NCBI GenBank assembly: GCA_016215705.1 | Contig: JACRIR010000256.1 | Location: forward strand, 1 to 42,054 | Direction: 5' to 3' | Source: Candidatus Poribacteria bacterium | GTDB lineage: Bacteria; Abyssobacteria; SURF-5 | Length of the DNA stretch: 42,054 bases | Part shown: positions 1 to 42,054 of the stretch, in pieces | Numbering within the stretch: position 1 is the stretch's first letter | How the letters are laid out: each line of letters starts with the position of its first letter | Notes under the pieces: generated by a model | What the model saw: only the letters and a program-made list of their open reading frames with translations | Told to the model about the DNA's origin: nothing | Database searches by the model: none | Made by a program: the position numbers and the translations under genes

Positions 1-1962
1 GAGGAAGTCGTGATACGACGGACAAGGCCATTCATTCGGCAAGCATATCCTGAAGCCATCATTCGCAAACGCAATGCCGCCGGAGAAATCGAGGAACAGA
101 AGGTATGCTTTCCGGAGAGGCGGCTGAAGACAATCAGATACGACCTCGAGGCTACCTACGAAGGGATTTATAACGAAATCGTTTCGGCCATAGAAGACTT
201 GAAGCTTGCGCCTTATAATCTGGAATCGTACAAAAAAGAGGGCGTGAAGGTTGATGAATTCGAGCAAGGGCGCGAACAGGCATTGGTCGGCATTTTCAAG
301 AGCCGATACCTGAAGCGGTTAGAATCGAGCATCGAGGCTTTCAAAATAAGCGTCCACCGCGCATTGGAATTCCAGCAGACATTCGAGTCGTATATCCTTG
401 ACGGCAAGGTTCTGAGAAGCTCGGATTTTCATAGGGCGTTTCGCTTCATTTCGTGCGAAGACGAGGAAGATGACGCAACCCCCACTTCGAGGGCCGACGA
501 TCTCGACGCCTGCGAAGAGGCGCGCTCCGCGCTCGAATCTATGGAAGAGGTGCATCGCGAGGAGTACGACCTGAGAAAACTGCATGAAGCTCTTCAGCAC
601 GACATAAGAGTTCTCACGGGAATATGGGAACGCGTGAAAGGAATAGAGGCGGACGACGACGCGAAACTGCAGAGACTGAAAACCCTTTTGTGCGAAAACC
701 TGAAGGGAAAGAAAGTCCTCATATTCAGCTACTACAAGGACACCGCCCGATATCTGTATCGAGAGCTCGCGAGCGAGGGATCAAAACAGTTTCTGAAGAG
801 ATTGGGCAATCCTGCGATCAGGCGAATGGACAGCGGCGTGAAGCCGAAGGACAGGGAGGGAATCGTCGAAGGATTCGCTCCGAAGGCAAACGGCCGGCCC
901 GATCTGGAAGGCAGCGAGAAAGAAATCAATATATTGATTTCAACCGATGTGCTCTCAGAAGGACAGAACCTGCAGGACTGCGGATATCTCGTCAACTATG
1001 ACTTGCATTGGAATCCCACACGCATGGTGCAGAGGGCAGGCCGAATTGACCGCATAGGAACGACATTTAACACGCTCTGGATTCACAACATGTTTCCGGA
1101 AGAAGGTCTCGAAAGGTTGCTTGGACTCGTCGAGAGTCTTTCGCAGAAGATAGCGCAAATCGACAGCGCCGGATTCCTGGACGCGAGCGTCTTGGGTGAG
1201 ACTGTCCACCCGCGCAACTTCAATACGCTGCGGCGGATTCAAGATGAAGATGGAACGGTCATAGACGAACAGGAGCGATTCACTGAACTGGCCAGCAGCG
1301 AGTATATGCTCCAGCATCTGAGGTCAGCGCTCGATTCAGGAGGAAAAGAGGTTTTTGACACGCTTCCTGATGGGATACACTCAGGGCTTGCCAAGAGAAG
1401 CGAGAAAGGTCTGTTCTTTTATTTTCAAGGAATCCTGCCGGGAGAAAGAGGAAAGCTGCATTTCTGGAAGTATTACGACCTTGGACAAGGCCGCATAATT
1501 GATAACCGATACGTTGTCGCCAATCTTATCGCGTGCGAAAGAGATACTCCACGAGTCGTGTCGGATTGCGACGTGTTTTCTGTACAGGAGAGAGTTATAG
1601 AAGACATCCTCAAGACACATAGAGAGCAGCGCGGATTGCAGGCGGCGCCCAAGGTAGTGGACCCGCTTCAACAGGTAATCACTACCACCGTTCAGGGATA
1701 TCTGAATCATCCCGATATCGCGCGCCAAAAAGCGATGCAGGCCATTCGTTTTCTCAACAAACCTCTGGCTTCAGCCCTTGTCAAGGAACTGAAGAAACTC
1801 AACGCTGATTTCCAAAAAGGAGCCGCCGTAGCTTTGTTCATAGAAGGAATTTGCTCGATGGCGGATAAATACGGCGCAGCGAACGAAGGCGGCTCCGGAA
1901 CCATGCCTGAACTCCGCCGCGAAGACCTGCGACTCATTTGCTTCGACCACATTTGCAGCTAG
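1..1962 (+). CDS. SNF2/DEAD-like helicase, C-terminal part (5' cut by window edge)
   Basis: The frame is open to base 1, so the ATPase half (motifs I-III) lies outside the window and the GTG at 10 is probably not the start. The visible part begins with an RRTRPFIR segment, then a charged helical region, then a helicase C-terminal RecA fold: KVLIFSYYKDTARYL, motif V around base 919 (STDVLSEGQNLQ) and motif VI around base 1030 (QRAGRIDRIG). These show a superfamily 2 helicase or translocase of the RapA/SNF2-like group. Relatives with this linker and C-terminus often carry an N-terminal phospholipase-D-like nuclease domain and sit in defence loci, but that part is not visible. The stop codon TAG lies inside the left end of a MITE-like repeat, so the tail may have been altered by insertion. 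Confidence 0.8.
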   Translation, partial: EEVVIRRTRPFIRQAYPEAIIRKRNAAGEIEEQKVCFPERRLKTIRYDLEATYEGIYNEIVSAIEDLKLAPYNLESYKKEGVKVDEFEQGREQALVGIFKSRYLKRLESSIEAFKISVHRALEFQQTFESYILDGKVLRSSDFHRAFRFISCEDEEDDATPTSRADDLDACEEARSALESMEEVHREEYDLRKLHEALQHDIRVLTGIWERVKGIEADDDAKLQRLKTLLCENLKGKKVLIFSYYKDTARYLYRELASEGSKQFLKRLGNPAIRRMDSGVKPKDREGIVEGFAPKANGRPDLEGSEKEINILISTDVLSEGQNLQDCGYLVNYDLHWNPTRMVQRAGRIDRIGTTFNTLWIHNMFPEEGLERLLGLVESLSQKIAQIDSAGFLDASVLGETVHPRNFNTLRRIQDEDGTVIDEQERFTELASSEYMLQHLRSALDSGGKEVFDTLPDGIHSGLAKRSEKGLFFYFQGILPGERGKLHFWKYYDLGQGRIIDNRYVVANLIACERDTPRVVSDCDVFSVQERVIEDILKTHREQRGLQAAPKVVDPLQQVITTTVQGYLNHPDIARQKAMQAIRFLNKPLASALVKELKKLNADFQKGAAVALFIEGICSMADKYGAANEGGSGTMPELRREDLRLICFDHICS

Positions 1963-2090
1963 TGTAATGTCTCTAACGCTTCTTTACATTGATCTTCGGG
2001 GACAGTCCCGATTCTACGGCGCAAAGCGCCCGTAAATCCGGGACGGTCCCCTTCGCAGCGCTTCAAGTTATTTTTGAGACACTGCACTAG
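1959..2090. repeat. MITE-like composite inverted repeat
   Basis: The outer 15-nt ends (CTAGTGTAATGTCTC at 1959-1973, and on the other strand CTAGTGCAGTGTCTC at 2076-2090) match at 13 of 15 positions. Inside is a second inverted repeat (1998-2013 with 2035-2051, GGGGACaGTCCCG type) that can fold into a long hairpin with inner arms GGCGC/GCGCC. There is no ORF, so this is a non-autonomous element or a strong cruciform. It overlaps the helicase stop codon and could also end that transcript. Confidence 0.6.
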
Positions 2091-2267
2091 ATCAGAGAGG
2101 AACAAGCATCACGCCTTCCGAAATCGTGATTCGTAATTTTTCAGACGCTGTCTGAAGAATCTGCCTTGACGAACCCGCAAGAGCGATCACAGAAGTTTGG
2201 ATAAAAGCCTCCGCCAGGTGGTCTGTTTCACAAATCAATCACGTTTCTCACCAGAGCACGGATGCAA

Positions 2268-2293
2268 GGGCGACCCACCGGGTCGCCCCTACG
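2268..2293. repeat. Dispersed palindrome, GGGCGACCC type
   Basis: Arms GGGCGACCC (2268-2276) and GGGTCGCCC (2280-2288) with a 3-nt loop, followed by CTACG. The same unit recurs at 14331-14351 inside glcDE and at 17857-17881 before the ferredoxin gene. Confidence 0.8.
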
Positions 2294-2356
2294 AATTGCG
2301 CCCGGAAATTGAGAGCGGAGGGCCGCACCTCCGGAATTGGGCAAACGGCGCACAGC

Positions 2357-2380
2357 GGGCGCAATGAATTGCGCCCCTAC
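2357..2380. repeat. Dispersed palindrome, GGGCGCAAT type
   Basis: Arms GGGCGCAAT and ATTGCGCCC around GA, followed by CCTAC. Near-identical copies lie at 2428-2451 and 19223-19245, and a variant at 10888-10911. Confidence 0.8.
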
Positions 2381-2427
2381 GGAATTATTGGACGTGACGA
2401 TCGGAGTGCAGAGATGTGGGAAGCTGC

Positions 2428-2451
2428 GGGCGCAATGAATTGCGCCCCTAC
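2428..2451. repeat. Dispersed palindrome, GGGCGCAAT type
   Basis: Second copy of the GGGCGCAAT-GA-ATTGCGCCC palindrome, 71 nt after the first, again followed by CCTAC. Confidence 0.8.
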
Positions 2452-2558
2452 AGAATTATGGGACAGCATCGAGTAACCGTTTGAGATAATAATTCCGAAG
2501 AGCATGGAGTTGGGTTGTTCGCACAGAATTATGGGACAGCATTGAGTAATCGTTTGAG
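2451..2558. repeat. 35-nt direct repeat pair
   Basis: A unit starting CAGAATTATGGGACAGCAT occurs at 2451-2485 and 2524-2558, with two C/T differences in 35 nt. The copies are 73 nt apart. They lie just left of the CRISPR-like repeats but are unrelated to them in sequence. Confidence 0.75.
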
Positions 2559-2578
2559 CGCCTCCGCCGCCGTGGCGA

Positions 2579-2843
2579 GTATAGCCTACACGGCCGGAGA
2601 AGGTGACGAACATAGTGTGAACCGCCATGAAGCCCGCCCGTATAGCCTACACGCCCGGGGAAGGTGAGCGAGGCTATGTGAGCCCCTCCGATGGAATAAT
2701 GTATAGCCTACACGCCCGGGGAAGCTGAACCACAGCGTCGACCCATCCGACGCCACCTCATGTGTTGTCTACACGGCCGGTGAAGGCGATTACGGACGCA
2801 CCCCAGATAGCCATCGTATAGCCTACACGGCGGGGGAAGGTGA
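2579..2843 (-). CRISPR. Degenerate orphan CRISPR-like array, type I-F-like repeat
   Basis: Five related 28-nt units lie at 2579-2606, 2640-2667, 2701-2728, 2762-2789 and 2816-2843, separated by unrelated segments of 33, 33, 33 and 26 nt. The period is 61, 61, 61 and 54. The conserved core on the plus strand is AGCCTACACGGCCGGGGAAG with substitutions between copies; the fourth unit is the most divergent. The core GCCTACACGGC followed by a GTGAA-like stretch matches the central hairpin and end of typical type I-F repeats read on the opposite strand, so transcription would run leftward. No cas gene is in the window. The repeats are more degenerate than in an active array, so this may be a relic or another kind of regularly spaced repeat. 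Confidence 0.5.
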
Positions 2844-3250
2844 AGGGTGTCAGCGGGGTGACGGGTGAATGACAAAATTTGTACATGGTTGTTGTTTTCG
2901 TCGGATGACGGACAAAAACCGTTCGGAGGGAGGGTGGTGGGGATAAGCGCAGGCGTATCCATGTCGGGCATGCAAGGGCATGGGGAGCATGTTGTGGGCA
3001 GGAGGCATAACACATTAGTTTGCAACAGGTTATGACTTTCAAGACGGTTTGAGTGAGTGTTGTCAGCGCTTTTCCGGGGGGACGACATTTTAGGGATGTG
3101 GTTAGCGACAATTTGCGGTCATTTGGTGGAAGTAATTTCCCAATTTGGCGGGTGCTGTTTGTACAAGTTTGTAATTCGGTTTGGCGGCACGGTGTCGGAT
3201 GGAATAGTGTAAGACATTCATTTTAAAGGAGTTAGCATGTAGTGGGGAGC

Positions 3251-3267
3251 TTGGCACTGTTCTTGCT
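3251..3267 (+). promoter_or_regulatory. Sigma54-type promoter of pilMNOPQ
   Basis: TTGGCACTGTTCTTGCT has the -24 GG and -12 GC elements exactly 10 nt apart, close to the consensus TGGCACG-N4-TTGC. It ends 68 nt before the pilM start codon, with no gene between. An enhancer-binding activator would be required; none is encoded nearby. Confidence 0.55.
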
Positions 3268-3335
3268 CGGTTGAGGCTGTCACTGGCGAAGGTCATTCGC
3301 CGGAAATCACCAAGCCTTTATAAGGGAGACGACCG

Positions 3336-4529
3336 ATGTTTGCCAAACCGAAAACAGTGATAGGCATTGACCTGGGTACACACTCCGTCAAGGCTGTTCA
3401 GTTGTCGAAGTTCGGGGGTAGTGCGAAAGTTGAGAAAGCCGCCCTTGTGAGCATTGGCGCTGACATTCCGGAGGAGAAGCGGACGGAGGCGACCATTCGC
3501 GCTCTGAGGACGATCGTCACAGAGTTTCCGGCGAAGAAGGCGGTGACAGTTGCTGCGCTGGCAGGCCAGGACACATTCATAAGGTATCTTCGTTTTCCAA
3601 AGATGCCGCCGGATGAGTTAAGGAGCTCGATAGAGCTTGAGGCCGACCAGAATCTGCCGTACGACCTGAATGAGGTATCGATGGACTCGATCGTGCTGGA
3701 GGAGATTTCCGAGCGCAACGAGACGATAATGAAGGTGCTGCTGGTGGCTGCGAAGAACGAGTTGATCAATCAGACTTTGGATGTTTTTCGGAGCGTAGGA
3801 ATTGCGCCGAGCGTGCTGGGGGTGACTACGCTTGCCATTGCCGACGCTTTCGAGTTGAACGGGGGTTTCAAGCAAGATGAGACGGTTGCGCTCATCAATA
3901 TAGGAGCTTCCTCGACGAACATCCATTTCTGCCGCGGCGGGGTATCCAACTTTACCCGTGACATTGCGCGTGGCGGAAGGGACTTGACTTCGACAATCCA
4001 AAAGTTGTTGAAGGTCGACCCGGCGGAGGCGGAGCGGTTGAAGGTGAGTTACGCCCACGCCGAGTTCGGGAAGACCGCCGAGAACGCGCTGGAGGATCTC
4101 GAGATAGGCCCGATCGGCGATGAGGCGGAGGACATCGCTTTGCAAGGCAAGGGGGCGGCGGCACAGGACGTGGATGACACGACGGAGCCGATGGCTGAAA
4201 TGAAGGCCGACAGCAACAGTCGCATTGTGAACGCGACGCGGCCGGCGCTCAGCCGATTGATAGGAGAGATCAGGCGTTCTATCGACTACTACGAGAAGCA
4301 GCTTTATGAGAAGAATGTGAACCGTCTCGTTCTCAGCGGCGGGACGGCAATGTTTCCGGGCCTCGATCAGTCATTGGCCGACGCGGCCGGGGTGCCGGTA
4401 GAGATTGTGAATCCCGTACAGGCGCTTATTGTTGAGGAGGGCTCGCCGGAGCTGAAGGATTTGATGGAGAACCGGGCCCAATTCAATGTAGCAGTCGGCC
4501 TGGCGGCCAGGGGGATGGAAGAGTTATGA
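3336..4529 (+). CDS. pilM: Type IV pilus assembly protein PilM
   Basis: The 397-residue protein is an actin-like ATPase fold of the PilM/FtsA group. It starts with the phosphate-1 motif VIGIDLGTHSVKAVQL (about residues 8-23) and has the family signature SSIELEADQNLPYDL (about 100) and a C-terminal LSGGTAMFPGL adenosine motif. In known systems PilM is cytoplasmic, binds the N-terminus of PilN and links the inner-membrane PilNO complex to the pilus motors. A GGGAG ribosome site precedes the ATG at good spacing. It is the first gene of pilMNOPQ and overlaps pilN by 4 nt (ATGA), so the two are translationally coupled. Confidence 0.95.
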   Translation: MFAKPKTVIGIDLGTHSVKAVQLSKFGGSAKVEKAALVSIGADIPEEKRTEATIRALRTIVTEFPAKKAVTVAALAGQDTFIRYLRFPKMPPDELRSSIELEADQNLPYDLNEVSMDSIVLEEISERNETIMKVLLVAAKNELINQTLDVFRSVGIAPSVLGVTTLAIADAFELNGGFKQDETVALINIGASSTNIHFCRGGVSNFTRDIARGGRDLTSTIQKLLKVDPAEAERLKVSYAHAEFGKTAENALEDLEIGPIGDEAEDIALQGKGAAAQDVDDTTEPMAEMKADSNSRIVNATRPALSRLIGEIRRSIDYYEKQLYEKNVNRLVLSGGTAMFPGLDQSLADAAGVPVEIVNPVQALIVEEGSPELKDLMENRAQFNVAVGLAARGMEEL

Positions 4530-5182
4530 TAAAAGTAAACCTGCTGCCCAAAGAGTTTGTTCCGAAGAAGAGGAATTTTGCGCCGCACGTGGGCGTGGCT
4601 GCGCTCGCCGTTGTGCTATTTCTGTGGTTCGGGAGCAGCCTTGCAGCCACGTATTCGCATCTTGGCGAAAAGCAGAAAGAGTTGATCGGAATCCAGGGTG
4701 AGCTTACGAAGCTCGAGGACATAGTGAAGCAGGTGAAGCAACTCGAGCAAGACCAGCTTTTGGCGTCGGACAAAGAGAAGGCGGTCGCGCAGATTACGGC
4801 AGGCCGGACGGTGTGGTCACACGAGCTTTACGTGCTTGCCGGTCTTGTTCCGGACGAAATCTGGCTCGAGCATCTGAGTTTGAGCACGCGCAAGAGACCG
4901 GTGACGGTCGAGGTTCCGAACCCCGCCCGCGCTGCGAACCAGCCGAAGACGGTAAAGAAGACAGTCATAGAATCGTTTCCCGCCCTTCGCATCAATGGAT
5001 TTGCTCTTTCGCCGCAGAGAGAGAAGGGCGTGGAACTGGTGGGCCAATTCATACGGCGGATGAAGCAGGACGACGCTTTTTCCAAGCGTTTCATTTCTCC
5101 GGAGATGATTTCGATCGAGAGGCAGAACTATAGAGACCAAACCGTCATGAAATTCACGGTTGATTGCGAAATAGCGCAGTGA
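4526..5182 (+). CDS. pilN: Type IV pilus inner-membrane protein PilN
   Basis: The protein begins MIKVNLLPKE, the conserved cytoplasmic motif that docks into PilM, followed by one transmembrane helix (about residues 25-43) and a coiled-coil stretch (about 48-80). A periplasmic ferredoxin-like domain follows. The 218-residue length is slightly over the family's usual 180-200 because of an insert around residues 128-145 rich in Pro, Ala and Lys. It lies between pilM (4-nt overlap) and pilO. Confidence 0.93.
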   Translation: MIKVNLLPKEFVPKKRNFAPHVGVAALAVVLFLWFGSSLAATYSHLGEKQKELIGIQGELTKLEDIVKQVKQLEQDQLLASDKEKAVAQITAGRTVWSHELYVLAGLVPDEIWLEHLSLSTRKRPVTVEVPNPARAANQPKTVKKTVIESFPALRINGFALSPQREKGVELVGQFIRRMKQDDAFSKRFISPEMISIERQNYRDQTVMKFTVDCEIAQ

Positions 5183-5196
5183 AAGGCAGGCAAGCA

Positions 5197-5787
5197 ATGG
5201 AATTGTTCAAAGACAGGGTAATCACGAAGATCGATTGGATCATCATCGGGGCGTCACTGTTCTTCCTGCTGATCGTGACTCTGGTCTATTTCCTGGCGTT
5301 GAGCTATGGCAAGGGTCAGACGACCCAGGCGGAAGCACAGATTGTAGCGGCGCAGGCGCGCGTGACCGAGGCGCGGGCGATTGCGGCGAAGCGGGACATT
5401 TTGCTGAAGCAGCTTACGCAGGTGAAGGAACGGATAACTGCCTTCGAGACGAGGCTGCCCACGGAGAAAGAGATTCCTAAGTTGTTGGATCAGTTTCAGC
5501 AGATAGCGGAACTCAGCGGAGTGAAGTATCGGCTGATTACGGCGGAGCCGATGGATGAAAAGGAACTATTTGTGCGCATCCCGTTCAAGGTGAAGGTAGA
5601 CGGCGCGTACCCGGAGATCGGGGTGTTCCTGCGAAGCCTTGAGTACAGCAACCGGTTTATCAAGGTGGAGGACATGGATATCGGACCGCAGGAAAAGGAC
5701 GGCAGGAGTGAGGCGAACTTTGTTGTAAGCACGTTCATGTTCATGACTAAAGAGAAGCAGGGTGAAAGCGGGGTGACTGAATCATGA
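5197..5787 (+). CDS. pilO: Type IV pilus inner-membrane protein PilO
   Basis: The ORF can be read from TTG at 5164, but the ATG at 5197 (MELFKDRVITK) has an AGGCAG ribosome site 6 nt upstream and starts the family-like sequence, giving 196 residues. There is one transmembrane helix (about residues 14-36), a coiled coil (about 45-90) and a periplasmic domain with VPFKVKVDGAYPEIGVFL-like PilO sequence (IPFKVKVDGAYPEIGVFL). PilO pairs with PilN in the alignment complex spanning the periplasm. It overlaps pilP by 4 nt. Confidence 0.92.
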   Translation: MELFKDRVITKIDWIIIGASLFFLLIVTLVYFLALSYGKGQTTQAEAQIVAAQARVTEARAIAAKRDILLKQLTQVKERITAFETRLPTEKEIPKLLDQFQQIAELSGVKYRLITAEPMDEKELFVRIPFKVKVDGAYPEIGVFLRSLEYSNRFIKVEDMDIGPQEKDGRSEANFVVSTFMFMTKEKQGESGVTES

Positions 5788-6335
5788 AGACGGACCGGAA
5801 GACCATAATCGCCATTGTGCTGGCAGTTCTGGCGATGGGAGTGGTCGTGTATCAGTTCTTACCGAGGACCTCGGTCCCGAAGTCGGCGGCGGCAGTGACC
5901 GAACCCGCGGCGTCGTTTTCTCAGGTTGCGGCGAATGCGTTGGCGCAGAAGGCCGGCGGCCAGGTTGCGGAAGCAGCCGAGGAGGTTTCTCCGTATGAGA
6001 GCTTTCTTTCGGGAATCAAAGAGATGGACCTCGCTTTCGTGGAAGAGACCTTAAGGAACCCGATGACGCCGCTGATTGCGGATCCCAAGGATACGGTTGT
6101 ACCGACAGGCGGTGAGGAAGTAGTCGGGGGGGAGATCAACGGTTTGTCGGTAGGCTATACCATAGAGGGGATTGTGTGGAATTCGGCGACGCCGCTTGCG
6201 CTTGTGAACAATCAGACGGTGACGGTCGGAGAGAGTCTGGACGACGGGTCGCTCATAACGGAGATAGCAGCCGATACGGTAAGGTTTGTAAAAGACGGCA
6301 AGAAATACTTCTTGGTCTTCAGAGAGGACAGGTGA
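5784..6335 (+). CDS. pilP: Type IV pilus assembly protein PilP
   Basis: The 183-residue protein has an N-terminal membrane anchor (about residues 8-26), an Ala-rich flexible linker, and a C-terminal beta domain with YTIEGIVWNSATPLALVNN, typical of PilP/GspC homology regions. PilP connects the PilNO complex to the secretin PilQ. The family is usually a lipoprotein; I see no clear lipobox cysteine, so here the anchor is probably a plain transmembrane helix. It overlaps pilO by 4 nt and lies 3 nt before pilQ. Confidence 0.87.
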   Translation: MKTDRKTIIAIVLAVLAMGVVVYQFLPRTSVPKSAAAVTEPAASFSQVAANALAQKAGGQVAEAAEEVSPYESFLSGIKEMDLAFVEETLRNPMTPLIADPKDTVVPTGGEEVVGGEINGLSVGYTIEGIVWNSATPLALVNNQTVTVGESLDDGSLITEIAADTVRFVKDGKKYFLVFREDR

Positions 6336-6338
6336 AAA

Positions 6339-8705
6339 ATGGGCAGCCTCGTGAGAATAGGGAGAAGCGGATTTCTTTTGACAGCGGCAGCGATCTTGGC
6401 ACTGGCCGGCCTGCTTTTGCCTCCGCAGTCGGCGACGGCAAACAGCAGCGAACAGAAATTACGACTGCTGGAGGGTCTCGGGCTCGACGGATCGGATCCG
6501 ACGGTGGCAAAGGCCGCGCGTGACGCGCAAACGCTTTACGGCGCGGAGGTATTGCCGAACGCTTCGGGCGCGCGGGTTGTGATTCGACTGAGCGGCTTGC
6601 CTTCGTACAAATCGTATTTCTTTGATGAAAACCGAAAGCTCGTCATCGACTTGCAGGACACCGTGGACCTTTCGAGCCAGATACGCTGTGAGGGGGGAGC
6701 GAGCGGCCCGGTGCACGCGCTGCGGGCGAGCCAATTCAAGCTAAGTCCGACGCTCGTGTCGAGGGTGGTTGTGGAATTGGATGAGGGCGCCACTTCCCGG
6801 ATTTTGAGGGAGGGAAACAATCTCGTGGTTGTGGCGACTGCGCGCGAATCGGCGGTCGCGGTGAAACCGGTTGAAACCCCTGTTCGGGCCGATGAGGTGA
6901 TAGCGGTTCCGCCCGTTCAGGTGAATACGGCGGTTCCTGAGAGCGGCTGTATGTTCGCGAATGCGGAAGGATATCGCTCAGCGGCCGAATACGCTTTTGC
7001 GGTTGATGAGAAGTACACGCATGCTGCGGTTGAACCTGAAACCGCAACGACGCCGGTTCCGACAGCCGAGACCAACGCAGCGGCGGTCGTAGTGGCCGAA
7101 GCCGCGCATCAGACTCCGGGACAACCGGCGGCTGAAACAAAAGAGGATGTAAGCGAGGCGAAATCTAAAGGCGAAACGGCGCCCGCCGTTTGCGTGAGGC
7201 AGGCGGACAGCGGATCGCAGCCGGTGGCGGCTGCGGAGGCCGTGAGACCGGCGAGTTCTGCGCCGCGCGCACTGGTTGCCATGGCGACACAGGCGGCAGT
7301 TCAGCCGATGGTCGCCCAGGCAAACGTGGCAGGGACGAACGGATATTCGGAAAAAAGCGCTCAGCTTGCACAGGCGCCCGCTGAAGAAGCCGAACAGGAG
7401 ACCGACGTTCCGGCTGAATCGGCTGCTTTGGAGTCTGAAGGCCTAGTTGAGGAAGAGACTCCTCAGGGAGTCGTGTCCAGTGACAAGCACGTGACGCTCG
7501 TTTTCCGCGACGCCGACCTCAGCGCCGTGCTTGATATTCTGGCGCGGCAGGGGAACCTGAACATTCTGGCGGGCAATGACGTGAAGGGAACCGTGACGGT
7601 GCGTCTAGTAGATGTTCCTCTCGAGACCGCGCTTAACGCGATTCTGAATGTAAATGGCTACGGATTCGTGAAGACGAACAATATAGTCCGGATTCTTCCG
7701 TTGTCAAAGCTGGGCGGCGAGGTTCAGACGATCACGCAGACTTATGTGCTGAGCTATGCAGAAGCCACCAAGGCGAAGACAACCTTGCAGAAGTTCCTCA
7801 CGCCGAATGGGAACATCGAGGTGGATGAGCGGACCAACATGCTTATTGTGACGGATATACCGGGCAACATGGAACGGATAAACGAGTTGATTCCACAGAT
7901 GGACAAGCGTGTGCGGCAGGTGCTCATCGAGGTATTGATTCTGGACTCGGTGCTTGGCGACTCTTCTGACCTCGGCATTCAGTGGTCGCTCTTCAATAGC
8001 GACGACAACAGCCCCCACACGACTAATGGCGACGATTCGATCGACGTTACTCTGCCCATCGCAAACCAAGCGATCGAGGTGAGCTTCGGCACGTTGATGG
8101 GCGACATAAAGCTTGACGCGGTTGTCCAGGCCCTGGTTGAAAACAGAGATTCCAAGGTGCTTGCGAATCCGAAGGTGCTCACGCTCAACAACGAGACTGC
8201 GAGCATAGAGATCATTCGGGAAATCCCGTATGACGACGTTACGCAGACGAGCCAGGGAGGACAGCTCTCGAATATCACCTTCAAGGAGGTCGGCACAAAG
8301 CTTGAGGTGAAGCCTCAGATAACGCATGATGACCACGTCATCCTTCACATAAAGCCCGAGCAGAATTTCGACACGGGCGAAACGCTGGCGGGCGTGCCTA
8401 TCATCGATACGAGGCGCGCCGAGACGACCCTGATAGTGAGGAATAATCAGACCATAGTTCTCGGCGGACTAAGACGGACGGATAACGCCAGAACGGTGAC
8501 GAAGGTTCCGTTCTTTGGCGATCTGCCGGTAGCGAAATATGCTTTCCGCAACGTCGACAGCACCAAGAATGACACGGAACTGCTGGTGTTCATCACGGTC
8601 CATATCGTCGAGTCGCCGCCCCTGTTGGCGGGTGAGAAGATCAAGTTCGACGAAATGGCGAATATGCCGCGCAAGCCGAGCGCGTCGATAGAACTCATTC
8701 GGTAA
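6339..8705 (+). CDS. pilQ: Type IV pilus secretin PilQ
   Basis: The 788-residue protein has a signal peptide (residues 1-35, cleavage near ATA-NS) and an AMIN domain (about 65-165) that binds peptidoglycan. A long Ala/Glu/Val-rich low-complexity linker follows (about 165-380). Next come an STN domain (about 385-450, VTLVFRDADLSAVLDILARQ), a secretin N1 domain and the secretin channel domain (about 555-765) with VPFFGDLPVAKYAF near the end. PilQ forms the outer-membrane pore for the pilus. There is one AMIN domain, where many PilQ proteins have two, and the linker may replace the second. A strong terminator follows. Confidence 0.95.
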   Translation: MGSLVRIGRSGFLLTAAAILALAGLLLPPQSATANSSEQKLRLLEGLGLDGSDPTVAKAARDAQTLYGAEVLPNASGARVVIRLSGLPSYKSYFFDENRKLVIDLQDTVDLSSQIRCEGGASGPVHALRASQFKLSPTLVSRVVVELDEGATSRILREGNNLVVVATARESAVAVKPVETPVRADEVIAVPPVQVNTAVPESGCMFANAEGYRSAAEYAFAVDEKYTHAAVEPETATTPVPTAETNAAAVVVAEAAHQTPGQPAAETKEDVSEAKSKGETAPAVCVRQADSGSQPVAAAEAVRPASSAPRALVAMATQAAVQPMVAQANVAGTNGYSEKSAQLAQAPAEEAEQETDVPAESAALESEGLVEEETPQGVVSSDKHVTLVFRDADLSAVLDILARQGNLNILAGNDVKGTVTVRLVDVPLETALNAILNVNGYGFVKTNNIVRILPLSKLGGEVQTITQTYVLSYAEATKAKTTLQKFLTPNGNIEVDERTNMLIVTDIPGNMERINELIPQMDKRVRQVLIEVLILDSVLGDSSDLGIQWSLFNSDDNSPHTTNGDDSIDVTLPIANQAIEVSFGTLMGDIKLDAVVQALVENRDSKVLANPKVLTLNNETASIEIIREIPYDDVTQTSQGGQLSNITFKEVGTKLEVKPQITHDDHVILHIKPEQNFDTGETLAGVPIIDTRRAETTLIVRNNQTIVLGGLRRTDNARTVTKVPFFGDLPVAKYAFRNVDSTKNDTELLVFITVHIVESPPLLAGEKIKFDEMANMPRKPSASIELIR

Positions 8706-8725
8706 CACATATGGCGAGTTGAGGG

Positions 8726-8762
8726 AAGGCCGCGGAGTTGACCGCGGCCTTTTTCTTTTTTG
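8726..8762 (+). terminator. Rho-independent terminator of the pil operon
   Basis: A perfect 10-bp stem (AAGGCCGCGG / CCGCGGCCTT) with a 6-nt loop is followed by a T-rich run (TTTTTCTTTTTT). It starts 20 nt after the pilQ stop. Confidence 0.92.
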
Positions 8763-8808
8763 GCAGGCGGCCGGATACAGCGCGAAAGACGTTGTCCGCG
8801 ACAAGCAT

Positions 8809-9177
8809 TCAGGGAGCGACCGGCCTGATACGCATGCGTCGCATTGCGCGGCCGACGACGCGCACGCTGGAATGCCTCCTGCGTCCGGGCTTATGGCGTT
8901 CACATTCTCTTGTCCTTCTTTCGAGAATCCTGCAAATTCGTCTCGGGCCGAGCCCGAACTGTTCAGAGAGCGCCTCATAAATCTCGACGTGGCTTCCGAA
9001 GGCGGGATCGGATTCGTATATCTGAAAGCAGCGGACTACCTCGGCGTTTCGTCTGGCATAGTAGTCTTCGCTGAAATAGATGAGGGCGCTGCTTCTACAG
9101 CCTTTTGGAATGCGTTCAAGGACCTGGAGTATGAGTTCATCGGACAAGAAATCTTTCGCATTGAGGTATCGGGCCAT
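8809..9177 (-). CDS. Mor-like helix-turn-helix DNA-binding protein
   Basis: The 122-residue protein starts at an ATG preceded by GGAGG with 8-nt spacing. The first ~90 residues are conserved-looking: SDELILQVLERIPKG, then YYARRNAEVVRCF, then a helix-turn-helix-like segment EIYEALSEQFGLGPRRICRIL. This arrangement resembles the Mor transcription activator and related small HTH proteins. The C-terminal 30 residues are Arg-rich and may run beyond the family's usual end. It is divergent from the S24 repressor gene, with a palindrome over its own -10 box, so auto- or cross-regulation is likely. Confidence 0.6.
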   Translation of the reverse strand: MARYLNAKDFLSDELILQVLERIPKGCRSSALIYFSEDYYARRNAEVVRCFQIYESDPAFGSHVEIYEALSEQFGLGPRRICRILERRTRECERHKPGRRRHSSVRVVGRAMRRMRIRPVAP

Positions 9178-9232
9178 ATTGTAGTCCTCCGGTATAGTTG
9201 CATAGGGCCTTGTTTAGGGGGAAGGACGAGTA

Positions 9233-9253
9233 ATTATCGCTATTAGCGATAAT
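9233..9253. promoter_or_regulatory. Operator-like 21-nt palindrome
   Basis: Perfect inverted repeat ATTATCGCTA-T-TAGCGATAAT. It covers the edge of the -10 box and the start region of the leftward promoter, a classic repressor position. The neighbouring XRE-S24 repressor or the Mor-like protein itself is the likely ligand. Confidence 0.7.
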
Positions 9254-9280
9254 AATAGCACACAGAGATTATTTTGTCAA
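9252..9280 (-). promoter_or_regulatory. Sigma70 promoter of the Mor-like gene
   Basis: On the minus strand TTGACA (9280-9275), a 17-nt spacer, and TATTAT (9257-9252). The -10 box overlaps the palindrome at 9233-9253. Transcription would run into the gene starting at 9177. Confidence 0.75.
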
Positions 9281-9506
9281 GTATTCTTTTGGTTAGGTGA
9301 GAGTTGTCTGGCGCGTCATTGAATTTGCAATATAACACATTGCAAATACGTAAGTTAAAGCATAGAAACTCAAGCAGACTCTCGCCAACTATGGTGAAGC
9401 CCGTGGGGTACTACCATTGCACTGTCTGACGGTTTCGCGCGAGGGGAAAGCCGAAAGGCATGCGGGTTCGAGCGTGGGATGGTTCAACGGACTGGCGCCG
9501 GGCCTA

Positions 9507-9535
9507 TTGACAAAGCAGAGAAACTCGTGTAATAT
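9507..9535 (+). promoter_or_regulatory. Sigma70 promoter of the S24 repressor
   Basis: TTGACA (9507-9512), 17-nt spacer, TAATAT (9530-9535), 24 nt before the TTG start codon. The palindrome at 9233 is about 250 nt upstream, so it does not cover this promoter. Confidence 0.8.
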
Positions 9536-9559
9536 CAATTCTTGGAAGGAGATACTGTT

Positions 9560-10183
9560 TTGCAATTCGGCGCGAGAATCAGGCAATTGCGGAAATCCAG
9601 GACGCCCAAGATGACGAGTGGGGAGCTTGCGAACAGGGCGGACATCTCGCAGTCATACGTAATCGAGATTGAGAGTGGAAAGAAGAATCCATCGCTAGAG
9701 GTTCTTTTCAGGCTGGCGCGGGCACTGGATGTATCGCTGTCAGAAATCATTTCAGGTGGGTTGACGACTGTGGAGCAGCATGTCTCCAAGCGGGACAGCA
9801 GGTATGTTCCGGTAATCAACCGTGTTTCATGTGGCGAGTGGATGGATGTGGGCGATCTTGATTTTCCTCCGGGATTCGGCGCCGATTATGAATTATCCGA
9901 CACAAAGGATCCGAATGCGTTTTATGTTATTGCAGAAGGCGATAGCATGACAGGGGGAAGGATTCAGGAAGGTGACTATCTTCTGGTTTCGCCGAACATG
10001 CGGTATAATTCAGGGGACATAGTGTTGGCGAAGTCGGAGGCAGGGGTGATGGTGAAGAGGTACGTGAAGCGAGGGGAGCAGGTTGCGCTTGAGCCGTTGA
10101 ACCCGGCTTATAGCGCGGTTCTCCTGGAGGGCAGGACGGATCTGAAGATATATAAAGTTGCTGAGATCAAGATAAAGCTTTAG
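9560..10183 (+). CDS. XRE-S24 autocleaving repressor (LexA/CI type)
   Basis: I place the start at TTG 9560 because GGAAGGAG lies 9 nt upstream; TTG 9542 would put the ribosome site inside the gene. The 207-residue protein has an XRE helix-turn-helix (about residues 5-62, SGELANRADISQSYVIEIESG) and an S24 peptidase domain. Ser129 in GDSMTG and Lys166 in VMVKRY are 37 residues apart, as in LexA, and a Cys91-Gly92 pair fits the self-cleavage site (Ala-Gly in LexA, Cys-Gly in some phage repressors). It should repress its targets until RecA-stimulated self-cleavage after DNA damage. It could be a prophage-derived repressor or a local SOS-like regulator. Confidence 0.9.
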   Translation: MQFGARIRQLRKSRTPKMTSGELANRADISQSYVIEIESGKKNPSLEVLFRLARALDVSLSEIISGGLTTVEQHVSKRDSRYVPVINRVSCGEWMDVGDLDFPPGFGADYELSDTKDPNAFYVIAEGDSMTGGRIQEGDYLLVSPNMRYNSGDIVLAKSEAGVMVKRYVKRGEQVALEPLNPAYSAVLLEGRTDLKIYKVAEIKIKL

Positions 10184-10357
10184 GAGAACGACATTCTGAG
10201 CAAATGAGCAGGCTTGTGGCGGGGTTAGTCGGGAGGGAAGCGGGATAGGCGGCACAAGCAGAAAATCCCCCTAACCCCCTTTGCAAAAGGGGGAAAGAGA
10301 TGGGGTTAGATGGGAGAGATGGGGTTAGATGGGAAGGAAGAGGTTTTGAAAGGTGAA
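10184..10357. repeat. Short intergenic repeats before the receiver gene
   Basis: Contains a CCCCCTTTGCAAAAGGGGG palindrome (about 10272-10292), the single-copy form of the tandem elements in the glc genes. It is followed by two copies of GATGGGGTTAGATGGGA around 10301-10335. In-frame ATGs at 10310 and 10319 lie in this repeat and are unlikely starts. Confidence 0.6.
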
Positions 10358-10753
10358 ATGGTCAAAAAGAGGATTGCCCCGAGAGTTTGTGTGATCGACG
10401 CGAACAGGGAACACGTCGATGAAATCGCGAAGCATTTGCGAAGCAACGGTTTTCGGGTCCTCACATGTTTATCCCCCCGCGGGGCGCTGGGGCGGATTCG
10501 TCGCGAACTGCCGGATGCGGTTGTGGTCGAGGTAATACTGCCGGGTGTGACGGGTTTTGAGATTGCCGCGCGGATGGAGGCTAGTCGTCGTCTGTCGCAG
10601 ATTCCGGTTTTTTTCACGACGGACATCCAGAACTCTTCGGGTGACAACCACGATTATTTTCCGCGGCCGCTGGATATTCCCGCTTTCATGTGTGCGCTGA
10701 GGGAGAGAACCATGAAAGGGGAAAGGCGAAAGGGGAAAGACGCAAGGGAATAA
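10358..10753 (+). CDS. Degenerate response-regulator receiver domain protein
   Basis: The start is placed at ATG 10358 (MVKKRIAPRV) with GAAAGG just upstream; the longer reading from 10310 begins in repeats. The 131-residue protein is a lone receiver domain: VCVIDANREH, LPDAVVVEVILPGVTGFEIA, IPVFFTTDI, DYFPRPLD. The usual phospho-acceptor Asp is Glu58, one of the two N-terminal acidic residues is missing, and the conserved Lys before Pro is Arg. It therefore probably cannot be phosphorylated normally and may act as a fixed-state protein-interaction module. The last ~16 residues (ERTMKGERRKGK) come from a GAAAGGGG-type intergenic repeat. Confidence 0.7.
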   Translation: MVKKRIAPRVCVIDANREHVDEIAKHLRSNGFRVLTCLSPRGALGRIRRELPDAVVVEVILPGVTGFEIAARMEASRRLSQIPVFFTTDIQNSSGDNHDYFPRPLDIPAFMCALRERTMKGERRKGKDARE

Positions 10754-10887
10754 GAAGAGTCGAAGGGGCTCGAGGGTTGTCTGAAACGGTTTTTCTTACC
10801 GCAAAGACGCAGAGGGTGCAAAGAGGGAATCGACTGCGAACAGGGGATTTACATAGAAGGAATAGCGGTTCCTAAACAACTCGCATC

Positions 10888-10911
10888 GGGCGCGATGAAT
10901 CGCGCCCCTAC
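10888..10911. repeat. Dispersed palindrome, GGGCGCGAT type
   Basis: Arms GGGCGCGAT and ATCGCGCCC around GA, followed by CCTAC; a variant of the family at 2357 and 2428 with compensating changes in both arms. Confidence 0.8.
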
Positions 10912-10953
10912 GGTTTTCTTGATTCATGCCGGTTTCCTTGATTCATATCTGCA

Positions 10954-10982
10954 GGGGCGCAATTTATTGCGTCCTTTTTTTT
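10954..10982 (+). terminator. Palindrome-derived terminator
   Basis: GGGGCGCAAT / ATTGCGTCC hairpin (one G-U pair, 2-nt loop) followed by eight T. It could end transcription from the receiver gene. The hairpin is a member of the dispersed palindrome family. Confidence 0.6.
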
Positions 10983-11119
10983 GTTGTGCGGGACACATAA
11001 GAGCAGCAAGGCCGCAGCCAATGCTGTAGCTACGTGGTCAAAAGCGGAAGGTCGAAAGTCAGGAACTGAGAAACCAGGTGAACGGGTTGAAAGCCGTTAC
11101 AGAGGGAAAATCCCTCCTT

Positions 11120-11251
11120 GGAGACTGTCCCGTAATTGTGATTCCGAGGGCGCAGCGTGCCACGCCCCTGTGAGAAATGCTGATTTTGCAGGGTGTTAGG
11201 GCACGGCGCGCCGTGCCCCTACAGTTGATCAACAATTACGGGACACTCTCC
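11120..11251. repeat. MITE-like element with 20-bp terminal inverted repeats
   Basis: The ends GGAGACTGTCCCGTAATTGT (11120-11139) and, on the other strand, GGAGAGTGTCCCGTAATTGT (11232-11251) differ at one position. Inside are a GGGCG..CGCCC palindrome (about 11148-11170) and a perfect 20-nt palindrome at 11199-11218. There is no coding capacity. Confidence 0.65.
11199..11218. repeat. Dispersed palindrome, GGGCACGGCG type
   Basis: GGGCACGGCG followed directly by its reverse complement CGCCGTGCCC, then CTAC, nested in the MITE-like element. Confidence 0.75.
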
Positions 11252-11400
11252 TTGCCCTCCTTTGCAAAGGGGGGGAATAAGTGACATCTTGCTGCAAAGA
11301 CGGTGAGGGAAAATCGTAACAGGGATTCAAGATTTCGAACGTGGGTGGCGCAGGGCGGCATGGGTGTGTGAGATTCGCGTATGAGAGTCGCCGCAGAGAT

Positions 11401-13065
11401 TCAAGATTTCGAATGTGGGTAGGACAGGCGGGTGTGGACGAGTTCGGCGAGATGGGCGGCGCGGGTTGTGGTTCCTTTTGCTGCGAGGCCGCTCCGTATC
11501 TGCATCAGGCAAGAAGGGCAGGTTGTTGCGACAATATCTGCATTGGAGGACACGATGTTTTCGATTTTTCGGTCGAGGATGCGGCGTGAGAGGTCGGGAT
11601 GTTCCACTGCGAATGAGCCCGCGCCGCCGCAACACGAGTCGGCCTCGTTCATCTCGATGAACTCAATGCCGGGGAGTGAGCGGAGTATCATGCGGGGGAG
11701 GGAACTCAGTCTCTGGTATCGGCTGAGGTGGCATGGGTCGTGGAATGTCACGCGAAGAAATCTTTCTTTCGCCTCTTTTGAAGAGGCGAAAGGAAGGAGA
11801 AGAGCGTCTTGAGCCGGAGGGGTCAGCGGTCCGGTCGCCTCTACATTGAGTTGCCGGGCAGTTTCAGACGAGGGATTCTGAGCGTCGGCGATGATTTCCG
11901 TGAGGTCGCGGACGCGGGTGGAGAATTCTTCTGCCTCAGACAGCAGCGCTGTATCTGTCGCGTTTCCGAGGGCGAAAAGTCGGGGGTAATCCTTCAGAAA
12001 CGATGCGCAACTTGAGCAATCCGTCACGAGGACGCATTCGCGAAGGCCCGAGAAAGCGCGGAGATTCTGCGCCGCCAGGCGCATGGCGGCTTTCAGCGCG
12101 CCGTGAGTGAAAGCGGGCAGGCCGCAGCAGCCGTGGTCCACTATCAGGATTTCATATCCGAGCGTTTCGAGCAGGGCGATTGTTGCTTCTCCGACGTGCG
12201 GAAACATGAAGTTTGTGCCGCAGCCGATGAATAGGGCTGCTTGTTTGGTCGGTGCGGCCGGTTTTTCTTGCGGGGGTTGGTCGCTGTAGCGAGAGGGTAA
12301 ATCTCCCCTCCCCCCCTTTGCGAAAGGGGGGATAACAGGTTGGCGCTTTGAGAAAGGGGTGATGGCAGAGTGTTCTTTGGGGAAAAGGGGGAATGCGTGT
12401 TGTCCTTTTGTGGATGGGGGGATAAGACGTTCGCGCAAGAATTCCCTCGGTGCGTCTTTCAGTAGTTCGTCGGCACGCCGGAGGGTTTTCAGGGCTGAAA
12501 GTAAACCTGCAGGGGCGACCCCCGCTGTTCCATATGCCTTTCCAACCTTGAACTTTGTTTTCAGAGTCGAGATGAAGCTTGGAGGGGCAGGCCGGTGGAT
12601 CGCTGTTACTAGTCCAAGCCATCCGAAGATTCTCAATGCGGCCGTAATCTCGGGGTCGGCAAGCCGCCGGGCAGACGCCACGAGTCTGATGAGGCGTCCG
12701 AGGCGCCGGTGGTCGGCCAAAAGGGTCTCGAAGATGTATTTGTAGGTCGGCGATATTCCGCGCTGGCGGCGGAGCGATCTTCGGCCTGCGAGCGCGATCT
12801 CATCCGTCTTTACGCTTGAGAAGCAGGATTCCACACAGGCGCGGCAGAGGAGGCATTCGGTGAAGAACGCTTCGTTCTCGCGCGAGAGATCGAGCGTGCC
12901 GGACACAAGTTCTCTGGCGCACATGGTTCGGCCGCGGGCCACACCCGACTCATGGCCGGTCACGCGGTAGACGGGACAGACGCTTTGGCAGAATCCGCAC
13001 CGGCCACAGCGCATGATCTCATCGGACAGCGTGGAGAGTTCGGGATATTTTTCGGACTCACTCAC
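11401..13065 (-). CDS. glcF: Glycolate oxidase iron-sulfur subunit (GlcF-like)
   Basis: The 554-residue protein has two N-terminal 4Fe-4S motifs (CGRCGFCQSVC around residue 20 and CLLCRACVESC around 75) and two CCG domains of the HdrB/GlcF type (GCCGLPAFTHG and SCCGGAGSFAVEHP). GlcF passes electrons from the flavoprotein GlcDE to the membrane quinone pool. It starts at GTG 13065, overlapping the glcDE stop by 8 nt. Residues about 213-258 are not family sequence: they are encoded by four 30-nt tandem repeats (PPxxKG-like 10-residue units) inserted in frame between the ferredoxin and CCG parts. The last residues come from a repeat also found at 11325. Confidence 0.88.
   Translation of the reverse strand: MSESEKYPELSTLSDEIMRCGRCGFCQSVCPVYRVTGHESGVARGRTMCARELVSGTLDLSRENEAFFTECLLCRACVESCFSSVKTDEIALAGRRSLRRQRGISPTYKYIFETLLADHRRLGRLIRLVASARRLADPEITAALRIFGWLGLVTAIHRPAPPSFISTLKTKFKVGKAYGTAGVAPAGLLSALKTLRRADELLKDAPREFLRERLIPPSTKGQHAFPLFPKEHSAITPFSKRQPVIPPFAKGGRGDLPSRYSDQPPQEKPAAPTKQAALFIGCGTNFMFPHVGEATIALLETLGYEILIVDHGCCGLPAFTHGALKAAMRLAAQNLRAFSGLRECVLVTDCSSCASFLKDYPRLFALGNATDTALLSEAEEFSTRVRDLTEIIADAQNPSSETARQLNVEATGPLTPPAQDALLLPFASSKEAKERFLRVTFHDPCHLSRYQRLSSLPRMILRSLPGIEFIEMNEADSCCGGAGSFAVEHPDLSRRILDRKIENIVSSNADIVATTCPSCLMQIRSGLAAKGTTTRAAHLAELVHTRLSYPHSKS
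12315..12433. repeat. Tandem 30-nt elements inside glcF
   Basis: Four degenerate units start near 12316, 12346, 12375 and 12404. Each has a CTTTGNNNAAAGGGGGG-type core and is read in frame as 10 residues (for example PPFAKGGRGD). They are related to the tandem units in glcDE and to single intergenic copies at about 10272 and 11258. Confidence 0.8.
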
Positions 13066-15820
13066 CGGCGTGCAAGCTCCTTGATATCAGGCCTGCAGGA
13101 TCAAAGCACTTCTTGATCGCGCATAGCCATGAGGCCGGCGCGCGATTCCCGTAAACAGGAGGCGCATCTGCAATTGCGTCGAGGCGGAGTCCGATCGTGG
13201 TGATGTTCGCATCGGGCAAATCGGCTATGAGGTTTTCATGTATCCTGGCCGCTATCTCCGGGAGAGATGATTCTGTGTGGAGCGAAAAATGAGAGTAGAC
13301 AGCTCCGCCGCAGATATGCGCGATGACATGCGCGCTCACGCCGCATTTTGTTTCAAGCGCGCCCATGAGGTCGACCGTTCGGGCGATTTCTGCGCAGGGA
13401 ACGCTGATTTGAACAGACATAATAGCGGCAGATGGATTGTATGATGAGGCTTTCTCTGAGGTTTGTTTGACAGGTCCCCCCTTGCCCCCCTTTTCCAAAG
13501 GGGGGAAACCGGGCGGAGCGTTTTCCAAAGGGGGGATACTGGCTGGAGCGTTTTCCGAAGGGGGGAAACTGGCTGGACCCTTTTCCGAAGTGGAGAAGGG
13601 GAATCCCGGGTGGTAGCACAGGCTGGTGACATCGGCCAGAAGAGAGCGATAGTCCTCGCCGATGACACGGTCAGACAGTTGGGCGGAGTTCTCCGTGCAG
13701 ATTTGTTCCATGTGTATGAGTTGTTTCTTGACTGCGGACGGGAAACCTTCCGCGCCCAAGAACAGGAGAGTCGCATGGTTGCGCGCCTTGAAGAATGAGG
13801 ACAAAGGTGTCGGCGGGCGGCCCTCCATAAGGCGTGAGGCGGCGCGAGCGTTTAGCAGGGTCAGTACGGCGGGATTGAGTTTTGATCTGACGATATTGGC
13901 CGCGGCGTCTAATGCGTTGTCGGTGTTGGGGAATGAGGCGATGAATCCGCCGGAGGCTTTGGGGGTCGGGAGAATACGAAAAGTTATCTCGGTGATGGCG
14001 CCGAGGCTCCCCCATGAGCCAATGAGGAGTTTTCCGAAATCGTAGCCCGCCACGTTTTTCACTGTTTTGCCGCCTGCTTTGATGATTTGGCCGTCGGCGC
14101 TTACGAAGCTGAGGCCGAGAACGAGATCGCGAACGGCGCCGTAGATATGCCGGCGCGGCCCGGGCAGAGCAGAGGCGACGATGTCTCCGAGGGTGGAATC
14201 CGGCGGAGCATCGAGGGGAAGAAACTGGCCTGCCTCTGAAAGCTTCTGCTGAAGTTTGCCGAGCGAGAGTCCGGCCTCGGCGGTGACTGTGAGGTTGGGG
14301 GCGTCGTGCTCGATGATTGAGTTTCCATAAGGGCGACCCGCCGGGTCGCCCATGCGATCAGTCGTGTGGTGGCGCGTAGATGCGCTTGTGGCGGCCGCGC
14401 TGCCAGCAACAGGCGGGTCGCCCATGCGATCAGGTTTCTCCCTACTATCCGGCAGAATTTTATGGGGATTGCAGAGATTGGCGGGATCGAGCGCAGCTTT
14501 GATTTTGCGCATGAGTTCGATGGCGGCCGGATCGAAGACGAGTGGCATCGCGTGTATCTTTTCGGCGCCGACGCCGTGTTCGCCGCTGATTGTGCCGCCT
14601 GCCTCGACGCATGCCTCGAGGATTTCTCTTCCGGCGTGATGAACGCGCTCAACCTGATTCAGGTCGCGCGAGTCGAAGAAGATGAGGGGATGCAGGTTGC
14701 CGTCGCCTGCGTGGAAGACATTTCCGATTTTGAGATCATATTTTTGGGCGATCCCGGAAACGCTTCTCAGAACATCGGGTAATTTCGTGCGCGGGACGGT
14801 TCCATCCGAGACTGAATAGTTCGGGAACAACCGCGCAACTGCGCCGAATGCGCCTCGTCGGCCGGCCCAAAGGCGTTCTCTCTCTTGCACGTCTCTTGCA
14901 GTGCGCACCTCGCGCACGCGGTTTCGCTTGCAGATAGTTTCTATTTCGATTGCGGCATCGTCGAGTCCTTCGAGCGCACCGTCGAGCTCGATTATGAGAA
15001 CGGCGGCGGCATCGGTCGGGTAGCCGGCGTGGAGCGATGCTTCGACGGCGCGGATGACGAGGTTGTCCATCATTTCGAGAGTCGCGGGCAGAATGCCTTC
15101 GGCGATGATATCGGAGACGGTATGGCCGGCGTCGTCGGTCGAATCATAGACGGCCAGCATGGTTCGTGTCGCCTCGGGGATGGGAAGGATTCGGCAAGTA
15201 ATCTGCGTCGCTATGCCGAGCGTTCCCTCGGAGCCGATGAAGAGACCGAGCAGGTGAGGGCCCGGGGTGTCGAGCGCTTTACCGCCGAGTTGAATGATTT
15301 CCCCGGTGGGGGTCACGATTTTCAGGCCGAGAATGTGGTTTGTGGTGACTCCATACTTGAGGCAGTGGGGGCCGCCCGAGTTCTCGGCTACGTTGCCGCC
15401 GATCGTGGAAACCTTCTGACTGGCAGGATCAGGCGCAAAGAAAAAGCCGTGTTTCCTGAGAGTTTCCTGCAACTCGAGGTTGGTGAGGCCGGGCTCGAGG
15501 CAGGCGCAGAAATTCCGGGGCTCGATCGAAAGGATTCTTTTCATTCGCGTGAGCGCGATGACGGCTCCGCCCTTGGCCGCGATGGAGCCGCCGCTGAGGT
15601 TTGTGCCTGCGCCACGCGCCACATAGGGGATACGCTCCTTATATAGCAGGCTGACTGTGTCGGCAACTTGCTGTGTCGTCTGAGGCAACAGAACGAAATC
15701 GGGCCTTGCAGCCTGAAGCGAGGCGTCGTATGAGTAGACGGCGAGGCTCGCGGGGTCATCAAGGAATGCATGGGGGCCGACAATGCGGCGGAGGTTACGT
15801 TTGAGCTGCTTAGCATTCAT
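13058..15820 (-). CDS. glcD: Glycolate oxidase flavoprotein, GlcD-GlcE fusion
   Basis: The 920-residue protein is two FAD-binding-4 type subunits in one chain. Residues 1-455 are GlcD-like: VARGAGTNLSGG diphosphate loop, VSTIGGNVAENSGGPHCLKYG, and a C-terminal SGEHGVGAEK motif. Residues about 498-920 are GlcE-like (LDAPPDSTLGDIVASALPGPRR, VKNVAGYDFGKLLIGSWGSLGAITEI). The GlcE half begins at IIEHDAPNLTV and lacks the ~55 residues that normally carry its own FAD diphosphate loop. Residues about 463-497 are encoded by dispersed palindromic repeats at the junction, and about 735-785 by 30-nt tandem repeats. Glycolate or another 2-hydroxyacid (D-lactate is possible) would be oxidised. It starts inside the aminotransferase 3' end (11-nt overlap). 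Confidence 0.87.
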   Translation of the reverse strand: MNAKQLKRNLRRIVGPHAFLDDPASLAVYSYDASLQAARPDFVLLPQTTQQVADTVSLLYKERIPYVARGAGTNLSGGSIAAKGGAVIALTRMKRILSIEPRNFCACLEPGLTNLELQETLRKHGFFFAPDPASQKVSTIGGNVAENSGGPHCLKYGVTTNHILGLKIVTPTGEIIQLGGKALDTPGPHLLGLFIGSEGTLGIATQITCRILPIPEATRTMLAVYDSTDDAGHTVSDIIAEGILPATLEMMDNLVIRAVEASLHAGYPTDAAAVLIIELDGALEGLDDAAIEIETICKRNRVREVRTARDVQERERLWAGRRGAFGAVARLFPNYSVSDGTVPRTKLPDVLRSVSGIAQKYDLKIGNVFHAGDGNLHPLIFFDSRDLNQVERVHHAGREILEACVEAGGTISGEHGVGAEKIHAMPLVFDPAAIELMRKIKAALDPANLCNPHKILPDSREKPDRMGDPPVAGSAAATSASTRHHTTDRMGDPAGRPYGNSIIEHDAPNLTVTAEAGLSLGKLQQKLSEAGQFLPLDAPPDSTLGDIVASALPGPRRHIYGAVRDLVLGLSFVSADGQIIKAGGKTVKNVAGYDFGKLLIGSWGSLGAITEITFRILPTPKASGGFIASFPNTDNALDAAANIVRSKLNPAVLTLLNARAASRLMEGRPPTPLSSFFKARNHATLLFLGAEGFPSAVKKQLIHMEQICTENSAQLSDRVIGEDYRSLLADVTSLCYHPGFPFSTSEKGPASFPPSENAPASIPPLENAPPGFPPLEKGGKGGPVKQTSEKASSYNPSAAIMSVQISVPCAEIARTVDLMGALETKCGVSAHVIAHICGGAVYSHFSLHTESSLPEIAARIHENLIADLPDANITTIGLRLDAIADAPPVYGNRAPASWLCAIKKCFDPAGLISRSLHAGE
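13491..13610. repeat. Tandem 30-nt elements inside glcDE
   Basis: Units begin at 13491, 13521, 13551 and 13581 with exact 30-nt period and a TTTTCCAAAGGGGGGAAAC-like core. They are read as 10-residue units (PPLENAPPGF, PPLENAPASI, PPSENAPASF). The insertion lies in the GlcE-like half. Confidence 0.85.
14331..14433. repeat. Palindromic repeats at the glcD-glcE junction
   Basis: A GGGCGACCC-GCC-GGGTCGCCC palindrome (14331-14351) is followed by two exact copies of GGGTCGCCCATGCGATCAG (14343-14361 and 14415-14433), 72 nt apart. All are read in frame on the minus strand, giving two DRMGDP motifs. Confidence 0.85.
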
Positions 15821-17006
15821 TGTGCGAATAGAATTCCATTGCGGCGGCGGAGGCTGAGCCCGGGGCGAGTTTTACTCCTTCCGCCGAGAGGGCGCTTTCG
15901 AGGGCAGACAGAAAAAGGATGACATTCTGTTTAGTGGATGAGTGCCCCATGAGGCCGATGCGCCATATTTTGCCTTTGAGCGGTCCGAGCCCGCCGCCGA
16001 GCTCGATACCGAACCGGTTGAGCAGATATTTGCGGACGTTGAGGTCGTTCACTCCGGCGGGAACTCTCACTGCATTGAGCATAGGCAGACGGTACGGCTC
16101 TGCGACGAGGAAGTCGATTTCGAGCGAGTTCAGTCCGGCTGCGAGCGCGAGATGATTCAGGCGATGCCGCTCGAATCTGGTTTCGAGACTTTCTTCGAGG
16201 ACGATACGAAGCGCCTCCCTGAGCGCATAGATCATTGAAATGGGCGCAGTGTGATGATAGAAGCGTTCCTCGCCCCAATATCTTTCGATCATGCTCAGGT
16301 CGAGATACCAACTGCTAACTTTTCGGGTGCGCGAACGAAGTGTGTCCATGGCCTTGTCGCCGAATGTGACCGGAGAAAGGCCAGGCGGACAACTCAGGCA
16401 TTTCTGTGTGCCGCTGTAGCAGGCGTCGATGCCCCAGGCGTCGACCTTCACTTCGCAGCCGGCCAACGACGTGACCGTGTCCACGAGAAGCAGAGCGCCG
16501 AAATCTTTGGTTATCCGGCTGATTTCTTCGAGTGGCTGTCGCACGCCGGTGGAAGTCTCGGCGTGAACGATGGCGACGAGCCTGGCCGGGTTCGCTTTGA
16601 GCGCGCGCTCGAGGGCATCGGGCTCGATGGGTTTCCCCCATTCGGCCTCGGCTCTGACGAGTTTTCCGCCGAGACGCCCGACGATGTCGGACATTCGTTC
16701 GCCGAACAGTCCGTTGACGCAGACGAGGGCGGTGTCGCCGGGCTCGAGGAGATTGCAGAAGCAGGTTTCCATGCCGGAACTACCCGTGCCCGACATGGGA
16801 ATGGTCATAGTGTTCTTGGTCCCGAAGAGGCGTCTGAGCATTGACTGCACGTCGTTCATGATGGAGATGAACTCAGGGTCGAGGTGTCCGACGAGCGGCG
16901 TGCTGAGGGCGCGCAATACGCGCGGATGGACGTTGCTGGGGCCAGGCCCAAGCAGGATTCTCAGGGGGGGATTAAGTTCGCCGATAAGATTTCGGTTATC
17001 ACTCAT
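15810..17006 (-). CDS. Class V aminotransferase, serine/alanine-glyoxylate type
   Basis: The 398-residue PLP enzyme has LLGPGPSNVHPRVL at the start, HAETSTGVRQPL and the Schiff-base Lys202 in YSGTQKCLSCPPGLSP, plus GLMGHSS near the end. These are hallmarks of the alanine/serine-glyoxylate (and serine-pyruvate) aminotransferase family. It would convert glyoxylate to glycine using alanine or serine as amino donor. AAGGAGAG lies 10 nt before the ATG. It overlaps glcDE by 11 nt, so the maker and the consumer of glyoxylate are translated together. This placement supports glycolate as the substrate of the operon. Confidence 0.92.
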   Translation of the reverse strand: MSDNRNLIGELNPPLRILLGPGPSNVHPRVLRALSTPLVGHLDPEFISIMNDVQSMLRRLFGTKNTMTIPMSGTGSSGMETCFCNLLEPGDTALVCVNGLFGERMSDIVGRLGGKLVRAEAEWGKPIEPDALERALKANPARLVAIVHAETSTGVRQPLEEISRITKDFGALLLVDTVTSLAGCEVKVDAWGIDACYSGTQKCLSCPPGLSPVTFGDKAMDTLRSRTRKVSSWYLDLSMIERYWGEERFYHHTAPISMIYALREALRIVLEESLETRFERHRLNHLALAAGLNSLEIDFLVAEPYRLPMLNAVRVPAGVNDLNVRKYLLNRFGIELGGGLGPLKGKIWRIGLMGHSSTKQNVILFLSALESALSAEGVKLAPGSASAAAMEFYSHNEC

Positions 17007-17150
17007 TTCTTTGGGCTCTCCTTTTTAGAGCATGAAACGCGCAAGAAAACGTTTCGTCTGCAAGTCGTAAGGGCGCAAGAGAAGGACGGAGATTGCAGTC
17101 GCAGAAGAAGAACTTCGATGCATCCGGACATTCTTATTCCGGGTTCCGGA

Positions 17151-17312
17151 TTATCCTTCCGCCTTGGGCTCTTTTGACGCAGGTTCGGGAACATCCTCTT
17201 TATGGATTTCGATTACGCTGAGGACGTTTATGCCTGCGTTTTTGAGGGCTTTTTGAACGTCGGCGGGGCGGGCGTCGAGTACTTTGACCATCAGGTTGTG
17301 TTTTGTCGGCAT
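17151..17312 (-). CDS. Small protein of unknown function (53 residues)
   Basis: I start at ATG 17312 (MPTKHNLMVKVLDA), with AGGAAC upstream; the longer frame runs through non-coding sequence. The protein has a beta-alpha-beta-like N-terminal half (NLMVKVLDARPADVQKALKNAG, then INVLSVIEIHKE) and a Pro/Lys/Glu-rich tail. It resembles the start of small ferredoxin-like-fold proteins, but I do not recognise a family. It sits in the redox operon, 144 nt before the aminotransferase start. Confidence 0.5.
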   Translation of the reverse strand: MPTKHNLMVKVLDARPADVQKALKNAGINVLSVIEIHKEDVPEPASKEPKAEG

Positions 17313-17546
17313 GATTGTTGTTCCTGTTTTTCTTGTGTTACCGGTTAATGGCAGGACGCAATCCCGCTCAAGGCGGGACGTCCCCAAGAAATTCGGTTTA
17401 GGGTTTAGGGTTCATGGTTTATGGTTGAACCTAAAAAAAGGCTGCATCCCTTGCGTTATTCCCGTGAAAGGGTGAATCCTTTTTCTGACAAAGCCGCATA
17501 TTTTATCCGGCAATCATGATATCATCTTTTTCTGCAAAACAAAAGA

Positions 17547-17564
17547 GTGCGAATGAATTCGCAC
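17547..17564. repeat. Dispersed palindrome, GTGCGAAT type
   Basis: GTGCGAAT-GA-ATTCGCAC, followed by CCAC. The same unit is at 26539-26556; partial relatives occur at about 19193, 24316 and 27766. Confidence 0.7.
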
Positions 17565-17605
17565 CCACAACGTGAATTTGACCGATTTGCAGATGGGACC
17601 GGGGG

Positions 17606-17842
17606 TCAATCCGGACCGGTCAGGTTGATGGCCTGGACGGGGCATTGAGTGACGCAGAGTTCACATTCGATGCACGCTTCGGGGGCAACAACACAGGATT
17701 TCTCCTCGCCTCTCTCAGTGTCGAATTTTATCTCAAATACATTGGGCTCTGCCGGACAGCAGCCGTGGCAGTTGCCACATCCGATGCAGAGGTCTTTGTC
17801 GACAATAGGATATTTATGGCTGATTTTGTTGGGCAAATGCAT
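17606..17842 (-). CDS. 2[4Fe-4S] ferredoxin
   Basis: Starts at ATG 17842 (MHLPNKISHKYPIVD) with GAGGAA just upstream; the frame extends further only through a palindromic repeat at 17857-17881. The 78-residue protein carries two Cys clusters, CIGCGNCHGCCP (about residues 19-30) and CIECELCVTQCP (about 56-67), each able to bind a 4Fe-4S cluster. The first has an extra Cys and a longer loop, like small HdrA/CO-dehydrogenase-type ferredoxins. It probably carries electrons between the FAD oxidoreductase and the HdrD-like subunit encoded upstream. Confidence 0.9.
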   Translation of the reverse strand: MHLPNKISHKYPIVDKDLCIGCGNCHGCCPAEPNVFEIKFDTERGEEKSCVVAPEACIECELCVTQCPVQAINLTGPD

Positions 17843-17856
17843 TTCCTCAATTATGA

Positions 17857-17881
17857 GGGCGACCCGCCGGGTCGCCCCTAC
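17857..17881. repeat. Dispersed palindrome, GGGCGACCC type
   Basis: GGGCGACCC-GCC-GGGTCGCCC then CTA, only 15 nt upstream of the ferredoxin start codon. It would form a hairpin close to the ribosome site in the transcript. Confidence 0.8.
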
Positions 17882-18007
17882 GAATAGAGACATTTTCCAG
17901 CAGACGGCATTTTCAAGACAACCTGTTCTTTTGGCTAGGTAACCTGTTCCTTCGGCTCGCCCGGGATTTCGGTCGAGCGTTGCGTTCGCGTATGTGACAC
18001 AGCCTCT

Positions 18008-19015
18008 CTATTTCCAGCGGTGGCGGATGTCGACACCGAAGATTTGTTTGAGGCCGGGAGTGTAAGTGACAACGAACTCGCGAGTATCGCCGGACATGTT
18101 GGCTCCGGCAAGCTCACCCTGTTCGGTCGCGTTTTTCCAGCCGAAGAGAAGCTTGCGCTTCCTGGCCGCAGGGTCGTATATTTCGGCGGCGTCGCCTGCA
18201 ACGAAGATATCCGGGTGGTTTGTTCTCAGGCGTTCATCGGCGAGAATGCCGCGATTGGTGGCAATGCCGCTCGATTCGAGCCAGTTGAGACACGGCGTCT
18301 TTCCGACGGCAACCGCGAGGGTATCTCCTCGGAGGGTTTTGCCGGAGGTGTGGACCACGATGGCGGAATCAGATTTTTCGACCCTGTGTATTCCCTCGCC
18401 CACGACCATTTGAACGCCCGCGGCTTTCATTCGAAGGGCGAGTTCCTCGGCGGTGGCGGGGTCGATGATGTGGGGCAAGAGTTCGTCGCCCCACTCGATG
18501 TATGTGACCCTCAGGCCCATGAGGCAGAATGCGCGCGTCATTTCGACTCCGACCAAATCGCGGGCCAGGACGAGCACGCTTGATCCCCTTTTCACGCGAG
18601 CGATTATTGCCTGGGCATCGGCAATGGTTTTGAGAGTAACGGCGCCGGCGTCAGCGAGCCCGTCAATCCCGGGAAGAATCGGGAGTCCGCCGCATGCAAT
18701 GAGGAGTCTATCGAAGGGAATTGTCTCGCCGTTCTCAGTGGTTACTGCGCGCTGCTCCGGGTGTACGGAGGTGATTTTCGTGCGGAGCCGCAGTTGTATG
18801 CGCGCCTCGTCGTAATAAGATTGGGGGTAAAGCCACAGTCTATCGAGAGACACTCTTCCTGCGATATAGTCGGGGAGAAGGATTCGCGAGTAGGCGAGGC
18901 AAGGCTCATCGCTCAACAAGAGGATGTCGTCGTCGCGGTTGCGTTTGCGAATGCAGCGGGCGGCGTAAACGCCTGCCGGTCCATGTCCTATTATGATGTG
19001 TCTGAGTCGGCCCAT
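18008..19015 (-). CDS. FAD-dependent pyridine-nucleotide-disulfide oxidoreductase-like protein
   Basis: The 335-residue protein has the N-terminal FAD Rossmann motif GHGPAGVYAA (residues 10-19), a DRLLIACGGLP segment, and the second FAD motif IFVAGDAAEI (about 290). It resembles the NirB N-terminal/rubredoxin-reductase group. The internal NAD(P)H-binding loop, normally GGGxxGxE, is ARDLVGVE at residues 151-158, so the first two glycines are gone. It may not use NAD(P)H and may instead exchange electrons with the neighbouring Fe-S proteins. It lies between the HdrD-like gene and the ferredoxin. Confidence 0.82.
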   Translation of the reverse strand: MGRLRHIIIGHGPAGVYAARCIRKRNRDDDILLLSDEPCLAYSRILLPDYIAGRVSLDRLWLYPQSYYDEARIQLRLRTKITSVHPEQRAVTTENGETIPFDRLLIACGGLPILPGIDGLADAGAVTLKTIADAQAIIARVKRGSSVLVLARDLVGVEMTRAFCLMGLRVTYIEWGDELLPHIIDPATAEELALRMKAAGVQMVVGEGIHRVEKSDSAIVVHTSGKTLRGDTLAVAVGKTPCLNWLESSGIATNRGILADERLRTNHPDIFVAGDAAEIYDPAARKRKLLFGWKNATEQGELAGANMSGDTREFVVTYTPGLKQIFGVDIRHRWK

Positions 19016-19407
19016 TCTTCAGTCTCAAGAAAAGCGAAAGGGAAAGAAGCAAGAGGAAAAGAGAGATTGCTTCGTTCCGCTCGCAATGACCACAATAAAC
19101 ACGCTCTTTCTTCAATGATTAACCGCGCCGTCGGCGTGGTTGACTGTTCCTATTAAAATTGTCATTCCGGCGGCGTTGGCGCTATGCGCCGGCGCGCGAA
19201 TGAATTCGCAAAAGACAATTTCGGGCGCAATGAATTGCGCCCCTATGGCAATTTTCAGGCCAGGTTCAGGGCGTAGCGTGCTACGCCGCTACGACATCTG
19301 CCGGTCCCGTGCGAACAAATTTGGCCGTACGGGAATCTGTCGTCCCGCACAAGGTCGGACTTATTTAGCATTAAGGGCAGGATGACATCCCGGCGAAACG
19401 CGGGAAG
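19016..19407. other. Gene-free interval with palindromes
   Basis: Spacer of 392 nt inside the redox cluster. It holds the palindrome at 19223-19245, a GCGCGAATGAATTCGC relative at about 19193, and GGGCGTAGCGTGCTACGCC (about 19269). No gene seen. Confidence 0.6.
19223..19245. repeat. Dispersed palindrome, GGGCGCAAT type
   Basis: GGGCGCAAT-GA-ATTGCGCCC followed by CCTA, same as the copies at 2357 and 2428. Confidence 0.8.
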
Positions 19408-20622
19408 TTACGTCTGAGCGCCCAGAAGAAACTCGATGACAGAGGTGACTCGCGGTTTGTCGCCGGGAAGGCGGACCGATTGAAAGATTTCGAGGCACCA
19501 GGGGCACTCGGTCAACAATGTGTCCGCGCCGGCTTTTTGTGCGTCTTCGAGGCGCCGGGCCGCAATCGCGTCGGCAGTCGCGCGGGCGCTTTGTCCCAGG
19601 CCTCCCCAATTTCCGCAGCAGAACGACTTCTCCTTGTTGGCATCCATTTCGAGGAGCTTTGCGCCGGCTAGGGTGAGGGCCTGGCGCGGCGGCTCGTAGA
19701 TGCCGCACGTCCTGCCCAGCATACAGGGGTCGTGGTACGTGACTCTTTCCTTGCCTGCATGCACGGGATGCAGTTGCGGCAGGAGTTCGGCGATGTGGAC
19801 GGCCTCGATCCTCGCCGCGTATTCCCTGTCTTCATAGAACGACATGAGGCAATGAGGACAAAGCGTGATCACTTTCGCGGTGTTCTTTTCGAGGATGCGC
19901 TTGATATTCAAGCGCGCGAGTTCAGAGGTCTCACCACAACCGGCGGCGTTGAGAGGGGCGCCGCAGCAGACTTCGTCAATGGTCGTGAAATCGACCGACA
20001 GTTTCTCGAGCATCGAGAAAGCGGCCTGTGCCCGCTGTTTTTGTCTGAAGCGGCTGTGGCAGCCTAGAAACAGAACGTATTCGGCTGACTTCTTTTCATG
20101 GTTGATGCGAGGCGCTTGCTCGTCAAATATTGCGCCGTGTTTCTGAATGAGGCTGCACAATTGCTTGAGCGGTTCGGGCGTGAGTTCCGGGTCGTATTTG
20201 TGTATGTACTTGCGCATGAAACGCGCCATCTCGCTAATGGGCGCGTTCTCGGGGCAAGTTGTTTCGCAGAGCCGACAGAGGGTACAGTTGTAGATCACTC
20301 CGGCGGCGGCGCCGAGCTCGGCGAGCGCGCGCGAGAGTGTGCTTGCGACGATCATAGGTCCGGGGAACTCCAGATGACTGATTGCCCTGAACATTACGCA
20401 ATAGGGCTGGCAGATGCCGCACTGGATGCAGCGAGCGAACGCCGGATAGCGTTCTCGTTCGAAATCCTCGATTTCGAAAATATTGTCTGCGCGGTAGTTG
20501 GAGAAGAACAGATCAAGGCCGGCTCCTTCCTTGGCCTCGTGCGAGAAGACGCGCCGGGTGGTGTGCTTAAAGAAATGGCGAGCCAGATTCAGCCTCGCCT
20601 CAAATCGCTTTCTGTCCACCAC
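19408..20622 (-). CDS. HdrD/GlpC-like iron-sulfur oxidoreductase subunit
   Basis: The 404-residue protein has two ferredoxin-type motifs in its N-terminal half (CIQCGICQPYC about residue 65, CTLCRLCETTCP about 112). Two CCG domains follow in the C-terminal half (LGCHSRFR..VCCGAPLNAAG and HDPCMLGR..FCCGNWGG). This is the HdrC-HdrB fusion layout of HdrD, GlpC and related electron-transfer subunits. It starts at GTG 20622 with GGAG 5 nt upstream. No membrane helix is visible, so it is cytoplasmic or peripheral. It heads the cluster with the FAD protein and ferredoxin; the true partner of the Hdr-like centre (disulfide, quinone or other) cannot be told. Confidence 0.85.
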   Translation of the reverse strand: MVDRKRFEARLNLARHFFKHTTRRVFSHEAKEGAGLDLFFSNYRADNIFEIEDFERERYPAFARCIQCGICQPYCVMFRAISHLEFPGPMIVASTLSRALAELGAAAGVIYNCTLCRLCETTCPENAPISEMARFMRKYIHKYDPELTPEPLKQLCSLIQKHGAIFDEQAPRINHEKKSAEYVLFLGCHSRFRQKQRAQAAFSMLEKLSVDFTTIDEVCCGAPLNAAGCGETSELARLNIKRILEKNTAKVITLCPHCLMSFYEDREYAARIEAVHIAELLPQLHPVHAGKERVTYHDPCMLGRTCGIYEPPRQALTLAGAKLLEMDANKEKSFCCGNWGGLGQSARATADAIAARRLEDAQKAGADTLLTECPWCLEIFQSVRLPGDKPRVTSVIEFLLGAQT

Positions 20623-20683
20623 ATCTCCGAAAAGGAGGCTTTCCAGTTTCTGGTTAAGCTCCGAAGAAACTGCATATTGTTTT

Positions 20684-20728
20684 CGTTAATTCGGGGACAC
20701 GATGTCGCATCGTGTCCCTGAATTAACG
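20684..20728. repeat. Long perfect-type hairpin, GGGGACAC family
   Basis: Arms of 21 nt (CGTTAATTCGGGGACACGATG and its complement with one change) around TCG. It lies between lon and the HdrD-like gene, both minus strand, with no T-run. It may end lon mRNA or be a mobile palindrome. Confidence 0.75.
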
Positions 20729-20758
20729 GGTTAAACTCTCGCGGGAGAGCTTGTTGCA

Positions 20759-20799
20759 CTAATCTGGGGACACCATGCCGCATGGTGTCCCCAGATTAG
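20759..20799. repeat. Long perfect hairpin, GGGGACAC family
   Basis: Arms CTAATCTGGGGACACCATG and its exact complement around CCG. It shares the GGGGACACNATG-N3-CATNGTGTCCC plan with the hairpin at 20684-20728 while the outer arms differ. Confidence 0.8.
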
Positions 20800-20862
20800 G
20801 TTCCATCGTCCGAATAAGTTCGCAACTACGAATCACACTCCCAGCCAAGAGATGGAAGGGGT

Positions 20863-23292
20863 TTACCCTGTTTGTTGCCGAGCGGATTGAGTCGAAGCCT
20901 CCGACGGCGCATCGGTGAGCGCCGCCTTAAGGACGTCGTCGATGGTCTCGACCATAGTGAACTGAAGACCAGACTTGGCCTCATTGTCGACTTCGGCAAG
21001 GTCTTTTTCGTTTCTTTTTGGCAACAGGACGGTTTTGATGCCTGCGCGCTTGGCGGCAAGTATTTTCTCTTTGACGCCACCGATGGGAAGAACCATGCCA
21101 CTAAGAGTTATTTCGCCGGTCATGGCGACGTCTTTATTGACCGGCCTGCCGGTCAGAAGCGAGGCGATCGCCACAGCCATTGTGATTCCGGCTGAGGGGC
21201 CGTCTTTGGGAATGGCGCCGGCGGGCACGTGAATGTGGAGGTCTTCTTTGGAGAAGAAGTCCTCGGGGACGCCGAGGTCCTTTGCTTTGGCACGGACATA
21301 GCTCAGTGCGGCCTTGGCGGATTCCTGCATGACGTCGCCGAGATGGCCCGTGAGCGTAAGGTTCTTGCCGCCGGGCATTGCAAGCGCCTCGATGAAGAGC
21401 ACTTCTCCACCGGTTTCGGTCCAAGCGAGGCCTGTGGCTACGCCCGGTTTCGATGTTCGCATGGCGACTTCAGGGAATATCTTTTCGGGGCCGAGGTACT
21501 GGCTGAGACTCTCCTGGACGACCCTTTCCTTCTGTTTCTTGCCGGTCGATAGTTCGAGCGCGACCTTGCGGCATACTTTGCCGATATTGCGCTCGAGGTT
21601 GCGGACGCCTGCCTCGCGGGTGTACGAATTGATTATCTTGCGAACCGCCTTGTCGTCGAACTCGAGGTCACCCTCCTTGAGGCCGTTCTCGGTGAGCTGG
21701 CGCGGTATCAGATATTTCTTTGCGATCCAGAGTTTCTCCTCTTCGGTGTAACCCGCCAGCGTGAGAATTTCCATTCTGTCTTGCAGGGCGGGATGGATGG
21801 TCTGCAACACGTTGGCGGTTGTTATGAACATAACCTGTGAGAGGTCGAACGGCAGATCGAGATAATGGTCGCGGAAGGAGTTGTTCTGTTCCGGATCGAG
21901 GACTTCGAGCAGGGCGGAGGAGGGGTCGCCCCTGAAATCGGCGCCGACTTTGTCTATCTCATCCATCATAAATACGGGGTTCGCCGAGCCGGCGCGGCGT
22001 ATGCTCTGTATGATACGACCGGGGAGAGCGCCTATGTAAGTGCGGCGGTGGCCGCGTATTTCGGCTTCATCGTGGACGCCGCCGAGGCTCATCCGGACAA
22101 ACTTTCTTCCGAGGGCACGGGCGACAGATTTGCCGAGTGAGGTTTTCCCCGTGCCGGGCGGACCGACAAAGCAAAGTATGGGGCCTTTCATATCGGGTTT
22201 GCGGCTTCTGACTGCGAGGTATTCGACGATTCGTTCCTTGACCTCCTTCAGGTCGTAATGGTCTTCATCAAGGACTTCCTGCGCACGATTGAGGTCGAGG
22301 TGGTCTTCGGTGAATTCGTTCCAAGGAAGGTCGATTATCCAGTCGAGATAGGTTCGGATCACGTGGTATTCGGCGGCGGCCGGCGGGAGCTTACCGAGCC
22401 TGTCGAGTTCGCGGTTGGCTTCTTTTCGGGCTTCTTCGGGCAGTTTCTTTGCCTCCAGTTTTTCGCGTATTTCCTTAATCTCCGTTTGGCGCTCATCACC
22501 TTCGCCGAGTTCCTGCTGGATGGCTTTTAATTGTTCGCGAAGGAAGTACTCGCGCTGGGTCTTCGTCATTTCGCTTTCGACCTGCGATTTGATCTTGCCG
22601 CCGAGTTCGAGGATTTCTATCTCGCGGGTGAGCATTTGCGAGACTTTTTCGAGCTTGTCCTCGACCAAAGTGATTTCGAGGATTTGCTGTTTTTCGGGAA
22701 TGGAGAGTTTGAGGACGGAGCTTACGAGATAGATGAGCCGGATGGGCGAATCGATATTTATGAGTGTCGCCTGGAGCTCGTCGGGCAGGTAAGGCGTCAG
22801 CGCGATAATTTTCTGGCATTGAGCGAGCACGTTCCGGAACAGGGCTTCTCCGCGTTTCGTGAGGGTTTCCACTTCCTGGAAAGTGCGGATGCGCGCGCGC
22901 ACAAACGGGTCAAACGAAATGAATTGTTCGATCTTTATTTTGACGGCGCCCTGCACGAGGAGCGCCATTGTGCCGTCGGGCAGTTTCATCATTTTGAGGA
23001 TCGAGACTGCGGTTCCGAACTCGTAGAGATTTTCGGGGCGGCGGTCGCCGGTGGGGTCCTTCATGGCGACACAGCCGATTATTTTTGTTCCTGATACGGC
23101 TTCGTCGACGAGGGCGATCGAGCTTTTTTCACCTATCGAGAGAGGCACGACGGTATAGGGAAACATCACGGTGTTTTTCAGGGGGAGGATGCCGATTACC
23201 TCCGGCACTCCCGCGGCGTCGTCGTGGTTGACAGCCGTCTTTTCCGTCTCGGTTATGGGATCAGAGGTGTTTTCGTCTATGGTTTTGACCAT
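20863..23292 (-). CDS. lon: ATP-dependent protease Lon (LonA)
   Basis: The 809-residue protein has the N-terminal substrate domain (about 30-240, [19 protein letters not shown]), an AAA+ domain with Walker [10 protein letters not shown], Walker B MDEIDK and the PGRIIQS pore-loop region. The C-terminal protease domain has catalytic Ser700 in PKDGPSAG and Lys743 in GGVKEK. Lon is the soluble hexamer that degrades damaged and regulatory proteins. AGGGTGAG lies just before the ATG. It follows hsp20 by 4 nt in the same transcript, a chaperone-protease pairing. Confidence 0.98.
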
Positions 23293-23296
23293 TGTC

Positions 23297-23740
23297 TCAC
23301 CCTATCTGTACCTGAAGGCTTTTTGGCTCTTCGGGCTTTTTCTTGGGCGCTTCAATGAACATAAGTCCGTTGGAAAGCCTGGCGGTTATTTTGTCGGAGT
23401 CTATGTTCTCGGGAAGGTAAATCACTCGCTCGAACTCACAGTAGTTTATTTCCATTTGGCAATATTTTCTTTCTTTGTATAGAATTTCGTCACGGCGAAT
23501 GCCGCTAAGGTGCAGCTTGCCTTCATCGAAAGTGACCGAGACATCTTCGCGCCTGACACCGGCAAGCTCGGCGACCACAACGATGCTGTCCTCACACTCG
23601 AAGACATCCACGTTCGGCTGCCATTTGCCCTGGAACGGTCGCAGAATGGGCAACGCCTCGCTGAAGACGTGCCGCATGAGATGTTCCATCTCGGCGCGCG
23701 CCCGTTTTATGTCACCGAACAGGTTTTCAGGATTGTCCAT
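23297..23740 (-). CDS. Small heat-shock protein, Hsp20/alpha-crystallin family
   Basis: The start is ATG 23740 (MDNPENLFGDIKRAR), where GGGAGGAA lies 10 nt upstream; the longer frame from 23791 has no ribosome site. The 147-residue protein has the alpha-crystallin beta-sandwich (about 45-135: PNVDVFECEDSIVVVAELAGV, CEFERVIYLPENID, GLMFIEAPKKK). It would hold unfolded proteins for refolding, or for degradation by Lon encoded 4 nt downstream. Confidence 0.93.
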   Translation of the reverse strand: MDNPENLFGDIKRARAEMEHLMRHVFSEALPILRPFQGKWQPNVDVFECEDSIVVVAELAGVRREDVSVTFDEGKLHLSGIRRDEILYKERKYCQMEINYCEFERVIYLPENIDSDKITARLSNGLMFIEAPKKKPEEPKSLQVQIG

Positions 23741-24012
23741 CGCCGGATTCCTCCCACGGGAGGCAAGAGGCGAAAAGGAATCAAAGCTCAAACTGCCTCC
23801 CGGTTTTCAGTTATTTCTTCACTTGTCAAATGGATTCCCGCCCCCCATCGGGTCGGAGGTTGAACTTTCCGCGGGAATGACAACTTGGACATTGACTCGT
23901 TGAGCAACATGCTGCGCCCCACAAAACATGGAACGATGCGCAGATATTCATCTCGGCGCGCATAAATACTCACAATTCCCTCTTTTGATTATAGTTGCGC
24001 CCTCGGCCAAAA

Positions 24013-24267
24013 TCAAGGATTCGCGGCCGTTTGACGAACCAAGATGCGCATGGGAACGTTGCAGCAAATGAGCCGCATAGAGGATGATTTGGAGCTCAAC
24101 ACTGCGACCTCGGTTCCGCATATAGGGCAGCGGTACATTTGCGTCTTTTGCTTCAACGGAATCATCGGCTGATTACAGCAAACGGGCTGAAGCTCTCCAT
24201 TGGCCGCTTTTATCACAACGAGTTCGGAGCCGCAGATGGAACAGCGATAGGTTTGTCCGCGCGTCAA
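24013..24267 (-). CDS. Tandem desulforedoxin-like protein
   Basis: The 84-residue protein contains two copies of the desulforedoxin motif CxxC-(17)-CC: Cys9/12/30/31 and Cys47/50/68/69, each as YRCxICG..CCNxPM. In desulforedoxin and the N-terminal domain of desulfoferrodoxin these four Cys hold one Fe(SCys)4 centre; zinc is also possible. It starts at TTG 24267 with AAAGGGGG upstream. Such centres serve electron transfer in oxidative-stress defence of anaerobes. The duplicated layout may mimic the natural homodimer. Confidence 0.8.
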   Translation of the reverse strand: MTRGQTYRCSICGSELVVIKAANGELQPVCCNQPMIPLKQKTQMYRCPICGTEVAVLSSKSSSMRLICCNVPMRILVRQTAANP

Positions 24268-24377
24268 ATGAAAACCCCCTTTAGAAGAATGCGTTCATCA
24301 ACTGAATAGGGTCGAATGAATTTGCGCCTCCAACGTGCCGGGCCAATCCTCAATTGCGGAGCAGATTCTTTATGTGC

Positions 24378-24578
24378 TTATGCATTGTTCTTGCGGACTG
24401 GTTTCATGAGTGCGCCACAGCAATTGGGCTCGAGCGTTCCGACACCGCCTTTTGTTATCATGATGATTGAGCCGCACTTCTCACACGAGTAGGCTGTGCC
24501 TACGGAGAGGTTCCATTCGCGTTCCCACTCTTCGTGGGTCCATTCGCTTGTGGTGTAGTCGGAAAATTCGTTCTGCAC
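24378..24578 (-). CDS. Desulforedoxin-like single-domain protein
   Basis: The 66-residue protein starts at GTG 24578 with AAAGGAG 6 nt upstream. An acidic/aromatic N-terminal stretch (TTSEWTHEEWEREWNL) precedes one desulforedoxin-type site, Cys32/35/53/54 (YSCEKCG..NCCGALM). It lies 2 nt after apgM, probably in one transcript, and 110 nt before the tandem desulforedoxin gene. Confidence 0.75.
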   Translation of the reverse strand: MQNEFSDYTTSEWTHEEWEREWNLSVGTAYSCEKCGSIIMITKGGVGTLEPNCCGALMKPVRKNNA

Positions 24579-24580
24579 GG

Positions 24581-25879
24581 TTACTCCTTTCGAGCGCCAC
24601 CCGCCAGGCTGACTAGTCTCGGCAGTAACTGCATGCCTCTAACCTGTCCGAGCTTACCGCGGGCGCATTCCGCTTCGGTGAAGGCTTTTGTTCCGTCCGG
24701 TTTCAGAGATGAGTCCAGTATCAGAAGCGGCACGGGGTCCGCCGAGTGCGCTTTCATGGAGCACGGGGTCGAGTGGTCGGCGGTCAACGTTAGAACTATG
24801 TTCTTGAAGTCGAGACCTGGCAAGAGGTTGGCCAGGAAAAATTTGTCGATGGCCTCGATGATGTCCTTCTTTTTCTCGGCCTGGCCGTCGTGGCCGGGCA
24901 AGTCGGGGCCTTTTATGTGGATATAGAGGCCGCCATATTTCGGCAACTCAGTGATCGCCATACGGGCCAGGGGCGGGTAGTCCTTTTCGGGGTTTCCGGA
25001 TGCGAGCGGCACGGGAACGATGTCCATGCCGGTCAGCATCGCGATCCCTTTTTCGACGGGCATTTCCTGGAAGCACCCGAACTGCACCCCGAAGCGCTTG
25101 CTGATGGGTGGCATTATGGGGAGCCGGTCGCCGGCATCGCGAGTGAGTATCAGGTTGCCCGACATTTTGCCCTGAGCGCGCCGTTTCTTGTTGGCTTCGC
25201 AGTTCTCGAGGACCGTGTGGCTTTTCTCGACGAATTCATTCGTGAGTTTTGCGGACAACTGAGCGGCCTCGAGGTTTTTGGCGCCGTCGAGCGGCTTGCA
25301 GATTTGGACGACATCCTCGAATTTCTCGAGGGCCACGCCGAGCAGACCTTCGCGGCCGTATGCCGGGTCGGTATTGCTGACATCGGCGGAAAGCTTGCCG
25401 CCACAACGGATGACGAGGACGCCCCGGTGCTCGATTGTGTTCTTGAATTCAAAGCTCGCGCCTGGAACCGAAGTAAGTTTCACTTTGGCATTGATTTCAT
25501 TGCAGAGCTCATCGGCCTCGGCGGTAGTGAGATTCCTGCCGACGCGTCTGTCGATGATTTTCCGGTTTTCGCCCGTTGTGGCGAAGTTGACGCGGTAGGC
25601 AAGATCGCCCGTATTGACCTTCAGTCCGACTGCATGCGATTCCAGGGGTCCCCTGCCGGTATAGTACTTGTGGGCGTCGTAGCCGAGAATCGAGATGACT
25701 GCGATATCGGATTCGGGCGCGATGCCGGGGGCGACGGTGTGCATGACGCCGTTTTCGCCCATACGCGCGAGCTTATCCATCTCGGGCGTGTGCGCGGCCT
25801 CGAGGGGCGTCTTATTTCCGAGAGACGGTGTTGGCCTGTCGCCCAGGCCGTCAAGAACGATGTAGAGAATTTTTTTCAT
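24581..25879 (-). CDS. apgM: Cofactor-independent phosphoglycerate mutase, ApgM type
   Basis: The 432-residue protein starts at ATG 25879 (MKKILYIVLDGLGD) with GGGGAG upstream. It has the alkaline-phosphatase fold metal motifs VLDGLGDRP, ESDIAVISILGYD and the C-terminal TADHSTPCSMKAHSADPVP. ApgM interconverts 3- and 2-phosphoglycerate in glycolysis/gluconeogenesis and is common in archaea and some deep-branching bacteria. The sequence upstream of its ribosome site is the stump of a hicA gene, so its 5' region has been rearranged. Confidence 0.93.
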   Translation of the reverse strand: MKKILYIVLDGLGDRPTPSLGNKTPLEAAHTPEMDKLARMGENGVMHTVAPGIAPESDIAVISILGYDAHKYYTGRGPLESHAVGLKVNTGDLAYRVNFATTGENRKIIDRRVGRNLTTAEADELCNEINAKVKLTSVPGASFEFKNTIEHRGVLVIRCGGKLSADVSNTDPAYGREGLLGVALEKFEDVVQICKPLDGAKNLEAAQLSAKLTNEFVEKSHTVLENCEANKKRRAQGKMSGNLILTRDAGDRLPIMPPISKRFGVQFGCFQEMPVEKGIAMLTGMDIVPVPLASGNPEKDYPPLARMAITELPKYGGLYIHIKGPDLPGHDGQAEKKKDIIEAIDKFFLANLLPGLDFKNIVLTLTADHSTPCSMKAHSADPVPLLILDSSLKPDGTKAFTEAECARGKLGQVRGMQLLPRLVSLAGGARKE

Positions 25880-26009
25880 TTGTGGCTCCCCAAAAGGGCT
25901 CTTTGAAGACCATAAGCTGATGCCTTGTTCCAGAAAAGGGTCCATCAAAACCAAGCTTCTGCAGACGACGGATAAAATCTCGACGCTTACATGGGGTCCA
26001 CCGGCTCAT
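25851..26009 (-). pseudogene. hicA: hicA toxin remnant, C-terminal half lost
   Basis: An ORF of 52 codons starts at ATG 26009 just after hicB. The first ~35 residues (CKRRDFIRRLQKLGFDG, then PFSGTRHQLMVF) match the start of HicA mRNA interferases and include the catalytic His. The second half, normally a double-stranded-RNA-binding beta strand and helix with a PSN-type motif, is missing: the frame runs into the apgM ribosome site and start and stops at 25851. A deletion has joined hicA to apgM. The product should be inactive as a toxin. Confidence 0.75.
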
Positions 26010-26042
26010 GGAACTATTCCTCGTGTGGGTCGACTCCCCTTA

Positions 26043-26333
26043 TCATCCTGCGGCGGCGGACCGGCGCGATGCCCGAATGCGGGCGGGCTGCTTGTTTAAG
26101 TCGATCCCCCCAACCACCGGCAGAGGATGTCCAAGTTTCAGTCCCAAAAGAATCCAGTCTTCAAGCGTCGAGCGCACCTGTTCTTCACATTCTCGCAAGG
26201 TGTGGCCAAAAGCGATGACTCCCTTGCAGGAGGGAATTCGGCCTGCAAATGTGCCATCCTCCAGCTTATCATAGACAGCTTGGGCAAGAGCTTTCTCCAC
26301 ATACTCTGTCAAAACATATCTTGTTGCAGCCAT
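26043..26333 (-). CDS. hicB: HicB-family antitoxin
   Basis: Starts at ATG 26333 (MAATRYVLTEYVEKAL) with GGAGGAG 7 nt upstream, giving 96 residues. The partial RNase-H-like HicB fold is visible: DGTFAGRIPSCKGVIAFGHTLRECEEQVRSTLEDWILLGL. HicB neutralises HicA and often represses its own promoter. Here the order is hicB-hicA and the toxin is broken, so this antitoxin is an orphan. Confidence 0.85.
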   Translation of the reverse strand: MAATRYVLTEYVEKALAQAVYDKLEDGTFAGRIPSCKGVIAFGHTLRECEEQVRSTLEDWILLGLKLGHPLPVVGGIDLNKQPARIRASRRSAAAG

Positions 26334-26397
26334 CGCGATTCTCCTCCGCAGAGCCATGAAAAGCCAGAGGTTTATCAACTTTGTCTTTGCGGGTTTT

Positions 26398-26433
26398 TGT
26401 AGGGGCGTCCCGCCGCGGCGGGACGCCCCTACA
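26398..26433. repeat. Perfect 36-nt palindrome
   Basis: TGTAGGGGCGTCCCGCCG followed directly by its reverse complement. Same CTAC-flanked family as other palindromes, but here the flank is symmetrical. It lies upstream of hicB. Confidence 0.85.
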
Positions 26434-26658
26434 AAGAATGCGCCAAAACCCGTTACAGAGAATGCGTCAAAACTCGCAAAGATGACTGTTACAATGTGCT
26501 AAGCAGAAGAAATGTGTCCACGGGTTACGGATCCACATGTGCGAATGAATTCGCACCTACGGTTATGAGACACCACGGAGAATATGCGCCGTGGACGCTA
26601 TTTGACACCAGGCGGAGGGACAGACTCTGTGTTGCAGGTCTGTCCCTCCGGATTTTTT
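26434..26658. other. Gene-free interval with repeats
   Basis: Between hicB and the Nfu-like gene. It carries AGAATGCGYCAAAACYCG twice (about 26436 and 26459), the GTGCGAAT palindrome at 26539-26556, and a GGAGGGACAGACTCTG..CAGGTCTGTCCCTCC hairpin (about 26614-26649) that may terminate the Nfu-like gene. Confidence 0.55.
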
Positions 26659-26880
26659 TCAAACTGCTTCGACTGCTTTGACTTGTGGCACGCGCTGTTT
26701 GAGTGCGCGTTCGACGCCGAGTTGAAGGGTCATTTGGGCGCCGGGACAGCCGGAGCAAGCGCCGACGAGGCGTACCTTCACAACGCCTTCTTTGGTCACT
26801 TCTATAAGTTCGATGTCGCCGCCATCGGCCTGCAGATGGGGTCTGATTTCATTTAGGGCTTCCTGAACCTTTTCCTTCAT
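26659..26880 (-). CDS. NifU C-terminal-like (Nfu) Fe-S carrier
   Basis: The 73-residue protein is a stand-alone Nfu domain: IRPHLQADGGDIELIEV then VGACSGCPGA with Cys42 and Cys45, which bind a 4Fe-4S cluster at a dimer interface. Nfu proteins deliver clusters to target enzymes. AAAGGAGA precedes the ATG. The many Fe-S enzymes here, including the fumarase two genes away, are plausible clients. Confidence 0.93.
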   Translation of the reverse strand: MKEKVQEALNEIRPHLQADGGDIELIEVTKEGVVKVRLVGACSGCPGAQMTLQLGVERALKQRVPQVKAVEAV

Positions 26881-26979
26881 TGAGGTTGTCTCCTTTGGTA
26901 GTCTTCTTTTGTGATACTAATAACGGATTCCTGCTTTCGCGGGAATGACAAAGTTTCTTCCGCATCACGAACACCAATG

Positions 26980-27006
26980 AGATTCTTCGCTTCGCTCAGA
27001 ATGACA
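26980..27006. repeat. Dispersed repeat, GATTCTTCGCTTCGCTCAGA type
   Basis: AGATTCTTCGCTTCGCTCAG followed by AATGACA is repeated exactly at 29379-29405. GGATTCCYGC-type repeats ending GGGAATGAC flank it at about 26928 and 27075. Confidence 0.75.
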
Positions 27007-27108
27007 AACGTTGTCGCTTTCTTCCTCCATGACTGTGCCATGCCACTTGCGGATGTCTGATGCCGTTCGTCAAATGGATTCCCACCTTCGCGGGAATGAC
27101 AAGGTTTC

Positions 27109-27576
27109 CTACGGCATCACGAATTCGTGGCCGGGCATTCTAATGCTCAAGACGGGGCAAGGCGACTTGCGCACGACTTTTTCGGCGGTGCTGCCGAAGA
27201 GCACGTGTTCGAGACCGCCACGTCCATGAGTCGCAATGACGATGAGGTCGACATTTTCTTCTCTCGCCATTTGTATTATCTCGAGGAAGGGCCGCCCGCG
27301 CCGAATCGATTTCTCGATTTGTATTGACGAGTCAGTAACCTCTCGCTCGATGAATTCCTGCATTTCTTTCAGCCGATTCTGTTCCATGTCGGCGAAGGAA
27401 GGCATGATGGGAACGTCGAACATGTAGGCGTTCGCAAGATACTGAACGTCTTCGATTACGTGGAGCAAATAGAGCTTTGCGCCGTATTCCTTCGCAAACG
27501 AGAGCGCATAGCCGAAGGCGTGATTGCTGTGCTCGGAGAAATCGGTCGGGAAAAGGATTTTTTCGATTTTAATCAT
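27109..27576 (-). CDS. Universal stress protein UspA family
   Basis: The 155-residue protein starts KILFPTDFSEHSNHAFGYAL and has the ATP-binding motif THGRGGLEHVLFGSTAEKVV (G-2x-G-9x-G-S/T), followed by SPCPVLSI. GAGAGGA precedes the ATG. Family members bind ATP and aid survival during starvation, redox or other stress. It appears to be a single-gene unit. Confidence 0.95.
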   Translation of the reverse strand: MIKIEKILFPTDFSEHSNHAFGYALSFAKEYGAKLYLLHVIEDVQYLANAYMFDVPIMPSFADMEQNRLKEMQEFIEREVTDSSIQIEKSIRRGRPFLEIIQMAREENVDLIVIATHGRGGLEHVLFGSTAEKVVRKSPCPVLSIRMPGHEFVMP

Positions 27577-27795
27577 AGTCTTGTCCTCTCTTGGTTAACC
27601 GATCTGCGCCACTCTGGTTCGATTATGTACTATTCACGTTCGACTTGTTGAATTTCTGTCGTGACTTTTTCGACGCAGCCATTGCGGGCAAAGCAATCTC
27701 AAGTGCTCACGAGGATTGCTTCGTCGCTTCGCGCGTTGTTCCTCATTTCTTCCGGGCCACTGTGTGCGAATAAGTTCGCGCTTGCAAGTTTCCTT

Positions 27796-28386
27796 TCATC
27801 CGGACAGAAGCAAATCTTTCAGTTTCTCGGCTGAGGCTTGTTCCACTTGTTTATGAATGCTTTGGCCGTGGGTATCCATCGTGACAATTGCCGGGAAATC
27901 CCGGACATCGAACTCCCAGAAGCATTCCGGCATTCCGAACTCCTCGAGTTTATAGGCGTTCAGGATTCTCGTGACGTAGCGCGCGAGGACCACTGCGGCG
28001 CCACTTACCGCCGAGAGATAGACGCACCCGCAACGCCCGAGGGCCTCGAGCGTGCGGTCATCCATTCCCCCCTTACCTATTATGGCGCGAATACCGTAGC
28101 GAGCAATGACGTCGGCCTCATAGGGGTTCATGCGGTTGCTCGTGGTCGGTCCGGCCACGACGATCTCGAACCGGTTGTCTTTTCGTTTGACCAAAGGGCC
28201 ACAGTGATACAGTGCAGCGCCTTTCAGGCTGAATTCGAGAGTCTCCGGTTTTGTTTCCTCGATCAGATACTTGTGGGCGCGGTCACGCGCAGTAAATATC
28301 GAACCGCTCAAAGTGACAGTGTCGCCGACCCTCAGTTTACGGGCATCAGTTTCGCTGAGCGGTGTCTTGAGCGAGTAGTCGGACAT
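27796..28386 (-). CDS. Class I fumarate hydratase, beta subunit
   Basis: Starts at ATG 28386 (MSDYSLKTPLSETDARKL), with GGGAAGG upstream inside the alpha gene's end, giving 196 residues. Matches the C-terminal half of class I fumarase/L(+)-tartrate dehydratase: VGDTVTLSGSIFTARDRAH, GPTTSNRMNPYEAD, IGKGGMDDRT. Together with the alpha subunit it interconverts fumarate and malate in the TCA cycle. It is separated from the alpha stop codon by 1 nt. Confidence 0.93.
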   Translation of the reverse strand: MSDYSLKTPLSETDARKLRVGDTVTLSGSIFTARDRAHKYLIEETKPETLEFSLKGAALYHCGPLVKRKDNRFEIVVAGPTTSNRMNPYEADVIARYGIRAIIGKGGMDDRTLEALGRCGCVYLSAVSGAAVVLARYVTRILNAYKLEEFGMPECFWEFDVRDFPAIVTMDTHGQSIHKQVEQASAEKLKDLLLSG

Positions 28387-28387
28387 T

Positions 28388-29242
28388 TCATACCTTCCCG
28401 TGGTATTCGAGCGAACCCTTGCGGTCGGCCCAGCAACAGAATGCGACATCGACGAAGTACGAGGCGGCGTGCCGATGTGCGGCGGCTATCTTGACGCCCA
28501 TGACGCAGGTTTTCCCGCCGACACCGATGGGGCCTATGCCGAGGCTGTTTGCTTCCTCCATGAGTCGCCGCTCGAGGTCGGCGAGCTTTGGCGACGGATT
28601 CGTGTCGTCGAGCGGCCTGAGCAATTGCATTTTCGAGAGTTGGGCTGCGGCGTCTTTGCTACCGCCGAGAGCGACTCCGAGGACGTAAGGCGGGCACGCG
28701 CGCCCCTGGGCGCCGTGCACAGCGTCGAGCACGGTCTTTCTGACACCTTCAAGGTCGCGGCCAGCGCCAAGACGAGCATCCGGAAGCTTGTAGATAACGC
28801 CGCAGTTTTCGCTGCCGCCGCCTTTGAGCATTGCGCGGACGAGTGTGTGGTCTTTATCCCATCCGTCAAAGTAGATGAGCGGCCACAGGGCCCCCGTGTT
28901 GTCGCCCGAATTCTTGCCGGTAATTGAGTCGACCGCGTTCGGGCGGAGCGGGATTTCGGCAGTGGCGATTCTTGTGGCCTCGGTGATGGCCTCCCGGACT
29001 CGCGGAATGGAAGTATGCGAGGGAAGAGTGACGAAGAAGACGGGATAGCCGGTGTCCTGGCAGATGGGCTTAGACCCGGATTTTGCGAGATCGGCGTTCT
29101 CGATTATGGTTGAGATGGCGAGATGCGCCGGACTGCCCCGGTCTTCGGAGGCACGTGTTTTCATGAGGGCATTGTAAATGTCATCGGAGAGAACGGTCGC
29201 CATTCGGCGATACAGGCTAACAAGTTCACTAACGAGTGACAT
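28388..29242 (-). CDS. Class I fumarate hydratase, alpha subunit
   Basis: The 284-residue protein carries the three Cys that hold the catalytic 4Fe-4S cluster: PICQDTGYPVFF, GSENCGVIY and GKTCVMGVK. Class I two-subunit fumarases are oxygen-sensitive and typical of anaerobes. L-tartrate dehydratase shares the fold, so substrate is by family majority. The start ATG 29242 has only a weak ribosome site. It pairs with the beta subunit immediately downstream. Confidence 0.95.
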   Translation of the reverse strand: MSLVSELVSLYRRMATVLSDDIYNALMKTRASEDRGSPAHLAISTIIENADLAKSGSKPICQDTGYPVFFVTLPSHTSIPRVREAITEATRIATAEIPLRPNAVDSITGKNSGDNTGALWPLIYFDGWDKDHTLVRAMLKGGGSENCGVIYKLPDARLGAGRDLEGVRKTVLDAVHGAQGRACPPYVLGVALGGSKDAAAQLSKMQLLRPLDDTNPSPKLADLERRLMEEANSLGIGPIGVGGKTCVMGVKIAAAHRHAASYFVDVAFCCWADRKGSLEYHGKV

Positions 29243-29378
29243 CTGGTCGTGATTCCTTTTACGTAGTGATACCGTTTATGCCATGCGCAGGCGGAAAAGG
29301 GACAGAATAGGCGAAAGGCGAACGGGCAAAGGCGAACGGGAGGAATCAAGAACCAAAGGCCCACAAGAAGGCGAATAG

Positions 29379-29405
29379 AGATTCTTCGCTTCGCTCAGAA
29401 TGACA
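29379..29405. repeat. Dispersed repeat, GATTCTTCGCTTCGCTCAGA type
   Basis: Second exact copy of the repeat at 26980-27006, upstream of the fumarase operon. Confidence 0.75.
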
Positions 29406-29524
29406 TCTGTCGTCTTCTCACTCCCCTTACTTCTCGGTCTCTTCAAACTATTGTTTCTCCAAGACCTTGTGCCTTTACGGTGAATCATTTCTCTCTTGCC
29501 TTGTTTCTTTCGTCTTTCGTCTCT

Positions 29525-29902
29525 CTATGCCTTGGCCGTTTGTTTTTGTCGATAATCGTCGATTGCTGCGTGCAGCGCGTCGGCTGCGAGGTTCGAGCAG
29601 TGCATTTTTTGAGGCGGTAGTCCGTCGAGCGCCTCGGCGACGGTTTTATTTGAGATTTCGAGCGCCTCGTCGAGCGTCTTGCCTCTTGCCATCTCGGTTA
29701 CCATGCTGCTTGTGGCGATGGCGGCCCCGCATCCGAACGTCTTGAATTTAATATCCTTAAGACGATTATCTTCGACTTTTATGAAGATTTTCATTACATC
29801 GCCGCACACGGGATTCCCGACGGTACCGACTCCGTCGGCATCGGGTATCTCGCCGACATTACGGGGATTAGAGAAATGGTCCATTACTTTTTCGCTGTAC
29901 AT
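29525..29902 (-). CDS. IscU/NifU N-terminal Fe-S scaffold
   Basis: The 125-residue protein has the three scaffold cysteines Cys33 (GNPVCGD, with Asp35), Cys58 (FGCGAAIA) and Cys102 (MHCSNLA). It is the site where IscS sulfur and iron are assembled into clusters. GAGAGGTG precedes the ATG. No cysteine desulfurase gene lies beside it. The tail QKQTAKA is short, as in NifU-like proteins of anaerobes. Confidence 0.95.
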   Translation of the reverse strand: MYSEKVMDHFSNPRNVGEIPDADGVGTVGNPVCGDVMKIFIKVEDNRLKDIKFKTFGCGAAIATSSMVTEMARGKTLDEALEISNKTVAEALDGLPPQKMHCSNLAADALHAAIDDYRQKQTAKA

Positions 29903-29957
29903 TTAGACACCTCTCACTTGACAAAGAATACTAGTGCGCACTTGCGCGAAACGGAAC

Positions 29958-29982
29958 ATTCGGCTGCGCCGAATGGTCCCGA
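29958..29982. repeat. Short intergenic hairpin
   Basis: ACATTCGGC-TGC-GCCGAATGGT, a 9-bp stem in the 368-nt gap between the IscU-like gene and the gene at 30271. I see nothing else clear in that gap. Confidence 0.5.
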
Positions 29983-30270
29983 CAGGATAGATGCTCCGTA
30001 TTAAATTATGAAACTCTGATGAGAAAAGGGCAACCGTTCTCTTGTCGTTGCAAGCATTTGCAAGAAAAGCGCTTGGACAGGGTCATTATATTGAAGGAGT
30101 GAGATTTTGTCAAACAGCGGAAACGCAGTTTCCTTGCAGACTTCGGGGTTTTAACCTTTTGGCTGCGCGGGTGGTCTAATTGGGTGAATTGGCGGTTAAT
30201 TACTGATTCGTAGAAGATCGGGATTATGCGGCAGTTACTCAGAGGCTTAGTAACACAGGAGGGATTAGGA

Positions 30271-31248
30271 ATGGGTACAGTACGTTACCTAATGCTGGCG
30301 GTGGTTGTGATCGTTCTTGTGCTCGCTGCGGTGACGCACGTCATGGCGTTCAGGGAGGACGAGGAACCGCTCAAGCGGCTGACGGAGCTACGCGAGGATA
30401 TCTCGCTTCTCAACTTGCTGAACGGGTTGCATCTGACGGATGAGCAGCAGGCGTCGCTCCTCGAAGAAGCGCGCAATGCGCAGGCGTTGAGGATTCAATA
30501 CCATCAGCGATATGGGGGTCTGATACCACAGGCCGAGAAACAGTTTGAGGAACTCAAGGCGCAATTGATGAACCCGGCTTCGCCCCCGCAGGCGGATACC
30601 GAGCGTCAGGCGCAGCAAACCAACGAGGAAATCAAGAAGATCAGGGAATCGTTTGTGCGCGAGCTCTCGGATATCGAGAAGCGTGTCAATGGAGTGCTCA
30701 CCGACGGGCAGAGACAAATAATTGCGGATTTTGCGCCGTGCCTCATTCCACCAAAGAACCTGAAGAACCCGACGCGGGCCGGACAGGCGAACGATTCCAG
30801 CGGCATCGAGCGGATGCTCGCGCGTTCCAGAGAATTGCCGGACGGTGTTTTTGAGCGGCGAATCGATCAGATGATGGACAGACACGTCGCCAGATATGAA
30901 GAGCATTTCGGACCAATGCCGAGCGACGAGGCGCGGGAGGCCGAGAAGGCTCGTGTCCGCGAAGTTGTTGACGAAGCGCGTGCAGCGTCGGACGTTGACT
31001 TTGAGCTTAATAAGCAGGAATTGGCCGAGCGCATAGATCCCCGGTTGGCGGAGAACGGGCCGAACGCCCTTGCTCGATCATTCCGGGACCGACCCGGCAA
31101 AGTTGGGCGGCTGCTGTTGAATGAGCAGATAATCTCGATATTGGAACAGAGGATCGCAATGGCAGGAAACTCGGGCAAAACTTCCGCGACCAAGTTGAGC
31201 TCGATAACGCCGGCCGAGGATTGCAGGGTGAAATGCGGCAAAAAGTAG
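30271..31248 (+). CDS. Exported coiled-coil protein, possibly Spy/CpxP-like
   Basis: The frame opens at 30226, but ATG 30271 has GGAGG upstream and starts a signal-anchor (MGTVRYLMLAVVVIVLVLAAVTHV by hydrophobicity), giving 325 residues. The rest is almost wholly charged helix: LLNLLNGLHLTDEQQASLLEEAR (about 45-65), then IRESFVRELSDIEKRVNGVLTDGQRQII (about 130). The two LTxxQ-like motifs (LTDEQQ, LTDGQR) recall Spy/CpxP periplasmic chaperones. I do not recognise a precise family; it should lie in the periplasm or be anchored to the inner membrane. Confidence 0.65.
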   Translation: MGTVRYLMLAVVVIVLVLAAVTHVMAFREDEEPLKRLTELREDISLLNLLNGLHLTDEQQASLLEEARNAQALRIQYHQRYGGLIPQAEKQFEELKAQLMNPASPPQADTERQAQQTNEEIKKIRESFVRELSDIEKRVNGVLTDGQRQIIADFAPCLIPPKNLKNPTRAGQANDSSGIERMLARSRELPDGVFERRIDQMMDRHVARYEEHFGPMPSDEAREAEKARVREVVDEARAASDVDFELNKQELAERIDPRLAENGPNALARSFRDRPGKVGRLLLNEQIISILEQRIAMAGNSGKTSATKLSSITPAEDCRVKCGKK

Positions 31249-31451
31249 AGGAAAGACGAAGGGGGATAACATCAGGGGGGAAAGGCTAAAAGGGGAAAAG
31301 GGAAGAGGAGACAAATAAACTCAAAGACAAAAGAAAAAGTGACCCGACCACGGGGATCACGGGGAAACAGGGGGGAAGAAAAAAGGGAAGAGATATCTTT
31401 CCTTTGCGCCTTTGCGGTTTGATGTTGGTAGTCATTCTTAAATAGGACAAG

Positions 31452-32579
31452 ATGAACAAGCGAAAAGTGACACGACGGGAATTTGCGGGGAGAAGCTGCA
31501 AGATGGCGGCGGGGATGCTGGCAGCGGCCACGCCTATCATACGAGCGACAAGCGCTTTGGCTTCTGAACAGCGATGTGAGGGCAGGCATTATAAGAAGCT
31601 AAGCGGCAGGCGCATCCAGTGTTTTGTTTGTCCGCTCAATTGCATTCTTGAAGACGGCGATACGTGTTTTTGCCAGACCCGGACGAACGTCGGCGGCACG
31701 CTCTACAATTTCGCCTACAATAATCCTTGTGTGCTCAACATAGACCCGGTCGAGAAGGGGCCTCTATATCATGTTCTGCCGGGGACGCAGGCGCTGGCGC
31801 TGGGGACAGCGGGTTGCAATTTGCGATGTCTGTATTGCCAGAACTGGTCGGTGTCGCAGCGCAGGCCAAGCCAGACGCATAATTTTGATCTGACGGCGCG
31901 CTCGATTCCGGCTTATGCCCGCAAGAAATCGTGTCGGGTGGTCTCATGCACATACACCGAACCGGTTGCTTTTTATGAATACGTTTACGACCTTGCAGTG
32001 AGCGCGCGCACAGCCGGACTCCACACACACGTGGCCTCGGCGGCGTTCATCAATCCGCAGCCCATGCGCGAACTGTGTGGTGTCGCCGACAGCTTTACGC
32101 TCGCGATCAAGGGATTCAATCAGGAATTCTATAAGAAAGTCTGTGGCACGGAACTAGGGCCGGTGCTCGAAGCAATAAAAGTGGTGAAAGAAGAGGGTCG
32201 CTGGCTCGAAATCGTTACGCTTGTCGTCCCGACGCTCAATGATGACCGAAAGAGTATCGAGTCGGAGTGCCGGTGGATAGCGGAGAATCTCGGAACTGAT
32301 GTGCCGCTGCATTTCGCGAGATTCTATCCGGAGCACCGCTTAAAGAATCTGCCACCGACCCCGCAATCGACCCTCGAGCAAGCGCTTGAAATAGCAAAAG
32401 GGTCGGGTCTCAAGTATGTGTATCTTGCGAACCTGCCTGGCCATCCTGCGAACAACACCTACTGCCCGAAATGCGGCGATGCCGTTGTCAAAAGAGTCGG
32501 TCTCAAGACCCTGTCGGTTGATCTCACAGGCGGCAAATGCCGGCGTTGCGGTACCTCTGTGCCGGGGCTCTGGGTCTAA
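31452..32579 (+). CDS. AmrS-like radical SAM enzyme with Tat signal
   Basis: The 375-residue protein starts with a twin-arginine signal (TRREFAGRS, then MAAGMLAAATPIIRATSALA). A Cys-rich segment follows (CFVCPLNC..CFC, residues 57-74). The radical SAM cluster motif is CNLRCLYC (Cys122/126/129), with CTYTEPVAFYEYVYD and a C-terminal zinc-ribbon-like CPKC..CRRC. It matches the AmmeMemoRadiSam radical SAM family, usually encoded with Memo and AMMECR1 proteins, which are absent here. AGGA lies just before the ATG. Export of a radical SAM enzyme is unexpected. Confidence 0.85.
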   Translation: MNKRKVTRREFAGRSCKMAAGMLAAATPIIRATSALASEQRCEGRHYKKLSGRRIQCFVCPLNCILEDGDTCFCQTRTNVGGTLYNFAYNNPCVLNIDPVEKGPLYHVLPGTQALALGTAGCNLRCLYCQNWSVSQRRPSQTHNFDLTARSIPAYARKKSCRVVSCTYTEPVAFYEYVYDLAVSARTAGLHTHVASAAFINPQPMRELCGVADSFTLAIKGFNQEFYKKVCGTELGPVLEAIKVVKEEGRWLEIVTLVVPTLNDDRKSIESECRWIAENLGTDVPLHFARFYPEHRLKNLPPTPQSTLEQALEIAKGSGLKYVYLANLPGHPANNTYCPKCGDAVVKRVGLKTLSVDLTGGKCRRCGTSVPGLWV

Positions 32580-32654
32580 GAGGACGGAAGAACCATTTCC
32601 TTTGACATCGGCCAATCCTGTCTTTGATAATATCCAGCCCCATGCTATATACTT

Positions 32655-34184
32655 GTGCCGACAAAGAGCGTGGAGCATGGCGGCTTGAGAGAATCCGATT
32701 CGATCCTGAAGAATTGTCCGCATTGCGGGCGGCTGGTTTTGAGAAGCGGCGCCAGTTGTCCCTATTGCGACAACTCTCTCGACGACACGAGTCGAGCAAA
32801 CGGCAGACAAGAAGCAGGCCGCATCGAGTCACGCAACTCGTCCCATCCAAAGCCTTACTCTGCCGAAAGAAGGATTTCCCGTCTTCCCGTCCTCGTTTTT
32901 TTCGCATTAGTGGCCGGAACGCTTGGCCTTTTTGTTCTATCGTCATTCTCGTCAAACAGGGCACTAATCACAAAGCCCGAGAAATTGAGTGATGCGTTTC
33001 CGCTGGTCACGGAACACCCGCAGGACACAGGAGGAACGTCGGCCCTCAAAGGTGATCATGAGAGCAAAGGAATGTCTTCCACCGGGTCGGACGCAGAATC
33101 GGCTGCTACCGGAGCGACAGACATTGTGACGGCCCAGAACGGTCTTCCCGACCGGAGTTATGAGCGGGAGAAAGAGATTCGGAGGGTCTTCAACGAAGTA
33201 TTGAAGGATTTCGAGAAGAAACAGGTTATAACGGCGGACACGGTCCACATGAAATCGGGAGAGACGATTCAGTGCACGATCATCGGCGAGACTGACACTC
33301 GCCTGAAGATACGCCTCAACAACATCGCGATAACTGTTGAGAAAGAAAAGGTGGAACGTGTGGAACACAGGACGTCGGAAGCTGTGACGCAGGAGTTGCG
33401 GCGGTTGGCGCTGGCCCAGGCTACAAAGATAGTTGATGAGGGGCTGGTCCGGAATGGAGGTCAATGGGTACCTCGCGAGCAGACGGCCGAATACAAATTC
33501 GAGACGTTTCGTTCGTTCTTGCGGGCAGAGAAAGCCTCGAGCACAAACCTGCTCGGCGGGGAACTATGGCTGTATCCGGAGACAGGGGCGGCGCAGAGCA
33601 ATGCTTCCAATAGCGCGTCGTTTCACGCTTTCAGGGTGACCGGGAAGAAGTTGGATCTCGGCAAGGTGTGTGACTTGTTTCCGTCGCCGATAAAGGCATC
33701 GGGCGAGTGCGACGCCGAGATGTCAGTCAAGCTCGACGAACGCGATCTGACGGTATTCAGCGGCTCGGCGTCGTTCAACGGCGAAGGGCTGACGGTCTCG
33801 CCGGTTGACGCCGGCATTTTTGCTCTTCCGACAAATCGGCAGGCTACGTTGAACGCCAAGCTCTCGGCAGGGGGAGGCAAAATCTTTATCGAGAACTTTA
33901 CTGTGAGCGGGAAGGCATACGATCTGTCGGGTGGCGGGGTGATTCTTTTTTCCAGTCGTCCTGAGCACAGCAGGGTTGACTTGTCATTCTCGGTTGTCTT
34001 CAAAGAGGCGCCGACAGTGAAGGACCGGCAGCTTGTTGCTATGGGGGCCAAGCAATATGTGGATGGGCTGGTTGCTGCACGGACCGAAGTGCCTCTCAAG
34101 CTGGCGGGACCTCTCAAAAGACCCAAGATAGAACCGGTTCCTGGTTCTGCGCTCGACTCTTTGCTGAAGCAGGCGGGCAGGTAG
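32655..34184 (+). CDS. Modular membrane protein: zinc ribbon, TM helix, Sm-like and AsmA/GspN-like domains
   Basis: The start is uncertain: GTG 32655, GTG 32670 or TTG 32685 are in frame, the last with GGAG 9 nt upstream. Domains in order are a zinc ribbon (CPHCGRL..CPYCDNSL), one transmembrane helix (about 77-95, VLVFFALVAGTLGLFVLSS), a disordered linker, and a small beta domain like KSGETIQCTIIGETDTRLKI (about 200-240). A C-terminal beta-rich part (about 320-505) resembles AsmA/GspN C-terminal repeats, ending VPLKLAGPLKRPKIEPVPGS. That would place a sensor-like cytoplasmic ribbon before a periplasmic domain. Its job is unknown; outer-membrane or lipid transport is one option. Confidence 0.6.
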   Translation: MPTKSVEHGGLRESDSILKNCPHCGRLVLRSGASCPYCDNSLDDTSRANGRQEAGRIESRNSSHPKPYSAERRISRLPVLVFFALVAGTLGLFVLSSFSSNRALITKPEKLSDAFPLVTEHPQDTGGTSALKGDHESKGMSSTGSDAESAATGATDIVTAQNGLPDRSYEREKEIRRVFNEVLKDFEKKQVITADTVHMKSGETIQCTIIGETDTRLKIRLNNIAITVEKEKVERVEHRTSEAVTQELRRLALAQATKIVDEGLVRNGGQWVPREQTAEYKFETFRSFLRAEKASSTNLLGGELWLYPETGAAQSNASNSASFHAFRVTGKKLDLGKVCDLFPSPIKASGECDAEMSVKLDERDLTVFSGSASFNGEGLTVSPVDAGIFALPTNRQATLNAKLSAGGGKIFIENFTVSGKAYDLSGGGVILFSSRPEHSRVDLSFSVVFKEAPTVKDRQLVAMGAKQYVDGLVAARTEVPLKLAGPLKRPKIEPVPGSALDSLLKQAGR

Positions 34185-34649
34185 AGATAGGTGGAGGAAG
34201 AAAGATTGGCCACAGAGAACATCACCGAGGACACAGTGCAGCGGAGCCGCAACCAAACAAAAGCAAAGGAATTTACCACAAAGGCGCGAAGGCACAAAGA
34301 AAGAGAAGAGGCAGTCTTATCCACGGATTCGCGCGGATTAAGAAGAAAAGAAGAATCGCGATAAGAATAAAACCACGGGGATTCACGGGGAAAAGAAGAA
34401 GGACCTCTTTAGGCTTTTCTCAAGGTTTCAAAAGTCGTTCGGTTTTGCCAATCGCTGATTCTTCCAGGGCATTGGATTGGCGGGAAGTCGCGCTTGCAGT
34501 GTTGCGAGATAACCGGCGGTGCTTGTCTGGATGTCATATTGGAAGACCTGATCCCACGGACGACCCGAAGCATTCCCCGGGATGATGTCATTCTTAATAT
34601 CTTGCGAAATGCGGGGTTCCGCGGAGCGTTTACCGGGAGGGTGCAGCTT
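34185..34649. other. Gene-free interval, degenerate repeats
   Basis: Contains worn copies of ACCACAAAGGCGCGAAGGCAC-like and CCACGGGGATTCACGGGG-like repeats common in such genomes. The lost C-terminal codons of the HEPN gene end at about 34630. A plus-strand ORF reading DWREVALAVLRDNRRCLSG hints at an HNH-like scrap but is too weak to call. Confidence 0.5.
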
Positions 34650-35027
34650 CTATCTTGATCGCCAATTCCCATGCTTGGTCCAAATCGTTTTGAGTTCCTC
34701 GTATTCATACTGCGGAGGCGGACCGGGAGGATAACGGCTCTCAATGTAGTAGTTTGACGCCTTTTCGCAGAAATCCAGGAAATCCACAAAGCTGTGGTCG
34801 AAGTCGGAAACCTGTTTTAGAAGAGTGTCGAGTTCGTGAATCCTCGGAGGTTTCTTCCCTTGCAGAACGAGATATCCCTTCAGGTACTTCTCGATTGCTT
34901 GCTGGATATGGAACGCGATGGAATCGGTGTACCCTTGTTCATCGTACAGTAACTGCGCAGTTTCGATGTCATGCCGTCCTCGTTCAAACCATTCCAGCGC
35001 TTGCTTTCGAAAGGCGTCATCCCTCAT
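34650..35027 (-). CDS. HEPN-domain protein, likely frameshifted at the C-terminus
   Basis: Starts at ATG 35027 (MRDDAFRKQALEWFERG) with AAAGGAGA upstream, inside the MNT gene's end (11-nt overlap). The HEPN helices are plain: FERGRHDIETAQLLY, DSIAFHIQQAIEKYLKGYLV, HELDTLLKQV, FCEKASNYYIESRYPPG. No R-x4-6-H RNase motif is seen. After PPPQYEYEELK the frame reads TIWTKHGNWRSR and stops. Adding one base at the A4 run (34688-34691) would give NDLDQAWELAIKIEAAPSR and a stop at 34630, the usual last HEPN helix. So either a 1-nt deletion or a sequencing error has cut it. Confidence 0.82.
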   Translation of the reverse strand: MRDDAFRKQALEWFERGRHDIETAQLLYDEQGYTDSIAFHIQQAIEKYLKGYLVLQGKKPPRIHELDTLLKQVSDFDHSFVDFLDFCEKASNYYIESRYPPGPPPQYEYEELKTIWTKHGNWRSR

Positions 35028-35349
35028 AAAGGACTTCTCCTTTCTCGAGTATCTCCTCGACAAAGAAGTCCTTTATCGCTCTTCTGGCCTCCAGTTCCTG
35101 TTCCGTATAAACAAGGGGCGCTACCGGAACGGTCCGGCTCAAGTCTCGAAGGAGCCTTTTGATTTCGGTCCATCGCTCAATTGGTTTCTGGTTGGTGTTT
35201 TTGACTATAAAAAGATCGATGTCGCTGTCCTCGGATGGCTGTCCATAGGCGTAGGAACCAAAGAGTATAATCTTCTTTGGTCGGTATTCTTGCACGATCA
35301 TGTCGACCATGTGATGGATGGTTTCTCTGATTTCTTTGCGGCCGGTCAT
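35017..35349 (-). CDS. MNT-domain nucleotidyltransferase
   Basis: The 110-residue protein has the minimal nucleotidyltransferase active site GSYAYGQPSEDSDIDLFIV (Gly31-Ser32, Asp43, Asp45) and a C-terminal ILEKGEVLYEG. GAGGAAG precedes the ATG. MNT proteins AMPylate and silence their partner HEPN toxin in type VII toxin-antitoxin systems (MntA/HepT). It is coupled to the HEPN gene by an 11-nt overlap, with the antitoxin first. Confidence 0.92.
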   Translation of the reverse strand: MTGRKEIRETIHHMVDMIVQEYRPKKIILFGSYAYGQPSEDSDIDLFIVKNTNQKPIERWTEIKRLLRDLSRTVPVAPLVYTEQELEARRAIKDFFVEEILEKGEVLYEG

Positions 35350-35443
35350 CGGCTGACTTCCTCACCTTCTTAGGGCAAGACTTTCTATTCGATCGGGCCA
35401 ATTATAAGTGAATGTCGGATGAATATCAAGCCCGCCTCGCCAC

Positions 35444-35509
35444 AATCCATGAGATCCGCAAATCCGTTGACAATTCACAAAGGGGGAATAGAATGTGTTC
35501 GAATCGAAG
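35444..35509 (+). repeat. Left imperfect direct repeat flanking XRE-ImmA/PIN
   Basis: About 66 nt, including GCAAATCCGTTGAC and GGAATAGAAT, matched at 37460-37526. It contains a promoter-like TTGACA-16-TAGAAT (35467-35494). Confidence 0.7.
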
Positions 35510-35648
35510 CTGGCGGTTGTTGACGGGTTGGGGTAGTCATGCAATGATACGTTTGTCATAATGCGCTGCCCGACCTGAGCGGGGCTTATGTGATGCGATG
35601 CAACCGGCGATATTTTGCGAACGGTTCTATGCTGAATGCAATAAAATC

Positions 35649-35677
35649 TTGCATCTATGACCATATTGTGATATAAT
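35649..35677 (+). promoter_or_regulatory. Putative sigma70 promoter of the XRE-ImmA module
   Basis: TATAAT at 35672-35677 is perfect; the -35 candidate TTGCAT lies 17 nt upstream and matches only at TTG. The start codon is 75 nt downstream. A weak -35 would fit activator- or repressor-controlled expression. Confidence 0.5.
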
Positions 35678-35752
35678 AGGACTAATTCTTCCAGATATTT
35701 TCATAATAATAATGCAATTATTGCCATCAAGAGGAGTCTGAGGATAAATGTC

Positions 35753-36910
35753 GTGAAGAAGGCTGGTCTGTCCGAGGAGCTTGGAAAAAGAGTCGCGGCG
35801 GCGCGAAAGCGGCTCAAAATGAATCAGGAAGCTCTCGCTAGAGAGGCCGGATTCAAATCGCATCAAATCATTTCGCAGATAGAGAAGGGGCGACGGGAAG
35901 TGAAGGTTTGGGAATTATCCGCTCTGAGCCGAATTCTGAGGGTTGAAATGTCGCAGTTGTTGGGAGTGGAGGAGCCAAAGTCTCCGGCGCAGGTTCTATG
36001 GCGACAACGTCCCTCCACCGGCATTGAAGTCAAAGAGGTGGAGTTCTTACAGTGTTGCGAAAGATACCATCGTTTGGAGCAGCTTTGCGGAATCAAATCA
36101 AGCGACGTTTTGCCGCAGTTTAAGGTGGACCCCGCGCGCTTGAAGTACTCGGATGTAGAAAGAATAGCGCATTCCGTTTCGGGGCAAATGCGTTTAGGGT
36201 CTCGCCCGGCGGTGGCTCTGGAAAGAGAACTGGAAGAAAAGTACGGTGTGAAGATTTGGCACATGCCTATCGAGGACGGATCGGCGGCCTCATCAAAAGG
36301 GGATTTCGGCCTGGCCATCCTCATGAATTCCAACGAAGCGCCGTGGCGGCGGAATTCAAGCTTCGCGCATGAGCTTTTCCACCTGATTACATGGGACGCC
36401 GTTCCGCCCCAACAACTGCGCGAAGACGCTTCGCTGTGGGAGCACGTGGAAAAGATGGCGGAAGGCTTCGCGTCGCATCTCCTCTTGCCTGAGCAAGAAG
36501 TCCGCGTGGTTTTCGCGAATCACCTCGATCCCGAAAACAAAACGGTCTCGTTCACCGACATAATCGAAATGGCGAGAGAATTCGATGTGTCGACAACGAT
36601 GTTCTTATACAGACTCAGAAGGCTTCGTCTGATCAAGGAAGAAGACGCGCAGAAAATCCTGGCTGATCCGGATTTCAGGGCGCAAGACAAAAAAACGATG
36701 CGCGCACATTGGTGGACCCCGCCGGAGATTCCGCCGCGTTTTGTCCGCCTGGCGTATCTGGCATACAAGAAGGGCAACCTTGCGCGAGCGAAACTCGCCG
36801 AATACTTGAATGTCAGCTTGATAGATTTGTCCGAGACGCTGCTCGATTACGGATTCGATGATAGCGACACCTACGATGCCCAAATCCATACCGATAGCGG
36901 TAATTCTTGA
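35753..36910 (+). CDS. XRE regulator fused to ImmA/IrrE metallopeptidase
   Basis: The 385-residue protein starts at GTG 35753 with GAGG about 10 nt upstream. An XRE helix-turn-helix (about 8-70: MNQEALAREAGFKSHQIISQIEKG) is followed by a linker and an ImmA/IrrE (M78) peptidase domain with the zinc motif HELFH (206-210) and EGFASHLLLP (about 240, third ligand). In ICEBs1 ImmA cleaves a repressor after DNA damage; XRE-ImmA proteins also act as antitoxin-like regulators. It overlaps the PIN-like gene by 53 nt, so they are coupled. The C-terminal 90 residues (HWWTPPEIPPRFVRLAYLAYKKG) form a helical extension. Confidence 0.9.
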   Translation: MKKAGLSEELGKRVAAARKRLKMNQEALAREAGFKSHQIISQIEKGRREVKVWELSALSRILRVEMSQLLGVEEPKSPAQVLWRQRPSTGIEVKEVEFLQCCERYHRLEQLCGIKSSDVLPQFKVDPARLKYSDVERIAHSVSGQMRLGSRPAVALERELEEKYGVKIWHMPIEDGSAASSKGDFGLAILMNSNEAPWRRNSSFAHELFHLITWDAVPPQQLREDASLWEHVEKMAEGFASHLLLPEQEVRVVFANHLDPENKTVSFTDIIEMAREFDVSTTMFLYRLRRLRLIKEEDAQKILADPDFRAQDKKTMRAHWWTPPEIPPRFVRLAYLAYKKGNLARAKLAEYLNVSLIDLSETLLDYGFDDSDTYDAQIHTDSGNS

Positions 36911-37418
36911 CGCTGATGTCATAATCGAGAGCTTCAGAGTTTCAGCCTGGCAGGCGCTGATCGAGAGAGCGACCGTCTATGTTCCTTCCGTTGTCGCTTA
37001 CCGCGAAGCCCAGTTCTTTGTATCGAAACGCTCCGGCACAATCCCCATAAAACTGTCTCAATATGCCGGGAAAGGACAGATACGGATAGTTGAAGCCACG
37101 GTCGGAGAGCAGCAAATATTTCTCAAGCGCTACGGCGCCGTCTTTCTGCGGTACGAGCTTCATGACGGCGAGAAAGAGGCGTTGGCCCTGCTTTATAGTG
37201 GTCGGATGGAGGGAGTTTTGTTTTGTAGCGGAGATAAGGCCGCAACACAGGCATTGACGATGGTTGATATGAGGCAGTTTGGGATTTCGCTGGGCGAGTT
37301 GTTGGAGAGAATCGGATATCCGAAACCTTTGCAGAGGCACTTCACAAGAGAGGTATTTGAAGAGAGCCTCAACAGAGGTTCGATCTTCAGGATAACAGGG
37401 GACTCGCTTCTGCCGTGA
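36858..37418 (+). CDS. PIN-like domain protein coupled to XRE-ImmA
   Basis: Start is ATG 36858 or 36876; neither has a good ribosome site, which fits coupling to the upstream gene. PIN-like features are VILDADVIIESF (Asp18/Asp20), an acidic HDGEKEALALL helix in the middle, and LFCSGDKAATQAL (third Asp). These acidic residues would bind Mg for RNase activity. About 186 residues. With the XRE-ImmA gene it forms a two-gene unit that looks like a toxin-antitoxin or stress-response pair. The PIN assignment rests on motif spacing only. Confidence 0.65.
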   Translation: MIATPTMPKSIPIAVILDADVIIESFRVSAWQALIERATVYVPSVVAYREAQFFVSKRSGTIPIKLSQYAGKGQIRIVEATVGEQQIFLKRYGAVFLRYELHDGEKEALALLYSGRMEGVLFCSGDKAATQALTMVDMRQFGISLGELLERIGYPKPLQRHFTREVFEESLNRGSIFRITGDSLLP

Positions 37419-37459
37419 CTGGAGTCTCGTAGCAATGGCCCGCCATGAAATCTTGCCAG

Positions 37460-37526
37460 AATCTGTGAATCTCGCAAATCCGTTGACTAAGCAACAAAGA
37501 TGGAATAGAATATGACTCAAGCGAAG
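37460..37526 (+). repeat. Right imperfect direct repeat flanking XRE-ImmA/PIN
   Basis: Matches 35444-35509 through GCAAATCCGTTGAC, CAAAG, GGAATAGAAT and a final CGAAG. It has TTGACT-17-TAGAAT (37483-37511). A shorter relative, AATCCGTTGACTGGACAA, is at about 39748. Confidence 0.7.
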
Positions 37527-37545
37527 ACCTCGTCGGTTGAAGGTT

Positions 37546-37633
37546 TGGGAATGAGCGAGTAACCGCCCGCGAAGCCGTGGAGTTGGCGCGGAAGGTTCGT
37601 GACGCGATCATGGGCATTTTGCGGACAGACTGA
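37546..37633 (+). pseudogene. HEPN C-terminal remnant
   Basis: The frame VTAREAVELARKVRDAIMGI, then LRTD and a stop at 37631-37633, is the last helix of a HEPN protein, with no upstream HEPN part. A close copy (EAVELAQKVRDAVMSVL when one 7-nt insertion is removed) lies at 38988-39070. It lies between the right direct repeat and the second MNT gene. Confidence 0.65.
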
Positions 37634-37760
37634 TTCAGGAAGAAAGAACTGGGGGCACAAGGATCGTGATAATGGCGCAAGGCCAATGCTGTGAATGTGG
37701 TGACCCTTATGCTTTCCGCAGTATGCTGCGTAGAACAGACGCCGTGCGGAGGCGGCAGAT

Positions 37761-38108
37761 ATGATTGTCACGGAAACGCTGGATAAAATCGTTGAACGAA
37801 TCAAGGAGCGTTTTCATCCCGAGAAAATCATCCTTTTCGGCAGTTATGCGCAAGGCGAGGCGACGGAGGACAGCGATATAGACTTGCTGATAGTCGCCGA
37901 AACCGATTTGCTTCCGCGCGAGAGATACCCTGCGGTTCGGCGTCTCCTTTCGGACATACCGGCAAGTTTCGATGTTATTCTCAAGACTCCGGAGGAGTAT
38001 CGACGCCGCCGATCGGTGGTCAACCACATAGTTTATTTCGCCGACAAGTACGGGAAGGTTCTCTATGAACGAGGAGACGCGAGCGACCGTTCGCGAATGG
38101 CTGGATAA
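37761..38108 (+). CDS. MNT-domain nucleotidyltransferase, second copy
   Basis: The 115-residue protein has the active site GSYAQGEATEDSDIDLLIV (Gly27-Ser28, Asp39, Asp41) and VILKTPEEYRRRRSVVNHIV. GGAGG lies 8 nt before the ATG. It overlaps the start of a HEPN gene by 44 nt, the usual MntA-HepT layout. The HEPN partner is interrupted, so this antitoxin is without a full toxin. Confidence 0.92.
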   Translation: MIVTETLDKIVERIKERFHPEKIILFGSYAQGEATEDSDIDLLIVAETDLLPRERYPAVRRLLSDIPASFDVILKTPEEYRRRRSVVNHIVYFADKYGKVLYERGDASDRSRMAG

Positions 38109-38574
38109 GGCGGCAAGTGATTGGACGACCGTCGAGATACTTGCGGCTGATGAACGCGAAGTCACCTTCCATAATAATATCCATGCCTATCAACACGTCA
38201 CAACCAGCCAGCATGCCTTTCGTCACCCTCACATAAGGTATAACAACTTTGTTTGGGAGGACGATGCTCACCAGAAAGGTTTCGCACGCCTTGCAGTCGG
38301 AGGCAGTTTGAACCTTTACCATTCCGGTGGGCTTCAGGCCAAGTTCATCCACGACTCTCTGCGATATCACAGAATTCGTTGCGCCCGTATCCCAAATGCC
38401 GTCGTATTTCCTGGCCGCTTGAACGACATCAGGCGGCGGGGTGCTCGGCGCAAATGATGGGACATGAGGAGTGGGGAAATATGGTTTTGATATCAGGGTC
38501 TCACTGACAAGCTTGTTTGAGCGGCCGGTATAGCGTATTGTGAAGCTCAGTCGTCTTGGGGTTGGAGGGGGCAT
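38020..38574 (-). CDS. Retropepsin-like aspartic protease, 3' end lost
   Basis: Likely start ATG 38574, 7 nt after the DUF5678 stop; the frame also reads from 38733 inside that gene. The 184-residue protein has a Pro-rich N-terminal stretch and a retropepsin fold: IWDTGATNSVIS (catalytic Asp62 in DTGA), then VSIVLPNKVVIPYVRV and CDVLIGMDII. After GDFA (about base 38160) the sequence is antisense to HEPN codons (ISRKYLDGRPITCRLIQ), so the natural last ~15-20 residues are missing. Active proteases of this clan are dimers. It probably works with the DUF5678 protein encoded just upstream. Confidence 0.75.
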   Translation of the reverse strand: MPPPTPRRLSFTIRYTGRSNKLVSETLISKPYFPTPHVPSFAPSTPPPDVVQAARKYDGIWDTGATNSVISQRVVDELGLKPTGMVKVQTASDCKACETFLVSIVLPNKVVIPYVRVTKGMLAGCDVLIGMDIIMEGDFAFISRKYLDGRPITCRLIQPFANGRSRLLVHREPSRTCRRNKLCG

Positions 38575-39070
38575 TAAGGGATCAGGAGAGGACAACTCGT
38601 GAATGGTAGGTTTGAGTGTAGCTTTCGGAGCCGGGTTCACATTTTTGAATAAGAAAGGTTCCCAATTCGTACCGTGCAGACATCTTTTCCACGGCTTCAG
38701 CCTCAGAGTCAAAAACCCCGACAACCTCGGCATGTCGTATAGCTATATATTTGCCGTTGTATCTTTCGACCAGTTCGGACTGCTTCTTCAGATAATACTC
38801 AAATTCTTTTTCCAATACCGAAGGCATTTTGAACCTCTTGGTTCTTCTTTGAAGCCTTGAAACTACTTTTCAAGAAAGACTTTAGCAGTCTTTCCCTTAA
38901 CTCTTCATTCGATTTAATTTTAGCATGGCGTTCTCATGTTGTCAATCCAGGCGCCTTGACATCCAGGCGCCGCCTCGATGCATCACCGGAAACCGCCCGC
39001 GAAGCCGTGGAGTTGGCGCAGGGCGCAGAAGGTTCGGGACGCAGTCATGAGCGTTTTGTGGGCAGACTGA
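38065..39070 (+). pseudogene. HEPN gene interrupted by a DUF5678-retropepsin insertion
   Basis: The 5' part (38065 to about 38160) encodes MNEETRATVREWLDKAASDW, then TTVEILAADERE, the first HEPN helices. It starts inside the MNT gene. The 3' part (about 38977-39070) encodes DASPETAREAVELA and, after removing a 7-nt insertion (GCAGGGC, about 39017), QKVRDAVMSVLWAD and stop, the last helix. Between them about 815 bp of foreign sequence holds the minus-strand DUF5678 and retropepsin genes. The central HEPN region (FHxQQAxEKxLK) is absent, so sequence was lost as well as gained. Confidence 0.7.
38582..38827 (-). CDS. DUF5678 domain protein
   Basis: The 81-residue protein has the DUF5678 pattern: a short helix EFEYYLKKQSELVERYNGKY, then IAIRHAEVVGVFDSEAEAVE, then YELGTFLIQKCEPG. 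AAGAGGTT lies before the ATG. The function of DUF5678 is unknown. It lies 7 nt before the retropepsin-like gene on the same strand, so they form a two-gene unit. Confidence 0.85.
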   Translation of the reverse strand: MPSVLEKEFEYYLKKQSELVERYNGKYIAIRHAEVVGVFDSEAEAVEKMSARYELGTFLIQKCEPGSESYTQTYHSRVVLS

Positions 39071-39084
39071 CTCTCAGGAAGACT

Positions 39085-39585
39085 TCAAATGATTTTGACA
39101 AATCTGAAGAATGAGGTGCACTGCCGTCCAAAACAAAAGAATCTGAACCGCAGAGGACGCTGAGGTTCGCGGAGGAAAAGCAGCCAACTTCCTGGCAGTA
39201 GTTCCAACGCAACTCCATTCCGGAGCGCGTGTCTGCAACAGAATTCTGCAGTCGACCCCTCTTGAAGTATATGAATGATATTGTTGCAGAGTAAAAATAG
39301 GTATTGTGTCCCCGGAATATGCTTGCGAAGCTCTTCATTTGTTCTCTCACGTTCATTCTCTTCCGTTTCATTCTCGTAACTTTTCTTTGCTAGTTCTTCT
39401 GCAAACTGTCGGTCTCCTGAAGGCGCTGCGTCATTGAGTTGTATCTTTGCGCATCGCCCTTCATTGCCAGTTTCCGCAACAGGAATCTGGAGTGATGCTC
39501 CACAATTCTTGCATCGCCCCTTTTTTTCTGCGTATTCATCTTTGACCTTGTGTTTCTGTCCGCATGCGCAAGTGAATTCAATCAT
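39085..39585 (-). CDS. Zinc-ribbon protein of unknown function
   Basis: Start at ATG 39585 (MIEFTCACGQKHKVKDEYAEK) with GGAG upstream, giving 166 residues. The first 40 residues form a CxC..CKNC zinc ribbon (FTCACGQ..GRCKNCGASLQIPVA). Residues about 50-85 are charged helix. From about residue 90 the sequence (GTQYLFLLCNNIIHILQEG and beyond) is unlike a folded domain and overlaps repeat-like DNA, so the gene may be truncated by rearrangement. Confidence 0.5.
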   Translation of the reverse strand: MIEFTCACGQKHKVKDEYAEKKGRCKNCGASLQIPVAETGNEGRCAKIQLNDAAPSGDRQFAEELAKKSYENETEENERERTNEELRKHIPGTQYLFLLCNNIIHILQEGSTAEFCCRHALRNGVALELLPGSWLLFLREPQRPLRFRFFCFGRQCTSFFRFVKII

Positions 39586-39943
39586 GGTTTTTCTCCGTCG
39601 AGTGCGCAATAGCTAAAGCATCACTGGCAACGGCTGCAACAGCAAAGATGCCTGCTTACGGATGAATGTGACGATTGATACTTTCTGTACCAACAGCGAT
39701 TTTATGTAACTGTATTCACAAAAGTCAACCCTGTTCGATAAATCAGAATCCGTTGACTGGACAATGCGAGGCCCCGACCGGCGGGAGAGGTGATATTCCC
39801 ATTTGAGATTGATTTCTGCGATGTGCTTTGTTAAAATGAATTAACCATTGCGTGGGCGGCTAGGGCAAGCTACCCGAAAGAGTGATCTACCCACTTTTGC
39901 CGCCCACAGTCCTATCATGGTAGAAGTATTGTGAGGTAGAACG
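39586..39943. other. Gene-free interval
   Basis: Has a relative of the direct-repeat core (AATCCGTTGACT, about 39748) and the inverted repeat at 39852-39907. No gene seen. Confidence 0.5.
39852..39907 (+). ncRNA. Putative structured leader, three-way-junction-like
   Basis: Arms GTGGGCGGC (39852-39860) and GCCGCCCAC (39899-39907) pair perfectly and enclose two short hairpins: GGGCAAGCTACCC and AAGAGTG/CACTTTT. The element ends 36 nt before the start of the downstream gene. It could be a regulatory RNA leader or a DNA recognition site. There is a faint likeness to c-di-GMP riboswitch motifs, not enough to name it. Confidence 0.4.
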
Positions 39944-40657
39944 ATGCCCAAATCATCAGGACAACCACCCAATCTTTCTGGAAAGCAATCCTCGCGGACT
40001 TGCCTCGATTGTGGCTTTCTAAATGTTGAAGGAAATGAAGTCACGCGGCACATGCGAATGATGCTAGCCACACGCGGAGGAGCGTGTGGGATATTTCATC
40101 ATATGGAGCGGACAACGTGCTCCAAAGGGTCGTGGTTGAGTGAACCTGATTTTGCGGATTTTGATTTTAATGCCATTGTTGCTAAGGAAAGCGAAAGGAG
40201 CAGGGACAAGTGTTTGGACTTTATGCTGTATAGGGCGGGATACACTCCCGAAGAGCACAAGCAGATCGAATTCAAAGCTTTGCTGGAAACAAAAGAATGC
40301 AACGACCAAGAAGGTCAGGCCCAGGCGTTGCCAGAGAACGCCGTCACCTTCAAAGACGACTTCATGACAGTTGCGATCAACGGTGAAATGCTTGAAACCA
40401 CACAGCAGGCGGCAAAATGCCTGAGAGTATTGTACGAGGCGTTTAACAAAGAGGAATGGCTAAGAAACCAACAACTCAAACGCAGGACCGGGAGCAAGGC
40501 GAAATCCTTCAATCTTAAACAGGTTTTCAAGCGCGGGGATGCCCCCAAAATCTACACGAAATTGATTAGTGAGCAAGGGGAAGCTCGCGACGGCCAGAAA
40601 AAATCATTTTCATTGAATAAGGAATACACCTACCAATCTTTGGACTCGCAAGAATAG
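39944..40657 (+). CDS. Protein of unknown function, 237 residues
   Basis: Starts at ATG 39944 with a GTGAGG-like ribosome site upstream. The N-terminal ~55 residues hold Cys/His pairs (CLDCGFLNVEG..HMRM, ACGIFHH, TTCSKG), possibly a zinc site. The middle is acidic helix (FMLYRAGYTPEEHKQIEFKAL). The C-terminal half (VTFKDDFMTVAINGEMLETT, then QQAAKCLRVLYEAF, then FNLKQVFKRGDAPKIYTKLI) looks like a winged-helix region. I do not recognise a family. It resembles accessory-region genes of mobile elements. Confidence 0.6.
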   Translation: MPKSSGQPPNLSGKQSSRTCLDCGFLNVEGNEVTRHMRMMLATRGGACGIFHHMERTTCSKGSWLSEPDFADFDFNAIVAKESERSRDKCLDFMLYRAGYTPEEHKQIEFKALLETKECNDQEGQAQALPENAVTFKDDFMTVAINGEMLETTQQAAKCLRVLYEAFNKEEWLRNQQLKRRTGSKAKSFNLKQVFKRGDAPKIYTKLISEQGEARDGQKKSFSLNKEYTYQSLDSQE

Positions 40658-40792
40658 AATCCCTTCAACCTGCCAAATTTTCAACCCCTAGCCGTTAGCC
40701 GTTTAATCCGTCCTGCCTCTCTTTCTTTGTATCATACGAAGTTATGACTTTGTGTATTTATAAACTGCTTGCCACGCGGTTTGGAACAACGT

Positions 40793-40816
40793 CACACGCT
40801 TTGCCACACGCTTTGC
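40793..40816. repeat. Tandem 12-nt repeat
   Basis: CACACGCTTTGC occurs twice in direct tandem (40793-40804, 40805-40816), followed by CACAGCG and preceded by CACGCGGTTTGG. An iteron-like or protein-binding cluster 97 nt upstream of the HTH gene. Confidence 0.65.
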
Positions 40817-40913
40817 CACAGCGTAACTATTTGCTGCCACTTTATTTACAACACCTATGTATGCTAGGCTAAGCTAGAACAAGAAAGGCGTTGAAAACAG
40901 AAAGAGAATACTT

Positions 40914-41171
40914 ATGAACACTTCGAAAACAAAACGTGACCTTAGCATCAAGGAACTCTCCGACCTGACCGGAATGACCATGCCAACCTTGAGAGCGGTC
41001 AGCACGGGAAGTGATAGGCGCGTGCCTCTGAAATGCCTCGGTGGGTGCGATACGGAAAATGTTCTTGGAGCGTTGGATCTGACATTCAAAGATCTTATGC
41101 CGGAAGCAGAGAAGAAGCCATCAGAGGCAGAGAGACAAATTCGTTCGCCACCAGCACATCAAAGGGGCTGA
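40914..41171 (+). CDS. Small HTH-like protein
   Basis: The 85-residue protein starts at ATG 40914 with AAAGAGAA upstream. LSIKELSDLTGMTMPTLRAV has helix-turn-helix spacing like XRE repressors. The following SDRRVPLKCLGGCDTENVLG and DLTFKDLMP match the region where XRE domains usually end. The tail is short and charged. It may be a small regulator acting on the tandem repeats upstream or on the NYN gene. Confidence 0.55.
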   Translation: MNTSKTKRDLSIKELSDLTGMTMPTLRAVSTGSDRRVPLKCLGGCDTENVLGALDLTFKDLMPEAEKKPSEAERQIRSPPAHQRG

Positions 41172-41213
41172 AAGGTCGGACGATGAGAATCGTCGTGTCG
41201 ATGGAAATCGTCG

Positions 41214-41242
41214 TTGACCATATCTGTCATGTTTGCTACAAT
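41214..41242 (+). promoter_or_regulatory. Sigma70 promoter of the NYN unit
   Basis: TTGACC (41214-41219), 17-nt spacer, TACAAT (41237-41242). It lies 30 nt before the 14-codon ORF and shortly after the HTH gene. Confidence 0.8.
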
Positions 41243-41271
41243 ACGTCAATCTCGGCACGGGAGGATTAGTC

Positions 41272-41316
41272 ATGTGGTGGCTGTATTTGGATGAGAGCGA
41301 ATGGGGTGTGCGATGA
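41272..41316 (+). CDS. 14-codon ORF coupled to the NYN gene
   Basis: ATG 41272 has GGGAGG 7 nt upstream and encodes MWWLYLDESEWGVR, stopping at TGA 41314-41316, which overlaps ATG 41313 of the NYN gene (ATGA). It may be a leader peptide that makes NYN translation depend on its own. Such a short gene is uncertain. Confidence 0.45.
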   Translation: MWWLYLDESEWGVR

Positions 41317-41822
41317 TTTCACGGTATGTCAAAGGACGGGTAGCCGTTTATATTGATGCTTCGAACATCTATCATTCCTGCAAGCGGCTTAAATGGCAGG
41401 TTGATTACAGGAAACTCCACGACTATCTTGCGGGAGAACTCAATCTAGTGAGTGTTTCTTTCTATTCTGCAAAGGACCCGAATAACCAAGCGCAAGATAG
41501 ATTCCTGAGAATTATGGAGAACATGGGCTATCGAGTTCGAAGTAAAATTGTCAAGTTCATAAAGAGTGAGTCGGACCCGCCGGGCGGCTTTCACAAGGCG
41601 AACTGTGATGTGGAACTGACCATAGACGTTGATGATCTCGGCGGATTCGATACTTTGATCCTGGCCTCCGGTGACAGCGACTTCAAGGCATTGATCCAGA
41701 GAGTGAAACAAGAAAGAAAGTGGTGTTTGGTAATCTCCACGAAGGGGCATGTCGCCAAGGAGTTGTTGGACGAGGCGAAATTCATCGATTTGAAGAAGCT
41801 AAAGACCGAGATTGCAAGGTAA
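41313..41822 (+). CDS. NYN-domain (LabA/DUF88-like) ribonuclease
   Basis: I choose ATG 41313 over ATG 41301 because its overlap with the upstream stop codon fits coupling; the alternative adds four residues. The 169-residue protein has the PIN-like NYN motifs VAVYIDASNIYH (Asp15, Asn18), CDVELTIDV and ILASGDSDFKALIQ, with acidic residues set to bind Mg. NYN proteins are RNases, some acting in RNA decay and some in defence or toxin systems. It is followed by a hairpin at 41831-41860. Confidence 0.88.
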   Translation: MISRYVKGRVAVYIDASNIYHSCKRLKWQVDYRKLHDYLAGELNLVSVSFYSAKDPNNQAQDRFLRIMENMGYRVRSKIVKFIKSESDPPGGFHKANCDVELTIDVDDLGGFDTLILASGDSDFKALIQRVKQERKWCLVISTKGHVAKELLDEAKFIDLKKLKTEIAR

Positions 41823-41830
41823 AAGAAAAT

Positions 41831-41860
41831 TCCACGGCAGAATTGCTTCCGCCGTGGAAA
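41831..41860 (+). terminator. Hairpin after the NYN gene
   Basis: TTCCACGGC / GCCGTGGAA 9-bp stem with a 12-nt loop, 8 nt after the stop. It lacks a proper T-run (AGATTT follows), so it may be a weak terminator. Confidence 0.6.
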
Positions 41861-41944
41861 GATTTATGTGTCCCACTCTCGTAGGACAATGTTATTTTAT
41901 CAGCCAATCAGGTTTTTGTCAACCCGTTTTTCTTTTGTGTCGCC

Positions 41945-41989
41945 GCCGGATGATAATGTCCTCTAGTACGCCGGATAGAAATGTCCTCT
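41945..41989. mobile_element. Insertion-sequence left end with direct repeats
   Basis: Two related 20-nt units with 25-nt period (GCCGGATGATAATGTCCTCT at 41945-41964 and GCCGGATAGAAATGTCCTCT at 41970-41989) precede the transposase start. Such repeated subterminal TGTCCTC sites are typical transposase-binding ends. The rest of the element is beyond the window. Confidence 0.65.
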
Positions 41990-42020
41990 ATACTGACCTT
42001 CTCAGGAAGAGGAGGTGCGG

Positions 42021-42054
42021 ATGGAAGGACATTTGGTAATGAGTACGAAGGAGC
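42021..42054 (+). CDS. Transposase, first codons only (3' cut by window edge)
   Basis: ATG 42021 (MEGHLVMSTKE) has AGGAGGTG 5 nt upstream; ATG 42039 is an alternative. The MSTKE start behind TGTCCTC end repeats recalls ISNCY-type transposases with an integrase catalytic core. Only 11 codons are visible, so the family is a guess. Confidence 0.55.
   Translation, partial: MEGHLVMSTKE

What the first reader, a model, noticed from the sequence alone, without database searches (positions are those of the whole stretch)
38160..38977. DUF5678-retropepsin unit inserted into a HEPN gene
HEPN 5' and 3' ends flank about 815 bp with two minus-strand genes; the retropepsin reading runs into antisense HEPN codons. 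A gene pair with no transposase has landed in a toxin gene. It may be a little-known mobile or selfish module of a protease with a small partner.
Basis: partly seen in the sequence, partly recalled or inferred. Interest (0 to 1): 0.65.

Follow-up and report, generated by a model that had tools for sequence, protein, structure and literature searches.

The report
Broken DUF5678–retropepsin cassette in HEPN remnant
A decayed copy of a widespread, apparently undescribed two-gene unit (a small protein plus an HIV-protease-like enzyme, found in many bacterial phyla and in phage genomes) sits in the wreck of a toxin gene; the local copy is probably dead, but the gene pair it belongs to travels as a unit and may be a new protease-based accessory or defence system.

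Summary
DUF5678 (38582-38827, minus) is intact and lies 7 nt upstream of a retropepsin start (38574). The protease keeps its DTGAT and GMDII motifs but stops matching its intact relative at ~38156, where an MNT-HEPN gene's 5' piece ends. The last core strands, and the SEC-C zinc motif most relatives carry, are lost. The HEPN lacks ~70 central residues; its 3' piece (~38970-39068) is frameshifted, and a second copy of that 3' end lies at 37561-37643. No terminal repeats or target duplication were found: a rearrangement scar with two damaged genes.

The larger idea holds. The pair occurs in at least 23 named phyla (454 loci in ~85,000 species genomes, 108 viral contigs). DUF5678 lies directly upstream of 177 of 183 retropepsin ORFs. 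Of 29 DUF5678 loci picked by family alone, 20 have a retropepsin next door, one as a fusion. Related copies share only the ~0.85-0.96 kb cassette between unrelated flanks; two prophage contigs share cassette plus integrase at 99.6% with unrelated upstream DNA. No paper on the pair was found. Best reading: a mobile protease-partner module; toxin-antitoxin or phage defence is plausible, unproven.

The parts
38582..38827 (-). DUF5678 gene, 81 aa, intact, with the conserved C-terminal tail YTQTYHSRVVLS; an AAGAGG purine-rich stretch precedes the ATG
   Evidence: PF18929 E 3.4e-6; aligns end to end with 16 partner proteins (A2) and 55 others (A6); ribosome-binding-like stretch read from the sequence
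38156..38574 (-). Retropepsin (clan AA aspartic protease), truncated: keeps WDTGATNSVIS and LIGMDII, lost everything after GDFA
   Evidence: PF13975 E 8.4e-7; alignment A1; DNA alignment to intact relative L049 ends at 38156
38020..38155 (-). Non-homologous tail of the retropepsin reading frame, antisense to HEPN and MNT codons, up to the stop
   Evidence: no aligned relative carries it
37761..38108 (+). MNT nucleotidyltransferase (antitoxin of an MNT-HEPN pair), reading frame intact
   Evidence: PF01909 E 9.7e-14; NCBIfam MntA E 2.6e-9, below its curated cut-off; homologues in 48 of 290 genomes, own included
38065..38157 (+). HEPN 5' remnant, about 31 codons
   Evidence: profile positions 5-29 of MNT-linked HEPN proteins, 15.6 bits
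38828..38969 (-). Upstream region of the DUF5678 gene, lower in G+C, with a tandem ATCCAGGCGCC (38945 and 38961) at the HEPN border
   Evidence: the repeat count is not above chance for the whole window
38970..39068 (+). HEPN 3' remnant, frameshifted
   Evidence: profile positions 110-131, 11.7 bits once the frameshift is bridged
37561..37643 (+). Second copy of the HEPN 3' end, upstream of the MNT gene
   Evidence: 80% identity over the stretch; 29 nt identical then 83% over 52 nt; profile positions 114-130

Best explanation
The locus is a rearrangement scar. A two-gene DUF5678-retropepsin cassette came to lie, in opposite orientation, in the remains of an MNT-HEPN toxin-antitoxin gene pair, and sequence was lost at the join: the HEPN lost its middle and the protease its C-terminal part (shown by alignment; order of events inferred). 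The DUF5678 gene still looks expressible; the protease here is probably inactive (inferred from loss of core strands). The cassette belongs to a widespread accessory module in which a small DUF5678 protein made just ahead of the protease acts as its dedicated partner (coupling and one natural fusion shown; direct binding inferred). Proposed working: DUF5678 docks on the retropepsin, and its conserved C-terminal tail (YTQxFHSRVxF) acts as a pseudo-substrate or regulated cleavage site that restrains or directs the enzyme until a trigger such as phage infection or stress releases it; in SEC-C-bearing members the zinc motif would position the enzyme on its target (all inferred). The module spreads by phage carriage and ordinary recombination, without its own transposase.
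For: Truncation and abutting borders. Single copy in its genome. DUF5678 directly upstream of 177 of 183 retropepsin ORFs (count includes some duplicate contigs); in 148 non-redundant pairs median gap 0 nt and 73 overlapping. Reverse test, DUF5678 picked by family alone: 20 of 29 fetched loci have a retropepsin next door, one a single fused ORF (L255). Breadth: 454 confirmed loci in genome contigs, 108 in viral contigs; 23 named phyla among 69 labelled loci. Neighbours of chromosomal copies are nearly all different (124 Pfam families, top count 3 of 140), so no fixed partner beyond the pair. In viral contigs neighbours include integrases, CI-like repressors and DNA methyltransferases. Cassette-only homology: L050/L053 89% over 964 nt, L082/L111 83% over 884 nt, chromosomal L098 vs viral L130 77% over 867 nt, nothing else aligned. 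L137/L138 share cassette plus a tyrosine-integrase gene at 99.6% with unrelated upstream DNA. Tree labels change 24 times between viral and genome loci (mean 41 if shuffled) and 40 times between phyla (mean 51 if shuffled): some inheritance plus repeated transfer. Model of the L057 pair read through its stop: mean pLDDT 88.7, pTM 0.79; matches Rickettsia APRc (5c9f, E 1.4e-6) and lentiviral proteases.
Against: The HEPN pieces are short and matched only by a custom profile; the whole-genome PF05168 search did not list them. The tail of DUF5678 is modelled with low confidence and is not docked in the linked model (residues 76-86 under pLDDT 50), so the pseudo-substrate idea has no structural support. 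SEC-C is present in 91 of 148 pairs only. Nine of 29 DUF5678 loci show no retropepsin (one is at a contig end). The pair is not a PADLOC system; the nearest model, PDC-M08B, matches the protease only weakly. The order of insertion and deletion is not determined, and assembly error is not excluded.
Confidence: 0.7

Rival explanations
1. Clean insertion of a mobile DUF5678-retropepsin element into one HEPN gene.
For: HEPN pieces in the same orientation on both sides of ~815 nt; the pair is mobile elsewhere.
Against: About 70 HEPN residues are missing, the protease is cut at the same border, no target-site duplication, terminal repeat or transposase was found, and a second HEPN 3' end lies nearby. 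Insertion followed by deletion would still fit.
Confidence: 0.12
2. The cassette lies between the relics of tandem MNT-HEPN copies rather than inside one gene; the 5' and 3' HEPN pieces come from different copies.
For: A second HEPN 3' end, 29 nt identical then 83%, lies 1430 nt upstream, ahead of the MNT gene.
Against: Only one MNT gene and one HEPN 5' piece were seen at this spot; the two readings are not clearly separable from sequence alone.
Confidence: 0.3
3. Assembly chimera joining the cassette to the HEPN region.
For: Draft genome in 270 contigs; both genes break at the same left border.
Against: Both border regions are unique in the assembly apart from the HEPN 3' duplicate and a short dispersed repeat further downstream; the frameshift in the HEPN 3' piece is decay that a chimera would not explain.
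Confidence: 0.1
4. The phage-borne protease is a virion maturation protease, and chromosomal copies are prophage leftovers.
For: A few viral copies neighbour portal-like, head-maturation or head-morphogenesis genes.
Against: More neighbours are lysogeny genes or unassigned; chromosomal copies lie among housekeeping genes with no phage structural family among the most frequent; near-obligate DUF5678 partner and, in many, a SEC-C tail.
Confidence: 0.1
5. DUF5678 and the retropepsin form a toxin-antitoxin or phage-defence device: the protease harms the cell or attacks a phage protein when DUF5678 control is lifted.
For: Small upstream partner, tight overlap, patchy spread, phage cargo next to integrase or repressor, position here in a cluster of MNT-HEPN and RosmerTA-like genes.
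Against: No activity data; chromosomal neighbours show no defence or toxin-antitoxin family among the most frequent; not in PADLOC as such.
Confidence: 0.35

Closest known systems
APRc of Rickettsia conorii (retropepsin-like aspartic protease, PDB 5c9f)
   Same: Single-domain retropepsin fold in a bacterium; best structural match to the L057 pair model (E 1.4e-6)
   Different: Only ~14% identity in the structural alignment; a DUF5678 partner or SEC-C tail was not looked for in APRc
RimB / RloA retropepsins of Pseudomonas (PMC12239564)
   Same: Operon-borne bacterial clan AA proteases with functional partners
   Different: Partners are the ATP-grasp proteins RimK/RloC and RloB, not DUF5678; the words 'DUF' and 'prophage' do not occur in that paper's text
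PDC-M08B, candidate defence protein of PADLOC
   Same: A retropepsin-like profile; best catalogued defence-linked match (E 7.4e-6 to the L041 protease, 3.4e-4 to the window protein)
   Different: Weak, partial match; none of the DUF5678 proteins matched a PDC-M08 partner model
Toxin-antitoxin pairs (MNT-HEPN, RosmerTA)
   Same: Two small adjacent genes, patchy spread, here in the same neighbourhood
   Different: No shown toxicity or neutralisation; a protease instead of a nuclease or nucleotidyltransferase

Membership tests
DUF5678 (PF18929) | Profile match over the curated cut-off | tested here: met
   27.2 bits against 23.2
Retropepsin, clan AA (PF13975) | D-[TS]-G catalytic motif and profile match over cut-off | tested here: met
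   WDTGATNSVIS; 29.9 bits against 28.2
Retropepsin, clan AA (PF13975) | Complete domain, including the C-terminal strands | tested here: not met
   Homology ends at GDFA (38156); relatives continue through TNxxGKTxFSFRxPS
Retropepsin, clan AA (PF13975) | Proteolytic activity that depends on the catalytic Asp | not testable with these tools
   needs protein
DUF5678-retropepsin pair, WDTGAT subfamily | DUF5678 directly upstream, same strand | tested here: met
   7 nt between stop and start; 177 of 183 retropepsin ORFs
DUF5678-retropepsin pair, WDTGAT subfamily | SEC-C zinc motif at the protease C-terminus (common, 91 of 148; not universal) | tested here: not met
   Absent here, where the C-terminal part is truncated
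Transposable element | Transposase, terminal inverted repeats or target duplication | tested here: not met
   None found at the borders; no gene other than the pair in the insert
MNT-HEPN toxin-antitoxin pair | Intact HEPN next to MNT | tested here: not met
   MNT intact; HEPN reduced to 5' and 3' pieces
Toxin-antitoxin system | Toxicity of one product, neutralised by the other | not testable with these tools
   needs expression tests
PADLOC PDC-M08 | Matches to both partner models | tested here: not met
   Only M08B, weakly

The most novel reading that the evidence does not exclude
DUF5678 plus retropepsin is a new kind of protease-based toxin-antitoxin or anti-phage system, spread across bacteria by phages, in which a retrovirus-type protease is held by a small partner with a pseudo-substrate tail and released on infection.
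Probability: 0.3. Interest if true: 0.85.

Novelty: new variant of a known kind. Interest (0 to 1): 0.5.

Why it matters
Retropepsins are best known from retroviruses; few bacterial ones have an assigned role. A tightly coupled protease-partner pair seen in at least 23 bacterial phyla and in over a hundred viral contigs, exchanged as a ~0.9 kb cassette, and absent from the papers searched, is a concrete, testable candidate for a new accessory system. It would also give DUF5678, a family of unknown function, a role: dedicated partner of retropepsins.

Tried and rejected
Search of the window's own phylum, only three genomes held, and of plasmids: no relatives. First viral scan with the window protein alone found nothing; the WDTGATNSVIS pattern and an alignment query did. 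Sister-species comparison in the genus of G226 (2 of 15 species have a protease match, one of them across a stop) gave no clean empty site because the flanks, with a transposase-like gene nearby, were not conserved. Solved-structure sequence search: no DUF5678 relative, and only weak tubulinyl-Tyr carboxypeptidase hits for the protease, taken as chance. Fold search with the DUF5678 model (pLDDT 81.6): nothing at E under 0.001. Rfam: nothing in 36800-39800. Distance correlation between partners only 0.41 in a 60-pair sample, not used as evidence. Literature: DUF5678 occurs in one unrelated paper; retropepsin with prophage in one unrelated paper; 'aspartyl' does not occur in the 2009 survey of type 2 toxin-antitoxin systems (PMC2701414). 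The library holds only open-licence papers.

Full report
What is in the window. On the minus strand, 38582-38827 encodes an 81-residue DUF5678 protein and, from 38574 downward, a retropepsin that keeps its DTG and GMDII motifs. On the plus strand lies an intact MNT nucleotidyltransferase gene (37761-38108), overlapped by the first ~31 codons of a HEPN gene (38065-~38157) and, beyond the two minus-strand genes, a frameshifted HEPN 3' end (~38970-39068). A profile built from nine MNT-linked HEPN proteins places these pieces at positions 5-29 and 110-131 of 137, so roughly positions 36-108 are gone. A second HEPN 3' end, 29 nt identical and then 83%, lies at 37561-37643.

The protease is broken. 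In alignment A1 all relatives continue after GDF or GDL with a stretch like TNxxGKTxFSFRxPSxxIDF, and most then carry a SEC-C motif. DNA alignment with the intact relative L049 (53% protein identity) stops at 38156, where the HEPN 5' piece ends. The remaining ~45 residues of the reading frame are antisense HEPN and MNT codons. In the model of the intact L057 pair the lost part contains two strands of the fold, a helix and the SEC-C region. I infer that this copy is inactive. The DUF5678 gene is complete.

Insertion or scar. No transposase, no terminal repeat and no matching repeat at both borders were found. Both the host gene and the cargo lost sequence. The simplest account is that the cassette came to lie here by ordinary or illegitimate recombination, with deletion at the join, in an MNT-HEPN region that was duplicated and decaying. 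I cannot order the events or exclude an assembly error, since reads are not available.

What the pair is. The window protease alone found eight carriers among 386 genomes, the window's own included. A motif pattern and an alignment found 454 confirmed loci in genome contigs and 108 in viral contigs, of which 80 each were fetched. In 177 of 183 retropepsin ORFs above threshold a DUF5678 ORF lies directly upstream on the same strand (some contigs are counted twice); in 148 non-redundant pairs the median gap is 0 nt and 73 overlap. Starting instead from DUF5678 by family, 20 of 29 fetched loci have a retropepsin next to it, of several divergent types, and L255 has both in one ORF. Gene fusion and near-obligate adjacency are the best available evidence that the two act together.

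Mobility. Chromosomal neighbours are almost all different. Viral neighbours include integrases, CI-like repressors and methyltransferases. Several pairs of loci share only the cassette: L050/L053, L082/L111, L097/L115, chromosomal L098 with viral L130. L137 and L138 share cassette plus a tyrosine-integrase gene at 99.6% over 2192 nt (to the end of both loci) while the upstream DNA is unrelated. On the protease tree, viral and genome labels change 24 times (shuffled mean 41) and phylum labels 40 times for 69 rows (shuffled mean 51), i.e. some inheritance plus frequent transfer.

How it may work. The L057 pair, read through its single stop as one chain, gave mean pLDDT 88.7 and pTM 0.79, and matched Rickettsia APRc and lentiviral proteases. 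DUF5678 alone (pLDDT 81.6) has no significant match among solved structures. Its C-terminal tail is conserved in sequence (exact SRV near the end in 89 of 148) but modelled with low confidence and not docked. A tail that is conserved yet flexible suggests a pseudo-substrate or cleavage site for the partner; that is inference. Toxin-antitoxin or phage-defence use fits the phage carriage and patchy spread but has no direct support.

Known or new. Each protein family is in Pfam; the pair was not found in the papers searched and is not a PADLOC system, the nearest being the weakly similar PDC-M08B. I rate it a new variant of a known kind, with a degraded copy in this window.

Noticed in passing
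window 35753-37418 (+): HTH-M78 gene matching PADLOC RmrA (E 1.7e-21) followed by an unassigned 186-aa gene: a RosmerTA-like pair.
   Followed up: partly
window 34650-35373: Another MNT-HEPN pair on the minus strand (HEPN listed), so the region is a cluster of toxin-antitoxin-type genes.
   Followed up: partly
window 39119-39182: A ~60-nt repeat (GAACCGCAGAGGACGCTGAGG...) with about 30 copies scattered over the genome at 77-97% identity.
   Followed up: no
window 38945 and 38961: Two copies of ATCCAGGCGCC 16 nt apart at the border between the DUF5678 upstream region and the HEPN 3' remnant.
   Followed up: no
L255 1075-1704 (-): Natural fusion of a DUF5678 domain and a retropepsin in one 209-aa ORF.
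   Followed up: partly
L254 1133-1463: DUF5678 followed by a retropepsin start that breaks off after ~40 codons: another apparently decayed copy.
   Followed up: no
L117 4377-6141: Two DUF5678-retropepsin pairs in tandem.
   Followed up: no
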